From positions 2,033,001 through 2,097,000 of the forward strand of contig NZ_CP094380.1 of the NCBI RefSeq assembly GCF_022809775.1: DNA of 64,000 nucleotides, written 5' to 3'. Positions 1 to 64,000 of this stretch are shown piece by piece. Under the pieces are notes generated by a model. That model was not told where the DNA came from, searched no databases, and saw nothing but the letters and a program-made list of their open reading frames with translations. The stretch is from Pseudodesulfovibrio tunisiensis (lineage in GTDB: Bacteria > Desulfobacterota > Desulfovibrionia > Desulfovibrionales > Desulfovibrionaceae). The translations under genes and the position numbers were made by a program. Position 1 is the first letter of the stretch. Each line of letters opens with the position of its first letter.

Positions 1-1
1 G

Positions 2-298
2 CAGCTTGCCGGACTGTTTGCCCTGTATGAACGCGGCATCGTGTTCGAACACGCCAATGTCCGCTGCTATCGGCTGCTGGCCTGGACCATCCTGATCCGG
101 GAAGCCCTTGCCCCGGTGAATCAGGCTCTTTCGTCCATCATCCTGACCATGAACAATCCCGAAGGGCAGCGCATGGTGGCGGTAGGGGTTTCCGACGCAA
201 ACCTCGGCTGGATCGTGCTTGGCCTGATCGGTCTCGTGGTTGCCCGGATCATGGATGACGCCCGGGAAATGCAGGAAGAACGGCAACTCACCATCTAG
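2..298 (+). CDS. DUF2975 family membrane protein, C-terminal part
   Basis: The reading frame is open from the window edge and stops at 298, so only the last 98 residues are visible and the start lies upstream. The visible part has two hydrophobic stretches (about residues 22-50 and 68-83 of the fragment) and ends in an acidic tail with QEERQLTI, a pattern typical of the DUF2975 family of small four-helix membrane proteins. The next gene is a 72-residue HTH regulator nine bases downstream. DUF2975 proteins are very often paired with such a YozG-like regulator, which supports both calls. The function of the family is not established. Confidence 0.75.
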   Translation, partial: QLAGLFALYERGIVFEHANVRCYRLLAWTILIREALAPVNQALSSIILTMNNPEGQRMVAVGVSDANLGWIVLGLIGLVVARIMDDAREMQEERQLTI

Positions 299-307
299 GG
301 GCAAAAC

Positions 308-526
308 ATGTCCATCATCATCAATCTCGACGTCATGCTGGCCCGCCGGAAGGCGAGTTCCAAGGACCTCGCCGCAGCCGTGGGCATCACGCCCCAGAAC
401 CTGTCCGTGCTCAAGACGGGCAAGGCCAAGGCCATCCGCTTTTCCACGCTGGAGGCCATCTGCGAATATCTGGAATGCCAGCCCGGGGACATTCTGGAAT
501 ACAGGCAGGACGACTCCGCAGAGTAG
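308..526 (+). CDS. YozG-like Cro/CI-type HTH regulator
   Basis: The 72-residue protein consists almost entirely of a lambda-repressor-like helix-turn-helix. The segment around residues 20-50 (DLAAAVGITPQNLSVLKTGK) is the recognition region, and the protein ends with LECQPGDILEYR, a signature of the short YozG/HTH_26 regulators. It follows the DUF2975 gene in the same direction with only nine bases between them, so the two are probably one operon and this protein probably regulates that operon. No operator could be identified because the promoter is outside the window. Confidence 0.85.
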   Translation: MSIIINLDVMLARRKASSKDLAAAVGITPQNLSVLKTGKAKAIRFSTLEAICEYLECQPGDILEYRQDDSAE

Positions 527-610
527 GACACGGCCCGGACGGCTTGACACCGCTCCGGGCTTGCCCCATCGTTGCAGCGTGGAACCAGACCTCAAGAAAA
601 CGGACCAAAC

Positions 611-1003
611 ATGCAGATTACCGTAACCACCCCGGCGTTGCTGTTCCCGGCCATTTCGCTGTTCATGCTGGCCTTTACCAACCGATTCCTGTCGCTGGGC
701 AGCCGGGTCAGGGCGTTGCACGACCATTTCCGCAAAAGCAGCGACGAATCCGCGCGCAGACAGATCGAAAACCTGCGCAAGCGCATCTACATGATCCGCA
801 ACATGCAGGGCCTCGGCGTGCTCTCCATGTTCACCTGCGTGCTCTCCATGATCTTCCTGTTCGAAGACTGGTACATGGCCGGACAGATCATGTTCGGCGT
901 CAGTCTCGTGCTGCTGCTCGCCTCGCTGTGGATTTCCTTTCTGGAGATACGCATCTCGGTCCACGCTCTGGACATCATGCTGGAAGAGCTGGAAAAACGG
1001 TAA
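611..1003 (+). CDS. DUF2721 family membrane protein
   Basis: The 130-residue protein starts at the ATG at 611. It has an N-terminal hydrophobic helix (residues 6-26), a charged loop containing RRQIENLRKRI, and two further membrane helices (about residues 63-83 and 90-112). This arrangement matches the DUF2721 family, whose function is unknown. A longer reading from 572 is possible but begins before the natural hydrophobic start. The upstream ribosome-binding site is weak. Confidence 0.75.
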   Translation: MQITVTTPALLFPAISLFMLAFTNRFLSLGSRVRALHDHFRKSSDESARRQIENLRKRIYMIRNMQGLGVLSMFTCVLSMIFLFEDWYMAGQIMFGVSLVLLLASLWISFLEIRISVHALDIMLEELEKR

Positions 1004-1010
1004 TGCGGGC

Positions 1011-1342
1011 ATGCGCAGACCATTGCCTTTCGGAAAAGACATTGTGCGATGCATGTCTTTTCCGATTCTGATATTCATCATGACGCTGGCTTCGGGCTGC
1101 GGCCCAAGACCGTGGTATTCAAATCCGGTCCGGCAGAGCCTGCGAAAGGGCCTGCATGGCGCAACGGCCGCTTCGAATTCGCCAAACCGGAACCGGACAT
1201 TGGCGCGACCATGACATTCCCGGATGCTTCGGAGGGTTCCCCCTTCCCGATGCCGGAGGACGCCAGTTTCCCGGACTCGAAACGAATCCCCGGGACAGGC
1301 TGGTCCAACTTCCGAGAGGTTCCCCCATGGAGGACATCATGA
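1011..1342 (+). pseudogene. Small lipoprotein gene, split by an apparent one-base deletion
   Basis: One frame from 1011 encodes a signal peptide and lipobox (LIFIMTLASGC) but then runs into low-quality sequence. A second frame gives a plausible continuation (GPKTVVFKSGPAEP...) and ends at a TGA that overlaps the sppA start codon (ATGA at 1339-1342). Adding one C to the CCC run at 1103-1105 joins the two into a lipoprotein of roughly 110 residues. Its start, SGCGPKTVVFKSGPAEP, resembles the SppA start SGCAPKVKLFASKATEP, so the two may be related by duplication of the N-terminus. The overlap suggests translational coupling to sppA. It could be a decayed gene or a sequencing error. Confidence 0.5.
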
Positions 1343-2310
1343 ACCCCACACGAATCCTGCTTTTCATTCTTGCCCTGCTCATGGCTTCGGGATGCGCGCC
1401 CAAGGTCAAGCTTTTTGCCTCCAAGGCCACGGAACCGCTCCGGGAATACGTGCTCGAAGGCGATGGAGACGGCAAGATCGCACTCATCCATCTGCGCGGA
1501 TTCCTGATGGACCAGCCCCGACAGGGCCTGCTTTCGGCCAAACCCAGTCAGGTGCAGGAACTGGTCAGCAACCTCAAGCTTGCGGAAGCCGACGACGACG
1601 TGAAGGGCGTGGTCATTGCCGTGGATTCCCCGGGCGGCACCACCACGGCCAGCGACATCCTGTATCACGAGCTGCTCGCATTCAGGGAACGCACCGGAAA
1701 AAAGGTCGTGACCGCCATGTTCGACGTGGCTGCATCCGGCGGATATTACGCGGCCCTGCCCTCGGACTGGATTCTGGCGCACCCCACCACCATCACCGGG
1801 TCCGTGGGCGTGATCTTCATGCGGCCCAGGCTGAACGGACTCATGGACAAGATCGGCGTGGACGTGGAAGTCAGCAAATCCGGGCGCGACAAGGACATGG
1901 GCTCGCCGTTCCGACCCGCAACCGAAGAGGAACGCGAACTGTTCCAGTCCATCACGGACACGCTGGCCTCGCGGTTTCACGCTCTGGTGCGGAAACACCG
2001 CGACCTGTCCCCGGACAGCATGGCCGTGGTCGAAACAGCACGCGTGTTCACTGCGGATCAGGCCCTGAAGCTGGGACTGGTGGATCAGATCGGCTACCTT
2101 GAAGACGCGTTCGCCAAGGCCCGCACGTTGTGCGACCTGCCGAAAAACGCCAGCGTCGTGGCCTATCGCCGGGATGCCTACCCCAACGACAATCCCTACA
2201 ACGCCCTTTCCACGGCCCGGCCCGAGAAGTTTTCGCTTCTGGGTGCGGATACGGACATGCTCCTGCCGCCCCGGGCCGGCTTCTACTACATATGGCTGCC
2301 CGGCCGCTGA
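1339..2310 (+). CDS. sppA: Signal peptide peptidase SppA, S49 family lipoprotein
   Basis: The 323-residue protein is a membrane-associated serine protease that degrades signal peptides and membrane proteins. The start at 1339 is preceded by GGAGG. Residues 1-19 form a lipoprotein signal with Cys19. The catalytic Ser is Ser133 in AASGGYY, and the general base is probably Lys180 in KSGRDKDMGSP. The oxyanion-type motif SPGG is at 97-100 and TGSVGVI at 153-159. It is the short, single-domain form of about 320 residues, not the 600-residue enterobacterial form. Its start codon overlaps the stop of the small upstream lipoprotein gene. Confidence 0.93.
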   Translation: MNPTRILLFILALLMASGCAPKVKLFASKATEPLREYVLEGDGDGKIALIHLRGFLMDQPRQGLLSAKPSQVQELVSNLKLAEADDDVKGVVIAVDSPGGTTTASDILYHELLAFRERTGKKVVTAMFDVAASGGYYAALPSDWILAHPTTITGSVGVIFMRPRLNGLMDKIGVDVEVSKSGRDKDMGSPFRPATEEERELFQSITDTLASRFHALVRKHRDLSPDSMAVVETARVFTADQALKLGLVDQIGYLEDAFAKARTLCDLPKNASVVAYRRDAYPNDNPYNALSTARPEKFSLLGADTDMLLPPRAGFYYIWLPGR

Positions 2311-2331
2311 CGGGCACTGCATCGAACACGC

Positions 2332-2383
2332 AAAAAAAGGGGTTGGCTTGCGTCGCAAAGGACGTTAAGCCGACCTTCTTTTT
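2332..2383 (+). terminator. Hairpin with T-tract between sppA and the exporter gene
   Basis: An A-rich left arm (AAAAAAAGGGGTTGGCTT) pairs, with G-T pairs, to a right arm (AAGCCGACCTTCTTTTT) that ends in a T-tract. The hairpin lies 21 bases after the sppA stop and just before the ribosome-binding site of a short leader peptide. It can act as the sppA terminator or as an attenuator for the transporter downstream. Confidence 0.65.
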
Positions 2384-2394
2384 CGGAGGAATAC

Positions 2395-2460
2395 ATGCGT
2401 TCTCACACACGGAAACATCCGGAAGATCACGCCGTGGGCCATTCGGAGGCCAAGGCATGA
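2395..2460 (+). CDS. Putative 21-residue leader peptide
   Basis: ATG at 2395 is preceded by a strong GGAGGA at 2385-2390. The frame encodes MRSHTRKHPEDHAVGHSEAK followed by Ala and stops at TGA 2458-2460, overlapping the ATG of the exporter (ATGA at 2457-2460). The peptide has no recognisable domain but is rich in His, Arg and Lys. A terminator-like hairpin immediately upstream and overlapping translation downstream suggest an attenuation or coupling device for the drug exporter. No homologue is recognised. Confidence 0.45.
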   Translation: MRSHTRKHPEDHAVGHSEAKA

Positions 2461-3662
2461 TCGGGAAAGACGACCGCACGGCCATGACTTTCGCTCTGGC
2501 CTTCATCATCGGGGCCTCGGCCATGTCCACGGACATGTACCTGCCCGCCCTGCCCATGCTCGTGAAGCAATGGGGCGTTTCCGAAGCGCAGGGAGGCCTG
2601 ACCCTGAGCATGTACTTCGTGGCCTACAGCATTTCCATGCTGATCTACGGTCCCCTGTCCGACAGATACGGACGCAGGCCCATCATGCTCTTCGGGCTGA
2701 TCTTCTTTTCCCTGGCCTCGCTGCTGTGCGCCACGGCTCAGGACATGTCCCAACTCATCGCCTACCGCGTGCTCCAGTCCATCGGGGCCGGAGCCGGGAC
2801 CGCTGTGGGCACGGCCATGTGCCGCGATTCGTTCGAGGGCGCGCTCAGGCAGCGCGTGTACGCCTACATCGGCGTGATCATCGGCGTTGCCCCGATTGTC
2901 GCCCCGTCGCTGGGCGGACTGATTCTGGAAGTCGCGGCATGGCAATGGATATTCGTGGTGCAGGGGCTCTACGGACTGGCGGCTCTGGTCTGTGCATGGT
3001 GCATGGCCGACACTCTGCCCCAAGAGGACCGGACTGCGGAAATCGGATTCATCACCCGCTACCGGACCCTGTTCCGCAACCGGGAATACATGATGGCCAC
3101 GGTGGTCTTCTGCCTCGTCATGGCCCCGTTCTATGCGCATCTGGCCACTTCGCCCTTCATCTACATGAAATTCTTCGGTCTGGATCAGGGCGACTTCGCC
3201 AGATTCTTTGCGCTCAACGCGCTGGGCATGATGCTCGGGGCGTGGCTGTGCGCCAAGCTGTCCAAGCGCGTGTCCGGCGTGGCCATCAACACCACGGGAT
3301 TCTGCATCGTGATTCTGGCCGGGGCGTGCATGATCGCGGTCGGCGGCAACGGACCGCTCTGGTTCGCCCTGCCCATGGTGGCATGTTCCTTTGGCACGGG
3401 CATAGGACGCCCGGTGAGCGTGTCCCTGTCTCTGGAGCAGGTGAACCGGGACATCGGCTCGGCCTCGTCCATGATGACCTTCATCCTGCTGCTTTTCGGG
3501 GCCGGGATCATGTGGCTGGCCTCGCTGGACTGGCCCAGCCGCCCGGTCATGATCGGCATTTTCGCCCTGTGCGGCGGGGGAATCACCCTGATGCTGTGGC
3601 CGGTCATGCTGCGCATGTTCCGCAGGCGCGGCACGGATCGATGTCTGTATCCGGAAAAATGA
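2457..3662 (+). CDS. Bcr/CflA family MFS drug-resistance exporter
   Basis: The 401-residue protein has about 12 hydrophobic segments and is a proton-coupled efflux protein of the Bcr/CflA (DHA1) subfamily. The family start, SAMSTDMYLPALP, is at residues 21-33, and motif A, GPLSDRYGRRP, is at 65-75. MCRDSFEG follows the fourth helix as usual in this group. The start at 2457 has GGAGG at 2444-2448 and overlaps the stop of a 21-residue leader peptide. Substrates cannot be read from sequence; relatives export bicyclomycin, chloramphenicol or sulfonamides. Confidence 0.9.
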   Translation: MIGKDDRTAMTFALAFIIGASAMSTDMYLPALPMLVKQWGVSEAQGGLTLSMYFVAYSISMLIYGPLSDRYGRRPIMLFGLIFFSLASLLCATAQDMSQLIAYRVLQSIGAGAGTAVGTAMCRDSFEGALRQRVYAYIGVIIGVAPIVAPSLGGLILEVAAWQWIFVVQGLYGLAALVCAWCMADTLPQEDRTAEIGFITRYRTLFRNREYMMATVVFCLVMAPFYAHLATSPFIYMKFFGLDQGDFARFFALNALGMMLGAWLCAKLSKRVSGVAINTTGFCIVILAGACMIAVGGNGPLWFALPMVACSFGTGIGRPVSVSLSLEQVNRDIGSASSMMTFILLLFGAGIMWLASLDWPSRPVMIGIFALCGGGITLMLWPVMLRMFRRRGTDRCLYPEK

Positions 3663-3665
3663 CAG

Positions 3666-3706
3666 AAAAAAGGCCGGGAAGCTGCATGCTTCCCGGCCTT
3701 TTTTTC
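3666..3706. terminator. Bidirectional terminator between exporter and Rrf2 gene
   Basis: A perfect stem AGGCCGGGAAGC/GCTTCCCGGCCT with a short loop is preceded by an A-tract and followed by seven T. It lies between two convergent genes and can terminate both. Confidence 0.9.
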
Positions 3707-3743
3707 TTCAGGATGATGCCGGACTGTCCGAAAGGACGGCCAG

Positions 3744-4190
3744 CTAATCCATGAGCATGGGTGTGGCCTCGGGCGCCGAACATTGGGCCGCGTCCGCAAG
3801 CAGATCGGCCAGCGTGATGGAATTCAGCTTTTCGTACATGGCGTCCGCAGCCTCCTTCCAAAGTCGCCGCGTCAGACAGACCTCCATGCGCTGGCAGTCT
3901 TCCTTGCCCGTGCGGCATTCCACCAGATGGGCATCCCCTTCCAGCACCCGCACGATTTCTCCCACGCTGATCTCCGCAGGCTTGCGGGCCAGCATGTGCC
4001 CGCCTCTGGGGCCGCGCTTGCTCTTGATGAATCCCGCATCCTTGAGCTTGCGAATCAGCTTCTCAAGATATTTCACGGAAACGCCCTGGCGCTCCGCAAT
4101 GTCCTGAATGCGGACCGGGCCGTCGATTGCGTGCTGCGCAATGTCCAGGGCCATTCTGGTTCCGTATCGGCTTCGTGTTGTCAGTCGCAT
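3744..4190 (-). CDS. Rrf2/IscR-like transcriptional regulator
   Basis: The 148-residue protein begins with the Rrf2 winged-helix signature MRLTTRSRYGTRMALDIA and has GPRGGH in the wing region. Three cysteines, Cys92, Cys99 and Cys105, occupy the positions that bind a [2Fe-2S] cluster in IscR (92, 98, 104), so it is likely a redox or iron-sulfur sensor. No isc genes are adjacent, so the targets are unknown. A promoter at 4250-4278 fits a 5' leader of about 50 bases. It could be autoregulated through palindromes just upstream. Confidence 0.88.
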   Translation of the reverse strand: MRLTTRSRYGTRMALDIAQHAIDGPVRIQDIAERQGVSVKYLEKLIRKLKDAGFIKSKRGPRGGHMLARKPAEISVGEIVRVLEGDAHLVECRTGKEDCQRMEVCLTRRLWKEAADAMYEKLNSITLADLLADAAQCSAPEATPMLMD

Positions 4191-4249
4191 GTCGATCTCC
4201 TCGATGCAGCCGTTCTGGGGTTTTGGACCGTACCGCGCGCCTTCTCGTA

Positions 4250-4278
4250 TCTATATGAAACCATAAACATACTAACAA
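4250..4278 (-). promoter_or_regulatory. Sigma-70-type promoter of the Rrf2 gene
   Basis: On the minus strand, TTGTTA (-35, 4278-4273) and TATAGA (-10, 4255-4250) are separated by exactly 17 bases. The start codon of the Rrf2 gene is about 60 bases downstream. Confidence 0.6.
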
Positions 4279-4317
4279 GGTCTGGAAACAACCACCCCGC
4301 AAATGGTATTCTCTGGG

Positions 4318-4371
4318 ACCCCGGCATGATAGCCGGGTTATAATTAACCCTCGTTTAGGAGGGGAATTAAC
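4318..4371. promoter_or_regulatory. Two adjacent palindromes upstream of the Rrf2 promoter
   Basis: A GC-rich hairpin (CCCGGC-ATGATA-GCCGGG, 4319-4336) is followed by an imperfect AT-flanked inverted repeat (TTAACCCTC ... GAGGGGAATTAA, 4344-4370). They lie between the Rrf2 promoter and the end of the nikL-like operon. They may be operator sites or additional termination structures; the sequence alone does not decide. Confidence 0.35.
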
Positions 4372-4373
4372 AG

Positions 4374-4412
4374 AAAAAAAGACCCGCGACAATGCACGGG
4401 CCGGAAAAAAAC
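4374..4412 (-). terminator. Terminator of the metal-uptake operon
   Basis: On the minus strand, the stem CCCGTG-CATTGT-CGCGGG is followed by TCTTTTTTT. It lies just after the stop of the NikL-like gene. Confidence 0.75.
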
Positions 4413-4430
4413 CAAAACGGAACAGCCGGA

Positions 4431-5030
4431 CTAGTTGCGTCGGCTTCGGGCATAGGCAAGAATGCCGAACAATCCCATGATCCAGCCGATGCCGCCCACG
4501 ATTTCGGACACGCCCGGGCCGGACTGGTTCATCTCGGCCAGCATGTGCTTGACCGGTTCCATTTCGCGATGCACCGCCCGGGCCACCAGCGCCTCCAGTT
4601 CCGTGGAAGCGGCCTGCACCTCGGCATCCCCGCCGACTGTCGGCGCAGCAACCGAAGCATTCCCGCCGGATGCATCCGCAGGGGAATCTCCGTATTCCGC
4701 ATACTTCACCACCCATTCCGCCTGATGCCCGGCTCCGGCCCTGAGCAGCAGACGAAGGTCCATCCTGCCCTCGCGCGCCTGTGCCGGAATGGCAAAGGTG
4801 AAGCGGCCTTCGTTGTCCGTATTGCCGGAAAGCAGCAGATTGTCCGTGGCCGCGTCATGCACTTCGACAATGCCGTCATGCACACGGCGGGAGCGGGAAT
4901 ATCCGCTGTCCGTGACAACGGAATCGCCATCCACGTAGGCGAAAATGTTGACCTTGTGCGCAAGGCCGTTCTGCGGAAGCGCAAGGGACAGGGCAATCAG
5001 CATCAAAAGCACGGGAAAAACGCGTTTCAT
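4431..5030 (-). CDS. NikL/CbiL-like component of a metal ECF transporter
   Basis: The 199-residue protein starts at 5030 behind GGAGG. Residues 1-23 form a cleaved signal peptide ending in GLAHKV. A periplasmic domain follows, with AYVDGDSVVTDSGYS near its start and GRFTFAIP and GAGHQAEWV later, which are hallmarks of the periplasmic NikL-type accessory proteins of nickel/cobalt ECF transporters. A C-terminal membrane helix (about 178-195) precedes RSRRN. The mature N-terminal His could be a metal ligand. It is 16 bases downstream of the CbiM-like gene and is the last gene of the operon. Confidence 0.72.
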   Translation of the reverse strand: MKRVFPVLLMLIALSLALPQNGLAHKVNIFAYVDGDSVVTDSGYSRSRRVHDGIVEVHDAATDNLLLSGNTDNEGRFTFAIPAQAREGRMDLRLLLRAGAGHQAEWVVKYAEYGDSPADASGGNASVAAPTVGGDAEVQAASTELEALVARAVHREMEPVKHMLAEMNQSGPGVSEIVGGIGWIMGLFGILAYARSRRN

Positions 5031-5046
5031 GAAGCCTCCGAACGAA

Positions 5047-5652
5047 TCAGGCCGGGTCAAGGCCCAGCGCCTCGGGTTTGACCTTGGCAAGAAAGGAATA
5101 GGTGAATCCGGTGATCACGCCTTCCACGCCCATGATGGGCAGTTGAAAAACCACAATGGCCTTGGCTGCAGGCAGGAACGCGTCGCCGGACAGGGCAAGG
5201 GCCGTGGCCGTAAGAAAGGCACTCATGCCAAAGGCCAGGAATCCGCAGCCGAATGCGGCAGCAAACTGCCCTGCACTCCGGCCGGAAAGCATGGGCCGAA
5301 ACAGGTAATGGCACAGCACGGCCGGGGCGGCCATGTTGAAGGCGTTCACGCCGAGCACGGTCAGTCCGCCGTACTGGAACAGCAGAGCCTGAAGCGCAAG
5401 GGCGATGAGTATGGAGGGAAAGGCGGCCCATCCCAGAATGACTCCGAGCAGACCGCAGAGAACCAGATGCGCATTTGACGGCCCAAGGGGCACATGGATC
5501 AGGGAAGCCACGAAGAACGCGGCGGACAGGATGGCCACGGTCATGATCCGATCCATGTCGATTCTTTTCAACCCGACCGCCGTGCCCAGCGCGGCCAATC
5601 CCCATCCGGCGGCCAGAACGGGACCGGACAGAACTCCTTCGGAAATATGCAT
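5047..5652 (-). CDS. CbiM/NikM-type substrate-binding membrane protein
   Basis: The 201-residue protein starts at 5652 behind GGGAGG. It has the invariant N-terminus MHISEG, in which the amino terminus and His2 bind Ni2+ or Co2+ in this family. HVPLGPSNAHL near residue 53 supplies further ligands. Six to seven membrane helices are visible. It is the S-component of an energy-coupling factor transporter, but no CbiQ transmembrane or CbiO ATPase gene is present here. Ni versus Co cannot be decided from sequence. Longer upstream starts lack a ribosome-binding site. Confidence 0.88.
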   Translation of the reverse strand: MHISEGVLSGPVLAAGWGLAALGTAVGLKRIDMDRIMTVAILSAAFFVASLIHVPLGPSNAHLVLCGLLGVILGWAAFPSILIALALQALLFQYGGLTVLGVNAFNMAAPAVLCHYLFRPMLSGRSAGQFAAAFGCGFLAFGMSAFLTATALALSGDAFLPAAKAIVVFQLPIMGVEGVITGFTYSFLAKVKPEALGLDPA

Positions 5653-5811
5653 GTGCGCCTCCCCCCTGTGCGAGCCGAGCGTATCGGTTGCGGCTTCGTG
5701 TGACGAATTTTGAAACCGTATACACCCTGAGTCGAACAATGACAAGACGCGACCACGCGACCGGACACACATGGTGAAAACACACCATGTTGCATCAGGC
5801 TGAAAAAGAAA

Positions 5812-6027
5812 TCAGTCCGTGCAGGAAGGCACGCCCCACCGGGTCTCGAAATCCCCGCACCAATCCTCGGCCCGGGTCAGGGGCCAGGGGCGCTTGTCCT
5901 GATTCCCGCACAAACGCGGCGCATGTCTCCGGCATTCGGACAGCATGTCCGCGTCCGGCGTATCCAGCAGATCGCAGGTCTGCGGATTGGCCCAATAGCG
6001 ACAGATGCGGCATTTACCCAATGGCAT
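5812..6027 (-). CDS. Small cysteine-rich protein, possible metal binding
   Basis: The 71-residue soluble protein starts at ATG 6027 with GAGGA five bases upstream and lies nine bases after the hemerythrin stop. It has paired cysteines (GKCRICRYW, TCDLL, ECRRHAPRLC) and ends with WPLTRAEDWCGDFETRW. The pattern CxxCRY ... CRRHAP ... DDWCG occurs in a group of small uncharacterised bacterial proteins that probably bind zinc or iron. The function is unknown. It probably forms an operon with the oxygen-binding hemerythrin upstream. Confidence 0.6.
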   Translation of the reverse strand: MPLGKCRICRYWANPQTCDLLDTPDADMLSECRRHAPRLCGNQDKRPWPLTRAEDWCGDFETRWGVPSCTD

Positions 6028-6035
6028 GGCGTTCC

Positions 6036-6479
6036 TCACTTTCGGGAGCCTCCCGGGCTTCCCGGCTTCCGTTTTCTCCCGGTTTCCCGCAGAAAACGGG
6101 CGATATCCATGTCCGAAACCAGAATGTGATCAAGGAGCCAGCCCTGCAGGAACGCAAGGACCTCCCCAACCTCCAGAGGTTCATCCCTGTACAGACGCCG
6201 ACGAAAGGCCTTGACCCGCTGCTTGAGCGCAAAATGCTCCCGCGCATGCTCTCCCCGTTCCGGATAGCGGATATCCTCCATGAACGTCTCTTCACTGTGG
6301 AAATGGAACACCGTATACTCGCGCAACCGGGACAGCACGTTTTCCAGCACCCGGGTGGGCCGCCCCAACTCAACGGCGTTCAGCAAGCCGTTGGCAATGC
6401 GGATCAGTTCGCGGTGCTGGTCATCGATCTGCCTGACGCCCAGACTCAGGGAGTCCGTCCACTTCAATCGCCTTGTCAT
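6036..6479 (-). CDS. Bacteriohemerythrin
   Basis: The 147-residue protein carries the complete set of di-iron ligands of hemerythrins: His22 (DDQHREL), His59 and Glu63 (HFHSEE), His78 and His82 (GEHAREH), and His118 and Asp123 (DHILVSD). It should bind O2 at a non-heme di-iron centre in the cytoplasm, serving oxygen sensing, storage or delivery in an anaerobe exposed to air. The tail beyond 130 is basic. It is divergent from the HD-domain gene at 6606, with 126 bases between them for both promoters. Confidence 0.92.
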   Translation of the reverse strand: MTRRLKWTDSLSLGVRQIDDQHRELIRIANGLLNAVELGRPTRVLENVLSRLREYTVFHFHSEETFMEDIRYPERGEHAREHFALKQRVKAFRRRLYRDEPLEVGEVLAFLQGWLLDHILVSDMDIARFLRETGRKRKPGSPGGSRK

Positions 6480-6605
6480 GGCAAACCCCGTTTTGTTTCC
6501 ATCATACTCTTCCTGCAAGGGAATGCCGAGTATAATCACGCCGGAATGGCGCAGGCTGTTGCCATGCCCGCCGGTTTGGGGCACTCTGAAGACTGGAGGC
6601 TTCAT

Positions 6606-7853
6606 ATGTCCGTGATCGTGCGCAAGAGTCTTTTGGAACTGATTTTTTCCGGCGCATTCATGAAGCGCTGGAACGACAAGCTCAGGCCCATGGAACTGGT
6701 GGAGGTGGACAAGCAGGCCCACAAGATGATCGTGGCCTGGCTCCTGTTTCTGCTCAACTCCCGGGACATGGACGTGGAAGAACGCCGCGCTCTGGGCAAC
6801 GAGATCGTGGAGGGCGGGCTGTACGACTATCTCTACAGACTGGTCATCACGGACATCAAACCCCCGGTATTCTACCGCATCAAGGAGGATCCCGAGGACT
6901 ACCGCGTGCTCACGGACTGGGTGCTGGACCAGCTTCGGCCCAGACTGACGCCGCTGGGCGACGAATTTCTGGACGGATTGAGCCGCTATCTGCTGGAACC
7001 CGAGGAAACACGGCTTTCCCGCCGCATCCTTCAGGCTGCGCATCTCTATGCCAGCTATTCGGAATTCAAGCTGCTGGAAAGCATCAACCGCATGGACCAC
7101 GAACTGACCGAGATCAAGCAGTCGTTCGAGGACCGGCTTGCGGCTCTGGCCGACATCAGGGGCGTGCCCGACCTGCTGAACGAGGGTAACACGGTCCTCG
7201 GCCGCTTCGCGCGCATGTGCGGCAGGCTCCGCTTCCAGAAACGATGGTCCCAGACACCGCGCGTGCCGGAAACATCCGTGCTGGGGCACATGTTCATCGT
7301 GGCGGCATACTCGTGGTTCTTCAGCATGGAAGTGGGCGCGTGCCGGGCTCGCAGCCAGAACAACTTCTTTTCCGGTCTGTTCCACGACCTGCCCGAGCTC
7401 CTGACCCGGGACATCATCTCTCCGGTCAAGAGCGCATCGAAAGTCATTGGCGAACTGATCCGCGAATATGAGAGCCGGGAGCTGGAACGCGTGGTGCTCG
7501 GCCCCTTGCGCAAGGGCGGATTTCCGGATGTGGCGGCCCGGCTAGAATACTTTCTCGGCGTGGAAGTGGGCAGCGAATTCGCCTCGGCCGTGATCCGGGA
7601 TGGCAGGATCGAAAAGGTCTCCAGCGATGTCCTGACACGGGAATGCAACCGGGACTGTCTGGACCCCAAGGACGGAGAACTGCTCAAGGTCTGCGACAGC
7701 CTTGCCGCGTTCATCGAAGCCAACACCGCGCTGAGGAACGGCATTTCCTCGGACCAGTTGCACGAGGCCCTGTACCGCATCCGCCGCCGCTACAACGAAA
7801 CCCCGACCGTGGCCGGGATTCAGATCAGCGCGCTGCTCGCGGATTTCGACTGA
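6606..7853 (+). CDS. HD-domain phosphohydrolase (HD_3/YfbR-like)
   Basis: The 415-residue protein starts at ATG 6606 preceded by GGAGG; the open frame extends further upstream but without a usable start. The N-terminal half is helical with no recognised domain. The C-terminal half has the metal-binding HD signature: SVLGHMFIVAAY near residue 220, then FHDLPELLTRDIISPVK near residue 258. This form (HDLPE) is seen in the HD_3 family that includes the YfbR nucleotidase. The substrate is unknown. The gene stands alone and is divergent from the hemerythrin gene. Confidence 0.75.
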   Translation: MSVIVRKSLLELIFSGAFMKRWNDKLRPMELVEVDKQAHKMIVAWLLFLLNSRDMDVEERRALGNEIVEGGLYDYLYRLVITDIKPPVFYRIKEDPEDYRVLTDWVLDQLRPRLTPLGDEFLDGLSRYLLEPEETRLSRRILQAAHLYASYSEFKLLESINRMDHELTEIKQSFEDRLAALADIRGVPDLLNEGNTVLGRFARMCGRLRFQKRWSQTPRVPETSVLGHMFIVAAYSWFFSMEVGACRARSQNNFFSGLFHDLPELLTRDIISPVKSASKVIGELIREYESRELERVVLGPLRKGGFPDVAARLEYFLGVEVGSEFASAVIRDGRIEKVSSDVLTRECNRDCLDPKDGELLKVCDSLAAFIEANTALRNGISSDQLHEALYRIRRRYNETPTVAGIQISALLADFD

Positions 7854-7884
7854 TTGAAGAATTCGGGAGACGGCCCGAAATGAT

Positions 7885-7942
7885 ACGAAGCCGCACATCT
7901 CCGGCCGGAAAGGATGAAATGACCGGAGCTGCGCGGCTTCGT
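7885..7942. repeat. Long inverted repeat after the HD gene
   Basis: The arms ACGAAGCCGC (7885-7894) and GCGGCTTCGT (7933-7942) are perfect complements, with an inner CTCCGG/CCGGAG pair. There is no T-tract. It lies between the convergent HD gene and a small membrane-protein gene and may slow or end transcription from both sides. Confidence 0.5.
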
Positions 7943-8003
7943 GCCCGATTCGGAAAAGCCGCCGCCATTGCTTGACGAGGGATGCGACGGCTTCCCGCTA
8001 TGT

Positions 8004-8171
8004 TCAGACGCTCTTCCCCATCACGAAGACGAGCGCCAGAGATGCAAAGGTTGCGACAGCGACAACGAGTTCGCGAAAACGACTCGCCCGGGGAGCGCAA
8101 CGGACCATGACTTCACGACCGTCCTTCAGGACCATCAGGACCAAACGGGATTCGGATTCCATGCTGCTCAT
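8004..8171 (-). CDS. 55-residue single-helix membrane protein
   Basis: A short frame starts at ATG 8171 with GGAGG nine bases upstream. The product has a polar first half (ESRLVLMVLKDGREVMVRC) and a C-terminal membrane helix (about residues 33-50, ELVVAVATFASLALVFVMG). No family is recognised. It faces the HD gene and is divergent from the LysR gene at 8411. The ribosome-binding site and the clear domain organisation argue that it is real, but there is no other support. Confidence 0.5.
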   Translation of the reverse strand: MSSMESESRLVLMVLKDGREVMVRCAPRASRFRELVVAVATFASLALVFVMGKSV

Positions 8172-8410
8172 GGCATAACCTCCGTGGCCGCCTTGTGCGA
8201 CCTGCCTATGAACGCATATACGTTTGACCGATACGTGCTTCCAATCATATTCAATGATGAACTTGTTCGGAATTTTTGATTGATTTCCGCTCCCGGACCG
8301 AATAGGAGCCAAGCAGCACGTTTTTCCCGGGTTTGCCCGAAAAAAACGACCACGCGCATCCGCTTCCGTGCGGAAACGCGATTTTTCCAGCCTGCAAGGA
8401 GATTTGCCCG

Positions 8411-9292
8411 ATGGAACTCTACCAGCTCAAGACATTCATCGTCGTTGCCGAGGAAGCGCATCTCACCCGCGCCTCGGAACGGCTGCATGCCAGCCAGCCC
8501 ACGGTCAGCGCCCACATCAAGTCGCTGGAAGAGGAACTCGCCACCCGGCTGTTCATCCGCACGCCCAAGGGAATGCGTTTGACCGAGGCCGGAACCCTGC
8601 TCAAGGCCCGGGCCGACGCCGTGCTGGCAGCCGTGGCAGACATGCGGCGCGAGGCGCGGCTGCTCAATGACGAGCTTGTGGGCGAAGTCAGCGTGGGCTT
8701 GTCCACGGACGCGGATTTCCTGCGCGTGGTGCCTCTGGTCACGGGACTCGGCGAGGCCCACCCGCGCATCACGCTTCAGCTCGGTCAGGGCTACAGCACC
8801 TCGATCCGGGACGATGTGCGCTCCGGCAATCTGGACGCGGGCTTCGTGTTCGGGGAGCCCAGACAGTCCGACATCCACGCCGTGCGTCTGGAGTCCACGC
8901 AGTTCTACGTGGCCGTGCCCGACGTGTGGAAGGATTCCATCAAGGGCGGTCTGGACGCATTGGCCAGGCTGCCCTGGATCAATTCGCCGAGCGACTGCCC
9001 GGCCCAGTCCCTGTTCAACAAGTTTTTCGCGGACAACAACATCCAGCCCGCCATCACGCTGGAAGCGGACGGCGACGAGATCATCCGCGCTCTCGTGGCC
9101 GCGGGCAAGGGCATCTCCTTTTTCCGCGCCGAAGAGGCCGAGGCAGCCTCGCGCATCGGCAGGCCCGTGCACTGCGTGCCCTTTGACGGCCTGACCATCG
9201 ACCTGTTCTTCATCTTCCAGCGCAATCGGGATCAGGACCCGGTCATGAGTGCGGTTCTGAATCAGGTGCAAAAGGTCTGGAGCATGGACTAG
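8411..9292 (+). CDS. LysR-family transcriptional regulator
   Basis: The 293-residue protein starts at 8411 behind AAGGAG. Residues 1-60 are the winged helix (LKTFIVVAEEAHLTRASERL, QPTVSAHIKSLEEEL, FIRTPKGMRLTEAG), and residues 90-290 are the periplasmic-binding-fold effector domain. The next gene, 124 bases downstream on the same strand, is a TrhA homologue with its own ribosome-binding site. LysR targets are often divergent; the minus-strand small membrane protein gene is the only divergent neighbour. The effector is unknown. Confidence 0.9.
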   Translation: MELYQLKTFIVVAEEAHLTRASERLHASQPTVSAHIKSLEEELATRLFIRTPKGMRLTEAGTLLKARADAVLAAVADMRREARLLNDELVGEVSVGLSTDADFLRVVPLVTGLGEAHPRITLQLGQGYSTSIRDDVRSGNLDAGFVFGEPRQSDIHAVRLESTQFYVAVPDVWKDSIKGGLDALARLPWINSPSDCPAQSLFNKFFADNNIQPAITLEADGDEIIRALVAAGKGISFFRAEEAEAASRIGRPVHCVPFDGLTIDLFFIFQRNRDQDPVMSAVLNQVQKVWSMD

Positions 9293-9416
9293 CCGCAGGG
9301 CGCCAGCAAATTTCGCTCCCGACGCGTGACATTGCCGTCCGAACCGCCTATCCTCTGCCCAAAGCCGACGGAACACCCGTCCGGATTTCCGCGCAACAAC
9401 GAACCCGGAGGCTGAC

Positions 9417-10067
9417 ATGGCTCTCACTCTCAGAGACCCCGTGAGCGGACTCACCCACTGCATTGGCGCACTCCTGGCCGTGCTCGGCACCGTACTGCTC
9501 GTGGTCCGCGCCTCGATCCCCGCCATGCCGTGGCACATCGTCACCTTTTCCATCTTCGGCGGGTTCATGATCCTGCTCTACCTGTCCAGCACGCTCTACC
9601 ACTGGCTCCCCCTGTCCGAAACCGGAACCCGCGTGCTGCGCCGCATCGACCATTCCATGATCTTTCTCTACATCGCGGCCACATACACGCCGATCTGCCT
9701 CATTCCCCTGCGCGGTGGCTGGGGCTGGTCCCTGTTCGGTTGCGTCTGGGGAATCGCCGTGGCCGGAGTGTTCCTGAAAATCTTCTGGCTGCACGCCCCG
9801 CGCTGGCTGTCCACCGCCATCTATCTCGCCATGGGCTGGATGGTGCTCGTGGGCATCTATCCCCTTGTCGTGAATCTCGAAACCGGTGCGCTCGCCTGGC
9901 TCGTGGGCGGCGGTCTGGCCTACAGCGTGGGCGCGGTCATCTATGCCTGCAAGCGGCCCGATCCATGGCCCAACGTCTTCGGATTCCACGAAATATTCCA
10001 CCTGTTCGTCATGCTCGGCAGCTTCTGCCATTTCATCGTCATGTACTGCTACATCAGCCGGGCATAG
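9417..10067 (+). CDS. trhA: TrhA/hemolysin III (PAQR-type) membrane protein
   Basis: The 216-residue protein has seven predicted membrane helices and the CREST-superfamily metal site of this family: SSTLYHW near 56, RIDHSMIFLYIAATYTP near 77, and FHEIFHLFVMLGSFCHF near the C-terminus. The start has GGAGG seven bases upstream. Bacterial members influence membrane energetics and fluidity homeostasis; the old name hemolysin III does not imply a toxin here. No operon partner is evident. Confidence 0.88.
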   Translation: MALTLRDPVSGLTHCIGALLAVLGTVLLVVRASIPAMPWHIVTFSIFGGFMILLYLSSTLYHWLPLSETGTRVLRRIDHSMIFLYIAATYTPICLIPLRGGWGWSLFGCVWGIAVAGVFLKIFWLHAPRWLSTAIYLAMGWMVLVGIYPLVVNLETGALAWLVGGGLAYSVGAVIYACKRPDPWPNVFGFHEIFHLFVMLGSFCHFIVMYCYISRA

Positions 10068-10068
10068 A

Positions 10069-10145
10069 AGAGGCCTTCGGCGACCCTCCCGGGGGGCCGG
10101 GCTCTGCCCGGACCCGCCAAGGAGCAAGGCCCCTTGGATCCCCAT
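10069..10145. repeat. Imperfect intergenic hairpins
   Basis: This GC-rich stretch after the TrhA stop holds two small hairpins, CCGGGCtctGCCCGG and CCAAGG-AGCAAGGCC-CCTTGG. Sequences of this style are common between genes in sulfate-reducing deltaproteobacteria, but this was recalled from general knowledge and not searched. Confidence 0.4.
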
Positions 10146-10147
10146 AT

Positions 10148-10220
10148 GTTTCCGGAATTTGAAGAGGCTGGCTGCATGCCCTGTCGGGACATGCAGCCAG
10201 CCTCTTCAAATTCCGGAAAC
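10148..10220. repeat. Perfect 31-base palindrome with 11-base loop
   Basis: Arms 10148-10178 and 10190-10220 are exact reverse complements over 31 bases (starting GTTTCCGGAATTTGAAGAGG) with loop CCCTGTCGGGA. There is no T-tract next to it. It lies in the 393-base gene-free interval between the convergent TrhA and PAP2 genes; the rest of that interval has no open frame with a ribosome-binding site. Confidence 0.85.
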
Positions 10221-10389
10221 GGGTAGGTCCGAAGGGAATTCTCTTTTCCTTGTTTTCCTGTTTCCCCCTGAAATCCATTCCTCGACAGGGCAAGTTTCCG
10301 CTTTTCCGCACCTCCCTGCGCCGCCAAACGAACCTTCCAAATTTCCACCACTCTCACAGGCGGCGTAGAACCAAAAAGCTTTGAAGAGC

Positions 10390-10419
10390 CACGAGAAACT
10401 TTCACGAAAGTTTCTCGTG
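10390..10419. repeat. Perfect 14-base inverted repeat
   Basis: CACGAGAAACTTTC and GAAAGTTTCTCGTG are separated by two bases. The palindrome lies 41 bases after the PAP2 stop codon as read on the minus strand and could end its transcript, although no T-tract follows on either strand. Confidence 0.7.
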
Positions 10420-10460
10420 CCGCCGGAGGCATCTTCCCCCCCTCCACACACGACAACCTG

Positions 10461-11093
10461 CTATCTATGGGTATCGGCGCAGCCGTAGGGATAGAGAATG
10501 CGCCAGCCCCAGACCGCGATGGTGATGCCGATGAACGCACCGAACAGCACGTCCGAGGGGTAGTGCTTGAGCGCGGGAACTCGGCAGAGCCCCACGAGAC
10601 AGGCCACGGCCAGAGCCGGAACGCGCACACGCGGAAAGACGAGCCCGAGCCCGGTCATGGACGAAAAGATGCGCAGGGTGTGACCGGACGGGAACGAGTA
10701 GTGCAGGTAATCTCCGGCCAGCGGAAAGAAGCCGTAGATATCGTGGGAAAAGAGCAGTTCGGGCCGGGCACGACCGAACACGAGCTTGAGCAGATCGCCC
10801 GCCAGCATGGCTGCGGCCACCACGGTGCAGAGATACAGCAGGGATTTGGAACGATAGGACGGCCCGTTGTTCAGCGCATCGATCCCGCCCCAGACGAATC
10901 CAACGGCCAGTAGCGCGGTGAAAAGTTCGTGATTGGCAAGCTGGGACACGGCCTTGGCCAGAGTATGCCAGCCCGTGTCCTTGAGCAGAAACGCGGCCTC
11001 GGCAACGGGCCGATCCACATACAAATAGCAGCCCACGATGGCAGCGACCACCAGAAGGAGAAAGAAGAGCGTACGGGCAAGGGTGCGTTCCAT
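10461..11093 (-). CDS. PAP2-family membrane phosphatase
   Basis: The 210-residue protein has an N-terminal membrane helix and the three-part acid phosphatase site: KLVFGRARP (KX6RP), SFPSGHT (PSGH) and CRVPALKHYPSDV (SRX5HX3D, with Cys in place of Ser). It probably removes phosphate from lipid phosphates such as undecaprenyl pyrophosphate, phosphatidylglycerol phosphate or lipid A precursors. It lies 12 bases downstream of pabC and is probably co-transcribed with the folate genes, without an obvious functional link. Confidence 0.85.
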   Translation of the reverse strand: MERTLARTLFFLLLVVAAIVGCYLYVDRPVAEAAFLLKDTGWHTLAKAVSQLANHELFTALLAVGFVWGGIDALNNGPSYRSKSLLYLCTVVAAAMLAGDLLKLVFGRARPELLFSHDIYGFFPLAGDYLHYSFPSGHTLRIFSSMTGLGLVFPRVRVPALAVACLVGLCRVPALKHYPSDVLFGAFIGITIAVWGWRILYPYGCADTHR

Positions 11094-11105
11094 CCTGAGA
11101 GTCCT

Positions 11106-11867
11106 TTATCCGAGAATTTCCCGGGTCACCTGCTTGCAGGTATCGTCCGCGGGCACGAATGCGGTTTCGCCGATGGAGACCACGGGCCGCATTCCGGTCA
11201 GGGAATTGAGCACATAGGCGTGATCGTATTCGGGCAGTGCGTCCAGAGAGATTTGCACCGGCGCAATGTCCAGCATCCGGCGGGCAACGGCAATGGCGGT
11301 TCCGGCCAGCTTGTACCGGGATTCCGGCTCGAAGAACGCGCCGTCCCGTTCGAACAGCAGGGACGCGGTCCCGGTTTCCAGCAGATGGTCGTGAAAATCC
11401 AGAATTGCGGCATCGTCGAATCCGCGCGCCCTGGCCCGGGTCCATGCCAGATGATAGAACATGTGGCTCATGGTCTTGCAGTGCGCAAGGGTGGACACAT
11501 GGCGGTCGTTGCACACGCAGAGCCGAAAGGTCTTGTGCGGGGACGGCTCGTACGGCGCGGCCAGAATCACGGGCCGGGCCGGGCCGTCTTCCACGGGATA
11601 GAAGATGTTGACCCGGGCAGGCCTGTCCGCAAGCTGATTGCGTTTGACGGTTTCCAGACACACGGCCGGGAAATCCACGGTCTCGTACTCCAGCCCATAG
11701 GCTCGAAACGCGCCAAGCAGACGGTCAAGATGCGCATCCAGCAGGCAGAGCCTCGTCCCGTTGTAATAGATGGTCTCGAAGAAACCGGTTCCGAACCGGA
11801 AAGCGGGCGCGGTGGGGTCCATGGGCACCGGCCCTTCGTGAAAACCGTTGTCGCGGTAATGGATCAT
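11106..11867 (-). CDS. pabC: Aminodeoxychorismate lyase-like PLP enzyme
   Basis: The 253-residue protein is a class IV aminotransferase-fold PLP enzyme. Its start at 11867 overlaps the pabB stop (ATGA). FRFGTGFFETIYYNG is the family N-terminal signature. The lysine in CKTMSHMFYHLAW is the expected Schiff-base lysine, and LLETGTASLLFERDG is the cofactor-phosphate region. Placement directly after pabA-pabB supports conversion of aminodeoxychorismate to p-aminobenzoate and pyruvate. A D-amino acid or branched-chain transaminase is the alternative. Confidence 0.82.
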   Translation of the reverse strand: MIHYRDNGFHEGPVPMDPTAPAFRFGTGFFETIYYNGTRLCLLDAHLDRLLGAFRAYGLEYETVDFPAVCLETVKRNQLADRPARVNIFYPVEDGPARPVILAAPYEPSPHKTFRLCVCNDRHVSTLAHCKTMSHMFYHLAWTRARARGFDDAAILDFHDHLLETGTASLLFERDGAFFEPESRYKLAGTAIAVARRMLDIAPVQISLDALPEYDHAYVLNSLTGMRPVVSIGETAFVPADDTCKQVTREILG

Positions 11868-13159
11868 GCGTCCCCCGGGTGCAGGAATTTTTCGGCCTTG
11901 GCCATTGTTTCCCAATACTCCTTCACGGGGTCCGAGTCCACCACGATGCCGCTTCCGGCCCAGTACTCGAGCACGCCGCGTTGCCGGTCATGCACTGCGG
12001 TGCGGATCAGGATCGAGGAATCCATGGTCTGTTCGTCCTCGATGACCACGGCCGAACCGCAGTACGCGCCCCGGGCATGCGGCTCCAGTTCCTCGATGAT
12101 CTCCATGGACCGCCTCTTGGGGCAGCCCGTGATGGACCCGCCCGGGAACGCGTCCAGAAACAGGTCCAGACAATCCCGGCCCGGCGCAAGAGAGCCGCGC
12201 ACGTTCGCATACATCTGAAGCAGATTGTCCACCTGAAACACGGACTTGTGCTCCTCCACACGCACGGTCCCGACCTCGCAGTTCATGGAAATGTCGTTGC
12301 GCAACAGGTCCACGATCATGGAAAGCTCGGCATCCTCCTTGGGATCGCTCGTCAAAGTGCGCTCCAGCTCCGGGGAATATTCGTCGAACCGCAGGGTACC
12401 CTTGATGGGCTGGGCCAGCACCTCGCCCTGCTCCACACGCAGAAAGCGTTCCGGGGAGGTGGACAGGATGCGCTGCTGTCCGGCGGTGAACCAGAAATAG
12501 AAGGGCGCGGGATGCGTGCGCCGCATGTGCAGAAACAGATTCAGGGAATCCAGCTCCGGGCAGTCCCAGGCAAGCCGCGTGGTCAGGTTGAGCTGATAGG
12601 TGTGGCCGTCCCGGATGCGCTCCAGGGTCTCGCGCACGCCTGTCTCGTATCCGGCTCGATCCAGAGAAGCGCGGAACGGACCGTCCGGCAGGCCGCGAAC
12701 CGGACCGGGGGCAACGGGCGAATCTAGGTTGCTGAACAGGTCGGCTGCCATGCGCACGGTCTCCGGATCGCCGGAAATCTCCACAGTGCCGGATGCATCG
12801 CTGGCCCCGGTGCCGGTGACGGCGTGGAATTCGGCCACGGCCCGGTATTTCCGCAGCACACCAAAAGGCACGGGACACGCCTTGTCCGTGGCAATGCCGC
12901 GCAAATGCATGCCAAAGGCATAGCTCAGATAGCCAAGCGTGGTGCCGGGCAGGGAAAAGCAGAATGACTTGATCGCATCGCGGGAAGTGTCCGGCTCCAG
13001 CACGAATTCCCGGTCCGGACCGATGCCCGCCAGCGTGCGGGACTCCCCGGTGAATCCCGGGGCGGAGAGCAGCAGATCAGCGTCCATGCGCCGGGCCAGC
13101 TCCCCGGCAAACGCGTCGAATCGCGCGCGGTCACACGAGGCCGAGAAAGCGGAACGCAT
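11864..13159 (-). CDS. pabB: Aminodeoxychorismate synthase component I
   Basis: The 431-residue chorismate-utilising enzyme has the PabB-type signature QPIKGTLRF, whose lysine forms the covalent intermediate in PabB, instead of the PIAGT seen in TrpE. GSITGCPKRRSMEIIEELE and YCGSAVVI complete the active site. With the glutaminase subunit it makes 4-amino-4-deoxychorismate for folate synthesis. It overlaps pabA by 29 bases and pabC by four, so the three are translationally coupled. The N-terminal 120 residues are poorly conserved, as usual. Confidence 0.92.
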   Translation of the reverse strand: MRSAFSASCDRARFDAFAGELARRMDADLLLSAPGFTGESRTLAGIGPDREFVLEPDTSRDAIKSFCFSLPGTTLGYLSYAFGMHLRGIATDKACPVPFGVLRKYRAVAEFHAVTGTGASDASGTVEISGDPETVRMAADLFSNLDSPVAPGPVRGLPDGPFRASLDRAGYETGVRETLERIRDGHTYQLNLTTRLAWDCPELDSLNLFLHMRRTHPAPFYFWFTAGQQRILSTSPERFLRVEQGEVLAQPIKGTLRFDEYSPELERTLTSDPKEDAELSMIVDLLRNDISMNCEVGTVRVEEHKSVFQVDNLLQMYANVRGSLAPGRDCLDLFLDAFPGGSITGCPKRRSMEIIEELEPHARGAYCGSAVVIEDEQTMDSSILIRTAVHDRQRGVLEYWAGSGIVVDSDPVKEYWETMAKAEKFLHPGDA

Positions 13160-13676
13160 AGTCCAGAAACTCCTTGCCGTGAGGCGAAAGAAAGGATTCG
13201 GGGTGAAACTGGCATCCGAGCAGGCCGCGCTGGCGATTGCCCAGACACATGATCACGCCCGCGCGGTTGCGGGCCAGCACGTCCAGCCCCTGCCCCACCC
13301 GGGTGACGTGCAGGGAATGATAGCGGGCCACGGTCATTTCCCGACCGTCCAGCACGATGCTGTCCGCCCTGCCGTGCACGCAGCCCGGCAGCCGGTCCAG
13401 TTCACCGCCCAGCAGATGATTGATGATCTGCATGCCCAGACACACGCCGAGCACGGGAATGCCGGTTTCCAGCAGCCGCTCGTACCCGGGATATTCCACG
13501 GGCGAGCCCGGGCCCGGCGAGATCACGAGCAGGTCCGCTTCCGGATTCAGGGTGTCCAGCGCGGCATGGGACTCCACCCGCACGTTCGGCCTTTCGCCCG
13601 CAATCGGGGTCGAGGCCAGAAGGTGACGCAGGTTGTGGGTGAAGCTGTCCTGATTGTCGATGAGAAGAATGTTCAT
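13131..13676 (-). CDS. pabA: Aminodeoxychorismate/anthranilate synthase glutaminase subunit
   Basis: The 181-residue class I glutamine amidotransferase has nucleophile Cys79 in GVCLGMQ and the His158/Glu160 pair in FHPES. It supplies ammonia from glutamine to the PabB partner encoded next to it. As the first gene of the pabA-pabB-pabC run it carries the operon start; a clear promoter is not visible, and the ribosome-binding site is weak. It may also serve TrpE elsewhere in the genome, which cannot be judged here. Confidence 0.9.
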   Translation of the reverse strand: MNILLIDNQDSFTHNLRHLLASTPIAGERPNVRVESHAALDTLNPEADLLVISPGPGSPVEYPGYERLLETGIPVLGVCLGMQIINHLLGGELDRLPGCVHGRADSIVLDGREMTVARYHSLHVTRVGQGLDVLARNRAGVIMCLGNRQRGLLGCQFHPESFLSPHGKEFLDYAFRFLGLV

Positions 13677-13773
13677 GGTGCTGCGGCTGTCTTAATCAAG
13701 GGCAGGGAGGCTGGCAACTGTTGTCCGAATCCCCTGCCCCGTGTATTCTGCCCGCGCAAGACAAGGAGGAACC

Positions 13774-14887
13774 ATGTCCGCCAAGGTATTTTTCTGGAAT
13801 CTCAGGGCCAGTTTCAAGGCCCCGTTCGAGCAGCGCATGAAGGGGCTGCTCAAGGCCGTGAAGGTCAACAGCCATGTGCAAAGCGGCGACATGGCCGCCA
13901 TCAAGATTCATTTCGGGGAACAGGGAGTCACGGGTTTTCTGCGCGCCCCTGTGGATCAAGCCGATCATCGATTTCCTGAAGAAATCCGGAGCAAGGCCCT
14001 TTCTCACGGATGCGTCCACCCTGTATGTGGGCCAGCGCGGCGAGGCGGTTTCGCACCACATGTGCGCCGCACGCCATGGCTGGGATCCGCTGGTCCTCGG
14101 CGCGCCCGTGATCATTGCGGACGGGCTCAAGGGCGACAACGAGGTGGCCGTGCCCGTGCACGGCAAGCACATCGAGGACGCCTACATTGCCGGAGACATT
14201 GCCTCGGCCGACTTTCTGGTGTCCGTCAACCATTTCAAGGGACACGAGCTGGCCGGATACGGCGGCGCGCTCAAGAACCTCGGCATGGGCTGTGCGTCCA
14301 AACGCGGCAAGATGCAGCAGCACTATTCCACGGGCCCGATCCCGCATCCCGACCATTGCGTGGGCTGTGAATCGTGCGTCCGGGTCTGTCGCACCGGCGC
14401 ACTTTATCTGGACGAGGAAACCGGAAAGATCGCGCTCGACCCGGAAAAATGCGTGGGCTGCGGCGGATGCTTCGTGGCCTGCCGCCACAACGGCCTGACC
14501 GTGAACTGGGAAATCGGGGTGCAGGATTTTCTGGAGCGCATGATGGAATACGTCAAGGGCGTGCTTGCCACCAAGAAAAAGCCCTGCCTGCACGTCAACT
14601 TCGTGATGGACGTGGTGCCGGACTGCGACTGCGTGGGCTTCACGGACGCGCCCATCTGTCCGGACATCGGCATTCTGGCCAGTTTCGACCCGGTTGCCGT
14701 GGACCAGGCCAGCATGGACCTCGTGAACGAGGCACAGCCCCTGTTCCCGAGCAAGCTGCCCGAACTGACGCAACCCGGGGACAACAAGTTCCTCGCCATC
14801 CACAACCACGTGCCCGAGCACATGGGGCTGGACTATGCCGAGGCCATCGGTCTCGGCACCCGCGACTACCAGCTGGTCAGAATGTAG
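13774..14887 (+). pseudogene. DUF362-ferredoxin protein with an apparent frameshift
   Basis: ATG at 13774 has AAGGAGG upstream and opens a DUF362 domain (GDMAAIKIHFGEQGVTGFLR). At the CCCC run 13946-13949 the homologous frame shifts by one base and continues as LWIKPIIDFLKKSG, then DASTLYVG, NHFKGHELAGYGGALKNLG, two [4Fe-4S] motifs (CVGCESCVRVC and CVGCGGCFVAC), and CDC...DIGILASFDPVAVDQAS. Removing one C restores about 370 residues. The product would be a cytoplasmic iron-sulfur protein of unknown substrate, common in strict anaerobes. The rest is intact, so a sequencing error or recent mutation is likely. Confidence 0.82.
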
Positions 14888-14901
14888 CCGCGACACATCG
14901 C

Positions 14902-14941
14902 AAGAAAAGCCCCCGACTCGAACGAGCCGGGGGCTTTTCTT
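14902..14941. terminator. Bidirectional terminator between DUF362 and rlmD
   Basis: The arms AAGAAAAGCCCCC and GGGGGCTTTTCTT flank a GC-rich inner stem. It lies between convergent genes, and an A/T tract on each side allows it to work in both directions. Confidence 0.9.
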
Positions 14942-14951
14942 GTACAGTCAT

Positions 14952-16388
14952 TTATTTCGAGGTCCGTTCCAGCAGGGCCACGGCCTCGATGTGCGTGGTG
15001 TGCGGAAACATGTCCACGGCGCGGGCCGCGCGCAGCTCGTAGGCCGGAGCAAGCCGTTTCACGTCCCGGGCCAGAGTGGCGGGATCGCAGGCCACGGCCA
15101 CGATTCTGGGCGGGGCCAGTTTCAGCACGGCCTCGGCGATCTCCTGATGCATTCCGGACCGGGGCGGGTCGGTCACGATCACGTCGGGCCGGGCCATGTC
15201 CGCCAGCCCGGGCAGGCCGCTTTCCAGACTGCCCGCATGGAATTCGCAGTTCTCCGAATGATTCAGGGCTGCATTGGCGCGCGCGTCCTCCACGGATTCC
15301 GGGGACAGTTCGTATCCGGTAACCTTCCGGACACCCTGCGAAAGAAACAGCCCGATGCCGCCAGTGCCGCAGTACAGGTCCAGCAGGGATTCGTCGCCCT
15401 TGAGCCCGGCCATCTCGCGCACCGTGTCGAACAGGATTTCGGCCCCGGCCGTGTTGGTCTGAAAAAACGCATTGGCGGAAATGCGGTAACGGGTCTGCCC
15501 AAGGCGTTCCTCGATGCTGTCCCGGCCCTGCACGTTCTGCACGCGCTCGCCGAACGCCAGAGTGCGGCGGCTCTTGCGCGAGGAATGCACGAACGAGGTC
15601 AGGCCCGGAAAATCCTTGCGCAGTTTGCCGCCCAGTTCCTCGGCCCGGGCATGAAGCCGGGGATCGGCAGCCGTGATCAGGTGGACCATGCATTCGCCCG
15701 TGGCAGTGTGGCGCACCACCAGATGCCGCCAGTAGCCCTTGCCCGTACGGGGATCGAACGCGGGCACCCGGCTTTCGCGGCAGAACCGGCGCACGGCCCG
15801 AAGCAGCTTCATGGCATCCGGGGAACACAGAAAGCATTCCCGAATATCCAGAACATCGGCCCGTTCCGGGTCGCCGGACCGCACGGCCCGACGCAGCCCG
15901 ACGCGCAGGGATTTGCCCGTGCCCTGAAACGCGAATTCCATCTTGTTGCGGTAGTTCCAGATTTCCGGGGAACCGGCCGGAGCCAGCATCACGGACGGAT
16001 CGGCTCCGCCGATGCGCACCAGTGCGTCGCGCACCTGATCGGATTTCTGGGCAAGCTGCTGGGCATAGTCCAGATGCTGGAGCGAACACCCGCCGCACTC
16101 GCCGAAATGCGGACAGCGCGGTTCCGTGCGATGCGGCGACGGCTTGAGCACGGACCGGGTCACCCCCTCGGCAAACCGCTTTTTGGCACGCACGATTTCG
16201 GCCTCCACGGTATCTCCGGGCAACGCGCCCTCAATGAACACGGCCATGCCATGCACCCGGGCCACGCCCCTGCCGCCAAAGGCCAGGGATTCCACTTCGC
16301 ATTCCACGATGTTTCCTTTTTCCAGCATCTCTACCGCCATCTGTTGAATTGATTGCCCGGAATCCGGGTCTGGCGCGCTGTTTGACAC
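14952..16388 (-). CDS. rlmD: 23S rRNA (uracil-C5)-methyltransferase, RlmD/RumA type
   Basis: The 478-residue frame has a TRAM domain (about residues 22-80), an iron-sulfur motif with Cys92, Cys98 and Cys101 (RCPHFGECGGC), an S-adenosylmethionine site (LLDLYCGTGGIGLFLS), the motif DPPRSGMH, and the catalytic cysteine in ACDPATLARD. It methylates a uridine of 23S rRNA; the exact position (1939 or 747) needs alignment. The GTG start at 16388 overlaps the -35 box of the divergent gene. Internal ATGs at 16337 or 16328, just before the TRAM domain, are equally possible starts. Confidence 0.9.
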   Translation of the reverse strand: MSNSAPDPDSGQSIQQMAVEMLEKGNIVECEVESLAFGGRGVARVHGMAVFIEGALPGDTVEAEIVRAKKRFAEGVTRSVLKPSPHRTEPRCPHFGECGGCSLQHLDYAQQLAQKSDQVRDALVRIGGADPSVMLAPAGSPEIWNYRNKMEFAFQGTGKSLRVGLRRAVRSGDPERADVLDIRECFLCSPDAMKLLRAVRRFCRESRVPAFDPRTGKGYWRHLVVRHTATGECMVHLITAADPRLHARAEELGGKLRKDFPGLTSFVHSSRKSRRTLAFGERVQNVQGRDSIEERLGQTRYRISANAFFQTNTAGAEILFDTVREMAGLKGDESLLDLYCGTGGIGLFLSQGVRKVTGYELSPESVEDARANAALNHSENCEFHAGSLESGLPGLADMARPDVIVTDPPRSGMHQEIAEAVLKLAPPRIVAVACDPATLARDVKRLAPAYELRAARAVDMFPHTTHIEAVALLERTSK

Positions 16389-16411
16389 GGATCACCGCCC
16401 CTGTCTATCCT
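16382..16411 (+). promoter_or_regulatory. Promoter of the tandem small-gene pair, possibly leaderless
   Basis: TTGACA (16382-16387) and TATCCT (16406-16411) are separated by 18 bases. The ATG follows at 16418, only seven bases after the -10 box, and no ribosome-binding site is present, so the transcript may begin at or next to the start codon. Confidence 0.5.
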
Positions 16412-16417
16412 CGCGGC

Positions 16418-16723
16418 ATGATCGACAAGGCAACCGCGCTGGAAACCGTGCTCCGCAAGCTGGACAAACTGCCCGAAGGCCATGCCGTGGACCTGCGCAC
16501 CTACAAGCGCAATCGCTCCGTGACCATTGCCCGCACCGGGCCGGACACCTTCGACGTGCAGGAACGCGGCTATCACGAGGAGCTGTTTCAGACCGACCGC
16601 GCCAAAATGAAGAAACTGCTCAAGACCCTGTTCAAACGCGAATTCCCGCGCAGCACCAAAATCCGGCTGTACGACCTCGGCGAATCCGGAGCCGATGCGC
16701 ACGCCGACCGGAAAATCATCTGA
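16418..16723 (+). CDS. Uncharacterised small protein, paralogue 1 of a tandem pair
   Basis: The 101-residue soluble protein matches no family I recognise. It shares the skeleton DK..A....L..L.KL..G...DLRTYKR.RS with the next gene, then a basic LKKLLK-type helix and REFPRSTKIRLYDL. About half the positions of the 87-residue core are identical or similar. The shared DLRTYKR and EFPRSxKxRxY segments suggest a small nucleic-acid- or phosphate-binding fold, but that is a guess. It ends one base before the next start, so the pair is translationally coupled. Confidence 0.7.
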   Translation: MIDKATALETVLRKLDKLPEGHAVDLRTYKRNRSVTIARTGPDTFDVQERGYHEELFQTDRAKMKKLLKTLFKREFPRSTKIRLYDLGESGADAHADRKII

Positions 16724-16724
16724 C

Positions 16725-16994
16725 ATGCTGGACAAGGCCGCTGCCATTCCCGCAATTCTCTCGCGCCTGAGCAAGCTCGCCCCGGGGCAGGGGCTGGACC
16801 TGCGCACCTACAAGCGCGACCGTTCCATCGTCATCCGCCGAACAGGCGACGACGCGTTTCATGTCGCCGTGGACGGCTTTGCCAAGGAAGAGACGGACAC
16901 GGATGCCAAGGGGCTGAAAAAGCTGCTCAAGCGGCTCATGAAACAGGAATTTCCCCGCAGCAGCAAGGTTCGCGTGTACACGCTGGAAGACTGA
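16725..16994 (+). CDS. Uncharacterised small protein, paralogue 2 of a tandem pair
   Basis: The 89-residue protein is the diverged duplicate of the preceding gene: it keeps LDLRTYKRDRSIVIRRTG, a KGLKKLLKRLMKQ helix and EFPRSSKVRVYTLED. It lacks the C-terminal extension of its neighbour. The start is one base after the upstream stop, and no independent ribosome-binding site is seen. It converges with the DUF3108 gene with five bases between stops. The function is unknown. Confidence 0.7.
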   Translation: MLDKAAAIPAILSRLSKLAPGQGLDLRTYKRDRSIVIRRTGDDAFHVAVDGFAKEETDTDAKGLKKLLKRLMKQEFPRSSKVRVYTLED

Positions 16995-16999
16995 TCCCG

Positions 17000-17785
17000 T
17001 CAGTTTTCCGCACCCGCTCCGGACGGCGGCGTGTACCTGACCAGTTCCAAGGTGAAATGCCCGACCTTGACCTTTGACCAGACCTTGACCGGAATCCGCC
17101 GCTCGTCCGCGGAAAACCAGACCACCAAGGCCGCATCCGGGCTCTTCCGGAACACCCCGGAGATGTGTTTCACGTCCAGATTCACCCGCCAGCATCGAAA
17201 GGTGCCAGCCTTTGTCTCCACGGTTTCCATGCCGTCCACCACGGATTCCCCGATCACGGACTTCTTGCCGTCGGTCACGGGCACACCGTAGCGCATGGTC
17301 TTGTACAGCACCTGCCTGCGGTAGTTGAACAGCACGGACATGGGATCGAACGCATGCTCGGGCTGTTTCAGTTCATGACGCAACTCGCCCCTGATGTACC
17401 GAAACGTCCTGTTCACGCTCCAGTCGAACACGAGGTCCACCTTCTTGTGATAGGTGCCCTCGTTCTGGTCCTTCCTGTAGCGCAGGGAGCGCGTCACGTC
17501 GCGGTCGGTCCACGCTTCCATGCAATCCCGGACCTTGTAGAAGTTGTCGATGGCCGGAGTGGTGCGCGCCTCGGCCCGGAAATGCCGGGCAGGCACCCCG
17601 TTCATCTCGGTGTCAGGCATGACTTCCAGTTCGGCATACCCGACCTTGATGAAGGTCCAGTAGATTTCATAGGACAGTTTTTCACCCGGCCCGAACGGAA
17701 CCTTGAGCCCGGCACATGCCGGACCCGCAAAAAGGGCCAGAGTCAGGAGAAAGGCCGATGCCGCAAGGGAAAAACGGTGTTTCAT
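17000..17785 (-). CDS. DUF3108 family exported protein
   Basis: The 261-residue protein has a signal peptide (residues 1-25, ending GPACAG) and then the DUF3108 beta-rich pattern: FGPGEKLSYEIYWTFIKVGYAELEV, RAEARTTPAIDNFYKVRD, and late VWFSADERRIPVKVWSKVKVGHFTLEL. It is presumed periplasmic or outer-membrane associated; relatives are often near lipoprotein or lipopolysaccharide genes, but the function is not established. The gene is monocistronic, and its stop is five bases from that of the convergent neighbour. Confidence 0.82.
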   Translation of the reverse strand: MKHRFSLAASAFLLTLALFAGPACAGLKVPFGPGEKLSYEIYWTFIKVGYAELEVMPDTEMNGVPARHFRAEARTTPAIDNFYKVRDCMEAWTDRDVTRSLRYRKDQNEGTYHKKVDLVFDWSVNRTFRYIRGELRHELKQPEHAFDPMSVLFNYRRQVLYKTMRYGVPVTDGKKSVIGESVVDGMETVETKAGTFRCWRVNLDVKHISGVFRKSPDAALVVWFSADERRIPVKVWSKVKVGHFTLELVRYTPPSGAGAEN

Positions 17786-17944
17786 GCTTTCAGATGTGCG
17801 GCAATCCCGGGCCGCAAGTCAAGGGAAACCGCACGGTTCCGCGCTCCCGGGTAGACAAAATCATGGCGTACGGCTACGAATAAGGCAAAATATCGGCAGG
17901 ATATCCGTCCGTTGAACAAATCGCAAAGACAGGAGATACCGTCT

Positions 17945-18433
17945 ATGATGCTCAGAAAGCGCGCCTGGGACATGATGCGCGACGATTTCCCCACGGTTCG
18001 CGACGATGCCAGTCTGGCCGAAGCCATCCGCGTCATGCGCGAATCCATGAAGGAAACCCCGGACAATCAGGCCGTGGTGGTGCTGAACCGCAACGACAAG
18101 CTCGTGGGCGTGGTCACCATCTGGGACCTGTTCCGCGCGGTCAAGAGTTCGGTGCTCAAGGACGAATACCTCCACGACGACGGGGAAGTGGACTGGGACC
18201 AGCAGTTTGCCAATGCCTGCCTGATCTGCACGCAGATGCGGCTGGACGACTACATGGTCACCGAACCCACCCTGCTCAAGCCCAACGACCCCGTACTGCT
18301 GGTTCTGGATTCCTTTCTGAAGAAGAAGCGCGCCTGGGCCCTTGTCGAGGAAGGCGGCCGCATCATGGGCATTGTCTATGCCACCGACGTATACCGCGAG
18401 ATGACCCGCGACATGGTCCGGGCCTTCATGTAA
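17945..18433 (+). CDS. Stand-alone two-CBS-domain protein
   Basis: The 162-residue protein consists of a CBS pair: first domain about residues 8-62 (FPTVRDDASLAEAIRVMRES ... LVGVVTIWDLFRA), second about 103-155 (DYMVTEPTLLKPNDPVLLVL ... IMGIVYATDVYREM). Such proteins bind adenine nucleotides and act as energy-state sensors for a partner that is not encoded nearby. The start at 17945 has AGGAGA nine bases upstream; earlier in-frame starts are weaker. The gene is followed by a terminator and is monocistronic. Confidence 0.85.
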   Translation: MMLRKRAWDMMRDDFPTVRDDASLAEAIRVMRESMKETPDNQAVVVLNRNDKLVGVVTIWDLFRAVKSSVLKDEYLHDDGEVDWDQQFANACLICTQMRLDDYMVTEPTLLKPNDPVLLVLDSFLKKKRAWALVEEGGRIMGIVYATDVYREMTRDMVRAFM

Positions 18434-18455
18434 CCCGCAATCCGATTCGCACCCC

Positions 18456-18499
18456 AAGGCCTCCCGCGCATGAGCAATGCACGGGAGGCTTCCTGTTTC
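18456..18499 (+). terminator. Terminator of the CBS gene; start of a 318-base gap
   Basis: The stem GCCTCCCG-CGCAT ... ATGCA-CGGGAGGC is followed by TTCCTGTTT. The interval 18434-18751 has no gene. Besides this hairpin it holds a second small hairpin, GCTGCC-CAACTC-GGCAGC, at 18714-18731, just before the yedE ribosome-binding site. Confidence 0.7.
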
Positions 18500-18751
18500 A
18501 GCCTGCCGAACGGGCAACGGCACGCCCCCGCCTTTCCCTGCCAGATTGCGCAAGGTCCGCACGGATCACATCATTCCTTTCACTTGCGGCATCATTGCAA
18601 CAGCATACTCCATAGATGAATTCGATACTCATCATCGAAACCAGTCGGCTTAAACAATTGGTCAGGAGAAATGATTTGAAGATATTTTTGCACATTCCGC
18701 CAATGCAGAGGAGAGCTGCCCAACTCGGCAGCAACAAAAGGAGACGAGGAA

Positions 18752-19834
18752 ATGAACAATTTTTTTGCCACACGGAAAGGCATTGTCGCCACGGGACTGA
18801 TCATCGGGGTATTCGCGGCACTGCTGCAGTATCTTGGCAACCCGGGCAACATGGGCATTTGTGTGGCCTGCTTTGAACGCGACATTGCCGGGGCGCTCGG
18901 TCTGCACAGGGCCAGGGTGGTCCAGTACATACGGCCCGAGATCATCGGCTTCGTGATCGGTGCCATGGCGGCCGCATACATCGGCCGGGACTTCCGCCCC
19001 AGAGCCGGTTCCGCGCCCATTGTGCGCTTCATTCTCGGCGCATTCTCCATGATCGGCGCCCTGGTCTTTCTGGGGTGCCCGTGGCGTGCCATACTCCGGC
19101 TTGCCGGAGGCGACCTCAACGCCATCGTGGGACTGGCCGGACTCATCGCCGGAATCTGGATCGGCACCCTGTTCTTCCGCAGCGGCTACAATCTGGGCCG
19201 CAGCCAGAAGACCTACACCTCGGTCGGCCTGCTCATGCCCCTGTTCATGCTCGGCCTGCTTGCCCTGATGCTCATCTATCCGCAGGTGAGCGGAGAGGCC
19301 AAGTCCGGTGTCCTGTTCTACAGCCTCAAGGGCCCCGGCGCCATGCACGCCCCGCTGCTCGTCTCTCTGGCCATCGGTCTGGCCGTGGGCGCCATTGCCC
19401 AGCGCAGCCGCTTCTGCACCATGGGCGCGTTTCGCGACCTCATCCTGTTCAGGCAGGGACATCTGCTCTCCGGCGTGATCGCCCTGCTGGTTGCCGCCCT
19501 TGTCATGAATCTGGTCCTTGGCCAGTTCAACATGGGCTTCGAGCACCAGCCCGTGGCCCACACTCAGGCTGTCTGGAACTTCGCAGGCATGCTTCTGGCC
19601 GGTCTGTGCTTTGCTCTGGCCGGCGGTTGCCCCGGCAGGCAGCTTTTCATGGCCGGTGAAGGCGACGGCGATGCCGCGGTCTTCGTCTTCGGCATGATCG
19701 TGGGAGCGGGCTTCGCCCACAACTTCGGGCTGGCCAGCTCTCCCAAGGGCGTAGGCCCGCACGGCATTGCCGCCGTATTCATCGGACTGGCAGTGTGCCT
19801 GTTCATCGGTTTCACAATGCGCAAGAAGGCGTAA
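18752..19834 (+). CDS. yedE: YedE-family selenium/sulfur transporter
   Basis: The 360-residue membrane protein has about ten helices and two YeeE/YedE halves. The conserved cysteines that relay thiol-reactive substrates are present: Cys37 and Cys40 (MGICVACFERD), Cys109 (LGCPWRA), one in RSRFCTMGAFRD and one in GGCPGRQL. Motifs such as VQYIRPEIIG and RLAGGDLNAIVGL match the YedE subgroup that co-occurs with selenium use, and not the thiosulfate transporter TsuA. It heads a five-gene run with TusA-like and DUF3343 carriers. AAGGAG precedes the start. Confidence 0.85.
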   Translation: MNNFFATRKGIVATGLIIGVFAALLQYLGNPGNMGICVACFERDIAGALGLHRARVVQYIRPEIIGFVIGAMAAAYIGRDFRPRAGSAPIVRFILGAFSMIGALVFLGCPWRAILRLAGGDLNAIVGLAGLIAGIWIGTLFFRSGYNLGRSQKTYTSVGLLMPLFMLGLLALMLIYPQVSGEAKSGVLFYSLKGPGAMHAPLLVSLAIGLAVGAIAQRSRFCTMGAFRDLILFRQGHLLSGVIALLVAALVMNLVLGQFNMGFEHQPVAHTQAVWNFAGMLLAGLCFALAGGCPGRQLFMAGEGDGDAAVFVFGMIVGAGFAHNFGLASSPKGVGPHGIAAVFIGLAVCLFIGFTMRKKA

Positions 19835-19902
19835 CAGCCTGCTGAAAAATTCCAGAAGACAGGCTGTTCCCATCCGGGGCAGCCTGATTTAAGGAGAACA
19901 TC

Positions 19903-20130
19903 ATGAGTGATGTCATTGACACGCGGGGACTTTCCTGCCCTCAACCGGTGCTGGATACCCTGAAGAAGATCGAAGCAATGAAGTCCGGAGAGCTTGACGT
20001 GCTGGTGGACACGGATGCCGCCAAGGAAAACGTGTCCCGCGCCGTGCAGGCCAGGGGATGGACCGTCAGGGCCATTTCCGAGGAAGGCGACGGCGAATAC
20101 CGTCTCCAGTTGGCCGGAGGCCAATCTTGA
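19903..20130 (+). CDS. TusA/SirA-family sulfur (selenium) carrier
   Basis: The 75-residue protein has the invariant TusA motif DTRGLSCPQPVLDTLKKI with sulfur-carrying Cys12. The C-terminal beta strand is typical. AAGGAG lies upstream. It resembles the N-terminal half of the selenium protein YedF; here the DUF3343-like half is encoded separately by the next gene, whose TTG start overlaps this stop (TTGA). In this context it probably receives a persulfide or selenide species from the YedE channel. Selenium specificity is inferred from the neighbours only. Confidence 0.88.
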   Translation: MSDVIDTRGLSCPQPVLDTLKKIEAMKSGELDVLVDTDAAKENVSRAVQARGWTVRAISEEGDGEYRLQLAGGQS

Positions 20131-20678
20131 GCATTCTGGACCTGTTCAGAAAAAAGGACTCCCGGCAACCTGTGGACTCGCAGGTTGACCGGGGGCTTCT
20201 GGTTTTCGCGCACACGAGTGAAGTCATCCGTGCGGAAAAACTTCTCAAGGCGGCAGGATGGACCATCAAGGTCATGGGGCCGCCCCCGGAAATCCAGAAG
20301 GGATGCGATCTGGTCGTGGAATTCCCCCTCATGGAAAAACTGAACATCCTGCGCACCCTGACGGAATCCGGCACCCCTCCTCTGGAAATCGTGCCCGTGA
20401 CCGGCCCGCTTCTGGCTCCGGTGGACCTGTTTCAGGTCAAGGACTTCGGCAACCACATCATGGTGCGCGCGGCCAACATGAAGATTACCGTGGAAAAATC
20501 CACCCGGATCATCGTCAACATTTCAGGCGGCGGATGTCCGGACGTCCCGTACATCGCAACGCAACTGATCGGTCGCACGCTGGAAGAGGCTCCGGCTCCG
20601 CGCGACATCGGGCATACCCTGTGCGGCTATGCCCTGGACCTTGCCCATCAGGAGATATTGCGCCAATGCTCGCCATAG
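20127..20678 (+). CDS. DUF3343 protein, putative Se/S carrier with cysteine tail
   Basis: The 183-residue protein starts at TTG 20127, six bases after GGAGG and overlapping the tusA stop. Residues 25-100 form a DUF3343 domain (GLLVFAHTSEVIRAEKLLKA, GWTIKVMGPPPEI, GCDLVVEFPL). The C-terminal part has SGGGCPDVPYIATQLIG and GHTLCGYALDLAH, giving further cysteines that could carry sulfur or selenium. DUF3343 domains are recurrent partners of YedE and YedF. It overlaps the next gene by 13 bases. Confidence 0.78.
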   Translation: MSILDLFRKKDSRQPVDSQVDRGLLVFAHTSEVIRAEKLLKAAGWTIKVMGPPPEIQKGCDLVVEFPLMEKLNILRTLTESGTPPLEIVPVTGPLLAPVDLFQVKDFGNHIMVRAANMKITVEKSTRIIVNISGGGCPDVPYIATQLIGRTLEEAPAPRDIGHTLCGYALDLAHQEILRQCSP

Positions 20679-21523
20679 TCGGCACGGTTCCCGACCCGGA
20701 TTTTCCGCTCCTTGACGCCCCGGTGACACTGGAGGGCAAGGTTCTGCTGGTCGGAGATCACGTCATCGCCCCGGACCGGGGCACTCCGGCCCTGCTGGGG
20801 GCCACGGCGCAGGCCTGCATTCATCTGGGCATGGACATGCCCCACGCCTTTCTCGTGGGCGATGAAGGTCTGGGCAAAGGCAGCCGGGACCTGTACGCCC
20901 ATCTCGTGAATGTGCTGCCCGAACGAAGCTACGCCACGCTCGTCTTCCACTATCTCCAGCCCGATGTGGACTGGCACAACAAGGTGCTGCTGAGTGTCGG
21001 GGAAATGCACCCCCGGCCCAGACTCGTTGCGGACGCGGGGTTCATGTACGCGGCCAAGATGAGCGGGGAAGCGTCCGCCTACGACCTGTTCACGCCGGAC
21101 GTGGGCGAACTCGCGTTTCTGGCCGACGAAGCCGCGCCCCATCCTTTCTATACGCGGGGATTCATCCTGCAGGACGAGACTAGGACGCCGGAGCTGATCA
21201 GGCGGACCTACGAGTACGACAACGGCGCGGCCTGCCTGCTCGTCAAGGGCAGCACGGACATCGTGTCCGACAGGACCGGGGAGCTCGCCAGAATCACCGG
21301 ACCGAGCGAAGAGGCCATGGAGGCCATGGGCGGCACCGGAGACACGATCACCGGCATGGCCTGCGCCCTGATCGAATACGGTCTGCCCGTCCCGGATGCG
21401 GCCCGCATCGCGGCTCAGGCCAACCGCTACGCAGGTCAACTTGCCAAGCCCGATCCCGGCTCGCAGATCAGTGATCTCATCCCCCACATCCCGCTTGCCC
21501 TGTCAAAGGCCATGAACCAATGA
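20666..21523 (+). CDS. Ribokinase-like/NAD(P)HX-dehydratase-fold protein
   Basis: The 285-residue protein has a ribokinase-like kinase C-terminus: ACLLVKGSTDIVSD near residue 190, then AMGGTGDTITGMACALIEYG near 215, where GTGD is the anion hole and catalytic aspartate of the YjeF-C/ADP-dependent dehydratase and sugar-kinase superfamily. The N-terminus is short and unusual (MLAIVGTVPDPDFPLLD). Its place inside the selenium/sulfur operon, overlapping both neighbours, suggests a kinase or dehydratase acting on a selenium- or sulfur-containing metabolite, but the substrate is unknown. Confidence 0.72.
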   Translation: MLAIVGTVPDPDFPLLDAPVTLEGKVLLVGDHVIAPDRGTPALLGATAQACIHLGMDMPHAFLVGDEGLGKGSRDLYAHLVNVLPERSYATLVFHYLQPDVDWHNKVLLSVGEMHPRPRLVADAGFMYAAKMSGEASAYDLFTPDVGELAFLADEAAPHPFYTRGFILQDETRTPELIRRTYEYDNGAACLLVKGSTDIVSDRTGELARITGPSEEAMEAMGGTGDTITGMACALIEYGLPVPDAARIAAQANRYAGQLAKPDPGSQISDLIPHIPLALSKAMNQ

Positions 21524-21750
21524 CCACGCGTGATCGAAAGATATCCCCGGACATGACGCTGCTCGACATCGTGCATGACCATCCGGATACCGAAGCCGTC
21601 TTTCGCGCCCGGGACGAACAGGCCGGTGAATGCCTGCTCTGTCAGGCCCTGTTCGACACGGTTGCGGAAGTGGCCGAACGCTACGGACTGGATGCCGAAA
21701 AGTTGCTGGACGATCTGGCACAGGCAGCAATTCGGCCCACAGGACAATGA
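21520..21750 (+). CDS. DUF1858-like redox disulfide protein
   Basis: The 76-residue protein overlaps the preceding stop (ATGA). It has the DUF1858 layout: MTLLDIVHDHPDTEAVF, then a cysteine pair in GECLLCQALFDTVAEVAERYGLD, and KLLDDL at the end. DUF1858 proteins are predicted small redox-active thiol proteins found beside hybrid-cluster or sulfur-metabolism genes. As the last gene of the cluster it could regenerate or accept from the TusA and DUF3343 carriers. Followed by several hairpins. Confidence 0.72.
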   Translation: MTTRDRKISPDMTLLDIVHDHPDTEAVFRARDEQAGECLLCQALFDTVAEVAERYGLDAEKLLDDLAQAAIRPTGQ

Positions 21751-21900
21751 ACCATTATTCTTTTATATCGGCTGAATAGACAGACAAGGAAACAACCGAA
21801 GCACTCTCCCCGGCAAGCGGAATTCACTGTCTCCCACGCCCTCCAGTCACTACGGGAACCAATTTGGGCATGTCCTTTCCCCCTCGGACAATCGCCCTGA

Positions 21901-21945
21901 AAATCAGTCCTTCATGCCATTCGAAGCATGAGGGACTGATCTTTT
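21901..21945. terminator. Terminator hairpin of the selenium/sulfur operon
   Basis: The stem ATCAGTCCTTCATGC / GCATGAGGGACTGAT with loop CATTCGAA is followed by CTTTTT. It is the first of three stacked hairpins in the 484-base gap between the convergent DUF1858 and HD-GYP genes. Confidence 0.85.
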
Positions 21946-21972
21946 TCGCCGCACGCCGCAAGCCCTCCCGAT

Positions 21973-22219
21973 CTCCCCTCTTTTCAGGCTGTTCGGAAAG
22001 GTTCGAGCGCAAGGAACAAAAAAGGATCAGGGCCGACGCGCATGATGAATACGCGAGGATCTGATCCTTTTGCAGTGACGCCGCGATCGGGCCTTGCTCC
22101 CCTCTTTTCAGGCTGTTCGGAAAGGTTCGAGCGCAAGGAACAAAAAAGGATCAGGGCCGACGCGTATGATGAATACGCGAAGGTCTGATCCTTTTGCAGT
22201 GACGCCGCGATCGGGCCTT
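21973..22219. repeat. Two tandem copies of a 124-base hairpin unit
   Basis: Copies at 21973-22096 and 22097-22219 differ at only a few positions. Each contains TTCAGGCTGTTCGGAAAGG, then a hairpin AAAGGATCAG ... CTGATCCTTT with an inner GCGTAT-GATGA-ATACGC stem and A/T tracts on both sides. A final CCTTTCCGGACAGCCTGAA (22216-22234) is the inverted complement of the first segment with one mismatch, so the whole can fold back. No open frame with a ribosome-binding site is present. Confidence 0.9.
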
Positions 22220-22234
22220 TCCGGACAGCCTGAA

Positions 22235-23248
22235 CTATTTCATGCGCAGGTCCTGCATGAGCAGCCCCTGCAAGGCTGCGGTCATGCTCTTGTCGTACCG
22301 CCTGTCCTGAGCCAGATCGGCAGCGGCGGCCACCGGGGAAAGGCCCTCGGCATAGGGACGGTTCACGATCATGGCGCAAAAGGAATCCACAAGAGCGCAG
22401 AGCCTGCCCGGAAAGGACAGCTCCCGCGTCTTCTGTGGATAGCCTGATCCGTCGAGGCGCTCGTGATGCTCGGTCACGCAGGCCTCGACCTCGGGATACT
22501 TGAGATCGAGCTTGGCAAGCATCTCGTATCCGGCGCGGGTGTGCTGGTTGATCTTGGTACGCTCGTCCCCGGTCAGGGGCTTGTCCTTGGTGCGGATGAA
22601 CGGCGGCACCTTGGTCATGCCCAGATCGTGCAGAAACAGCCCGGCCGTAACCCGGTCGAACACCTTGCGGTTGATCCTTCCGGCCTCGAAATCCTGAGCC
22701 TGAAGCTTGCCGAACAGGGCCAGCCCCAGAAATCCGCAGTTCACGGAATGGTTTTCCAGCGAATGCTCCTTGTGCAGACGGCGCACCAATGCGCGGGAAC
22801 GGTGAATGTCCCCGGACAGGTACTCGGTGAGCACCATCAGGTCCACCCAGAGTTTTTCGAAGACAAGCGGCACGGGCTGGGCCATGAAATCGCCCATCCT
22901 GCGCGTGAGCGCCTGCGTGAAGATGTCCGCTATCTCCTTTTCCTTGAGATTCCTGTCCACCAGCACCAGATCAAGCTGGTAGCTGATGTGCTTGACGTAC
23001 ACGGGGTGGTCGTCGCGGGACACGAAGAGCAGCCCTTCCCGGCTCATGGCCGCGAGCTGCTCCACCTGTTCGTTGCTCAGTCTGCCTCCCACCTTGTAAA
23101 AGGGCGCGAGACGCCCCACATCCTCCTTGAAGCTGTAGATGTTCAGGGGCGGGCGGTACTTGTTGAAGCTGCCGAGGATGTCGGAGCTGATCTGGTAGTA
23201 CTCCTCATTGAGTCCGTCCGGGATGTCGTGCTTCTGCTTCGCGCTCAT
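22235..23248 (-). CDS. HD-GYP domain protein
   Basis: The 337-residue protein has a diverged N-terminal region (about 1-130) and an HD-GYP domain with GLFLHDLGMTKVP near residue 205 and HHERLDGSGYP near 262. The HD, HDLG and GYP elements required for cyclic-di-GMP hydrolysis are present, so it is probably an active phosphodiesterase or a sensor. It begins inside the last codon of pyruvate kinase (ATGA), so the two are translated together, an unusual pairing. Confidence 0.9.
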   Translation of the reverse strand: MSAKQKHDIPDGLNEEYYQISSDILGSFNKYRPPLNIYSFKEDVGRLAPFYKVGGRLSNEQVEQLAAMSREGLLFVSRDDHPVYVKHISYQLDLVLVDRNLKEKEIADIFTQALTRRMGDFMAQPVPLVFEKLWVDLMVLTEYLSGDIHRSRALVRRLHKEHSLENHSVNCGFLGLALFGKLQAQDFEAGRINRKVFDRVTAGLFLHDLGMTKVPPFIRTKDKPLTGDERTKINQHTRAGYEMLAKLDLKYPEVEACVTEHHERLDGSGYPQKTRELSFPGRLCALVDSFCAMIVNRPYAEGLSPVAAAADLAQDRRYDKSMTAALQGLLMQDLRMK

Positions 23249-24690
23249 TCTTCCGCTTCTTTGGTTGCCTTTTCATACAGCTTGACCACGTTGGTCTGGG
23301 TCACGCTCTTGCCGGGCTCGGGCTGGCCTGCGGTGATGATGGCGATATCGCCGTCCCTGAAGGCGGGACTGCGCCGGACGAACTCCTCGGTCCGTTCCTG
23401 GTGCCCCTTCACGCCTGCCGGAGGTTCAGCAGGAATAACTCCCCAGGAGAAATTCGTAAAGTGCCTGACCGTATGATCACTGCTCAAGGCGTAGATGGAC
23501 TGGGCCGGGCGGCATGCGGAAAGGATGCGGGTTGTGGCGCCGGACGTGGAGTGGCAGACAATGCCGCGCGCATCGGTCTTGGCCGCCAGCATGGCCGCGG
23601 CATAGGCCAGAAACGTGGACGGATGCTCGCGGTCGAAGTGCTGGAGCACGTCGCGTTCACGGCCCTCGAACATGAAGCCTTCGATCTGGTACGCGATCTT
23701 GCGCATGAAGCGCACGGTCTCGCCCGGATACCGGCCGATGGCGGTTTCCTCGGACAGCATGATGCAGTCCGCACCGTCAAGGATGGCATTGGCCACGTCC
23801 GTGGTCTCGGCGCGGGTGGCCATGGGGCTGTTCACCATGGAAAGCAGCATCTGGGTCGCCACGATCACCGGCTTGCTGGCCTTGTTGCACGCCTTGATGA
23901 TGCGCTTCTGGGCGACCGGCAGCTCGGCAAGGTCCAGTTCGAGTCCGAGATCGCCGCGCGCGACCATGACCCCGTCGGCCTCATCCAGAATGCGATCCAG
24001 ATTCCTGATGGCCGCGGTGCGCTCCAGCTTGGCGATGATGGGCACCCTGCGTCCGTACTGGATCATCTCGGCGCGCAGGTTGCAGATGTCCTCGGGCTTC
24101 TGCACGAAGCTCATGGCCACAACGTCCACGCCCAGCTCCATGCCCACGGCAAGGTCCTTCTTGTCCTTTTCCGTGAGCGGGGCCAGCGGAGTTGTCTTGC
24201 CCGGAAAGGTGATTCCCTTGCGTGGCGGAGCAATGCCCGAGTTCACGGCCGTGACCCGAATCAGGCATTCATCCAGAATCTCGGACACGGTGAATCGGAT
24301 CATGCCGTCGGACAGGGCAACCTGATCCCCGACCTGGACCCCCTTGAACAGGTCCTTGATGTCGAGACAGATGAACGGAAGCGTCGCCCCCTCGAACTTG
24401 TCGGGCGTACCGATGAGCACTTCGCTGCCCTTGGCAATCTCCAGCGTGCCCTGCCCCACGTCGCAAGTACGGATTTTGGGGCCGGAAAGGTCCTGGAGAA
24501 TGGTGAGAGTGAATCCGGTCTCGTCTTCGAGCCTGCGGATGATGTCCACCATTTTCCGGAAGAATTCCACGCCGCCGTGGGAAAAATTCAGCCTGAATAT
24601 CTTGGCTCCGGAAAGCACCAGTTCCTTTACCGCGTCGTAATTGTCCGTTCCCGGCCCGAGCGTCGCGATAATCTTGATGTGCCTGTCCAT
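23245..24690 (-). CDS. pyk: Pyruvate kinase
   Basis: The 481-residue enzyme converts phosphoenolpyruvate and ADP to pyruvate and ATP. It has the N-terminal IIATLGPGTDNY, RLNFSHGG, LQDLSGPKIR, the active-site segment VPIIAKLERTAAIRNLDRIL, and GVMVARGDLGLEL, followed by QMLLSMVNSPMATRAETTDVANA, a slightly unusual form of the usual ESM...PTRAE signature. The C-terminal regulatory domain is complete. AAGGGGTGA precedes the start at 24690. The stop overlaps the HD-GYP start. Confidence 0.95.
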   Translation of the reverse strand: MDRHIKIIATLGPGTDNYDAVKELVLSGAKIFRLNFSHGGVEFFRKMVDIIRRLEDETGFTLTILQDLSGPKIRTCDVGQGTLEIAKGSEVLIGTPDKFEGATLPFICLDIKDLFKGVQVGDQVALSDGMIRFTVSEILDECLIRVTAVNSGIAPPRKGITFPGKTTPLAPLTEKDKKDLAVGMELGVDVVAMSFVQKPEDICNLRAEMIQYGRRVPIIAKLERTAAIRNLDRILDEADGVMVARGDLGLELDLAELPVAQKRIIKACNKASKPVIVATQMLLSMVNSPMATRAETTDVANAILDGADCIMLSEETAIGRYPGETVRFMRKIAYQIEGFMFEGRERDVLQHFDREHPSTFLAYAAAMLAAKTDARGIVCHSTSGATTRILSACRPAQSIYALSSDHTVRHFTNFSWGVIPAEPPAGVKGHQERTEEFVRRSPAFRDGDIAIITAGQPEPGKSVTQTNVVKLYEKATKEAEE

Positions 24691-24848
24691 GAAATCACCC
24701 CTTTTTTTCAGGTTCCGTCCCGATTTTCAGCGGGATAATTGCGCTTTTCCACAACTTGTACACGTGTGGATGGTGAGAAGTCTAGGCGCAGGGTGCCAGA
24801 AAATCAACAATCCCCACGTTATTTTACCAACGTAGTCCGGATTTCGTA

Positions 24849-24922
24849 TTGACAAACTCTTTGTTTTCCGCCAGAGGTGGAAGGAAGTGGAATAACGTGA
24901 CGAGAGTGGGTAAAAAAGTGGG
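24849..24922 (+). promoter_or_regulatory. dcw promoter region with MraZ-box repeats
   Basis: Upstream of mraZ, GTGG/GTGA motifs begin at 24877, 24887 and 24897, exactly ten bases apart, and GTGGG recurs at 24906 and 24918. Ten-base spacing of TGGG-like boxes is the known binding pattern of the MraZ repressor, so autoregulation of the cluster is likely. TTGACA at 24849-24854 is a candidate -35 box, but the matching -10 is weak; GATAAT at 24922 is an alternative -10. Confidence 0.65.
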
Positions 24923-24947
24923 ATAATACGCCACAACGGGAATGCCG

Positions 24948-25394
24948 ATGAAATTTCGCGGCCACGTGCACAGAAGCCTCGACGACAAGGGGCGACTCAT
25001 CCTTCCTCCGGACTTCAAGGACTCGATCCTGAAGGAGGTTCCGGAAGGCAGGATGATTTTGACGTTGCACGACGGACATGTGATCGGCATCACCCCGACC
25101 CAGTGGGATCGTCTGGAGGACGAGCTTGAAAAGATCAAGTCGCCCAGCCGTGCGGTCCAGAACATGATCCGCATCCTTTATTCCGGCTACACCGAGGCCC
25201 CGGTGGGCAAACAGGGTCGCATCGCCATCCCCGCGCATCTCCGCAAGAGCGGAAAGCTGGACAAGGATGTGGTGGTCCTGGGTGCGGGACGGCGGTTCGA
25301 GATCTGGCCCGCCGACAGTTACGAAGCCCTCCTGCAGGAGGACTTCGATGTATCCGAGGAGCTGGCGGAGAACAACGTCAGCCTCCCGTTCTGA
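24948..25394 (+). CDS. mraZ: MraZ transcriptional regulator of the dcw cluster
   Basis: The 148-residue protein from ATG 24948 (150 from the ATG at 24942) has two SpoVT/AbrB-like MraZ halves: MKFRGHVHRSLDDKGRLILP at the start and GKQGRIAIPAHLRKSGKLD in the second half. It binds repeats in its own promoter and controls division and wall genes. GGGA lies nine bases before the 24948 start. It is the first gene of the dcw cluster, as in most bacteria. Confidence 0.95.
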   Translation: MKFRGHVHRSLDDKGRLILPPDFKDSILKEVPEGRMILTLHDGHVIGITPTQWDRLEDELEKIKSPSRAVQNMIRILYSGYTEAPVGKQGRIAIPAHLRKSGKLDKDVVVLGAGRRFEIWPADSYEALLQEDFDVSEELAENNVSLPF

Positions 25395-25409
25395 CGGGGA
25401 GAAGACAAC

Positions 25410-26378
25410 GTGACGGACCCTGCGTCCATACACACAACGGTTCTTTTACATGAAGTGGTTCAGTGGCTCAGACCCAGACCGGGCGGTCGTTACATGGACG
25501 GCACCCTGGGCATGGGCGGCCACTCCAGGCTCATCATGGAGACGGCGGGCGAGAACGCCGAACTCTGTGGCCTGGATCGGGACGAACAGGCGCTTGCTCT
25601 GGCAGCCGAACGATTGGGACCGTTCGGTGACCGCGCTCATCTGTTCCACCTTCCCTTCAGCCGATTTGAGGAAGCTCTCGACGAGCTCGGCTGGGAAGGC
25701 GTGGATGGCGCAGTGCTGGATCTCGGCGTGTCGTCCCTGCAGCTCGACGAGGCGGAGCGGGGTTTCAGCTTCATCCATGACGGTCCCCTGGACATGCGCA
25801 TGGACCCCGGCTTCGGCCAGTCGGCCAAGGACCTGGTCAACACACTGAAACACGGAGAGCTGGCGCGAATCATCCGGGTATACGGGGAAGACCCCATGGC
25901 CGGAAAAATCGCGTCCGCCATCCTGAGAGCCCGACAGCAGGAGCCCATCACACGGACCCTGCAACTGGCCGAGATCGTACGCCTCGCCTACCCGCCCAAG
26001 ATGCGGCACACGGCGCGCAACCATCCGGCCACACGGACCTTTCAGGGACTGCGCATCGCAGTCAACAGGGAAATAGGGGAACTCGAATCATACCTTGAGA
26101 CAGTAATGGACCGCCTGAATCCGGGCGGTCGGTTGGCCATAATCTCGTTTCACTCTCTGGAGGACAGAGTTGTGAAGCATGCGTTTCGGGATGCCGCCAA
26201 GGGATGTGTTTGTCCCCCCAGGCAACCGATATGCACCTGCGGCGGCATACCGAAACTCAAGGTTCTGACGAAAAAGCCGCTTCTCCCCGAAGAGGAGGAG
26301 ATGCGGGCCAACCCGAGAAGCCGAAGCGCGAAGCTCAGAGTGGCCGAGCGTCTCGGCGCGGACGGGGAACAGGCATGA
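25410..26378 (+). CDS. rsmH: 16S rRNA m4C1402 methyltransferase
   Basis: The 322-residue protein begins with GTG behind GGGGAG. Features are HTTVLLHEVVQWL, the S-adenosylmethionine motif YMDGTLGMGGHSRLIM, DLGVSSLQLDEAERGFSF, GPLDMRMD, ATRTFQGLRIAVNREI, and SFHSLEDRVVKHAFRD near the C-terminus. It methylates N4 of cytidine 1402 in 16S rRNA. It is always next to mraZ in dcw clusters. Its stop overlaps the ftsL start. Confidence 0.95.
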   Translation: MTDPASIHTTVLLHEVVQWLRPRPGGRYMDGTLGMGGHSRLIMETAGENAELCGLDRDEQALALAAERLGPFGDRAHLFHLPFSRFEEALDELGWEGVDGAVLDLGVSSLQLDEAERGFSFIHDGPLDMRMDPGFGQSAKDLVNTLKHGELARIIRVYGEDPMAGKIASAILRARQQEPITRTLQLAEIVRLAYPPKMRHTARNHPATRTFQGLRIAVNREIGELESYLETVMDRLNPGGRLAIISFHSLEDRVVKHAFRDAAKGCVCPPRQPICTCGGIPKLKVLTKKPLLPEEEEMRANPRSRSAKLRVAERLGADGEQA

Positions 26379-26656
26379 GCAAAGCGGACAAGACACTTCT
26401 GTGGATGATTCTCTCCCTCACCGGCATGGCCCTTTGTCTGGGCATGGCCACGGTGTGGCTGAACATCGACCGCATGGATCTGGCCTATGACCTGCGCAAG
26501 ATGGAAAAGGCGCTGGATGCCAAGGAATCACTGGCCGTAAAACTCGAAGTGGAGCGCAACAACCTGGTATCCCCGTACCGGCTCAAGGAGTTGGCAAACA
26601 GACACGGGCTGGCTGTGGCCGAGCCCGGACAGATCAGGCGCATCGACGCCGAATAG
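26375..26656 (+). CDS. ftsL: FtsL-like division protein
   Basis: The 93-residue protein has a short cytoplasmic start, one membrane helix (about 7-28, LLWMILSLTGMALCLGMATVW) and a coiled coil (about 35-65, rich in Leu, Lys and Glu), followed by SPYRLKELANRHGLAVAEPGQI, which fits FtsL. Its position between rsmH and ftsI and the ATGA overlap confirm the assignment despite low sequence conservation. It should act with FtsB and FtsQ in the divisome. Confidence 0.85.
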   Translation: MSKADKTLLWMILSLTGMALCLGMATVWLNIDRMDLAYDLRKMEKALDAKESLAVKLEVERNNLVSPYRLKELANRHGLAVAEPGQIRRIDAE

Positions 26657-26674
26657 TCGCGGCGCGGAGCAGAC

Positions 26675-28642
26675 ATGGTAAAGCACGGCAAAAAAAGCAA
26701 GGACTACAGCCGGATCAAGATGATCCTGGTCATGGCACTGTTCGGCCTTTCCCTGGCCGGACTGTGGGTCCGTGCAGGCTGGGTGCAGCTCCATGACGGG
26801 CCGCGTCTCCAGAAGATGGCGTCCCGGCAGAACCTTGCCGCGGAATTCGAGCGCGGGGAGCGCGGACGCATTCTGGACCGCAACGGCCAGATGCTCGCCA
26901 CCAGCGTGGAAGCCAAATCCGTGTATGCCAGACCCGTGGAGGCCTCGGCCTCGCTGCAGAAATCCGTGGCCGTGCTGTCGCGGATTCTGCACATATCTCC
27001 GACGCGGGTCCGCAAGAAGCTTTCGTCAAAACGGCCATTCATATGGATCAAGCGGCAGGTCACGGACCGGGAAGCTCTGGCCGTGGACAAGGCCAAGCTG
27101 CCCGGGGTGCATCTCACCTCGGAATTCACCCGTCTGTACCCCAACGGACATCTGGCCGGGCAAGTGCTCGGCTTTGTCGATGTTGACGGCATGGGCCGCG
27201 AGGGCGTGGAGCGCGAGTTCCAGAAACGCATGGTGCCGGGCAAGGCCCGGTTCGTTGTCCAGCGCGACGCGTCCGGACGCAGGCTCTATCTGGATGCGGA
27301 CGGGCGTGAAGTGGACGTGAACGGCAAGGACGTTCGCCTGACCATCGACACGCAGATTCAGCACGCAGCCGAGCAGTCCCTGGCCAACGCCATCCGCAAG
27401 TACGAAGCCCGCGCCGGAATCGTGGTCGTGGTGGACGTGCCCACGGGCGAGATACTGGCTCTGGCCAATGCACCGTTCTTCAACCCGAACATCTTCCGCA
27501 AGTCCCGGGCCGACCAGCGCCGCGCCCGGAGCCTGACCGACGTGTATGAGCCGGGCTCCACGCTCAAGCCCCTGCTCTTCGCGGCTGCGCTGGAAGAAGG
27601 CGTGATCACCCGGGACACCCTGATCGACTGCGAAAACGGCCGGTACAGGGTGGCGCGCAAGGTCATCCGCGACACGCACCCGGCGCGCTGGCTGCCAGCG
27701 AACAAGGTGCTCCGCTATTCCTCGAACATCGGATGCGTGAAAATAGCGGCGGATCTGGGTGCGGACGTCTACCATTCCTACTTGACCAAACTCGGGTTCG
27801 GTGAAAGAACCGGGCTGCGCCTTCCCGGCGAAAGCGGCGGCATTGTCATGCCCCCCACGAAGTGGACCAGCGTGGACCTGGCCGCCATCAGTTTCGGTCA
27901 GGGGATCGCTGCCACGGCCATACAGATGTCCAAGGCGTTTCTCTGCCTTGCCAATGGCGGAGAAACCCGCCGTCTGACTCTGGTGAAAAGCCCGAGCCCG
28001 GCTGCCAAAGACAGGCCCGTGCGCATCTTCAGCAGGGAGACCGCGGACACGGTCCTGTCCATGATGCGCGAAGTGGTGCAGGAGGACGGCACCGGACGCA
28101 GCGCACGCATTCCGGGCATATCCATGGCCGGCAAGACCGGCACGGCCCAGAAGGCATCCCGGGAAGGCGGATACGGCAAGGAATACCTTTCCTCGTTCGT
28201 GGGTCTGATTCCGGCGGAAAAGCCGGAACTGCTCTTTCTCGCCATGATCGACGAACCCCAGAAGTCCCAGTACGGGTCCAAGGTGGCCGCCCCGGTGGTA
28301 CGCGAAGTGGCGATCCGTTCCCTGGCCTATCTGGACAAGCTTCCGGACAATATTTCCGAGACTGCGGTGGCGGTGAGCGCCCCCCGGACAAAGGACGGCG
28401 CGACCGATCTGGCCGCCGCCCTGCCCGCACCGCGCCCCGTGACCGTATCCGGGACGGTTCCCGCGCTACGCGGACTGCCCGTGCGCCGCGCCGTGGAAGC
28501 TCTGGCCCGGAAGGGCATCGTACCCGTTCTCAAGGGGGACGGCATGACGGTCGACAAACAGAAACCCGCTGCCGGCCAACCGTGGCCGGACGCTACAGGC
28601 AAGGGAGGGAAGGACGATGTTTTTGTTCTCTGGCTCTCCTAG
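26675..28642 (+). CDS. ftsI: Division-specific transpeptidase FtsI (PBP3) with PASTA domain
   Basis: The 655-residue protein has a membrane anchor (residues 15-36), a dimerisation domain, and a transpeptidase domain with Ser295 in STLK, SSN at 349-351 and KTG at 487-489. It cross-links septal peptidoglycan. Residues about 580-655 form one PASTA domain (VPALRGLPVRRAVEALARKG), which is absent from enterobacterial FtsI but frequent in deltaproteobacteria and Firmicutes. Its end overlaps nothing; murE starts 28 bases later. Confidence 0.95.
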   Translation: MVKHGKKSKDYSRIKMILVMALFGLSLAGLWVRAGWVQLHDGPRLQKMASRQNLAAEFERGERGRILDRNGQMLATSVEAKSVYARPVEASASLQKSVAVLSRILHISPTRVRKKLSSKRPFIWIKRQVTDREALAVDKAKLPGVHLTSEFTRLYPNGHLAGQVLGFVDVDGMGREGVEREFQKRMVPGKARFVVQRDASGRRLYLDADGREVDVNGKDVRLTIDTQIQHAAEQSLANAIRKYEARAGIVVVVDVPTGEILALANAPFFNPNIFRKSRADQRRARSLTDVYEPGSTLKPLLFAAALEEGVITRDTLIDCENGRYRVARKVIRDTHPARWLPANKVLRYSSNIGCVKIAADLGADVYHSYLTKLGFGERTGLRLPGESGGIVMPPTKWTSVDLAAISFGQGIAATAIQMSKAFLCLANGGETRRLTLVKSPSPAAKDRPVRIFSRETADTVLSMMREVVQEDGTGRSARIPGISMAGKTGTAQKASREGGYGKEYLSSFVGLIPAEKPELLFLAMIDEPQKSQYGSKVAAPVVREVAIRSLAYLDKLPDNISETAVAVSAPRTKDGATDLAAALPAPRPVTVSGTVPALRGLPVRRAVEALARKGIVPVLKGDGMTVDKQKPAAGQPWPDATGKGGKDDVFVLWLS

Positions 28643-28670
28643 CCGAAGGAAACACAAGGAACGCGGCGAA

Positions 28671-30143
28671 ATGCAATTCGAAACGCTGCTCAAAAAGGTT
28701 CGCGGAAAGGGCCTGATGGTCCGTACCGATTCGCGCGAGGTTCAGCCCGGCGACTGCTTTGTCGCCCTGCCGGGCACCTCCGTGCGTGGCATGGACTTCA
28801 TTCCCGCCGCTCTGGACAACGGTGCGGAATATCTGGTTGCCCCGGATTCCGCACGCGATCTCGTCGCCCCGGTGGCCGAAAGCCGTGCCGCCGTAATTTA
28901 TCACGACAACACCGCAATCGCCCTCGGCGAACTGGCCCGCGCCTATTTCCATGTCATGGACCGCGAGATCAAGCTCGTGGCCATCACCGGAACCAACGGC
29001 AAGACCACCACCAGCTACATCATCGAACATCTGCTCTCCTGTGCAGGTCTCAAGGTGGGTGTGCTGGGCACGGTCAACTACCGCTGGCCCGGCTTTTCCA
29101 TCGACGCCAAGCTCACCACCCCGGGCTGCTGGATGACCCACGAACTGCTCTCCAACATGAAGGAGGCGGACGTGGACGTGGCGATCATGGAAGTATCATC
29201 CCATGCTCTGGACCAGTACCGCGTGGCCGGACTGGATTTCGACGCGGCCGTGCTCACCAACGTGACGCAGGATCATCTGGACTACCACGGCGACATGGAG
29301 ACCTATTTTTCGGCCAAGGCCAAGCTGTTCCGCGAATACCCGCGCATGGACAAGGCGGGCGTGGTCAATTTCAACGACCCGTTTGGTCGCAGGCTGCTTG
29401 AGGAAAATCCGGAAATCACGGCGTACGGTCTGGGCGACCACGATCTGCCCGAGGCCGGGGGCAAGCCCCGCAACGCAGTGCAGGGCCGGATGCTCTCCTG
29501 CACCGGACAGGGCATTGAGCTGGAAACCACGTGGAAAGGCAAGACCTGGACCATCCATTCTCCGCTGATCGGCGCATACAATGCGGCCAATCTGCTTGCG
29601 GCGCAGGCCGTGGGCCTGCATCTCGGCCTGTCCTGCAAGGACATGCGCTGTCTGGCCGACTTTCACGGAGTTCCCGGTCGTCTGGAGCGCGTGAAGAACG
29701 AAAAGAATCTGCCCATTTTCGTGGATTACGCCCACACGCCGGATGCGCTGGAGAACGTGCAGAAGACCCTGAAGGAACTGGATTTCGACAGATTGATCAC
29801 GGTATTCGGCTGCGGCGGCGACCGCGACCGTGCCAAACGCCCGCTCATGGCAAAGGCCGTGGCTCGCTGGGCCGATGTCGCGGTGCTCACCTCGGACAAT
29901 CCGCGCACCGAAGACCCGATCGCCATCATGGACGACGCACGTCCCGGGCTGGAAGGCAGCCACGAGGTTCTGGAAAACCCGGACCGTCAGACCGCCATAA
30001 ATCTGGCCGTGGCCGCCATGAACCAGAACGACGTGCTGCTCATCGCGGGCAAGGGCCACGAGGATTACCAGATCATCGGCACGGACCGCATCGACTTTTC
30101 GGACAAGACCGCCGTGCTTCGCGCTCTCGGGGAGGTCGAATAA
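28671..30143 (+). CDS. murE: UDP-MurNAc-tripeptide synthetase MurE, meso-DAP type
   Basis: The 490-residue ATP-dependent ligase has the P-loop GTNGKTTT at 107-114, the carbamylated lysine region FSAKAKLF (Lys215), and DNPR at 409-412, which selects meso-diaminopimelate instead of lysine. It adds the third residue of the peptide stem. The start at ATG 28671 has AAGGA nine bases upstream; the open frame extends into ftsI but without support. Confidence 0.95.
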   Translation: MQFETLLKKVRGKGLMVRTDSREVQPGDCFVALPGTSVRGMDFIPAALDNGAEYLVAPDSARDLVAPVAESRAAVIYHDNTAIALGELARAYFHVMDREIKLVAITGTNGKTTTSYIIEHLLSCAGLKVGVLGTVNYRWPGFSIDAKLTTPGCWMTHELLSNMKEADVDVAIMEVSSHALDQYRVAGLDFDAAVLTNVTQDHLDYHGDMETYFSAKAKLFREYPRMDKAGVVNFNDPFGRRLLEENPEITAYGLGDHDLPEAGGKPRNAVQGRMLSCTGQGIELETTWKGKTWTIHSPLIGAYNAANLLAAQAVGLHLGLSCKDMRCLADFHGVPGRLERVKNEKNLPIFVDYAHTPDALENVQKTLKELDFDRLITVFGCGGDRDRAKRPLMAKAVARWADVAVLTSDNPRTEDPIAIMDDARPGLEGSHEVLENPDRQTAINLAVAAMNQNDVLLIAGKGHEDYQIIGTDRIDFSDKTAVLRALGEVE

Positions 30144-30144
30144 C

Positions 30145-31527
30145 ATGCTGACCACCCTTGCAGAAGTGCAGAAATGCCTGCGCACTCCTCCGGAAAAGGC
30201 ATTCAAGTCCATCGCCGTGAACAACGTGCAGACCGACAGCCGCGCCGTCCAGCGCGGCGACGTGTTCTTCTGCATCGAAGGCGAAAATCTGGACGGCCAT
30301 GAATTTGCGGCGCAGGCTGCCAGGGCCGGAGCCGCCGCCGTGGTCACCCACCGTCTGATCGATGATCCGGGCGTGCCCGTACTCATGGTGCGCAACACCC
30401 GGGAAGCCCTGGGCCGACTGGCCGCCTGCTGGCGCGCCCTGTGCGGTGCGCGGCTCGTTGCCGTGACCGGCACCGCAGGCAAGACCACGGTCAAGGAAAT
30501 GCTGGCCGAGGTGTGCTCCGAGGCCTATTCGGTCGCCAGAAACTACCGGAATTTCAACACCCAGATAGGACTGCCCATGTCCATGCTCAAGGCCCGGGAA
30601 GACCAGGACCTGTGGGTCATGGAAGCGGGCATCAGCCATCTGGGCGACATGGACGACCTCGGCCCGGTGGCCAACCCGGACATCGCAGTCATCACCAATG
30701 TCGGCCCCGGCCATCTCGAAGGGCTGGGCGACATCGAGAACGTGGCGAAATCCAAGGCCTCCCTGCTCCGCTTTCTGCGGCCCAAGGGCAAGGCCGTTGT
30801 CAGCGCGGACTACCCCGAGCTTCTGGCCGCGGTCCGGCAGTACACCAAATTCCCGATCATGTTCTCGACCAGGGACGCGGCCATGCCGTACTACGCGACC
30901 TTCCTCGGCCCCGAGGCCGACGGCTCGGGCCGCTACAAGCTGCGCACCCCGAACGGCGAACGCGAATTCACCGCCCCCTTCTGCGGCGAGCACTATGCGG
31001 AAAACACCGCTGCCGTGGCTGCTGCGGCTCAGGCTCTGGAACTCACCCTTGACGAGGTGGTGGAAGGCCTGAAGCGTTTCCGCACGGATTCCCAGCGGTT
31101 CTGCTGCACGGCAACGGGCGGCGTGTGCGTGATCAACGACACCTACAACGCCAACCCCCTGTCCATGAGCCATGCCATTCGCACGGCACAGGTCATGGCT
31201 GACGGCCGTCCGCTGGTGCTCGTGCTCGGCGACATGCGCGAACTGGGCAGCGAAGCGGAACAGCGGCACAGGGAACTGGGCGAACTGCTCAGGGAAATCG
31301 ACCCGAAAGCCGTGTTCTACAAAGGCGATCACGCAGCCGACGTGACCGTGGGCTTCGGCGCCGGACGCCTGATCCGCGCCAACGATTCGGATTCCTTCAT
31401 CAGGACATGGCGGGACATGGGTTTGGAAAAAGCCGTGGTGCTCTTCAAGGGCTCCCGCTCCATGCGCATGGAGGAATTCGCCAATGCGCTGAACAGGGAG
31501 CTCGGCTCGAACGGGGGTGCTGCATGA
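30145..31527 (+). CDS. murF: UDP-MurNAc-pentapeptide synthetase MurF
   Basis: The 460-residue ligase joins D-Ala-D-Ala to the tripeptide precursor. It has the P-loop [11 protein letters not shown] at 109-119, [12 protein letters not shown] following it, and late [11 protein letters not shown] and [10 protein letters not shown], all typical of MurF. It starts one base after the murE stop, and its own stop overlaps the mraY start. Confidence 0.95.
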
Positions 31528-32600
31528 TCTACAACCTGCTCTACCCCCTGAGCACGGAAATCGGCGTATTCAACGTGTTCCGGTACATCACGTTCCGGTC
31601 CGTCTGGGCGCTGCTCACCGCCCTGCTCATCTCCATCGTGTTCGGCCCGGCCATGATCCGCTGGCTGCGTCGCATCAAATGCGGCCAGTACATTCAGGAG
31701 GACGGTCCCGCACATCAGGCCAAGGCCGGAACCCCGACCATGGGCGGCATCATGATCATCGCCAGCGTGACGATCAGCACCCTGCTCTGGGCCGACCTGT
31801 CCAACCCCTATGTCTGGCTGACCATGATGGTCTTCGTGGGCTTCGGGGCCGTGGGCTTTGCGGACGACTATCTCAAGGTGGTCAAGAAACGGAACATGGG
31901 CCTGTCTGCCAAGGCCAAGTTTCTGGGCCAGTGCGCGGTCGCAGCCGCAGCCATTGCCGTGCTGATTCAGGAGCCTGCCTACTCGACCCAGCTGGCCGTG
32001 CCGTTCTTCAAGAATTTCCAGCCCGATCTGGGATGGGCCTATCTGCCCTTTGCCATGATCGTGCTCGTGGGCGCGTCCAATGCCGTGAACCTTACGGACG
32101 GACTTGACGGACTGGCCATCGGCCCCATGGTCGTGGCCATGGCCTGCTTCGCCATATTCATCTACGTGTCCGGCCATGCCCAGATCGCCACGTATCTGGC
32201 CGTGCCCAACGTGCAGGGCATCGGCGAGGTCACGGTCTTCTGCGGAGCCATGGTGGGCGCGGGACTGGGCTTTTTGTGGTTCAATGCCCATCCGGCGCAG
32301 GTGTTCATGGGCGACGTGGGTTCCCTGAGTCTGGGCGGCGCGCTCGGTTTCGTGGCCGTGCTGGCCAAGCAGGAACTCCTGCTTGCCATCGTGGGCGGCG
32401 TGTTCGTGTTCGAGACCCTCTCGGTCATTCTTCAGGTGGGCTACTTCAAGCTCACCGGGGGCAAGCGCATCTTCAAGATGGCGCCCCTGCACCACCACTT
32501 CGAACTCAAGGGCATCCCGGAATCCAAGATCATCGTCAGATTCTGGATTCTCTCCATCCTCATGGCGCTCATGGCGCTGAGCACGCTCAAACTGAGGTAG
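31524..32600 (+). CDS. mraY: Phospho-MurNAc-pentapeptide transferase MraY
   Basis: The 358-residue integral membrane enzyme has ten helices and makes lipid I. Motifs are GTPTMGG near 71, [13 protein letters not shown] near 113, [13 protein letters not shown] near 188, and [11 protein letters not shown] near 325, containing the catalytic aspartates and the histidine loop. The start overlaps the murF stop (ATGA). Confidence 0.96.
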
Positions 32601-32605
32601 AAACG

Positions 32606-33907
32606 ATGAACCGCATCATGCGCAAATTCATCAAGGAAAAAATCCTCGCCGACAAACTCGCCGTGGTTGTGGGTGCGGGCCGCTCCGGTCTGGCCGCAGC
32701 CCGGCTGCTCTGCGTGCTGGGCGCGACCGTGCGCGTGGTGGATGCCAACGACACGCTTGATCCGTCCATTGTCAACGACATCGCGGGCGACATCGAACTC
32801 CAGACCGGCAGGCACTCCCCGGCCCAGTTCGCGGACGCGGACATCGTGGTGCTTTCCCCGGGCGTGCCCGTGAAAAGACTGGAGCCGTTCCTGAAGGATG
32901 TACCCGCACGCAAGATCGTGGCCGAACTGGAACTGGCCTCCTGGTTCATCGAAGCCCCGGTCCTTGCCGTGACCGGCTCCAATGGCAAGACCACGACCAC
33001 CACGCTGATCAGCGAAATTCTGGAGAAATCCGGACTGCGTACATTCACCGGTGGCAACATCGGCACGCCCCTGTGCGAATATCTGCTGGACATGGAGCCC
33101 GTGGACGTGATCGTGCTGGAGGTTTCCAGCTTCCAGCTCCAGAACTGCCGCCTGTTCAAGCCGCATGTCGGCCTGTTCCTGAACCTCGCGCCCAACCATC
33201 TGGATTATCATGAGGACATGGAGGAGTATCTCCATGCCAAACTCAATTTGTTTGCCCACATGAACGAATCGGATGCGGCCCTGCTGCACGAAAGCCTGCG
33301 CCCCGTGCTTGAGGGCCGCGACATCACGCGCGCCCGAATGGAATGGTTCGGCCCCACGGACCGGTTCGAGGCCCCGCATCTGCTCGGCGAGCACAACAGG
33401 TCCAACGTGGAAGCCGCGTGGCAGGCCGTGCGCCGCTTCGGCGTGACCGAGGAACAGGCAGCCGAGGCCATCCGCGAATTCAAGCCCCTTGCCCACCGCA
33501 TCGAACCCGTGGGCGAAAAGGGCGACGTGCTGTTCGTGGACGATTCCAAGGCCACGACGCTGGAAGCCGTGGTCGCTGCGGTCAGGAGTTTCGACCGCCC
33601 GGTACGGCTGCTCATGGGCGGCGTGTTCAAGGGCGGCGACGTGGCCGCACTGGCCCGCGACGTCAAGGATCACGTCAGAAGCGTGGCCCTGTTCGGCGCG
33701 AGCCGCGAGGTGTTCGAACCCGAACTCGCCAAGATGTTTCCCGTGTCCTGGGACGCGACCCTTGATCTGGCCGTGAAGCGGCTGTACGCGGACGCGAATC
33801 CCGGCGACGTGATCCTGCTTTCCCCGGGCACGTCCAGCTTCGACCTGTATTCCGGCTATGCCCAGCGCGGCAACCACTTCCAGAGCGTGGTGGAGGAACT
33901 TGCATGA
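32606..33907 (+). CDS. murD: UDP-MurNAc-L-alanine:D-glutamate ligase MurD
   Basis: The 433-residue ligase has an N-terminal Rossmann domain (AVVVGAGRSGLAAA), the P-loop GSNGKTTTT at 124-132, NHLDYHEDMEEY, HRIEPVGEKGDVLFVDDSKAT, and SPGTSSFDLYSGYAQRG at the end. It adds D-glutamate to the precursor in the cytoplasm. GAGG lies upstream of ATG 32606, and the stop overlaps ftsW. Confidence 0.95.
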   Translation: MNRIMRKFIKEKILADKLAVVVGAGRSGLAAARLLCVLGATVRVVDANDTLDPSIVNDIAGDIELQTGRHSPAQFADADIVVLSPGVPVKRLEPFLKDVPARKIVAELELASWFIEAPVLAVTGSNGKTTTTTLISEILEKSGLRTFTGGNIGTPLCEYLLDMEPVDVIVLEVSSFQLQNCRLFKPHVGLFLNLAPNHLDYHEDMEEYLHAKLNLFAHMNESDAALLHESLRPVLEGRDITRARMEWFGPTDRFEAPHLLGEHNRSNVEAAWQAVRRFGVTEEQAAEAIREFKPLAHRIEPVGEKGDVLFVDDSKATTLEAVVAAVRSFDRPVRLLMGGVFKGGDVAALARDVKDHVRSVALFGASREVFEPELAKMFPVSWDATLDLAVKRLYADANPGDVILLSPGTSSFDLYSGYAQRGNHFQSVVEELA

Positions 33908-35022
33908 GTCGAAAGCTCAATTCCGTCATGACCGCGCCCGGGCGCATGGACCACTGGCTCCTGCTGGCAACGCTGTTGCTCGGCGGGTTCGGCCTGATCA
34001 TGGTCCTGTCCTCGTCCGGCATCATGGCCGAGCACTACTTCGACGACAAGTACCACTTCTTCCGCCGCCAGCTCGCGTTCACCGGCGTGGGGCTGTCAGC
34101 CATGGTCGTGTGCATGCAGCTTCCCAAGAAGGTGCTGTACGGCCTGACCTATCTCTGGGTGGCCGGGGCCATGATCCTGCTGGGCCTGACCCTGTCGCCC
34201 CTCGGCCTGAACATCAATGGCGCGAGCCGCTGGCTCCGGCTCGGCCCCGTGAACATCCAGCCCCTTGAATTCGCCAAGGTGGCCCTGATCTTCTATCTGG
34301 CCTATTTCTTCGCGCACAAGCAGGACATGGTGAAAACCTTTTCCGTGGGCTTTCTGCCCCCGTTCATCGTCACGGGCATGTTCTGCGGCCTGCTCCTGCT
34401 CCAGCCGGACTTCGGCGGCGCCGTGATGCTGGCCGGGCTGCTCTTCTTCATGTGCGCGGCAGGCGGAACCCGACTCAGCTACCTGCTGCTTTCCCTGATC
34501 TTCGCGGGCGGCGCAGGCTGGCTGCTCATTTCGTCCTCGCCCTACCGCTTCAAGCGGTGGACCGCATTTCTGGACCCGTTCGCCTCGGCCCAGAACGAAG
34601 GCTATCAGCTGGTCCAGTCCCTGTACGCCTTCGGCTCCGGTCAGATATGGGGTACCGGGCTGGGTGCGGGCAAACAGAAGCTGCTGTTCCTGCCCGAGGC
34701 GCACAACGACTTCATCATGGCCGTGGTGGGCGAGGAACTCGGCTTCGTGGGCCTGTCCATGATCTTCGTGCTCATCGGCTTCTTCCTGTACCGTGCCTTT
34801 CGCGTGGCACTGAAGCAGGAGGAGCTTCAGGACCGGTTCACGGCGTTCGGCATGACCCTGATTCCGGCTCTGGGTTTCGTGCTCAATCTGGCCGTGGTCC
34901 TCGGCACGGTGCCGCCCAAGGGCGTGGCCATGCCGTTCGTGAGCTACGGCGGGTCCAACCTGACCATTTCATTCATCTGCGCAGGCATCCTGCTGAACCT
35001 TTCCCGGGGGGCAAAGGCATGA
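33904..35022 (+). CDS. ftsW: Septal peptidoglycan glycosyltransferase FtsW
   Basis: The 372-residue SEDS protein has ten membrane helices. Typical segments are LNINGASRWLRLGPVNIQP, LEFAKVALIFYLA, LLQPDFGGAVML, GAGKQKLLFLPEAHNDFI with the catalytic loop, and PFVSYGGSNL. It polymerises lipid II together with the FtsI encoded in the same cluster. Both ends overlap neighbouring genes by four bases. Confidence 0.95.
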   Translation: MSRKLNSVMTAPGRMDHWLLLATLLLGGFGLIMVLSSSGIMAEHYFDDKYHFFRRQLAFTGVGLSAMVVCMQLPKKVLYGLTYLWVAGAMILLGLTLSPLGLNINGASRWLRLGPVNIQPLEFAKVALIFYLAYFFAHKQDMVKTFSVGFLPPFIVTGMFCGLLLLQPDFGGAVMLAGLLFFMCAAGGTRLSYLLLSLIFAGGAGWLLISSSPYRFKRWTAFLDPFASAQNEGYQLVQSLYAFGSGQIWGTGLGAGKQKLLFLPEAHNDFIMAVVGEELGFVGLSMIFVLIGFFLYRAFRVALKQEELQDRFTAFGMTLIPALGFVLNLAVVLGTVPPKGVAMPFVSYGGSNLTISFICAGILLNLSRGAKA

Positions 35023-36110
35023 CCGCGCTCTCCAGACTCGTCATCACCACCGGGGGAACCGGGGGACACGTGTTCCCCGCACTTGCCGTGGCCGAGGAAA
35101 TCCGGCATCGCAACCCGGACGCGCGCATCCTGTTCCTTGGCGGCAGCGGACCGGAAGGCGACATGGCCCGGACACGCGGACTGGAATTTCGCGAACTCCC
35201 GGCAAAAGGCATCATGGGCCGAGGGCTCAAGGGAATGGTTCAGGGCATGGGCTGGGTCGGCAGAGGCGTGTGCCTTGCCCGGCGCGAACTGCGGCGCTTC
35301 CAGCCGGATGCGGTCATCGGTTTTGGCGGCTATGCGGGATTCTGCCCGGTGCTGGCCGCCCGGATAGCAAGCATTCCCTGCGCTGTACACGAGCAGAACT
35401 CCATGCCCGGCGCAGCCAACCGCATGCTCGGCAATTTCGCGAACACGATTTTCATTTCCTTCGGGAATGTGCACGGCGCATTCCCCGAGGCAAAGATTCG
35501 GCTCACTGGCAATCCGGTGCGGCGGGACATCGCGGAAACGGGTGCACTCCGCGCCGAACGCCAACGAGGCAGGCACGTGCTCGTGCTGGGTGGCAGTCAG
35601 GGAGCGCATCCCCTGAACACCACCGTGATCCAGGCACTGCCCGATCTCATGGCAGCCGGGATCACCCTGACCCACCAGACCGGTCCGGCCGATCTGGAAC
35701 AGGTGCGCCAAGCCTACCGGGAGGCTGGCGCGGACCCGGAACAGGTTCGGGATTTCATCGAGGACATGGCTTTCGAATACGCGCGGGCCGACCTTGCGGT
35801 CTGCCGCGCCGGAGCCACCACGGTATTCGAAGTGGCCGCAGCCGGGGTTCCCGCGATTTTCGTGCCGTTTCCCCAGGCCACGCACGACCATCAGACATTG
35901 AACGCAAAAGCCCTTGCAGACCGGGGAGCCGCGCGGCTCCTGCCCCAGTCCGAACTGGACCCGGGCTTGCTGGCGCGGGACGTGGCGGAACTGCTCCGCG
36001 ACCCGGAACAGCTCAAGGGCATGGAAACCGCGGCGCTCGGCTTTGCCCGCCCGGATGCGGCCTCCCGCATTGCGGACGGACTGGAAGCACTCTGCGCCAA
36101 GGTCGCATAA
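35019..36110 (+). CDS. murG: UDP-GlcNAc transferase MurG
   Basis: The 363-residue GT-B glycosyltransferase converts lipid I to lipid II. It has the N-terminal [54 protein letters not shown], and the donor site [20 protein letters not shown] with [14 protein letters not shown]. The start overlaps the ftsW stop. It acts on the inner face of the cytoplasmic membrane. Confidence 0.95.
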
Positions 36111-36123
36111 AGAGGATTTTTTC

Positions 36124-37557
36124 ATGGCAGCAGCACAGGGACCATATCTGACCGTAGGCGGCGAAGCCTGTCCGGCCATGCGCGCCAGAGTGAACAAGAT
36201 TCACATGGTGGGCATTGGCGGCTCGGGCATGAACGGCATTGCCGAAGTACTCATCAACATGGGCTTCACGGTCACGGGTTCGGACCTTTCCGCAGGCGCG
36301 GCAGTGAAACGGCTGGAAAAGCTGGGCGCAAACGTGTTCATCGGCCACGGCGCGGACAACGTGGACAAGGCCGACGTGCTCATCAAGTCCACGGCCATCC
36401 CGGACGACAATCCGGAACTGGTCGCAGCCCGGGAAATGGGCATTCCCATCATCCCGCGCGCCGAGATGCTGGCCGAGCTCATGCGTCTGCGCACAGGCGT
36501 GGCTGTCGCCGGAACCCACGGCAAGACCACGACCACGTCCCTGCTGGCCACCATGTTCACCGAGGCCGGGCTCGACCCCACCGTAATCATCGGCGGCAAA
36601 CTCAACACCTTCGGGTCCAACGCGCGCCTCGGTGAGGGCGACTACCTCATTGCCGAGGCCGACGAATCGGACGGCTCGTTCCTGCTGCTCTCGCCCATCA
36701 TTTCCGTGGTCACGAACGTGGACCGCGACCATCTGGATTTCTATGCGGACCAGGACGCCATCGACGATTCCTTCACCGCGTTCATGAACAAGATTCCGTT
36801 CTACGGCATGAACGTGGTCTGCGGCGACGACTCGGGCGTGCAACGGCTGCTGCCCAGAATCAAGCGCCCGTGCCTGACCTACGGACTCGGTCCGAAAAAC
36901 CGGCTGCGCGGCGAGATCATCAGCTCGCACCTGCGGAGCCTGTTCAAGGTCTATCTGGACGACGTGCTCTGGGGCGAATGCACCGTGGCCCAGCCCGGCA
37001 TGCACAACGTGCTCAACGCGCTGGCCGCCATCGGCGTGGGCCTCGAAGCCGGACTGGACAAGGACTCCATCCTGTCCGGACTGGCCAATTTCGGCGGCGT
37101 GGGCCGCAGGTTCGAACGCAAGGGCGAACGCGGCGGCGTGCTGGTCATCGACGACTACGGCCATCATCCGGCCGAAATCCGGGCCAACCTGCGCACGGCC
37201 CGGGCCTGCTATCCGGACCGCAGGCTGGTCGTGGCATTCCAGCCGCACCGTTTTTCCCGCACGCAGGCCCTGTTCGGCGAATTCTGCAAGGTGTTCACGG
37301 ACGCGGACCTGCTTCTGCTCACGGAAATCTACCCGGCCAGCGAATCCCCGATCCCGGGCGTGAACAGCATGTCCCTGGCCCACGGCATCAAGCAGGTCAG
37401 CGATACCAAGGTCAAGTTCTATGCGGATTTCGAGGAACTCAAGGCTGCACTGCCCGACGTACTGCAACCCGGCGACCTGTTCATGACGCAGGGCGCGGGC
37501 TCCATCTACACCGTGGGCGAGCACTGGCTCAATCTGGCACAGAAAAAGGACAAATAG
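36124..37557 (+). CDS. murC: UDP-MurNAc:L-alanine ligase MurC
   Basis: The 477-residue ligase has a Rossmann domain with [17 protein letters not shown], the P-loop [11 protein letters not shown] at 130-140, [22 protein letters not shown], and [14 protein letters not shown] and [13 protein letters not shown] in the C-terminal domain. It adds the first residue of the peptide stem. AGAGGA precedes ATG 36124. The N-terminus is about 20 residues longer than in short forms. Confidence 0.95.
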
Positions 37558-37566
37558 GATTTCACC

Positions 37567-38442
37567 ATGGCCCTGGAACGCATCGACAACCCCGCGTTGA
37601 GCGAACGCACCTCTCTCGGCTTCGGCGGCTGCGCCGCAGTGGAGCTGATCGTGCGCGAGGAAAACGACCTTGACGCGGTCGCCGACTTCCTGGGTCGAAA
37701 CGCGCTCCCTCCCTTCGTGCTGGGCCGGGGCACCAACCTGCTCGCCCGGAATGCGCGGCACGAGCTGGTCCTGCTTCGCGCAGGACTGCCCTCGTACCCG
37801 GACCGGATCGAGGAGCAGAACGGCAAGATCATTGTCCGCGCCGGGGCCGGCCTCAGGCTTCCGGGACTGCTGGGCTGGGCGCAGAAGGCCGGATTTTCCG
37901 GTCTGGAAGGCCTGACCGGCATCCCGGGTTCCGTGGGGGGGGCCGTCGCCATGAACGCAGGATCATACGGAGTGGAGTTCGGCGACGTGCTGACCCGCAT
38001 CCGCCTGTGGACCCCGGCGCAGGGACTTTTCTGGATGCACGCAGCGGACTGCGAGTTCGGATACCGCCATTTCGACCCGGGCTGTGGCAAGGCCCTGATC
38101 TGGGAAGTGGAACTGGCGCTGGACGAGGCTTCATCCAGAAGCGTGCACAAGGCCATGAAGCAGGCCTATGCCCAAAAACGCAAAACCCAGCCCGTGACCG
38201 CGAAAAGCGCGGGCTGCGTGTTCAGAAACCCCGAAGGGGACAGCGCGGGCAGGCTTCTGGACAAGGCGGGCTTCCGGGGCGCGAGACTGGGAGGCGTGGG
38301 CTTTTCCGAGATGCACGCAAACTTTCTGGTCAACATGGGAAACGGCACCGGCGAGGAGGCTTTGGAGCTGATGGACCAGGCCCGCATGCGGGTCCGGGAA
38401 CTCTTTGGCGTGAATCTGGAAACGGAGGTCATCATCCTGTGA
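37567..38442 (+). CDS. murB: UDP-N-acetylenolpyruvylglucosamine reductase MurB
   Basis: The 291-residue flavoenzyme makes UDP-MurNAc. It has LSERTSLGFGGCAAVEL, the FAD-binding LGRGTNLLARN, GLEGLTGIPGSVGGAVAMNAG with a G8 DNA run that stays in frame, and SAGCVFRNPEGDSAGRLLDKAG, which contains the catalytic region of the short type II MurB. The stop overlaps the GTG start of ftsQ. Confidence 0.94.
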   Translation: MALERIDNPALSERTSLGFGGCAAVELIVREENDLDAVADFLGRNALPPFVLGRGTNLLARNARHELVLLRAGLPSYPDRIEEQNGKIIVRAGAGLRLPGLLGWAQKAGFSGLEGLTGIPGSVGGAVAMNAGSYGVEFGDVLTRIRLWTPAQGLFWMHAADCEFGYRHFDPGCGKALIWEVELALDEASSRSVHKAMKQAYAQKRKTQPVTAKSAGCVFRNPEGDSAGRLLDKAGFRGARLGGVGFSEMHANFLVNMGNGTGEEALELMDQARMRVRELFGVNLETEVIIL

Positions 38443-39275
38443 GCACCGCGACCCTGAACAAGACCGCCAAACTCCGTCTGGGCGGCGGCAAGAACAATGC
38501 CTACCGAGGGGGACGCAAGCGTCCGAGCGGCAATGGATCGCCCACGGGCTGGATCGTGGTCCGCCGCATCCTGATCATCTGGCTCACTCTGGCCGTGCTC
38601 GCGGCCCTGAGTGTGGGCCTGCTCTATGGATACAGACTGGCCACCACGCATCCGTTCTTCGGCCTGACCTCCATCACGGTGGAGGGCAACCAGCGACTGA
38701 CCAGAGGCCACATCCTCAAGACGGGCGACGTGAGCCTCGGCCTGAACAGTCTGGACATGAACGTGGCCGAGGTCGAGGAAAAGCTCTTCCGCGACCCGTG
38801 GATCAAGGCCGCCACCGTGCGCCGCGAACTACCCAACAGGCTCTGGATCGGCGTGACCGAAAAGGTGCCCGCATTCTGGGTGCGGCAGGGCAACGGCCTC
38901 TACTATGCGGATGCCGAAGGCAGGGTCATCGCGCCCGTGCATCCCGGGGACACGGAATCCCTGCCCATGCTGGCCGTTGCACGGGAGGACGAAGCCGTCG
39001 GCAGCCTGCTCTCCTCGTTTCTGGGCAAGATCGGCAACGGCGAAATCCCCATCTCGCAGGAACAGATAGCCTGGATGCGCGTGAATCAGGGCGGAGAGTT
39101 CGAAATATTTCTGGACGGCAGGAATCTCACGCTGCGCATGGACGCGGACATGTGGGAAATCCAGCTGCACCGCATCAAGACGGTCTGGAGAGACCTGATG
39201 GAGCGGGGAGAATTCGCAAACGCGGCCTCGATCACGGCTGCGGGCGACAAGGTCTGGGTAATCAGGCGCGGCTAA
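38439..39275 (+). CDS. ftsQ: Division protein FtsQ
   Basis: The 278-residue protein begins with GTG at 38439, ten bases after GGAGG and overlapping the murB stop (GTGA). A basic cytoplasmic tail (residues 1-43) is followed by one membrane helix (about 44-65), a POTRA domain starting FFGLTSITVEGNQRLTRGHIL, and an FtsQ domain with DPWIKAATVRRELPNRLWIGV. It connects FtsL/FtsB with other divisome proteins in the periplasm. Confidence 0.9.
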   Translation: MSTATLNKTAKLRLGGGKNNAYRGGRKRPSGNGSPTGWIVVRRILIIWLTLAVLAALSVGLLYGYRLATTHPFFGLTSITVEGNQRLTRGHILKTGDVSLGLNSLDMNVAEVEEKLFRDPWIKAATVRRELPNRLWIGVTEKVPAFWVRQGNGLYYADAEGRVIAPVHPGDTESLPMLAVAREDEAVGSLLSSFLGKIGNGEIPISQEQIAWMRVNQGGEFEIFLDGRNLTLRMDADMWEIQLHRIKTVWRDLMERGEFANAASITAAGDKVWVIRRG

Positions 39276-39336
39276 CGTCGGACACGGCGGAACCGGCGCA
39301 ACAGGGAATACGGGAATAGAGGAAAAGGAGACGACA

Positions 39337-40572
39337 ATGGCCAAAAACGATCTCATCGTGGGCCTGGACGTGGGAACCACCAAGATCTGCACGGTCGTGG
39401 GCGAGCCCACGGAAACCGGGGTTGACATCATCGGCATCGGCACCGCGCCGTCCACCGGCCTGCGCCGCGGCGTGGTGGTCAACATCGAAAAGACCGTGCA
39501 GTGCATAAAGAAGGCGCTTGAGGATGCCGAACTCATGGCGGGCTGCGACATCCGCACCGTGTACGCGGGCATTGCGGGCAGCCACATTCAGGGCTTCAAC
39601 AGTCACGGGGTCATCGCGGTCAAGGGCGGCGAGGTCACCCAGCGCGACGTGGACCGTGTCATCGAGGCGGCCAAGGCCATTGCCATTCCCATGGATCGCG
39701 AGGTATTGCATACCCTGCCTCAGGAATTCATCGTCGACGATCAGCGCGGCATCGCCGATCCGCTGGGCATGGCCGGGGTACGGCTCGAGGTCAAGGTGCA
39801 CATCGTGACCGGTGCGGTCACGTCCGCCCAGAACATCATCCGCTCCTGCAACCGCTCCGGGCTGGATGTGTCCAACATCGTGCTGGAGTCTCTTGCCTCG
39901 TCCAAGGCCGTGCTCTCTCCCGAGGAACGGGAAATCGGCGTGGCCCTCGTGGATGTGGGCGGCGGCACCACGGACATCGCCATCTTTTCCAAGGATTCCA
40001 TCAAGCACACCTCGGTGCTCGCGCTGGGCGGTCACAACCTGACCAACGACATCGCCTACGGCCTGCGCACCCCCATGGTGGCTGCCGAAAAGATCAAGAT
40101 GGATTACGGCTGCGCCATGGCCGATCTGGTCACCAATGACGAGATCATCGAGGTGCCGAGCGTGGGCGGACGCGATTCGCGCAAGATGTCCAAACGCGTG
40201 CTGGCCGAGATATGCGAGCCGAGATGCGAGGAAATCCTCGCGCTGGTGGATCAGGAACTCATCAAGTCCGGGTTCAAGAACATGATCGCGGCTGGCGTGG
40301 TGCTCACTGGTGGCACCTGCCTGATCGACGGCATGCAGGAGCTCGCGGAACAGATTTTCGACCTTCCGGTGCGCATCGGATTCCCTGACGAGGGAATCGG
40401 CGGGCTCACCGAAGAGGTCCACAGCCCCAAGTTCGCCACGGCCGTGGGTTTGCTGCTCCACGGTGCGGAAGAGGAAGGCGGACGCAGAGTCCGGCCCTTC
40501 AAGATTCGCGACGACTCGGGGTTCGACCGCATCCTGTCCAGAATGAAGAAGTGGTTTACCGACATCGCCTAG
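39337..40572 (+). CDS. ftsA: Division protein FtsA
   Basis: The 411-residue actin-like ATPase has LIVGLDVGTTKICTVVGE at the N-terminus, the phosphate-2 motif VDVGGGTTDIAIF near 205, GGHNLTNDIA, and VLTGGTCLIDGMQELA near 320. Its C-terminus FDRILSRMKKWFTDI is the amphipathic membrane-targeting helix that anchors FtsZ filaments. AAAGGAG lies upstream of ATG 39337. Confidence 0.95.
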   Translation: MAKNDLIVGLDVGTTKICTVVGEPTETGVDIIGIGTAPSTGLRRGVVVNIEKTVQCIKKALEDAELMAGCDIRTVYAGIAGSHIQGFNSHGVIAVKGGEVTQRDVDRVIEAAKAIAIPMDREVLHTLPQEFIVDDQRGIADPLGMAGVRLEVKVHIVTGAVTSAQNIIRSCNRSGLDVSNIVLESLASSKAVLSPEEREIGVALVDVGGGTTDIAIFSKDSIKHTSVLALGGHNLTNDIAYGLRTPMVAAEKIKMDYGCAMADLVTNDEIIEVPSVGGRDSRKMSKRVLAEICEPRCEEILALVDQELIKSGFKNMIAAGVVLTGGTCLIDGMQELAEQIFDLPVRIGFPDEGIGGLTEEVHSPKFATAVGLLLHGAEEEGGRRVRPFKIRDDSGFDRILSRMKKWFTDIA

Positions 40573-40682
40573 CAAGGCGGCAAAACGCTCATCAGGCGGA
40601 CGGACTCATCGGCTTCGGCCACGGGCAATAGGCTGCGTGTCCATGACCCGGCCGCCATACAGGGAAACAGAGGAGGGACAAC

Positions 40683-41939
40683 ATGGAGTATTTTGAAATC
40701 GAGCACGACACCAACGCCAAGATCAAGGTCGTTGGCTGCGGCGGCGGCGGTGGGAACGCCGTCAACAACATGATTCAATCCGCGCTCAAGGGCGTGCAGT
40801 TCATTGTGTGCAACACGGATTGTCAGGACATCCACAAATCCTTGGCCGAAAACAAGATTCAGCTTGGCGAGAAGCTGACCAAGGGGCTGGGCGCTGGCGC
40901 GAATCCCGAAATCGGACGCAACGCCTGCCTCGAATCCGTGGATCAGGTGCGTGCGGCTCTGGAAGGCGCGGACATGGTCTTCATCACCGCAGGCATGGGC
41001 GGCGGCACTGGCACGGGCTCGGCTCCGGTCGTGGCGGACATTGCCAAGGAACTGGGCGCGCTCACGGTCGCCGTGGTCACCAAGCCCTTCTACTTCGAAG
41101 GCCGCCGCCGGTTGCAGCAGGCCGAGGAAGGCATTCGGGAACTTTCCAGCTCCGTGGATTCCATCATCACCATTCCCAATGACCGCCTGCTTCAGCTCGC
41201 GGCCAAGAAGGCCTCCTTTTCCGACATGCTGAAAAAGGCGGACGAGGTCCTGTACTACGGCGTCAAGGGCATCGCGGACCTCATCACCGTGCATGGCCTG
41301 ATCAACCTCGACTTTGCCGACGTCAAGGCAGTCATGGGCTCCTCGGGCATGGCCCTGATGGGCACGGGCATCGCCACCGGCGAATCCCGCTCCAAGGAAG
41401 CAGCCATGAAGGCCATCACCAGCCCCCTGCTCGAAGACGTGTCCATCGAGGGCGCCAAGGGCGTGCTGATCAACATCACCTGCGGCCCGGACATGCTCAT
41501 CGACGAGGTCTCGGAAGCCGCGGACATCATTTACAAGGAAGCCGACCCGGATGCGGAAATCTTCTTCGGCACCGTGTTCGACCCGGATGCAGGCGATGAA
41601 ATGCGCATCACCGTCATCGCCACGGGCATCGAACATGCGGCCGAGGAACCCGAACCCGCGCTGAGCAAGGCCGAACAGCAGAAGCTGCTCCTGCTCGGAC
41701 CCCGCGGCATGGGCCAGGGCCGTCAGGCCTCGCGCCGTCCCGGGCACCAGCAGGTCATCGACAATGACACCAATATTCCGGCCTACCTGCGCAAGGCAGC
41801 CAACGAGGGCTCGACCGAGGCGGAAATGCCCCAGCCCAAGCTGGGCCGCCGCGCTGTTGCCGGACCGGGAGATGAAGAGTTCATCTTCGAGGAAGACAAC
41901 CTCGATGTTCCGGCCTTCATCCGCAAAAATGCCGACTAG
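40683..41939 (+). CDS. ftsZ: Division GTPase FtsZ
   Basis: The 418-residue tubulin homologue has the nucleotide-binding [14 protein letters not shown] near residue 18, the tubulin signature [10 protein letters not shown] at 106-115, [14 protein letters not shown] and NVDFADV-like [11 protein letters not shown] variable linker (about 330-400) precedes the C-terminal tail [12 protein letters not shown], the docking peptide for FtsA. GAGGAGGG precedes the start. A 110-base gap separates it from ftsA and may hold a separate promoter. Confidence 0.96.
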
Positions 41940-41948
41940 GGACGACTT

Positions 41949-43631
41949 GTGCACGATAAGGACCAGGGCCGTGATGCGCGCTTTGACGCGTATTTCGGCA
42001 CGCAGCAACCCCAGGCCCCCGATCGGGGCGGACGCCTGCCCGTGGCGCTCGTGGTTCCCGGCGGGGAAAAGATGGCCCTCTCGGCCCTTGGCTGGCAGGC
42101 GGTATACCGCGTGCTGGCCACGGATCCCGGCGTTGCCGTGGAGCGATGCTTCCCGGACAAGCTGGGCGGTTCCGGGGACGGTCCTCCGGCCGTGCACGAA
42201 TCCCATAGCCCACTATCCTCATTCCCTGTAATTGCCTGGAGTGTCACATTCGAGGAGGACTATCTCCTCATCCCCCGGACACTCCAGGCAGCGGGCGTTC
42301 CGCCTCTCGCGGCGGAACGCCCGTCCCTTCCTCTGGTCATTGCGGGCGGCCCCATCGCGTTCCTCAACCCCGCTCCCATCGCCAGATTCATCGACCTGTT
42401 CTGGGTGGGCGAGGCGGACGACACCTTTCCCGACCTGTTCAGCGAACTGCGCGACCACCTGTACGCGGGTGGCACCAAGGACGAATTTCTGGACAAGGTC
42501 AAGGATCGGCCCGGCATCTACGTTCCCGGTCGAACCAGTGGAAAAGTCAAGCGCCTGCTGGACGGCAGGCACGGCCCGCTGCACGATCCCGCGTTCTCCT
42601 GCTTCATCAGCGGCAGGGCCACGTTCCGCGACACCCTGCTGCTCGAAATCAACCGGGGCTGTCCCTACGGCTGCCGGTTCTGCGCTGCGGGCTACATCTA
42701 CCGCCCTCCGCGCCATGCGCGCATCGAGGAGCTCAAGGAAATCGTGGAGCACACCGACCCGCCCAAGGTCGGCCTTGTGGGCACTGCGCTCACGGACTGG
42801 CCTGATCTGCTCCCGTTTCTGAAATGGCTGAACGAGCGCAAGAAGAAGTTTTCCCTCTCCTCCATGCGCGCGGACGGGGTGACCGACGAACTGCTCAAGT
42901 TTCTGCGCCAGTGCGGCGTACGCACCGTGACTCTGGCTCTGGAGGGCGCGAGCGAACGGCTGCGGCGCATGATGAGCAAGAAGCTTGATCCCGAGGATTT
43001 CCTGAACGCGGTCCGACTCTGCGCCCGATACGGCGTCAATCATCTCAAGGTCTACATGATCGTGGGCTGGCCCGGCGAAACCGACGGGGATTATGAGGAA
43101 CTGCGCGAATTTCTGGAACGCATGGTCGCCATCCGCGCCGAGGAGCCCGGAGGCCGCAAAAAGCAGTACATGCGCATCACCGTGGCTGCATCCACGCTGG
43201 TCCCCAAGCCCTTCACCCCGTTCCAATGGGCGCCCATGGCCTCGGAAGAAGAGATCGACCGCCGTTTCAAGATACTGGAAAAAATGATGAAGCCCATCAA
43301 GGGCGTGACCTTTCAGCACGACTCCCCTTTTCAGGCCCGGCTTCAGGGCGTTCTGGCCCGAGGCGGCGAAGAGCTTGCGGATTTCATTCTGCTGGCAGCC
43401 GAACACGGCGGCTGGAAAAAGGCCCTCAAGCACTGGGACGGCGATCCCTCCGCCATCATCGACCGCGAACGCGACAAGGACGACCCCTTCCCCTGGGACA
43501 TGATCGACATCGGCGTGAAGCGCGAATACCTGTACAGGGAATGGCTCTGCGCCAAGCAGTCCCGGACCTCGGCCAAGTGCCCTTCCAAGGATTGTTCGGA
43601 GTGCCGCATGTGCGGCATGGATGAACTGTAG
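41949..43631 (+). CDS. B12-domain-type radical SAM protein
   Basis: The 560-residue protein starts with GTG at 41949, ten bases after ftsZ. The N-terminal region (about 25-190) resembles a degenerate B12-binding domain. The radical SAM core has CPYGCRFC (the CxxxCxxC cluster motif) near residue 236 and continues with MIVGWPGETDGDYEEL. The C-terminus carries four cysteines in KCPSKDCSECRMCGM, which could hold an additional iron-sulfur cluster. It belongs to an uncharacterised family related to the TIGR03960-type proteins; the substrate is unknown. Confidence 0.82.
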   Translation: MHDKDQGRDARFDAYFGTQQPQAPDRGGRLPVALVVPGGEKMALSALGWQAVYRVLATDPGVAVERCFPDKLGGSGDGPPAVHESHSPLSSFPVIAWSVTFEEDYLLIPRTLQAAGVPPLAAERPSLPLVIAGGPIAFLNPAPIARFIDLFWVGEADDTFPDLFSELRDHLYAGGTKDEFLDKVKDRPGIYVPGRTSGKVKRLLDGRHGPLHDPAFSCFISGRATFRDTLLLEINRGCPYGCRFCAAGYIYRPPRHARIEELKEIVEHTDPPKVGLVGTALTDWPDLLPFLKWLNERKKKFSLSSMRADGVTDELLKFLRQCGVRTVTLALEGASERLRRMMSKKLDPEDFLNAVRLCARYGVNHLKVYMIVGWPGETDGDYEELREFLERMVAIRAEEPGGRKKQYMRITVAASTLVPKPFTPFQWAPMASEEEIDRRFKILEKMMKPIKGVTFQHDSPFQARLQGVLARGGEELADFILLAAEHGGWKKALKHWDGDPSAIIDRERDKDDPFPWDMIDIGVKREYLYREWLCAKQSRTSAKCPSKDCSECRMCGMDEL

Positions 43632-43632
43632 G

Positions 43633-44190
43633 GACGGCGGCGCGGCTACGCGCCTTGAAGAGGTGGGGCCGTGCCAGCTTGGCGGGCCGGGCCGGGCGAA
43701 GCAATTCGCCGTATACTGCGCACCAACTTGATAAGGGAAGATTTCGCCCTTCTCGGGCGAGTTCCTTTTATATCAAGGCGGATAAAAGGAACTAAAAGCC
43801 GCCTTTTGGGACCGCTCCGGCCGTGCGCGTTTCCTACTTGATCAAGGCTGTTCTGCCGTGCGTCCGCCACTGGGACGGATGCCTTGATCAAAGGGAAACG
43901 GTGGGGGGTTGGTTGGGCCGAGGCGACCTGTCACACCCGGAACAGTGTTCCTTACTCAGACCGAATTTCGGCTCGCGAGGGCTTGGAACCAGTTGCAGCG
44001 ACCGAAGCCGGGGCGATGCGGTTTTCGCAGAAAACGTCGCAATCGCCCGACGAAAGGGCGCTACTGGTTCCTGCCCGAGAGAGTCGGGAGCACACCGCAT
44101 AGAGGCTTTTTTTCGTTTATTTTTTTGCCTCAACAAAAAAATGAACTCGCCCGGGAAGGGCGAAATCCTCACCTTGCAGGATGGCACGGC
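43633..44190 (+). repeat. Mosaic structured repeat, copy A
   Basis: This is the first of four related units of about 560 bases. It starts with GGCGCGGCTACGCGCC and contains, in order: a 25-base sub-repeat (43740-43764); a hairpin at 43760-43793 with arms AGTTCCTTTTAT and ATAAAAGGAACT; an inverted pair CTTGATCAAGGC / GCCTTGATCAA; a folded module bounded by GGAACCAGT (43985) and ACTGGTTCC (44063) with a central hairpin CGGTTTTC-GCA-GAAAACG; and the inverted complement of the first sub-repeat (44143-44167). It begins immediately after the radical SAM stop. Open frames inside it are products of the repeat structure. Confidence 0.88.
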
Positions 44191-44790
44191 AAAGACGGCG
44201 CGGCTACGCGCCCTGAAGAGGTGGGGCCGTGCCAGCTTGGCGGGCCGTGCCGGGCGAAGCAATTCGCCGTACACGCCTTACGAGCTTTTAAGGGGATGTT
44301 TCGCCTCCCCGGCGACCTACTTTTGTTTCAAGGCGAACAAAAGTAGGCAAAAAACGCCTTTTATCGACCGCCACAGCCGTGCGCGTTTCCTACTTGATCA
44401 AGGCTGTTCTGCCGTGCGTCCGCCACTGGGACGGATGCCTTGATCAAAGGGAAACGGTGGAAGGTTGGCTAGGCCGGGGGAGCTTGGTAGGGACGAGACG
44501 ACTTCTCACGCCCAGCACACTGTCCTCTTACTCAGACCGAATTTCGGCTCGCGAGGGCTTGGAACCAGTTGCAGCGACCGAAGCCGGGGCGATGCGGTTT
44601 TCGCAGAAAACGTCGCAATCGCCCGGCGAAAGGTCGCTACTGGTTCCTGCCCGAGAGAGTCGGGAGCACACCGCATAGAGGCTCTTTTTCGTTTATTTTT
44701 TTGCCTCAACAAAAAAATGAACTCGCCCGGGAAGGGCGAAATCCTCACCTTGCAGGATGGCACGGAAAAGACGGCGCGGCTACGCGGCCT
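44191..44790 (+). repeat. Mosaic structured repeat, copy B
   Basis: A direct repeat of copy A, shifted by 558 bases in its first half and 576 in its second. The first hairpin is rewritten with both arms changed: CCTACTTTTGT / ACAAAAGTAGG (44316-44348) around the same CAAGGCG loop. The segment before TTACTCAGACCG differs from copy A and matches copy C. It ends in another GGCGCGGCTACGCGGCC just before the gltX terminator. Together, copies A and B fill the 1.2 kb between the radical SAM gene and gltX. Confidence 0.88.
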
Positions 44791-44806
44791 GGCTTTTTTA
44801 TTTCAA

Positions 44807-44845
44807 TAAAAAAAAACGCCCTGCGCATGATGCACAGGGCGTTTT
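44807..44845 (-). terminator. gltX terminator
   Basis: On the minus strand, AACGCCCTGTGC-ATC-ATGCGCAGGGCGTT is followed by a run of nine T, 24 bases after the gltX stop. Confidence 0.92.
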
Positions 44846-44868
44846 CATTCTTTTCTTTCAGCCGAAGG

Positions 44869-46275
44869 CTACAGCTCGCAGGCTCGCTTGATGCGGGCAA
44901 GGGTCTGATCCTTGCCGAGGGCGAGCATGGTTTCGAACAGTCCCGGGCTTTTGGTCTTGCCGGTAATGGCCACGCGAAGGGGCTGGGCAATGACCTTGAA
45001 CTTGATGTCCTTGTCCTCCAGAAACTGACGGTGAATCTCTTCCAGCGTCTCCTGAGTGAAATCGGTCAGGGCCTCGATGCGCGGGGCAAGCTCTTCGAGC
45101 AGTGCCTTGGCCTCGGGGGTGAGGAACTTTTTCACGGCCTTTTCATCATACATGAGGAACGGCGCGTCCACGATGAAGCAGCGGGCCTGTTCCAGCATGT
45201 CGATCAGGCTCTTGGCCCGAGGCTGGAGCAAAGGCACGCATTTGGCGAAATCCGCCTTGCCGACCTTGGCAGCCTCTTCCTCTTCCACTTCGCGGGACAG
45301 GAAGTCGCAAAGCAGTCCGGCCAGACGATCCGGGTCGGCCTGCTGCATGTACTGGCCGTTCATCCATTCGAACTTCTGCAGATCGAAAACGGACGGGGAA
45401 TTGCCGAGATGGTCCGTGGAAAAGTGTTCAATCAGTTCCTCGCGGGAGAACAGCTCCTGATCGCCGAAGGACCAGCCGAGGCGCACCAGATAGTTGACCA
45501 CGGCCTCGGGCAGATAGCCCATCTTCTCGTATTCCATGACCGAGAGCGCGCCGTGACGTTTGGAAAGCTTCTTCTTGTCCGGGCCGAGGATCATGGGAAC
45601 GTGGCCGAAGCGCGGCACTTCCCAGCCCATGGCGCGGTAGATCAGAATCTGGCGGGGCGTGTTGTTGACGTGGTCGTCGCCGCGCAGCACATGGTTCACG
45701 CCCATGTCGTGGTCGTCCACCACAACCGCGAGGTTGTAGGTGGGAGAACCGTCCGAGCGGCGCAGAATCATGTCGTCCATTTCCGCGTTTTCCACGGCAA
45801 TGGTGCCCTTGACCATGTCCTCGTAAGCCGTGACACCGTCCAGAGGAGCCTTGAGGCGCACAACGCGATTTTCGCCGGCACCGAGTCCCTTTTCGCGGCA
45901 GGTGCCGTCGTACTTGGGCTTGCGGCCTTCCTGTCTGGCGGTTTCGCGCATGGCGTCCACCTGCTCCTTGGTACAGTCGCAGTAGTAGGCATGGCCGGAC
46001 GCGATGAGCTGGTCGATGACCTCGTTGTGACGGTCGACGCGGTCGCTCTGGAACACGATGTCGCCGTCATGGTCGAGGCCGAGCCACTTCATGGAATCGA
46101 TGATCGCGTCCGTGGCGGCCTGAGTGCTCCGCTCGCGGTCCGTGTCCTCGATGCGCAGCAGAAACCTTCCGCCCTGACTGCGGGCCAGAAGCCAGGCGAA
46201 CAAAGCGGTGCGAGCGCCGCCGATGTGCAGATATCCGGTAGGGCTGGGCGCGAACCGGGATACTATGTCAGACAT
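44869..46275 (-). CDS. gltX: Glutamyl-tRNA synthetase
   Basis: The 468-residue class I synthetase starts at 46275 behind AGGAGA. It has the HIGH-type motif FAPSPTGYLHIGGARTAL and the KMSKS-type motif KKKLSKRHGA. The region between them contains LRGDDHVNNTPRQI, the tRNA acceptor-binding signature. It charges tRNA-Glu and possibly tRNA-Gln; gatCAB genes are not in view. It is 109 bases after the NifU-type gene, with a GC-rich hairpin (GGGCGG ... CCGCCC, about 46352-46369) between. Confidence 0.96.
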   Translation of the reverse strand: MSDIVSRFAPSPTGYLHIGGARTALFAWLLARSQGGRFLLRIEDTDRERSTQAATDAIIDSMKWLGLDHDGDIVFQSDRVDRHNEVIDQLIASGHAYYCDCTKEQVDAMRETARQEGRKPKYDGTCREKGLGAGENRVVRLKAPLDGVTAYEDMVKGTIAVENAEMDDMILRRSDGSPTYNLAVVVDDHDMGVNHVLRGDDHVNNTPRQILIYRAMGWEVPRFGHVPMILGPDKKKLSKRHGALSVMEYEKMGYLPEAVVNYLVRLGWSFGDQELFSREELIEHFSTDHLGNSPSVFDLQKFEWMNGQYMQQADPDRLAGLLCDFLSREVEEEEAAKVGKADFAKCVPLLQPRAKSLIDMLEQARCFIVDAPFLMYDEKAVKKFLTPEAKALLEELAPRIEALTDFTQETLEEIHRQFLEDKDIKFKVIAQPLRVAITGKTKSPGLFETMLALGKDQTLARIKRACEL

Positions 46276-46384
46276 GAAATTCTCCTTCTTGCAAAACAAT
46301 CACGCCGCCATGGACAACGTTGCCGTGCAACGCTCCGCAGGCGGCATGACCGGGCGGCTTTCCCGCCCCTGACGCGCACCGGGC

Positions 46385-46606
46385 CTACACGGCCTCGACG
46401 CGTTTCACTTCCTTGACTTCCTTGAGAACAATGCGTTCGATACCGTTTTTCAAGGTCATCTGGGACATGGGGCATCCCTGACAGGCGCCTTGCAGCCGGA
46501 CCTTGACCACGTTGTCGTCCGTGATTTCCACGAGTTCCACATCGCCGCCGTCAGCCTGAAGCATGGGGCGAATCTTGTCGAGAACAGCTTCTATTCTTTC
46601 GCGCAT
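46385..46606 (-). CDS. NifU-type iron-sulfur scaffold domain protein
   Basis: The 73-residue protein starts at 46606 behind GGAGG. It has the C-terminal NifU (Nfu) domain: VLDKIRPMLQADGGDVEL and the cluster-binding CxxC in LQGACQGCPMSQMTLKNGIE. Such single-domain proteins assemble or deliver [4Fe-4S] clusters. No isc or suf genes are adjacent. Confidence 0.9.
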   Translation of the reverse strand: MRERIEAVLDKIRPMLQADGGDVELVEITDDNVVKVRLQGACQGCPMSQMTLKNGIERIVLKEVKEVKRVEAV

Positions 46607-46684
46607 TGCGGATGCCTCCGTTCTGTTGTTGGGAAGCCTCAAATAAGGGGAAGGCGAGCGGTTGTCAAATATTCGCGCTTCGGA

Positions 46685-47752
46685 TCAGTGGTTCATGAGC
46701 ACGCCGAAGGCCTCTTCCAGCTCATCATCCAGATCTTCCACCATCTCTTCCAGACTGTCCGGAGTCAGTTCCAGCGAAGCCCATATCCTGGGGTGCGGAG
46801 GCTGGACGAAATATTCGCCGCTGGAGCCGATCCCCAGCCCCGTGGCAATGGTTTCGGCAGCGTGCACCAAAGCCGGTTCGGCTTCCTTGTGCTTCTTCTT
46901 TGGCACATGATGCTCCAGAACCGAGGCCACGAGCACATAGGGAAAATTCCATTTGCGAAGCAGCATGCCTCCCAGCGTGGCGTGATCAAAACCCAGAAAC
47001 TGCTGCTCCGTGGAGAACAGCAGGGAATCCGATCCGCGTGCCTGAATCAGGGTGGCTGCCGCGCGTCTGGGCTCGGCCTTGAGCATGACGAGCTGGCCGA
47101 TGTCGTGCAGCAGCCCGGCCACGAAGCTGCGCTCCGGGTCGCCCTTGTGCGTCACCCGGCACAAGCGGCGGGCAATCAGGCCGCAGGCCACGGAATGCAT
47201 CCAGAACTGCTCCATGTCCAAGACCTCGGCAGGCACGTCCTTGAACAGGCTCATGACCGAGGTGCCCACGGCCAGCGTGGAGAGCTGGTTCACGCCCACT
47301 ACGGTCACGGCACGGGAAATGGTATCGATCTGCATGGGCAGGCTGTAGAACGCGGAATTGACCATGCGCAGCAGAAATGCGGTCAGACTCGGATCCTGAC
47401 TGATGATTGCGGCAAGATCATCGGACGAAGTGTTGGACGCATTGATGGCCTGCTGAAGTTCCAGAAACACCTGAGGCAGAGCCGGGAGCTGGTGTTCCTG
47501 CCGCAGGATGTCCAGCGGGTCCATAGGCGCGACCGAGGGAACCGGCTGTGCCGGGGCGGGCCGTTCCACGTACTTGTCCGGGTAGACGGCCATGTCCCGG
47601 GCCACCCGTTCCGCGCCCAGCCGGGCCAGACGCTTGAGCGTGTCATCGGGATGACTGATGTATTTGAACCGCTTGCCGAGCAGTGTCTGCGCCTTTTCCA
47701 GATTCTCGGGCGTGGCGTGTTCGGTCGGGGGCGTGTTCTCTTTTTCGGGCAT
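46685..47752 (-). CDS. HDOD-domain signalling protein
   Basis: The 355-residue protein has a variable N-terminus (1-80), then an HDOD domain: LPALPQVFLELQQAI near 88, PSLTAFLLRMVNSAFYSLP near 120, and LLHDIGQLVML near 215. HDOD domains are HD-related but usually non-catalytic and act as scaffolds in signalling. The C-terminus is acidic (EEMVEDLDDELEEAFG). AAGGA precedes the start. It is separated from the ZraR-like gene upstream by a terminator. Confidence 0.88.
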   Translation of the reverse strand: MPEKENTPPTEHATPENLEKAQTLLGKRFKYISHPDDTLKRLARLGAERVARDMAVYPDKYVERPAPAQPVPSVAPMDPLDILRQEHQLPALPQVFLELQQAINASNTSSDDLAAIISQDPSLTAFLLRMVNSAFYSLPMQIDTISRAVTVVGVNQLSTLAVGTSVMSLFKDVPAEVLDMEQFWMHSVACGLIARRLCRVTHKGDPERSFVAGLLHDIGQLVMLKAEPRRAAATLIQARGSDSLLFSTEQQFLGFDHATLGGMLLRKWNFPYVLVASVLEHHVPKKKHKEAEPALVHAAETIATGLGIGSSGEYFVQPPHPRIWASLELTPDSLEEMVEDLDDELEEAFGVLMNH

Positions 47753-47799
47753 GGGAGCCTTCCTTGGTTGTGAAGCGGGCCAGTCCTGAAAGCGTACGC

Positions 47800-47845
47800 A
47801 AAAAAGCCCCCGGACGGAAGGCGATTATATCGATCCGGGGGCGTT
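47800..47845 (-). terminator. Terminator of the zra-like operon
   Basis: On the minus strand, GCCCCCGGAT ... GTCCGGGGGC is followed by TTTTTT. It lies 30 bases after the response regulator stop. Confidence 0.85.
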
Positions 47846-47874
47846 GAATATGTCTGGAGCGGACCGGATTCGCG

Positions 47875-49257
47875 TTAGCGTCTGGTCAGCCCGAACTTCT
47901 TGAGTTTGTATTGCAGGGTTCGGCGGCTGATACCCAGCGCCTCGGCCGTGCGTTCGCGATGCCCGCCGTTTTCCTCCAGAGCGCGGATGATGGCGAGCTT
48001 CTCCGCTTCTTCCAGCGATGCCGGAGAACTGACGTGCGGTTCGTCCGCCTCGGGCTGGTCGTAGGCTCCGGCTCCAGCCGTGATCTGGGGCGGAAGCAGG
48101 TCCGGTCCCAGCGTGTCGGATCGGGACAGGATCAGGGCGCGCTCCAGCACGTTTTCCAGTTCACGCACGTTGCCGGGCCAGTCGTAGCCGCTCAGGGCGT
48201 CCAGAAAGGCCGGGGTCACGGTGCGGATGATCTTGTTGTTCTTGCGTCCGAGGCGACGGAGCAGGAAGCTGACCAGCAGGGGCAGGTCCTCCTTGCGGTC
48301 CCGAAGCGGAGGAATGCGGATTTCCAATACGGCGAGACGATAATAAAGGTCTTCGCGGAAGCGGCCCGAAGCTACCTCGGCCTTGAGGTCGCGGTTCGTG
48401 GCCGCGATGATGCGCACGTCCGTGGGCACGGGCTTGACGCTCCCCAGCGGCTCCACAATCTTTTCCTGAAGCGCGCGCAGCAGCTTGGCCTGCAATGCCG
48501 CAGGCATCTCTCCGATTTCATCCAGAAACAGGGTACCGCCGCTGGCGAGCTGAAATCGGCCGGGCTTGTCCTTGACCGCGCCGGTGAACGCGCCCTTTTC
48601 ATAGCCGAACAGCTCGCTTTCCAGCAGATCGTCGGGCAGGGCCGCGCAGTTCACGTTCACCAGCGGGCGATCCTTGCGCAGGCTGGCGCGGTGCAGTCCC
48701 TCGGCCACAAGTTCCTTGCCCGTGCCGGACTCGCCGAGGATCAGGACCGTGGCCTCGGACGGCCCGGCCTGAGCAATGAGGTCGCGCACCCGTTCCACGC
48801 CCGGGCTCGCGCCGATGAAATTCAGGTCGCCGCCTGCCTCCTCCTTGAGGCGCGTGTTTTCCTCGAGCAGGCGGTGGTACTCGTAGGCCTTGTTCAGCAC
48901 AGCCTTGAGTTCCTCGTTGTCCGCGGGTTTGGTCAGGTAGTCGAAGGCGCCCTTTTTCATGGCCTCCACCGCACTGCCCACGCTGCCGAAGGCCGTGAGC
49001 AGGACCACGGGCAGGCCCGGCCTGCGCACCTGCAGTTCGCGCAGCAGCTCCAGCCCGTCCATGCCCGGCATCTTCATGTCCACAAGGGCCACGTCCGGCT
49101 GAACGAAATTTTCCGCGGCCTCGGCCAGTGCGCGCAATGCGGCCTCGCCCGATCCCGCCTCGATCACGGTCCAGTTTTCGTCTTCCAGCACGGCCCGAAC
49201 CATGAGTCGGTGTCCGTGTTCGTCGTCAACGACCAGTACGGTACGATTCTCGTTCAT
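47875..49257 (-). CDS. ZraR/NtrC-type sigma-54 response regulator
   Basis: The 460-residue protein starts at 49257, overlapping the kinase stop by one base. Domains are a receiver (1-120, phosphoacceptor Asp60 in LVDMKMPG), an AAA+ domain (about 145-380) with Walker A GESGTGKE, the sigma-54 contact loop GAFTGA in GYEKGAFTGAVKDKPG and GYDWPGNVRELENVLERA, and a FIS-type HTH at the end (GHRERTAEALGISRRTLQYK). It should activate sigma-54 promoters; two likely targets are at 52686 and 54845. It pairs with the kinase upstream. Confidence 0.92.
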   Translation of the reverse strand: MNENRTVLVVDDEHGHRLMVRAVLEDENWTVIEAGSGEAALRALAEAAENFVQPDVALVDMKMPGMDGLELLRELQVRRPGLPVVLLTAFGSVGSAVEAMKKGAFDYLTKPADNEELKAVLNKAYEYHRLLEENTRLKEEAGGDLNFIGASPGVERVRDLIAQAGPSEATVLILGESGTGKELVAEGLHRASLRKDRPLVNVNCAALPDDLLESELFGYEKGAFTGAVKDKPGRFQLASGGTLFLDEIGEMPAALQAKLLRALQEKIVEPLGSVKPVPTDVRIIAATNRDLKAEVASGRFREDLYYRLAVLEIRIPPLRDRKEDLPLLVSFLLRRLGRKNNKIIRTVTPAFLDALSGYDWPGNVRELENVLERALILSRSDTLGPDLLPPQITAGAGAYDQPEADEPHVSSPASLEEAEKLAIIRALEENGGHRERTAEALGISRRTLQYKLKKFGLTRR

Positions 49258-51107
49258 TACGATACCTCTTTGTCGCATCTGTGGGGAAAAAGGAGTTTCA
49301 CGGACGTGCCCTTGCCCGGGGCGGATTCGATCTCCACCCGGCCCCGGTGGGCGCGCATGATGTTCTGGACAATGGCGAGGCCGAGACCGGTGCCGGTCTT
49401 CTTGCCCGTGACAAACGGCTTGAGTGCCTCGGCCCGGATTTCCTCGGGCATGCCCGGACCGTTGTCCTCGACGATCACCCATATCCCGTCCTTGTCCTGA
49501 TGGGAAACGAGGCGCACGCTGCCCGGTTCCTCGCGGGATTCATCTCCGCCGATGGCGTCCAGACTGTTGGAAATCAGGTTCAGAAGCACCTGCCGGAACG
49601 CGTCCTGATCCGCGCAGACCGTGTCCGCCTGAAAATCGAATTCCGGCAGCACTTCCCGGCTCTCGAAGTCGAACCGCATGAGGCGGCACAGGGATTCCGC
49701 CACCTCGGGCAGGTTGGTGCGCACCGGGGCAAGCTGGCGCGGCTTGGCCAGATACAGCAGGTCCGTGACCACGCGGTTGAGGCGGTCCGCCTCCTGCACC
49801 ATGGTGGCCGCATACTCGTCGAGCGGTTTCTGCCCTTTGAGCTTGTTGGCGAAAAGCTGGGCGAATCCGCGCAGGGAACTGAGCGGGTTGCGCACTTCGT
49901 GAGCCACGCCGGCCGCAAGGGATCCAATGGCTGCCAGCCGTTTTGCCTCGTTCAGATTTTCTTCCAGAGAACGGATTTCCGTGCGGTCCCTGACCAGAAT
50001 CATCCTGAGCCCCTGTTCCGGTTCGCTTTCCTCGGCTTCCTGAAACGGCAGGGACAGGATTTCCAGCTGGCGGCCCTGATAGTCGAACTGTTCCCATTCA
50101 TAGGGGGCGGTTCCGCTGCCTTCCACGGCCTGCATGCCGATGAAGAAATCCTGCCAGTTGCGACCGATGATTTCCGGCACCTTTTCCTGATCCCGGGGCG
50201 CAAGCAGCAGTTTTGCGGAATGGTTGGCGGCCAGAATCTCGCCACTGGCGGACAGGGTGAGCAGACCATCGGGCATGTTGTCCAGCAGCTTGTTCTGGAA
50301 CTGCTCCATGCGCACCAGCTTGCGGGACTGGTCGCGACGATTCAGATAGGCAAAGGCCAGCGACCAGAGCACGATGGCCGCGAGAAACACGTAGCCGGTC
50401 TGATACAGGGCGGCCCGGCGATACTGGCGAAACTGGGCCATGTTCTTTTCCGCATTGATGCCCACGAGCAGAAAGACCGGAGGCGCGTTTGCTGGTTCGG
50501 GCTGCATCATGCCCTGCCCCATGCCCCGGCCCATGCCGTGTCCCTGTCCGCGCATGTGGCCGGGCCCGCGTCCGTGCTGGTTGGCGGACTGGTCCGGAAC
50601 AGGCGGCGGAGTCTCGCCCAACGCCATGAGCGCCAGCGAAGGCCGGGTGCGCACGCCCGAGACAAGCACGTCGCGCTTGTTGATGGAAAACATGAGATGC
50701 CATGCGCGGCCCGGTTCCAGATCACCGGTCAGCCGGGGCGGAATTTCCAGCTTGGGCGGCACGCCATCGGAAACGGACGCGGAAAGGATTGCGCCCTCCA
50801 TGTCCGTAAGCATGACGAAGTCGATGTCCTCGGATTTGGCGAGTTCCGTGAACAGGTCCGTGGCCAGGGTCGAGAACATGGGGGCTGCCGACGGATTCAG
50901 CCGGATGGAACGCACCAGCCTGAGCAGGTTGTTTTCCACGCCGCGAAGAATGGAGCTGCCGGTCATGACCAGATGATCCTCGACCACCTGCCGCTGCTGG
51001 GCAATGCTGCGCCATGTCAGATACAGGGAACCCAGTCCCAGCACGATGAGTGCCAGAACCAGAGCCACGAGCGGTCCCTTTTCCCTTCCCCGGGCATGTA
51101 TTTCCAT
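49257..51107 (-). CDS. ZraS-like sensor histidine kinase with His/Gly/Met-rich loop
   Basis: The 616-residue membrane kinase has helices at about 13-33 and 236-256 that bound a large periplasmic domain. That domain contains an insertion at 178-201 rich in Gly, His and Met (HGRGPGHMRGQGHGMGRGMG), a likely metal-binding segment. A PAS domain (about 270-380) precedes the HisKA phosphoacceptor His403 (GVAHEVRNPLSSLRGF) and an ATPase domain with EDNGPGMP and GTGLGLAIVQNIM. With the ZraR-like regulator and zraP-like gene it forms an envelope zinc/copper-stress type system. The signal is inferred. Confidence 0.88.
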   Translation of the reverse strand: MEIHARGREKGPLVALVLALIVLGLGSLYLTWRSIAQQRQVVEDHLVMTGSSILRGVENNLLRLVRSIRLNPSAAPMFSTLATDLFTELAKSEDIDFVMLTDMEGAILSASVSDGVPPKLEIPPRLTGDLEPGRAWHLMFSINKRDVLVSGVRTRPSLALMALGETPPPVPDQSANQHGRGPGHMRGQGHGMGRGMGQGMMQPEPANAPPVFLLVGINAEKNMAQFRQYRRAALYQTGYVFLAAIVLWSLAFAYLNRRDQSRKLVRMEQFQNKLLDNMPDGLLTLSASGEILAANHSAKLLLAPRDQEKVPEIIGRNWQDFFIGMQAVEGSGTAPYEWEQFDYQGRQLEILSLPFQEAEESEPEQGLRMILVRDRTEIRSLEENLNEAKRLAAIGSLAAGVAHEVRNPLSSLRGFAQLFANKLKGQKPLDEYAATMVQEADRLNRVVTDLLYLAKPRQLAPVRTNLPEVAESLCRLMRFDFESREVLPEFDFQADTVCADQDAFRQVLLNLISNSLDAIGGDESREEPGSVRLVSHQDKDGIWVIVEDNGPGMPEEIRAEALKPFVTGKKTGTGLGLAIVQNIMRAHRGRVEIESAPGKGTSVKLLFPHRCDKEVS

Positions 51108-51116
51108 ACGCTGTTC

Positions 51117-51935
51117 CTAGTTGCCGCGCAGGGCCGCGTACACATCCCTCGGATGGGAGCCGCGTTCCTGTGCCATGTCCTTGAAAGTCTTGTCCGGAGC
51201 CGGAGAAAAGCCCTTCTCCTTGAGCCGTTGCATTGCCTGCTCCATGGGCAGGCCGAATGTGGCGCACACTGCCTCCAGAGTCAGTTTGCCCGTGCCCTCC
51301 GGGGCTGCGGCGGGCATGGCTGCAAACGGGTTCTCTCCGACGAGTTCATCCCGGATCACGTCATACACCTTTTGCGGGCTGGCGTTGTTGGTTCTGGCAA
51401 TGTCCTGAATCGCCGTGTCCGGCGCAACATTGGCGTATCCGGCCTTTTCCAGTGCGGCAATGGCCTTGTCCACGTCAAAGCCGAGATAGCCGCAGAATTT
51501 TTCCAGCGGGCTCTGTTCGGCGTGTCCGTATGGCGGACTGCCATAGGTCGAGGCATGGCCGTCCTTGATCGATGCGCCGAAGTCCAGAATCTGCTGCATG
51601 GGCGGCAGTCCCGCAAAGGTGCCCACGCCCACGAACAGGGTTATGCCCAATGCCGCGAGCATGGGTTTCGTGCCCACGACCAGTTCGCGTGCCTTGTTGC
51701 GCATGTAGTTCATCACGGGCTTCCAGTTCAGCCAGATGTGCAATACCGCGCAGACCAGAAACAGGGTGCCCATGGTCAGATGCAGGTTGTCCCATGCTGT
51801 CTTGCTCAGGCCCATGAATCGCCAGTCCGCCCAATATGCGGTTCGGCCATGGGGTTCGATGTAGAGCACCACGCTGGTGGCCAGCATGACCACGAACGAA
51901 AGCAGGCTGGTCAGGGAAACGGTTTTTCGGAACAT
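51117..51935 (-). CDS. DUF4405 membrane protein with a duplicated C-terminal domain
   Basis: The 272-residue protein has four helices in the first 110 residues with DNLHLTMGTLFLVCAVLHIWLNWK (His52 and His66, possible haem or metal ligands), as in DUF4405. Beyond residue 140 there are two tandem repeats of about 53 residues (142-197 and 218-270), each with E-x-x-C, G, A-x-x-x-L, G, PD, D-x-A and VY. The repeats are not a family I recognise. It lies between zraP and the kinase in one operon; GGAG precedes the start. It may transmit or modulate the metal signal. Confidence 0.75.
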   Translation of the reverse strand: MFRKTVSLTSLLSFVVMLATSVVLYIEPHGRTAYWADWRFMGLSKTAWDNLHLTMGTLFLVCAVLHIWLNWKPVMNYMRNKARELVVGTKPMLAALGITLFVGVGTFAGLPPMQQILDFGASIKDGHASTYGSPPYGHAEQSPLEKFCGYLGFDVDKAIAALEKAGYANVAPDTAIQDIARTNNASPQKVYDVIRDELVGENPFAAMPAAAPEGTGKLTLEAVCATFGLPMEQAMQRLKEKGFSPAPDKTFKDMAQERGSHPRDVYAALRGN

Positions 51936-52094
51936 GGAACACTCCTTGGTTGATGCTGGAGTTGATGACCCGAATTCATGGCTACGCCCGACGCAATGGG
52001 CTGAAAAGTATTATCTACGGCAAAAACGGGACGGCCTTTCCGCATGGCCGTCCCGAATTGTTCCTGTTTTCCTGATTGATGAAACTGTATCTCT

Positions 52095-52613
52095 CTAGTA
52101 GCGGCCGCCGCCCTGAGCATATCCCGGGCAGTCGCCGCGCTGATTCCAGCCGTTATGATTTCCGCCGTGATAGCCGCCGTGTCCGCGTCCCTGGCCGAAG
52201 CCCGGGCAGTTGCCGCGCCCATTGAAGGCCGCGATGCCCGTGGTCTTTTCCAGTTCGTCACCCATCTTGACGCGCAGGTCGTGCATGTCGTTGCGCAGAT
52301 TGGTGATCTCGGAGGTCAGCTTGCCGATCTTGGCTTCGTCGGCATTGCCGCTGTTGACCATGGCCTGAAGCGTGGCATGCTTGGCCCACATCTGGTCGCG
52401 CATCTCCTGAAAGCGGGGCGAATACTTTTCGTAAATCTTGTCCACCTGGGCCTGCTTTTCCGGGGTCAACTGGCTGTAGACGCCGTTGCCGCCGCCATAC
52501 CCCTGTCCGCCGCAGCCGCCTCGTCCCCATCCGGGGCCGGCATAGGCCACGGCAGCAATGGCCAGCACCAGCATGGCAGCCATGGTCGTGGTCTTCAAAG
52601 TCTTCGTGGTCAT
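52095..52613 (-). CDS. zraP: ZraP-like periplasmic metal-stress chaperone
   Basis: The 172-residue protein starts at 52613 behind GGAGGTAAC. A signal peptide (1-25) is followed by a Gly-rich stretch with Cys34, a helical Spy/CpxP/ZraP-type core (LTPEKQAQVDKIYEKYSPRF at 49-68, NLRNDMHDLRVKM near 106-118), and a Gly/His/Asn-rich tail (132-172) with Cys136 and Cys162 that can bind Zn2+ or Cu2+. It is the first gene of the operon behind a sigma-54 promoter, as in the E. coli ZraPSR system, though there zraP is divergent. Confidence 0.85.
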   Translation of the reverse strand: MTTKTLKTTTMAAMLVLAIAAVAYAGPGWGRGGCGGQGYGGGNGVYSQLTPEKQAQVDKIYEKYSPRFQEMRDQMWAKHATLQAMVNSGNADEAKIGKLTSEITNLRNDMHDLRVKMGDELEKTTGIAAFNGRGNCPGFGQGRGHGGYHGGNHNGWNQRGDCPGYAQGGGRY

Positions 52614-52685
52614 TTTCGTTACCTCCGTAAAAAAGTGTGTTGTTGCAAACAGAGATGAGGAGAGTGTGTCTGCTTGCCAAAGAAC

Positions 52686-52702
52686 AAGCACAGGGCGTGC
52701 CA
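52686..52702 (-). promoter_or_regulatory. Sigma-54 promoter of the zraP-like operon
   Basis: On the minus strand, TGGCACGCCCTGTGCTT has the -24 GG and -12 GC with ten bases between, matching TGGCAC-N5-TTGCA closely. The gene starts 73 bases downstream. The same 18-base core, TTTGGCACGCCCTGTGCT, precedes the SHOCT gene at 54845. Confidence 0.88.
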
Positions 52703-52762
52703 AAAATGAAAAGTCTTTTATTACAGAGGATAACAAATATTTTCAAAGAACGGCGCTGTTTC

Positions 52763-52796
52763 TTTTGTGCAATTTGTTGCGCTCATGTTTGCACAA
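52763..52796 (-). promoter_or_regulatory. Upstream activator site of the zraP-like promoter
   Basis: The region holds TTTTGTGCAATTTGTTGCGC and an inverted pair TTGTGCAA (52765-52772) / TTGCACAA (52789-52796). It is about 60-95 bases upstream of the -24 element, the usual place for an NtrC-type activator. A related palindrome lies at the equivalent distance before the SHOCT gene. Confidence 0.7.
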
Positions 52797-52893
52797 GTTT
52801 CGAGCAAAGTGCAAGGGAAACCGCTTGACAATTCCCGTATCCGCCCCATCTTTCATCCAGAGAGAAAAGCAATGCCCCAAAGAGGAACTCGCC

Positions 52894-53157
52894 ATGCCCA
52901 TCTATGAATTCAAATGCAATGCCTGCGGGCACGAATACGAGGAACTGGTTTTCGATCCGGACGAAATCCCGGCCTGCCCGACCTGCGGTTCGGACAACGT
53001 GGAGCGGCTGATGTCCATGTTCGAGGGCCGTGCGCCCACGTCCGGGTTCACCATGCCGGACCTGTCCAAGGCCCGGACTCCGGAAATGCTCAAGGACACC
53101 GGCCTGCACAAGAAGCTCGCCTCTGGCAGCGGAAGCTGCGGCTCAAGCGGCGGCTGA
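52894..53157 (+). CDS. FmdB-type zinc-ribbon protein
   Basis: The 87-residue protein starts at 52894 behind AGAGGA. It has the FmdB/CxxC-CxxC regulatory-protein pattern MPIYEFKCNACGHEYEELV and ACPTCGSDNVERL, forming one zinc ribbon, then a flexible tail ending GSGSCGSSGG. Related proteins are called putative regulatory proteins, but a function is not established. It is divergent from zraP. TTGACA at 52825-52830 is a candidate -35, with a poor -10. Confidence 0.88.
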   Translation: MPIYEFKCNACGHEYEELVFDPDEIPACPTCGSDNVERLMSMFEGRAPTSGFTMPDLSKARTPEMLKDTGLHKKLASGSGSCGSSGG

Positions 53158-53202
53158 GGCATCTGATCCGCGTCCCGGTCCGGGACGCCTCCCTCATTTT
53201 TG

Positions 53203-53257
53203 AAAACGCCAATGCGCTCGAAGAGAATATTTCCTTCGAGCGCATTGGCGTTTTTTT
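53203..53257 (+). terminator. FmdB terminator
   Basis: Twenty-base arms, AAAACGCCAATGCGCTCGAA and its complement, are followed by seven T. It is located 46 bases after the FmdB stop and directly before repeat copy C. Confidence 0.93.
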
Positions 53258-53275
53258 GTGGAAATTGTTTTGGGT

Positions 53276-53870
53276 GCGCCGTCTTTTCCGTGCCATCCTG
53301 CAAGGTGAGGATTTCGCCCTTCCCGGGCGAGTTCATTTTTTTGTTGAGGCAAAAAAATAAACGAAAAAAAAGCCTCTATGCGGTGTGCTCCCGACTCCCT
53401 CGGGCAGGAACCAGTAGCGCCCTCTCGCCGGGCGATTGCGACGTTTCCTGCGGAAACCGCATCGCCCCGGCTTCGGTCGCTTCAACTGGTTCCAAGCCCT
53501 CGCGAGCCGAAATTCGGTCTGAGTAAGAGGACAGTGTGCTGGGCGTGAGAAGTCGCCTCGTCCCTACCAAGCTCCCCCGGCCTAGCCAACCTTCCACCGT
53601 TTCCCTTTGATCAAGGCATCCGTCCCAGTGGCAAACGCACGGCAGAACAGCCTTGATCAAGTAGGAAACGCGCACGGCCGGGGCGGTCCCAAAAGGCGGC
53701 TTTTAGTTCCTTTTATCCGCCTTTATATAAAAGGAACTCGCCCGGGAAGGGCGAAATCTTCCCTTATCAAGTTGGTGCGCAGTATACGGCGAATTGCTTC
53801 GCCCGGCACGGCCCACCAAGCTGGTACAGCCCCATCTCTTCAGGGCGCGTCGCCGCGCTGTCTTTGCCGT
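53276..53870 (-). repeat. Mosaic structured repeat, copy C (inverted)
   Basis: This unit is related to copies A and B but lies on the opposite strand. The 25-base sub-repeats are at 53310-53334 and 53734-53758, in inverted orientation. Its central hairpin (53442-53459) reads CGGTTTCC-GCA-GGAAACG on its own strand, with both arms changed relative to copy A. The segment before the GGAACCAGT module matches copy B. Confidence 0.87.
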
Positions 53871-54423
53871 GCCATCCTGCAAGGTGAGGATTTCGCCCTT
53901 CCCGGGCGAGTTCATTTTTTTGTTGGGGCAAAAAAATAAACGAAAAAAAAGCCCCTTTGCACTGTGCTCCCGACTCTCTCAGGCAGGAACCAGTAGCGCC
54001 CTTTCGCCGGGCGATTGCGACGTTTTCTGCGAAAACCGCATCGCCCCGGCTTCGGTCGCTGCAACTGGTTCCAAGCCCTCGCGAGCCGAAATTCGGTCTG
54101 AGTAAGGAATACTGTTCCGAGCGAGAAAGGTCGCCTCGCCCCTACCAAGCTCCCCCGGCCCAACCAACCTCCCACCGTTTTCCTTTGATCAAGGCATCCG
54201 TTCCTGTGGCGGACGCACGGTAGAACAGCCTTGATCAAGTAGGAAACGCGCACGGCCGGGGCGGTCCCAAAAGGCGGCTTTTAGTTCCTTTTATCCGCCT
54301 TGATATAAAAGGAACTCGCCCGAGAAGGGCGAAATCCTCCCTTATCAAGATGGCGCGCAGTCGACGGCGAATTGCTTCGCCCGGCACGGCCCGCCAAGCT
54401 GGCACAGCCCAACCTCTTCGAAA
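53871..54423 (-). repeat. Mosaic structured repeat, copy D (inverted)
   Basis: The fourth unit is a direct repeat of copy C and inverted to A and B. The sub-repeats are at 53889-53913 and 54312-54336. The segment GGAACAGTATTCC before TTACTCAG is the copy-A type (GGAACAGTGTTCC). Copies C and D together occupy the 1.2 kb between the FmdB gene and the SHOCT gene; no supported gene is present there. Confidence 0.87.
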
Positions 54424-54445
54424 CGCGGGACGCCCCGCCGTCCCT

Positions 54446-54481
54446 CAAAAGCAGGAGCGCCCCACACAATGCGGGGCGCTC
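54446..54481 (-). terminator. Terminator of the SHOCT gene
   Basis: On the minus strand, GAGCGCCCC-GCATTGTGT-GGGGCGCTC is followed by CTGCTTTTG, 36 bases after the stop. Confidence 0.75.
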
Positions 54482-54516
54482 TGCGAGAGGAAGGAGAGGG
54501 TTCTTGAAGGAACTGC

Positions 54517-54810
54517 TTATATGTCATGGAGTTCGCGCTTGATGCGATCGAACTCTTCCTTGCTGATTTCGCCAAGAGCGTACCGGCGCTTGAGAATGTC
54601 TTCAGGGCTCTGCGACAGGCCGGAAACCGTCTGGACCGGAGCAGGACGACGAATCGCCCGAAAAAGCAGCAACGCGACCAGAGCCAGAATGATGAGCAGC
54701 GTCCAGGAATGCAGGGACATTCCCCAGAAATACCCGCCGCCGTGAACGCCGTGTCCACTCCAGGAACCGGCCCAGCCGCACCATCCGTTTATTGCTTGTA
54801 TGAAATCCAT
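54517..54810 (-). CDS. SHOCT-domain membrane protein in the zra-like regulon
   Basis: The 97-residue protein starts at 54810 with GAGGA upstream. Residues 10-35 are rich in Gly, His and Trp (CGWAGSWSGHGVHGGGYFWG) and precede a membrane helix (36-52). Residues 69-95 form a SHOCT motif (SPEDILKRRYALGEISKEEF). The His/Gly-rich part may bind metal on the outer side of the membrane. A sigma-54 promoter nearly identical to that of zraP precedes it, which suggests joint control by the ZraR-like regulator. Confidence 0.8.
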   Translation of the reverse strand: MDFIQAINGWCGWAGSWSGHGVHGGGYFWGMSLHSWTLLIILALVALLLFRAIRRPAPVQTVSGLSQSPEDILKRRYALGEISKEEFDRIKRELHDI

Positions 54811-54844
54811 GTCATTCCTCGCTGTCGCTGTGATGTTGAAGACA

Positions 54845-54861
54845 TAGCACAGGGCGTGCCA
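54845..54861 (-). promoter_or_regulatory. Sigma-54 promoter of the SHOCT gene
   Basis: On the minus strand, TGGCACGCCCTGTGCTA has correct -24/-12 spacing. It shares TTTGGCACGCCCTGTGCT, 18 identical bases, with the zraP-like promoter. Confidence 0.88.
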
Positions 54862-54922
54862 AACATATAAAATCAACAATTACGGAAAGATGAGGAACAG
54901 AGACATTGTGCAGGACATCATC

Positions 54923-54944
54923 TTTTGTGCATGATTGCGCAAAA
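54923..54944 (-). promoter_or_regulatory. Upstream activator palindrome of the SHOCT promoter
   Basis: TTTTGTGCA-TGAT-TGCGCAAAA is a near-perfect palindrome with one mismatch between the arms. The shared TCTTTTGTGCA begins 75 bases beyond the promoter core, compared with 74 before the zraP-like gene. Confidence 0.75.
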
Positions 54945-54971
54945 AAACGTGCAATATGCTGCACACTTGAA

Positions 54972-56895
54972 TCAGGATACGGCTGAAAGCTCGAACAGAA
55001 AGACACTGCCCTTGCCCAGCTCGGATTCCACCCAGATGCGGCCCTGATAATGCTGCACGATCTCCCGGGAAATGGCCAATCCAAGCCCGGCCCCGCCTGG
55101 TTTGCAGCTCAAGTCGTCCGGCGCGACAGCCTGATGAAAGGTTTCGAAAACCCGTTCGAGTTCGGATTCGGGAAGACCCGGCCCGGTATCGCTCACGGCA
55201 AAGCGGACCATTTCCGGGGACGCCGCGGATACGGACAGAATCACGCGGCCGGCAGCAGTGAACTTGGCGGCGTTGTTGAGCAGATTGAGCAGAACCTGAA
55301 ACAGGCGATCCGGGTCCACCTCGATTTCGGGCAGCCCCGGCTCCACATCCAGCACCAGTTCCACGTCCGGATTCTGGGCAAACTGTCCGCTCACCGCATC
55401 AACCGCATTTCCGGCAATGGCGCCCGGTGCAATGCGCTGGTCCCGCCACTCCACCCGACCGGACTCGATCTTGTTCAGGTCAAGCACATCGCCGATGAGC
55501 CGGGTCAGCCGTTCGCCTTCAAGAATGAGAATGTTCAGGTTGTCGACAATGCGCGTTCCCTTGGCCCGCAGCATTTCGTCATCCCCCTGCCAGCGTCAGG
55601 AAATGCCGGGAAAAATTCTTGAGAATGAGCTTGGCGAATCCGAGCAGGGAAGTCAGGGGCGTGCGCAACTCGTGGGAAACCGAAGACACCAGCCCGGACT
55701 TGGCCTTGTCCAATTCCATGAGTCGCAGATTCGCGGCCTCGGCAACATCACGAGCCTGTCGAAGCCGTTCCTCCATGTGCTTGCGTGCGGTAATATCCCG
55801 GGAAACCCAGATGACCGAGGCCTCGCCGTGTTCCCGATCCAATCTGGCCGTGCGCCCCTCGAACCAGAAGTGTCCGCCATGCACCGCCAAGGGATACTCC
55901 AGAACCACGGATTCTCCGGCAAGCGTGGTTTCGACCACGGTCATGAACCGTTCCGCAGTCTCCTGATCAACAAAATCCGACATGAGCCGACCACGCATGG
56001 CAACGGGATCATCAAGCAGCAGATGCGCCCTGCCCGTGTACACTTCCAGATATCTTCCGTTCTCGTCCACGATGAACACCGCGTCCGGCAATGCGTCCAG
56101 CAAGGCCTTCATCCTTGCCTTGCGCTCGCGCAGGTCCACGTTGAGCTCACGCAGTTCATCCAGCTTCTGCCGAATGGCTCCGCGCATGCGGTCCAGACTG
56201 CGGGCAAGACTGCCGATCTCGTCGTGCCGATGCACCGGAACATGATGATCGAGGTCGCCGGACGCCAGATTGTCGGCGCTCCGTTCCAGTTCCTCCAAGG
56301 GTCTGGTCACGCGCTGACGCAAAAACAGAAGGATGACCATGGACGTGAGAAAGACGCATGCGGCCGACCCTACGACGAACAGGGCGAAAACCCGGAATTT
56401 CAGCGCCTCGGTCTCGTCCGTGGCCACGCGCACGTAGACGTGAAAGAACGGTCTGCCGCCCTGATATGCTGTCACCGGCGTCACGCTGACCAGATATCCC
56501 TTGCCTGCCTTGGTCTGCCGCAGTACCCACGGGACGTCCGACTCCCCGGAAAACCAGCCCGGGTCGACTCCGGGCACCGAGGATACCGGCCTCATGAGCA
56601 AATCCGGCCTGTACGCATAGTAGATGATGCCGTCCGTGCCCACGACCATGCCGTCCTCGAACCGGTCGCCCACCAGTTCGGTCATGACAGCCTTGTCCGA
56701 CACGCTCTGATACCGAAGCAGTTGACGATTCATGAGCGCGCCCGGAATGCGCACGCTCTCCTCCAGCCCCTTGTCCAACTGACGGGAAAACCACTCGGTG
56801 TAAAACATGCCGAGCGCGGTCAGCACCAGAACCTCCACCGCGACCACCACAGCCGCGATCATCTGGATGAGACTGTTTTTCCAATTCCCGATCAT
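54972..56895 (-). pseudogene. Membrane histidine kinase, split by a frameshift
   Basis: The frame from 56895 encodes two membrane helices around a periplasmic domain (about 35-175), HAMP (about 195-250), PAS (about 265-380) and HisKA (SSVSHELRTPLTSLLGFAKL near 410), then stops at 55579. The kinase continues in another frame from about 55574 with GERLTRLIGDVLDLNKIESG, NLLNNAAKF, SDTGPGLPESE and GAGLGLAISREIV. The break is a run of five G/C bases at 55583-55587; four would restore one protein of about 640 residues. It is ten bases after the solute-binding protein gene. It may be a sequencing error or a recently inactivated sensor. Confidence 0.85.
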
Positions 56896-56904
56896 GGCTG
56901 CGCC

Positions 56905-58185
56905 TCATTCCCTGTTTCCGGCTTTTCCGGCAAGCTCGAAACGGGCCCGGGCCTGCAATTGAAGCCGTGAAAGAATCGCGGCATGCTCGCTGGGCGCACG
57001 CAAGAATTCCAGAAACGCATTCAATCCAAGGTCAGCCACGTCGGGCAGGGTCGCCAAATCATAGTTGAACGCCCATCCCGGAGCAGAGCGCGCCATCCCG
57101 GCCAACCTGACCTGAAGCGGACCATACACGGTATCCGGCACCCTGTAGCTGGGAGACAGCGCCCCGGACCCGCGGCTCATGGCAAGCTGCGGTCCGGCTT
57201 CGGCAAAATAGGCGACAACCTTTTTCGCGGCCTTGACCCGACCTCTTGCCGGGACCACGATCACATCCACGGGACCGACCGCCACCTGAGGCACGTCGCC
57301 GTCCACCACGGGAAATCGAAACACGCCGTAATCCTCGGACTGCCTCCATCCAAGCTGACCGTCGAAAAGTCCGATGATCCACGACCCCATCAGGGTCATG
57401 GCAGCCTTTCCGGTTCGCAACCGGGTCGCGGCCTCGGCCCAATCCAGTTGCAGCGCATCATCATTGAAATATCCCTGTTCCAGCAGATCGGCCCAAAGGG
57501 AAAAGGCCCGCAGCACCCGCGCATCGTCATATGATGCCGTGCCTCGCATGAGATCGCGGCGGAAATCCGGTCCGGCCGTGCGCAGCAGGAGATAGTCGAA
57601 CCAGAACTGGGCTGGCCAGCGCTCCCGGGCTCCAAGGGCAAGGGGCGTGATTCCGGCTTTGCGGAAACGGGCACAGACAGCCTTCAGCTCCTCCCATGAT
57701 CTCGGAGGGACCATGCCGTGGGCACGAAAAAGTTCCCGATTGTAGAAAAGGGCCACGAAATGCTGGGTCACGGGCACGGCGTACCTGTGACCGTCGTAAG
57801 TGCAGGCATTTGCGATGTTTTCGGGAAAGACGGCATCCAGTTTTCCGTCTTCCCACACATCGTCGAGAGGTTCCAGATAATCCCGAGCCACAAGAGACTG
57901 CACCCGTGCTCCGGCCCAGTAGGAAAAGAGATCGGGCACGGTGCCGCTGGCCAGCATGACCCGGATGCCCACCTTGTAGGATTCGTGCTCGAATCCCTGC
58001 GCCTTGACCCGATAGGCCGGATTGGCACGGCTGAAGGTATCCATCATGGCGTCGATGCCGCCAGAAAAGGGACCGGACCAATAGTGGAGGAAGGTGAGGC
58101 CCGAAGGGGACTCACCCGAAGCCCTGCCGCAGAACAGCGCAGGAAAGGCCAAAACCAGGACAATAAGAAAAACCGCCCGTTTCAT
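56905..58185 (-). CDS. Family 1 extracellular solute-binding protein
   Basis: The 426-residue protein starts at 58185 behind GGGAG with a signal peptide (1-24). It has the sugar-type binding fold: LTFLHYWSGPFSGGIDAMMD, GTVPDLFSYWAGARV, RYAVPVTQHFVALFYNRELF, and GKAAMTLMGSWIIGLF near 275. No ABC permease or ATPase gene is adjacent. The kinase gene directly downstream suggests that it presents a ligand, perhaps a carbohydrate, to that sensor. TATAAC at 58234-58229 (minus) is a possible -10. Confidence 0.85.
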   Translation of the reverse strand: MKRAVFLIVLVLAFPALFCGRASGESPSGLTFLHYWSGPFSGGIDAMMDTFSRANPAYRVKAQGFEHESYKVGIRVMLASGTVPDLFSYWAGARVQSLVARDYLEPLDDVWEDGKLDAVFPENIANACTYDGHRYAVPVTQHFVALFYNRELFRAHGMVPPRSWEELKAVCARFRKAGITPLALGARERWPAQFWFDYLLLRTAGPDFRRDLMRGTASYDDARVLRAFSLWADLLEQGYFNDDALQLDWAEAATRLRTGKAAMTLMGSWIIGLFDGQLGWRQSEDYGVFRFPVVDGDVPQVAVGPVDVIVVPARGRVKAAKKVVAYFAEAGPQLAMSRGSGALSPSYRVPDTVYGPLQVRLAGMARSAPGWAFNYDLATLPDVADLGLNAFLEFLRAPSEHAAILSRLQLQARARFELAGKAGNRE

Positions 58186-58284
58186 GCAGGCTCCCTGTTG
58201 CGGACAACGCAAGGCAATGCCTTACGCAGTTATAGATCATGTCACAGGGTGGCGGTAAGGAGAATGGTATTATAAATACGAAAA

Positions 58285-58310
58285 GGAGCCGTCGGTGTAC
58301 CGACGGCTCC
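58285..58310 (-). terminator. rpmB terminator
   Basis: On the minus strand, GGAGCCGTCGG-TACA-CCGACGGCTCC is followed by TTTTC, 25 bases after the stop. Confidence 0.88.
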
Positions 58311-58335
58311 GATGAAAAGCGAATTCGAATGGAAG

Positions 58336-58542
58336 CTAGGCCTTTTTGACAGCAGGCTTCACGACTGCACCGTTGCGGATGCAGCGGGTGCAGGCCTTGA
58401 TGGTTTTGACCTCGCCGGAAGGCTCCTGATGGCGGACCTTCTGCAAATTGGGCATGAAACGGCGCTTGGTCTTGATGTGGGAATGGCTTACACTGTTCCC
58501 GGACTGGGGACCCTTTCCGCATATATCACAAACCTGGCTCAT
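58336..58542 (-). CDS. rpmB: 50S ribosomal protein L28
   Basis: The 68-residue protein has [20 protein letters not shown] at the N-terminus and [15 protein letters not shown] at the C-terminus, two cysteine pairs that bind zinc. This is the zinc-binding form of L28. GGAGG precedes the start. It is divergent from the yceD-rpmF-fab operon. Confidence 0.95.
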
Positions 58543-58672
58543 GGAGACCTCCTATATATCCTATGAAAATAAATGAAATTCTTACGCTCACCACCAAGCT
58601 CGGCCAATGCCTTCTCACTCGGCGGGAGTGTTTCCTTACCTATTCGATTCACAAAACGCAAGGGTTTTTTTC

Positions 58673-58700
58673 TTGACAAGAGAAAAAGTATCCATATAGG
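58673..58700 (+). promoter_or_regulatory. Promoter of the yceD-rpmF-plsX operon
   Basis: TTGACA (58673-58678) and TATAGG (58695-58700) are separated by 16 bases in an AT-rich stretch. The yceD start is about 38 bases downstream of the -10. Confidence 0.7.
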
Positions 58701-58737
58701 AATCAGCGGTTGCCCGCGCTGCGGGCGGAGGAGAATC

Positions 58738-59262
58738 ATGTTCGAACTTTGGATTCCGTTGAACGACATCCCGGCGGATGGCCGGGACTTTTCATTTTCT
58801 GATCAGTTGGTCTGGCGCGACAGGTGGAAGGACTTCGGCCTTCGCGTTTCGCCGGGTCGGGATCTGGTCGCCACGGTACGCATTCAGCCCCAGGGCGATC
58901 AGGCCGCGCTTGTGCGTGGCAGGCTCGCCGGATCGGTGACGGTCCCCTGCGACAGATGCGCCGCGGAATTCGAGTGCGTCATCGACACCGAGTTCGACCT
59001 CTTCGAGGAGCTTCCCAAGGACAGCGAGGACGAGGGCGAGGAAGCCCGGGTCCGGCTGGCCGGGGAAATCGCGGAACTGGACATGGCCGCCATACTCTGG
59101 GAAGAGTTTGTCCTGGCCCTGCCCATGAAACCGCTCTGCTCCAAGGATTGCAAGGGCCTTTGCCCGGGATGCGGCGCCGACCTGAACAAGGGCGAATGCA
59201 TCTGCGACCGGGAAGAGGGTGATCCGAGGCTTGCGGTTTTCCGCAATATGAAGATAAAGTAG
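58738..59262 (+). CDS. YceD/DUF177 family protein
   Basis: The 174-residue protein starts at 58738 behind GGAGGAG. DUF177 features are [20 protein letters not shown] near 60 and [27 protein letters not shown] near 135, which gives a cysteine cluster likely to bind zinc. YceD is nearly always before rpmF and plsX and has been linked to 23S rRNA or ribosome assembly in plants and bacteria. Confidence 0.92.
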
Positions 59263-59332
59263 CGCCCCTGTCGAGCACACCCCCCCCGGGGAAACGCTCG
59301 ACCGGCAAAAAAAAAGATACGAGGTACACATC

Positions 59333-59512
59333 ATGGCTGTTCCCAAGAAAAAGACTTCCCGTTCCCGGAAAGGCATGCGCCGCGCCAACGACCGCGTGGA
59401 GATTCCCAACGTGATCTACTGCGAATGCGGCGAGCCGACCCTTCCCCATCGTGTTTGCGAGGCATGCGGCAGCTACAAGGGCCGTCAGGTGCTGAACAAG
59501 GAAGATGCCTAG
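59333..59512 (+). CDS. rpmF: 50S ribosomal protein L32
   Basis: The 59-residue protein begins [20 protein letters not shown] and has a zinc ribbon made by [17 protein letters not shown]. It follows yceD, as in most bacteria, and is followed by plsX, whose start is within its last codons. GAGG at 59321 serves as ribosome-binding site. Confidence 0.95.
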
Positions 59513-60546
59513 CACCGCCCCCCCGCATAGCCGTGGACGCCATGGGCGGCGACTACGGCCCCGAGGTGATCGTTCCCGCCGCAGTCGATGCGGCGCGCGA
59601 AGGCACCGCCATCGTGCTTGTCGGTGACGCGGACAGGATCAACGCCGAGTTGGTCAGGTTCGACACCAACGGCCTGGATATTCGCGTGCATCATTCCACA
59701 CAGATTGTGGAGATGCACGACAAACCCTCGGATGCGCTTCGGCGCAAGAGGGATTCCTCCATCCAGGTCGCCTGCAAGCTGGTGAAGGACGGCCAGGCCG
59801 ACGGCGTGGTCAGTGCCGGACATTCCGGCGCCTCCGTGGCGTGCGGCATGTTCATCCTCGGAAGAATCAAAGGCGTGCTCAGGCCCGCTCTCGCCGGTGT
59901 GATGCCGACGGAAAAGGCTCCCGTCATTCTCATCGACGTGGGAGCCAATGTGGACTCCAAGCCGCAGCACCTGTTGCAATTCGGTCTCATGGCCGACGTG
60001 TTTGCAAAGGATGTGCTGGGCATGGAGAATCCTTCCGTTGGCGTTCTCTCCATCGGCGAAGAGGAGGGCAAGGGCAATGCCACGGTCAAGGAAGCCTTTG
60101 ACCTTTTCCGCGAATCGCGGATGAACTTCATTGGCAATGTGGAAGGCAGGGACATTTTCACCGGCAACGTGAATGTTGCCGTGTGCGACGGTTTCGTGGG
60201 CAACGTTGCCCTGAAGCTTTCCGAGGGGTTGGCCAAGTCCATGGGCAACATCCTCAAGGAAGAGCTGAAGCGCAGCTGGCTGTCCAAGCTGGGTGCCCTT
60301 CTTTCCCTGCGCGCCTTCAAACGGTTCCGGACGGTGACCGACTACGCCGAATACGGCGGTGCCCCTCTGCTCGGCCTCAAGGGTCTGGTAGTGGTCTGCC
60401 ACGGCAAATCCAATCCCAAAGCCATCCTGAACGCCATTCGCATGGCGTCCAAGTCCGTGGAAAACAAGCTCCACGAACATCTGGCCGAAGGACTGGCCGT
60501 TCACAAGGACCTCTCTGAAACCAAGGCGACTCCCAACGCCGCCTGA
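59505..60546 (+). CDS. plsX: Phosphate acyltransferase PlsX, start disrupted by a C run
   Basis: The body is an intact PlsX ([88 protein letters not shown]), which makes acyl-phosphate from acyl-ACP for phospholipid synthesis. The natural start ATG 59505 (MPSTAP) is in another frame: the run of seven C at 59518-59524 would have to be six to give [16 protein letters not shown]. Without that change, initiation would need GTG 59533, which loses the first strand, or ATG 59464 inside rpmF. Error or real variation cannot be told apart here. Confidence 0.88.
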
Positions 60547-60561
60547 CCTTTCAAATAAACG

Positions 60562-60583
60562 ACGGCCGGGCTTTCCCGGCCGT
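60562..60583 (+). terminator. Hairpin between plsX and fabH
   Basis: ACGGCCGGG-CTTT-CCCGGCCGT is a strong perfect stem without a true T-tract. It may protect or partly terminate the upstream transcript inside the operon. Confidence 0.5.
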
Positions 60584-60597
60584 TCTGGTACCAAGCC

Positions 60598-61587
60598 ATG
60601 CACACCGATTTCATTCTTCGCGGCCTCGGCCGTCATGCCCCGGACAGAATCCTGACCAACGCCGATCTGGAAACCATGGTGGAGACTTCGGACGAATGGA
60701 TCACCACCCGGACCGGCATCCGCCAACGCCACATCGTGAGTCCGGGAGAAGGCTGCACCGACCTGGCATACGGGGCCGCCAAAATGGCCCTGAAGGACGC
60801 CGGCATCGAAGCCGACGACCTGACACACATCCTTCTCGCCACCTACACTTCCGATTACGTGATTCCTCAGGGAGCCTGCGTTCTCGAGGAGAAGCTCGGA
60901 GTCAAGGGCAAGATCGCGCTCGACGTGTCCGCTGCCTGCTCCGGCTTCCTGTTCGCGCTGGAGACCGCACGCGGTTTCGTGGCGCTGGACAGGAACGCCA
61001 AGGTGCTGGTCGTGGCCAGCGAGGTGAACACCCACCGCGCAAATTTCACGGACCGCGCCACCTGCGTGCTGTTCGGCGATGCGGCCGGAGCCGTGGTGGT
61101 CACTGCGGGCGACCCCGAGGACGGGCCACGCGTTCTGGACGTGAAGCTGGGCACGGACGGCGGTCTGGGCGACCTGCTCACGGTCAAGGGCGGCGGCTCC
61201 ATGTCCACCTACAAGGAAGGCGAACCGGTCCGCGACGACTATTTCATCCAGATGCAGGGCCGCGAGGTCTACAAGCACGCCGTGCGCAACATGACCGGCG
61301 TGTGCAAGGAAATTCTGGAACGCAACAACCTGTCCGTGGACGACGTGAACGTGCTCCTGCCCCATCAGGCCAACCTGCGCATCATCGAGGCCGTGGGCAA
61401 GAAGCTGGGCGTGCCCGAGGAAAAGGTCTACGTGAACGTGGACCGCTACGGCAACACGTCCGCGGCTTCCGTGCCCCTCGCCCTGTCCGAGGCGCGGGAC
61501 AACGGGTTCATAAAAAAGGGCGATCTGGTGCTGCTGACCACCTTTGGCGGCGGCTTCACCTGGGGCGCGGCTCTGGTCCGCTTCTAA
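60598..61587 (+). CDS. fabH: 3-oxoacyl-ACP synthase III (FabH)
   Basis: The 329-residue initiating condensing enzyme has nucleophile Cys114 in DVSAACSGFLFAL, the histidine in LLPHQANLRII and the asparagine in VDRYGNTSAASVPLAL. It joins acetyl-CoA to malonyl-ACP. The start at 60598 follows the hairpin closely and lacks a strong ribosome-binding site. It lies between plsX and fabG in a standard fatty-acid cluster. Confidence 0.95.
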   Translation: MHTDFILRGLGRHAPDRILTNADLETMVETSDEWITTRTGIRQRHIVSPGEGCTDLAYGAAKMALKDAGIEADDLTHILLATYTSDYVIPQGACVLEEKLGVKGKIALDVSAACSGFLFALETARGFVALDRNAKVLVVASEVNTHRANFTDRATCVLFGDAAGAVVVTAGDPEDGPRVLDVKLGTDGGLGDLLTVKGGGSMSTYKEGEPVRDDYFIQMQGREVYKHAVRNMTGVCKEILERNNLSVDDVNVLLPHQANLRIIEAVGKKLGVPEEKVYVNVDRYGNTSAASVPLALSEARDNGFIKKGDLVLLTTFGGGFTWGAALVRF

Positions 61588-61613
61588 TCGTCACAGCTCC
61601 GTTGTTTTTGCAA

Positions 61614-61641
61614 TTTGCAGTCTCGGTTCAATTGGTATATT
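61614..61641 (+). promoter_or_regulatory. Internal promoter before fabG
   Basis: TTTGCA (61614-61619) and TATATT (61636-61641) are separated by 16 bases in the only AT-rich part of the fabH-fabG gap. It would let fabG-acpP-fabF be expressed independently. Confidence 0.5.
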
Positions 61642-61681
61642 GGAGCGGGACCGACATGAAAAGCGAGAAAGAGGTATCCGA

Positions 61682-62425
61682 ATGAGCGATCTTCCCAAAG
61701 TCGCCCTGGTCACCGGAGGTTCCCGCGGAATCGGCCGGGCAGTGGCCGAACGGCTCGCGGCCGACGGCTTCGACATCCATCTGACCTACGTGAGCCGTCC
61801 GGAACAGGCCGACGAAACCGTTGCCGCCATTGAAAAGCTCGGCCGCAAGGCACGGGCCTTCAAGCTCGACTCCGGCGATCGTGACGCCATTGCTTCGTTT
61901 TTCAAGGAAGAAATCAAGGGGAAAGTCGAACTGGGCGCGCTGGTGAACAACGCCGGCATCACCCGGGACGGCCTGATGATGCGCATGAAGGATGAGGACT
62001 GGGACAAGGTCATCCAGATCAACCTCACCGGCTGCTTCGCCTTTGTTCGGGAAGCTTCCAGAATCATGGGCAAGCAGCGCTCTGGGGCCATCATCAACAT
62101 CGCTTCCGTCGTGGGCCAGATGGGCAACGCGGGGCAGGCCAACTACTGCTCTGCCAAGGCCGGGCTCATCGGCCTGACCAAATCCGCAGCGCGCGAACTG
62201 GCCGGTCGGGGCATCACGGTCAATGCCGTTGCCCCGGGATTCATCGAAACCGACATGACTGCCGTTCTGCCGGAAAAAGCCGTGAATGCCATGATGGAAC
62301 AGATTCCGCTGAAACGCCTCGGGAAGGCCGAGGACATAGCGGCCGCCGTGTCGTTCCTGGCAAGCCCGGGCGGCGCCTACGTCACCGGACAGGTGATCGC
62401 CGTGAACGGCGGCATGTACATGTAG
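61682..62425 (+). CDS. fabG: 3-oxoacyl-ACP reductase FabG
   Basis: The 247-residue short-chain dehydrogenase has the NADP site VTGGSRGIGRAVAERLA, NNAGITRDGL, and the catalytic Ser-Tyr-Lys in INIASVVGQMGNAGQANYCSAKAG. It reduces 3-oxoacyl-ACP in the elongation cycle. AGAGG precedes ATG 61682. Confidence 0.95.
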   Translation: MSDLPKVALVTGGSRGIGRAVAERLAADGFDIHLTYVSRPEQADETVAAIEKLGRKARAFKLDSGDRDAIASFFKEEIKGKVELGALVNNAGITRDGLMMRMKDEDWDKVIQINLTGCFAFVREASRIMGKQRSGAIINIASVVGQMGNAGQANYCSAKAGLIGLTKSAARELAGRGITVNAVAPGFIETDMTAVLPEKAVNAMMEQIPLKRLGKAEDIAAAVSFLASPGGAYVTGQVIAVNGGMYM

Positions 62426-62458
62426 ACAACAATCAAACAATGCATACTGGAGGGGAAC

Positions 62459-62695
62459 ATGTCCGAATACGCCGAAAAAGTTAAGGAAATCATTGTGGAC
62501 CAGCTGGGTGTGAGCGCTGACGAAGTGGTCGAGAACGCTGCTTTCGTCGAAGACCTCGGTGCCGACTCCCTGGACCTGACCGAGCTCATCATGGCCATGG
62601 AAGAGACCTTCGATCTGGAGATCGACGACGAGGAAGCCCAGAAGATCGTCAAGGTCAAGGACGCCATCAGCTTCATCGAGAAAGCTCAGGGCTAA
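62459..62695 (+). CDS. acpP: Acyl carrier protein
   Basis: The 78-residue acidic protein has the phosphopantetheine site Ser37 in [20 protein letters not shown]. It carries acyl chains for the neighbouring Fab enzymes. GGAGGGG precedes the start. Confidence 0.97.
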
Positions 62696-62729
62696 CCGGC
62701 CTTGCGCTTCGACTTTTGACCATACAAGC

Positions 62730-62769
62730 GAGCGTCTTATGCACCTTGAGGTGTAAGGCGCTCCTTTTG
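62730..62769 (+). terminator. Terminator or attenuator between acpP and fabF
   Basis: GAGCG-TCTTATGCACC-TTGA-GGTGTAAGGCGCTC, followed by CTTTTGC, forms a strong hairpin. Partial read-through would explain the high acpP to fabF expression ratio known in other bacteria. Confidence 0.7.
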
Positions 62770-62801
62770 CATTTCTGGACCCCTAACCACGGAACAAGGG
62801 T

Positions 62802-64000
62802 ATGAACAGGGTAGTAGTCACCAGCATAGCAGCCATCACTCCCATCGGGAATGACGTGGAAACCAGCTGGCAGAACCTGCTGGCCGGAAAGTCCGGCATC
62901 GGCCCCATCACCAAATTCGATTGCACTGATTTCGACACCAAGATCGCCGGTGAGGTAAAGGATTTCGATCCGACCGAGTACATTGACAAGAAAGCCGCCC
63001 GCCGCATGGAGACCTTCACCCAGTATGCGGTGGCCTGCACCAAACAGCTCTTCAGGGATGCGAACTGGACCATCCCCGACGAGGAAAAGCATCGCGCCGG
63101 CACCATCATCGGCGTGGGGCTCGGCGGTCTGCAGACCATCGAGACCATGCACACCAAGCTCCTGCAAAAGGGACCGGGACGCATCTCCCCGTTCTTCATC
63201 CCCATTCTCATCGCCAACATGGCGGCGGGCCAGGTTTCCATCGAAGCCGGAGCAATGGGACCGAACATCTGCACCACCACGGCCTGCGCGTCCGGCACCC
63301 ATGCCGTGGGCTCGGCCTATACCGACATCATGCTCGGCCGTGCGGACATCATGGTCTGCGGCGGAGCCGAATCCACCATCACCCCGCTGGGCGTGGCCGG
63401 ATTCAACGCCATGAGGGCCCTGTCCACGCGCAACGACGAGCCCGAGCTGGCCTCCCGCCCCTTTGACGCGGACCGCACCGGATTCATCATGGGCGAAGGC
63501 TGCGGCCTGCTGCTTCTGGAATCCCTGGATCACGCTCTGGAGCGCGGCGCGAACATTCTGGCCGAAGTGGTCGGTTTCGGCGCGTCCGGCGATGCGCATC
63601 ACATGACCGCACCGCCCGAGGACGGCGCGGGCATGGCTCTGGCCATGAGCGCGGCCATCCACGAGGCAGGCATCGATCCGTCCGAGGTGGACCACATCAA
63701 TGCCCACGGCACGTCCACCAAGCTCAACGACCTGTGCGAAACCCGGGCCATTCACAAGGTCTTCGGCTCCCATGCGGAAGACATCGCCATCACCGCCAAC
63801 AAGTCCCAGATCGGACACCTGCTCGGCGCTGCCGGCGGCGTGGAATCCGCATTCGCGGTCAAGACCCTGACGGAAGGCGTGATTCCCGGAACCGTCAACC
63901 GCACCAATCCGGACCCGGAATGCGATCTGGACTACTGCGTTGAAGGCCCGCGCGACCAGCAGGCGGAATTCGTACTCAGCAACTCCTTCGGATTCGGTGG
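62802..64000 (+). CDS. fabF: 3-oxoacyl-ACP synthase II (FabF), C-terminus cut by window end
   Basis: The frame from ATG 62802 is open to the window edge and gives 399 residues of an expected 412 or so. The condensing-enzyme triad is visible: Cys162 in TTACASGTHAVG, the histidine in HINAHGTSTKLND and the histidine in NKSQIGHLLGAAGG. The sequence ends in SNSFGFGG, the start of the conserved FGGHN segment. It elongates acyl-ACP chains. The ribosome-binding site is GGAACAAGGG. Confidence 0.94.
   Translation, partial: MNRVVVTSIAAITPIGNDVETSWQNLLAGKSGIGPITKFDCTDFDTKIAGEVKDFDPTEYIDKKAARRMETFTQYAVACTKQLFRDANWTIPDEEKHRAGTIIGVGLGGLQTIETMHTKLLQKGPGRISPFFIPILIANMAAGQVSIEAGAMGPNICTTTACASGTHAVGSAYTDIMLGRADIMVCGGAESTITPLGVAGFNAMRALSTRNDEPELASRPFDADRTGFIMGEGCGLLLLESLDHALERGANILAEVVGFGASGDAHHMTAPPEDGAGMALAMSAAIHEAGIDPSEVDHINAHGTSTKLNDLCETRAIHKVFGSHAEDIAITANKSQIGHLLGAAGGVESAFAVKTLTEGVIPGTVNRTNPDPECDLDYCVEGPRDQQAEFVLSNSFGFG

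Follow-up and report, generated by a model that had tools for sequence, protein, structure and literature searches.

Sigma-54 promoters with half-site arrays point to a probable small ZraPSR-like regulon that includes a structured RNA in Pseudodesulfovibrio tunisiensis

In the 64-kb stretch of the Pseudodesulfovibrio tunisiensis chromosome analysed here (the window), an operon for a ZraPSR-like system and a nearby SHOCT-domain gene are each preceded by a sigma-54-type core with an upstream array of TTGCAC/GTGCAA half-sites. Elsewhere in the chromosome, beyond the window, such an array flags a third target, which is predicted to be a structured RNA. We consider it probable that the ZraPSR-like system controls a small sigma-54 regulon that takes in its own operon together with the SHOCT gene and this RNA. 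Our confidence stays at this level because several pattern matches have no assigned target and some loci lack arrays.

Results

Two promoters with identical cores

The zraP-like operon lies on the minus strand, with the SHOCT gene upstream of it on the same strand. The features are as follows.

47875..49257, minus strand: NtrC-type response regulator with receiver, sigma-54 activation domain and Fis-type HTH (Pfam PF00072, PF00158, PF02954)
49257..51107, minus strand: histidine kinase (Pfam PF00512, PF02518)
51117..51935, minus strand: DUF4405 membrane protein of the operon (Pfam PF14358)
52095..52613, minus strand: ZraP-like periplasmic protein, encoded at the head of the operon (Pfam PF13801, Metal_resist)
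52687..52704, minus strand: sigma-54-type core of the zraP-like operon (motif search and relatives)
52762..52814, minus strand: array of GTGCAA/TTGCAC half-sites preceding the operon (sequence; same arrays in relatives)
54517..54810, minus strand: SHOCT-domain small membrane protein with a Gly/His/Trp-rich N-terminus (Pfam PF09851; sequence)
54846..54863, minus strand: sigma-54-type core of the SHOCT gene (motif search and relatives)
54907..54965, minus strand: half-site array upstream of the SHOCT gene (sequence; arrays in relatives)

The gene assignments of the initial annotation are all borne out by Pfam and sequence, including the GAFTGA motif of the regulator (residue 222). The matches of the regulator among solved structures are the NtrC-family proteins 4l4u and 1ny5 and ZraR 1ojl. 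The kinase carries a His/Met/Gly-rich insert near residue 178. The ZraP-like protein scores 63.4 with the Metal_resist model (cut-off 29.2) and matches the solved structure of ZraP (3lay, E 9.1e-13). The DUF4405 protein is 49-61% identical to the 28 same-genus relatives listed with loci; among the matches listed (80 of 163 loci), the named relatives at 51-60% identity come from Pseudodesulfovibrio, Salidesulfovibrio brasiliensis and uncultured Desulfovibrio. We considered the 1.2-kb stretch that separates the SHOCT gene from the operon as a further part of the regulon and rejected it, since it is a repeat found across the genome. An Rfam 15 scan of the window gives no family match.

The 18-base core TTTGGCACGCCCTGTGCT matches the form of a sigma-54 promoter element (TGGCAC-N6-TGCT). 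As first described, it is identical before the operon and the SHOCT gene, with exact copies at 52687-52704(-) and 54846-54863(-). The 3.61-Mb genome has no other exact copy, and the window holds no further match at up to 3 mismatches; shuffled windows have a mean of 0.09 matches, with two matches in 0 of 100 shuffles. Genome-wide, the search at up to 3 mismatches gives 11 matches and its reversed control also gives 11 (9+2), which leaves the two exact copies and a single-mismatch copy as the ones that stand out. The latter is the core of the third target, outside the window (G000:C1:3031404).

TGCACAAAAGA lies upstream of each of the two window cores. The 11-mer TCTTTTGTGCA is exact at 52761-52771(+) and 54921-54931(+), which upholds the earlier claim of a shared upstream site but not its spacing: the 74 and 75 bases first given are left-coordinate offsets that include the core, and the bases between site and core number 56 (operon) and 57 (SHOCT gene). 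By itself TCTTTTGTGCA is weak, since at least two matches at up to 1 mismatch occur in 23 of 100 shuffles. It is also not the palindrome it was taken for; it contains one half-site of an array.

Conservation of the promoters within the genus

The proposal of a shared regulon hinged on conservation in relatives, and both promoters are conserved. DUF4405 relatives occur in 31 of 60 related genomes (29 of 36 in the genus) and SHOCT relatives in 37 of 60 (31 of 36 in the genus). We fetched 30 loci for each, of which 29 (DUF4405) and 27 (SHOCT) are from the same genus. A core with upstream half-sites is present at 29/29 same-genus DUF4405 loci. In 28 of these it lies about 0.7-1.0 kb upstream of the DUF4405 gene, before a zraP-like gene, and at the 29th (L038) core and array are nearer the gene. 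At the same-genus SHOCT loci, a core lies close before the start in 26/27; the locus without it (L070) is perhaps a paralog. No core close before the start was seen at the 3 SHOCT loci from other genera.

The arrays hold more half-sites than shuffled sequence does, and the distances to the core are steady. Half-sites (TGCAC/GTGCA) number 5.3 per zraP promoter versus 1.0 in shuffles (n=28), 4.0 versus 0.7 per SHOCT promoter (n=26) and 5.2 versus 1.5 per third-target promoter (n=34). The proximal half-site most often starts 69 bases upstream of TGG at zraP (range 25-81), 59 at SHOCT (50-65) and 60-61 at the third target (44-72). By sequence comparison, then, the promoters have a conserved -24/-12 core with upstream activator-type sites, the make-up of sigma-54 promoters.

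Conservation lies in the combination of this -24/-12 site with an array of TTGCAC/GTGCAA half-sites, rather than in the exact core. Of 22 genomes in which both promoters were found, the present genome alone has identical cores, and core identity is rejected as evidence of co-regulation. The single small regulon proposed at the outset survives in that both promoters are conserved with arrays, but it was incomplete. It lacked the RNA-like target elsewhere in the chromosome, and its DUF4405 member is dispensable: five genomes (G003, G004, G015, G030 and G031) have no DUF4405 match and keep the zraP-like gene, core and array.

A third target with conserved RNA structure

The strict composite pattern GTGCA-N4-24-TGCAC-N38-68-TGGCAY-N6-TGCW matches 40 of 60 related genomes (36/36 of the genus and 4/24 others), and its reversed control matches 0. 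In the present genome it matches the zraP and third promoters and misses the SHOCT promoter of the window. A looser pattern recovers all three, with 0 matches in the control. Its fourth match (L072) was rejected as a target; it has one half-site only and no array, and is probably a chance match. In relatives, four strict-pattern matches (L076, L096, L130 and L131) have no assigned target.

The RNA predicted at the third target is about 315 nt long. It combines two hairpins that covary with CCUCCUC stretches and a stem resembling a terminator, and in most cases a near-leaderless ORF of 62-68 codons is present as well. Across 27 sequences, 95.6% of cells are paired in the two hairpins and both-side changes occur at 12 of 15 pairs. 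On each of the five measures, none of 500 shuffles does as well. In a second control, which favours the consensus-derived structure, the values for six slid versions are 27-55% and 3-7 pairs. The RNA has one feature expected of a regulatory RNA, a conserved secondary structure with covariation. CCTCCTC is present in 27/27 genus RNAs, at 1.85 per RNA versus 0.07 in shuffles. The terminator stem is part of the consensus, and by script it is followed by a run of at least 4 T in 11 of 28 loci.

A covariance model (R1) of the first 106 positions of the RNA, with sequences from 27 of its matched genomes, matches 30/36 genomes of the genus and 0/24 others. The matches beyond its source genomes are G024, G029 and G030, the G024 copy being equal to that of G035. 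In a draw across the order, R1 matches 28/33 genomes of the genus and 0/264 others. The copy of the present genome is the weakest of the best-per-genome matches (E 1.2e-17), and its folding is just moderately more stable than that of shuffled versions (z -2.81). In G003 and G015 there is a second copy in tandem, which has a core and half-sites of its own. In Rfam 15, three loci (L003, L086 and L124) give only matches far below gathering scores.

The ORF raises the possibility that the third locus merely yields an mRNA for a small membrane protein, with hairpins and C-rich tail serving stability or translation only. Among 38 loci examined behind the pattern, 28, each from a different genome of the genus, carry an ORF of 62-68 codons whose ATG follows TGCT at a distance of 11 or 12 bases. 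Transcription from sigma-54 promoters starts at a characteristic spacing from the core, which would put the predicted start of the message within one or two bases of this ATG. Gap events are multiples of three in 4/4 cases in the first 205 alignment columns, 5/7 in the whole ORF and 7/38 downstream, and pN/pS is 0.59 in codons 1-24, both as expected of a messenger. Against it, pN/pS is 1.03 and 0.89 further on and 0.82 overall (1.02 and 0.94 in the other two frames); protein constraint on the ORF is weak. Some copies also lack a comparable ORF. The remaining ten loci comprise four transcripts with longer ORFs (G014, G016, G020 and G023), one zraP-like gene (L128), three unassigned loci and two C-rich transcripts, and the last two (G009 and G031) have no ORF of at least 35 codons starting in the first 70 nt. 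In G032, the first ORF of a diverged extra copy is down to 22 codons, yet hairpins, core, CCTCC and terminator are all retained. On balance we regard the messenger as an unlikely account. We read the third target as a functional RNA, most copies of which also contain an ORF that may be translated.

Array occurrence follows the regulator of the operon

At a threshold of E <=1e-140, orthologs of the operon's regulator are found in 35/36 genomes of the genus (two as partial matches) and in 13/24 others. The strict array is present in 39 of these 48 genomes versus 1 of the 12 without an ortholog (Fisher 5e-6, uncorrected for kinship), and the sole exception, G029, is 82% complete. Outside the genus alone, the array occurs in 4/13 genomes with an ortholog versus 0/11 without (p = 0.1).

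To reach further we used a second composite pattern, TTGCAC-N4-24-GTGCAA-N50-80-TGGCAY-N6-TGCW. It matches 46 of 297 genomes of the order and 12 of 55 genera, with 0 matches in the control. Only 3 of 33 same-genus genomes are matched, the present genome not among them; a missing match therefore does not mean an absent array. In same-family genomes outside the genus, at E <=1e-150, an ortholog is present in all 30 array-positive genomes versus 12 of 28 hand-picked array-negative ones (Fisher 4e-7, again uncorrected for kinship). Thus, array occurrence follows the ortholog of the operon's regulator.

We fetched 30 loci of the second pattern and read them by eye, as ZraP-like and DegP-like frames in relatives were throughout, from translations. 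Fifteen precede zraP-like genes, 11 lead into RNA-like stretches of genera g18, g38 and g25, and 4 are something else (L294, L295, L302 and L307). Arrays before zraP-like genes are seen in six genomes of other families (G036, G047, G040, G051, G055 and G059), and another array match in G059 lies before a DegP-like frame. At 7 loci around regulator orthologs in other families (L265, L266 and L269-L273), no good core with half-sites was seen; L264, whose sequence stops too early, is not counted among them.

These results bear on which protein uses the arrays. The promoters and arrays could be real and be bound by another NtrC-type regulator of the genome, with the operon's own regulator acting on other targets; the genome has a paralog at 46% identity, and the strict array is absent in 9/48 genomes with an ortholog. 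This is rather improbable, as the array precedes the regulator-encoding operon both in the genus and in other families, and outside the genus the ortholog is present in 30/30 array-positive genomes versus 12/28 array-negative ones. Recent local duplication or gene conversion, which would make the window promoters alike without shared control and would fit the restriction of identical cores to one genome, is very hard to reconcile with the unlike flanks of the two cores and with the separate existence of both promoters, arrays included, across the genus.

C-rich transcripts in other genera

Promoters of this type also occur in three other genera, where the predicted transcripts behind them are likewise C-rich but different. 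In g25, a predicted transcript of about 140 nt is found in 13 of 17 genomes searched, with CCTCC in the terminator loop in 13/13; two copies fold with z -6.7 and -7.1, and both-side changes occur in 6 of 14 consensus pairs. A different transcript occurs in 4 of 10 g18 genomes, with CCTCCTC in 4/4. The pattern is found in 4 of 10 g38 genomes, with CCTCC runs downstream in three; the fourth locus, L298, has none and is unlike its fellow loci. No ORF shared within the g25, g18 or g38 groups was seen by inspection. Two fragments fold no better than shuffles (L304, a piece cut too short, z 0.34; L297, z -0.97). Conserved structure holds for the RNA of the present genus and, more weakly, for that of g25 only. 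In Rfam 15, L308, L304, L297, L312, L315, L258 and L125 have no match near gathering scores. Hfq (PF17209) was not found in the present genome by a search that detects it in 5 of 14 control genomes, including E. coli and B. subtilis.

Discussion

Comparison with known systems

The system is ZraPSR-like, not ZraPSR. The initial annotation called the regulator ZraR-type, and the resemblance is real, but regulator, kinase and ZraP-like protein all stay below the NCBIfam cut-offs. The regulator scores 418 of 760 bits with ZraR, lower than its scores with AtoC (454 of 714) and NtrC (421 of 559). The kinase scores 229.5 of 479 bits with ZraS and slightly higher, 232 of 646, with AtoS; the ZraP-like protein scores 52.9 of 200 bits with ZraP. 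As in ZraPSR of enterobacteria, a periplasmic ZraP-like protein goes together with a kinase and a sigma-54 activator, and the domain make-up agrees. E. coli has zraP oriented divergently from zraSR, whereas here zraP, kinase and regulator share one operon with DUF4405, and the SHOCT gene and the RNA are extra targets.

In LuxO-Qrr of Vibrio, an NtrC-type regulator and sigma-54 drive regulatory RNAs, as we propose here, and LuxO sites also contain TTGCA...TGCAA half-sites. In contrast, the present RNAs have no Rfam match at threshold and are linked to a ZraP-like operon, and Hfq was not found in the genome; the regulator reaches 361 of 800 bits with NCBIfam LuxO, below the cut-off. Two enterobacterial systems are alike in outline: GlrR-GlmY/GlmZ, where a sigma-54 response regulator drives small RNAs (NCBIfam GlrR, 359 of 763 bits), and CpxP-CpxQ, where an RNA arm belongs to an envelope-stress response whose products also include a ZraP relative. 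No sequence link of either to the present system was seen.

Proposed model

In our model, the kinase would sense the state of the envelope, the signal possibly being metal. The phosphorylated regulator would bind the TTGCAC/GTGCAA array and drive sigma-54 polymerase at three promoters, those of its own operon, the SHOCT gene and the ~315-nt RNA. From the -24 element upstream to the proximal half-site of the array, the distance is mostly 59-69 bases. The CCUCC(UC) stretches of the RNA probably pair with Shine-Dalgarno sequences. In most genomes the RNA would in addition serve as message for the 62-68-codon ORF, whose ATG coincides with the predicted start of the transcript or adjoins it.

Whether the scheme extends across the family is, in our judgement, an even call. 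There, a ZraR-like regulator, sigma-54 and TTGCAC/GTGCAA arrays would control zraP-type genes together with lineage-specific, mutually unrelated small RNAs bearing CCUCC(UC). This would amount to a Qrr-like logic of envelope stress, with at least one of the genomes concerned giving no Hfq match, and the RNA of one genus would carry a near-leaderless gene for a membrane peptide.

What began as a coincidence of two promoters would become a defined regulon whose site can be searched for. It would tie an uncharacterised SHOCT membrane protein to a ZraPSR-like system, and it adds a conserved structured RNA that protein-based annotation would miss. Since the same promoter type leads to different RNAs in other genera, it offers a direct route to envelope-stress RNAs in sulfate reducers, and lets one test whether CCUCC-bearing RNAs act without Hfq in these bacteria.

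Neighborhood of the SHOCT gene

The SHOCT gene is accompanied in the window by a second kinase gene, a solute-binding protein gene, and a tandem intergenic repeat.

53276-53850 and 53855-54419, intergenic repeat, tandem pair, about 575 bases each
54972-56895, gene for a second histidine kinase with HAMP, PAS, HisKA and HATPase domains, located upstream of the SHOCT gene
56905-58212, gene for an extracellular solute-binding protein of the bacterial type (PF01547), next to the second histidine kinase on its upstream side

The frame of the second histidine kinase is disrupted near 55579, leaving two ORFs. At two loci from relatives (L137 and L134), the SHOCT gene is adjoined by a kinase-like ORF of 638-639 codons. 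The solute-binding protein is perhaps the sensor partner of the kinase.

The tandem copies of the intergenic repeat are 92% alike, and inverted repeats are present at the repeat ends. Counting those of at least about 495 bases, the genome contains 34 copies, many of which share the tandem arrangement.

Loci in relatives

C-rich transcripts bearing CCTCC are predicted in other genera, namely g25 (L308-L320), g18 (L303-L306), and g38 (L296, L297, and L299); their sequences differ, and the upstream half-site array and sigma-54 core are of the same type. At L260 (G032:C1:2030000-2044000), two more SHOCT genes are found close to a diverged additional copy of the structured RNA and to one weak match.

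At L078 (G059:C1:778267), a reading frame judged by eye to be DegP/HtrA-like lies downstream of an array and core, an arrangement that would suit an envelope-stress regulon.
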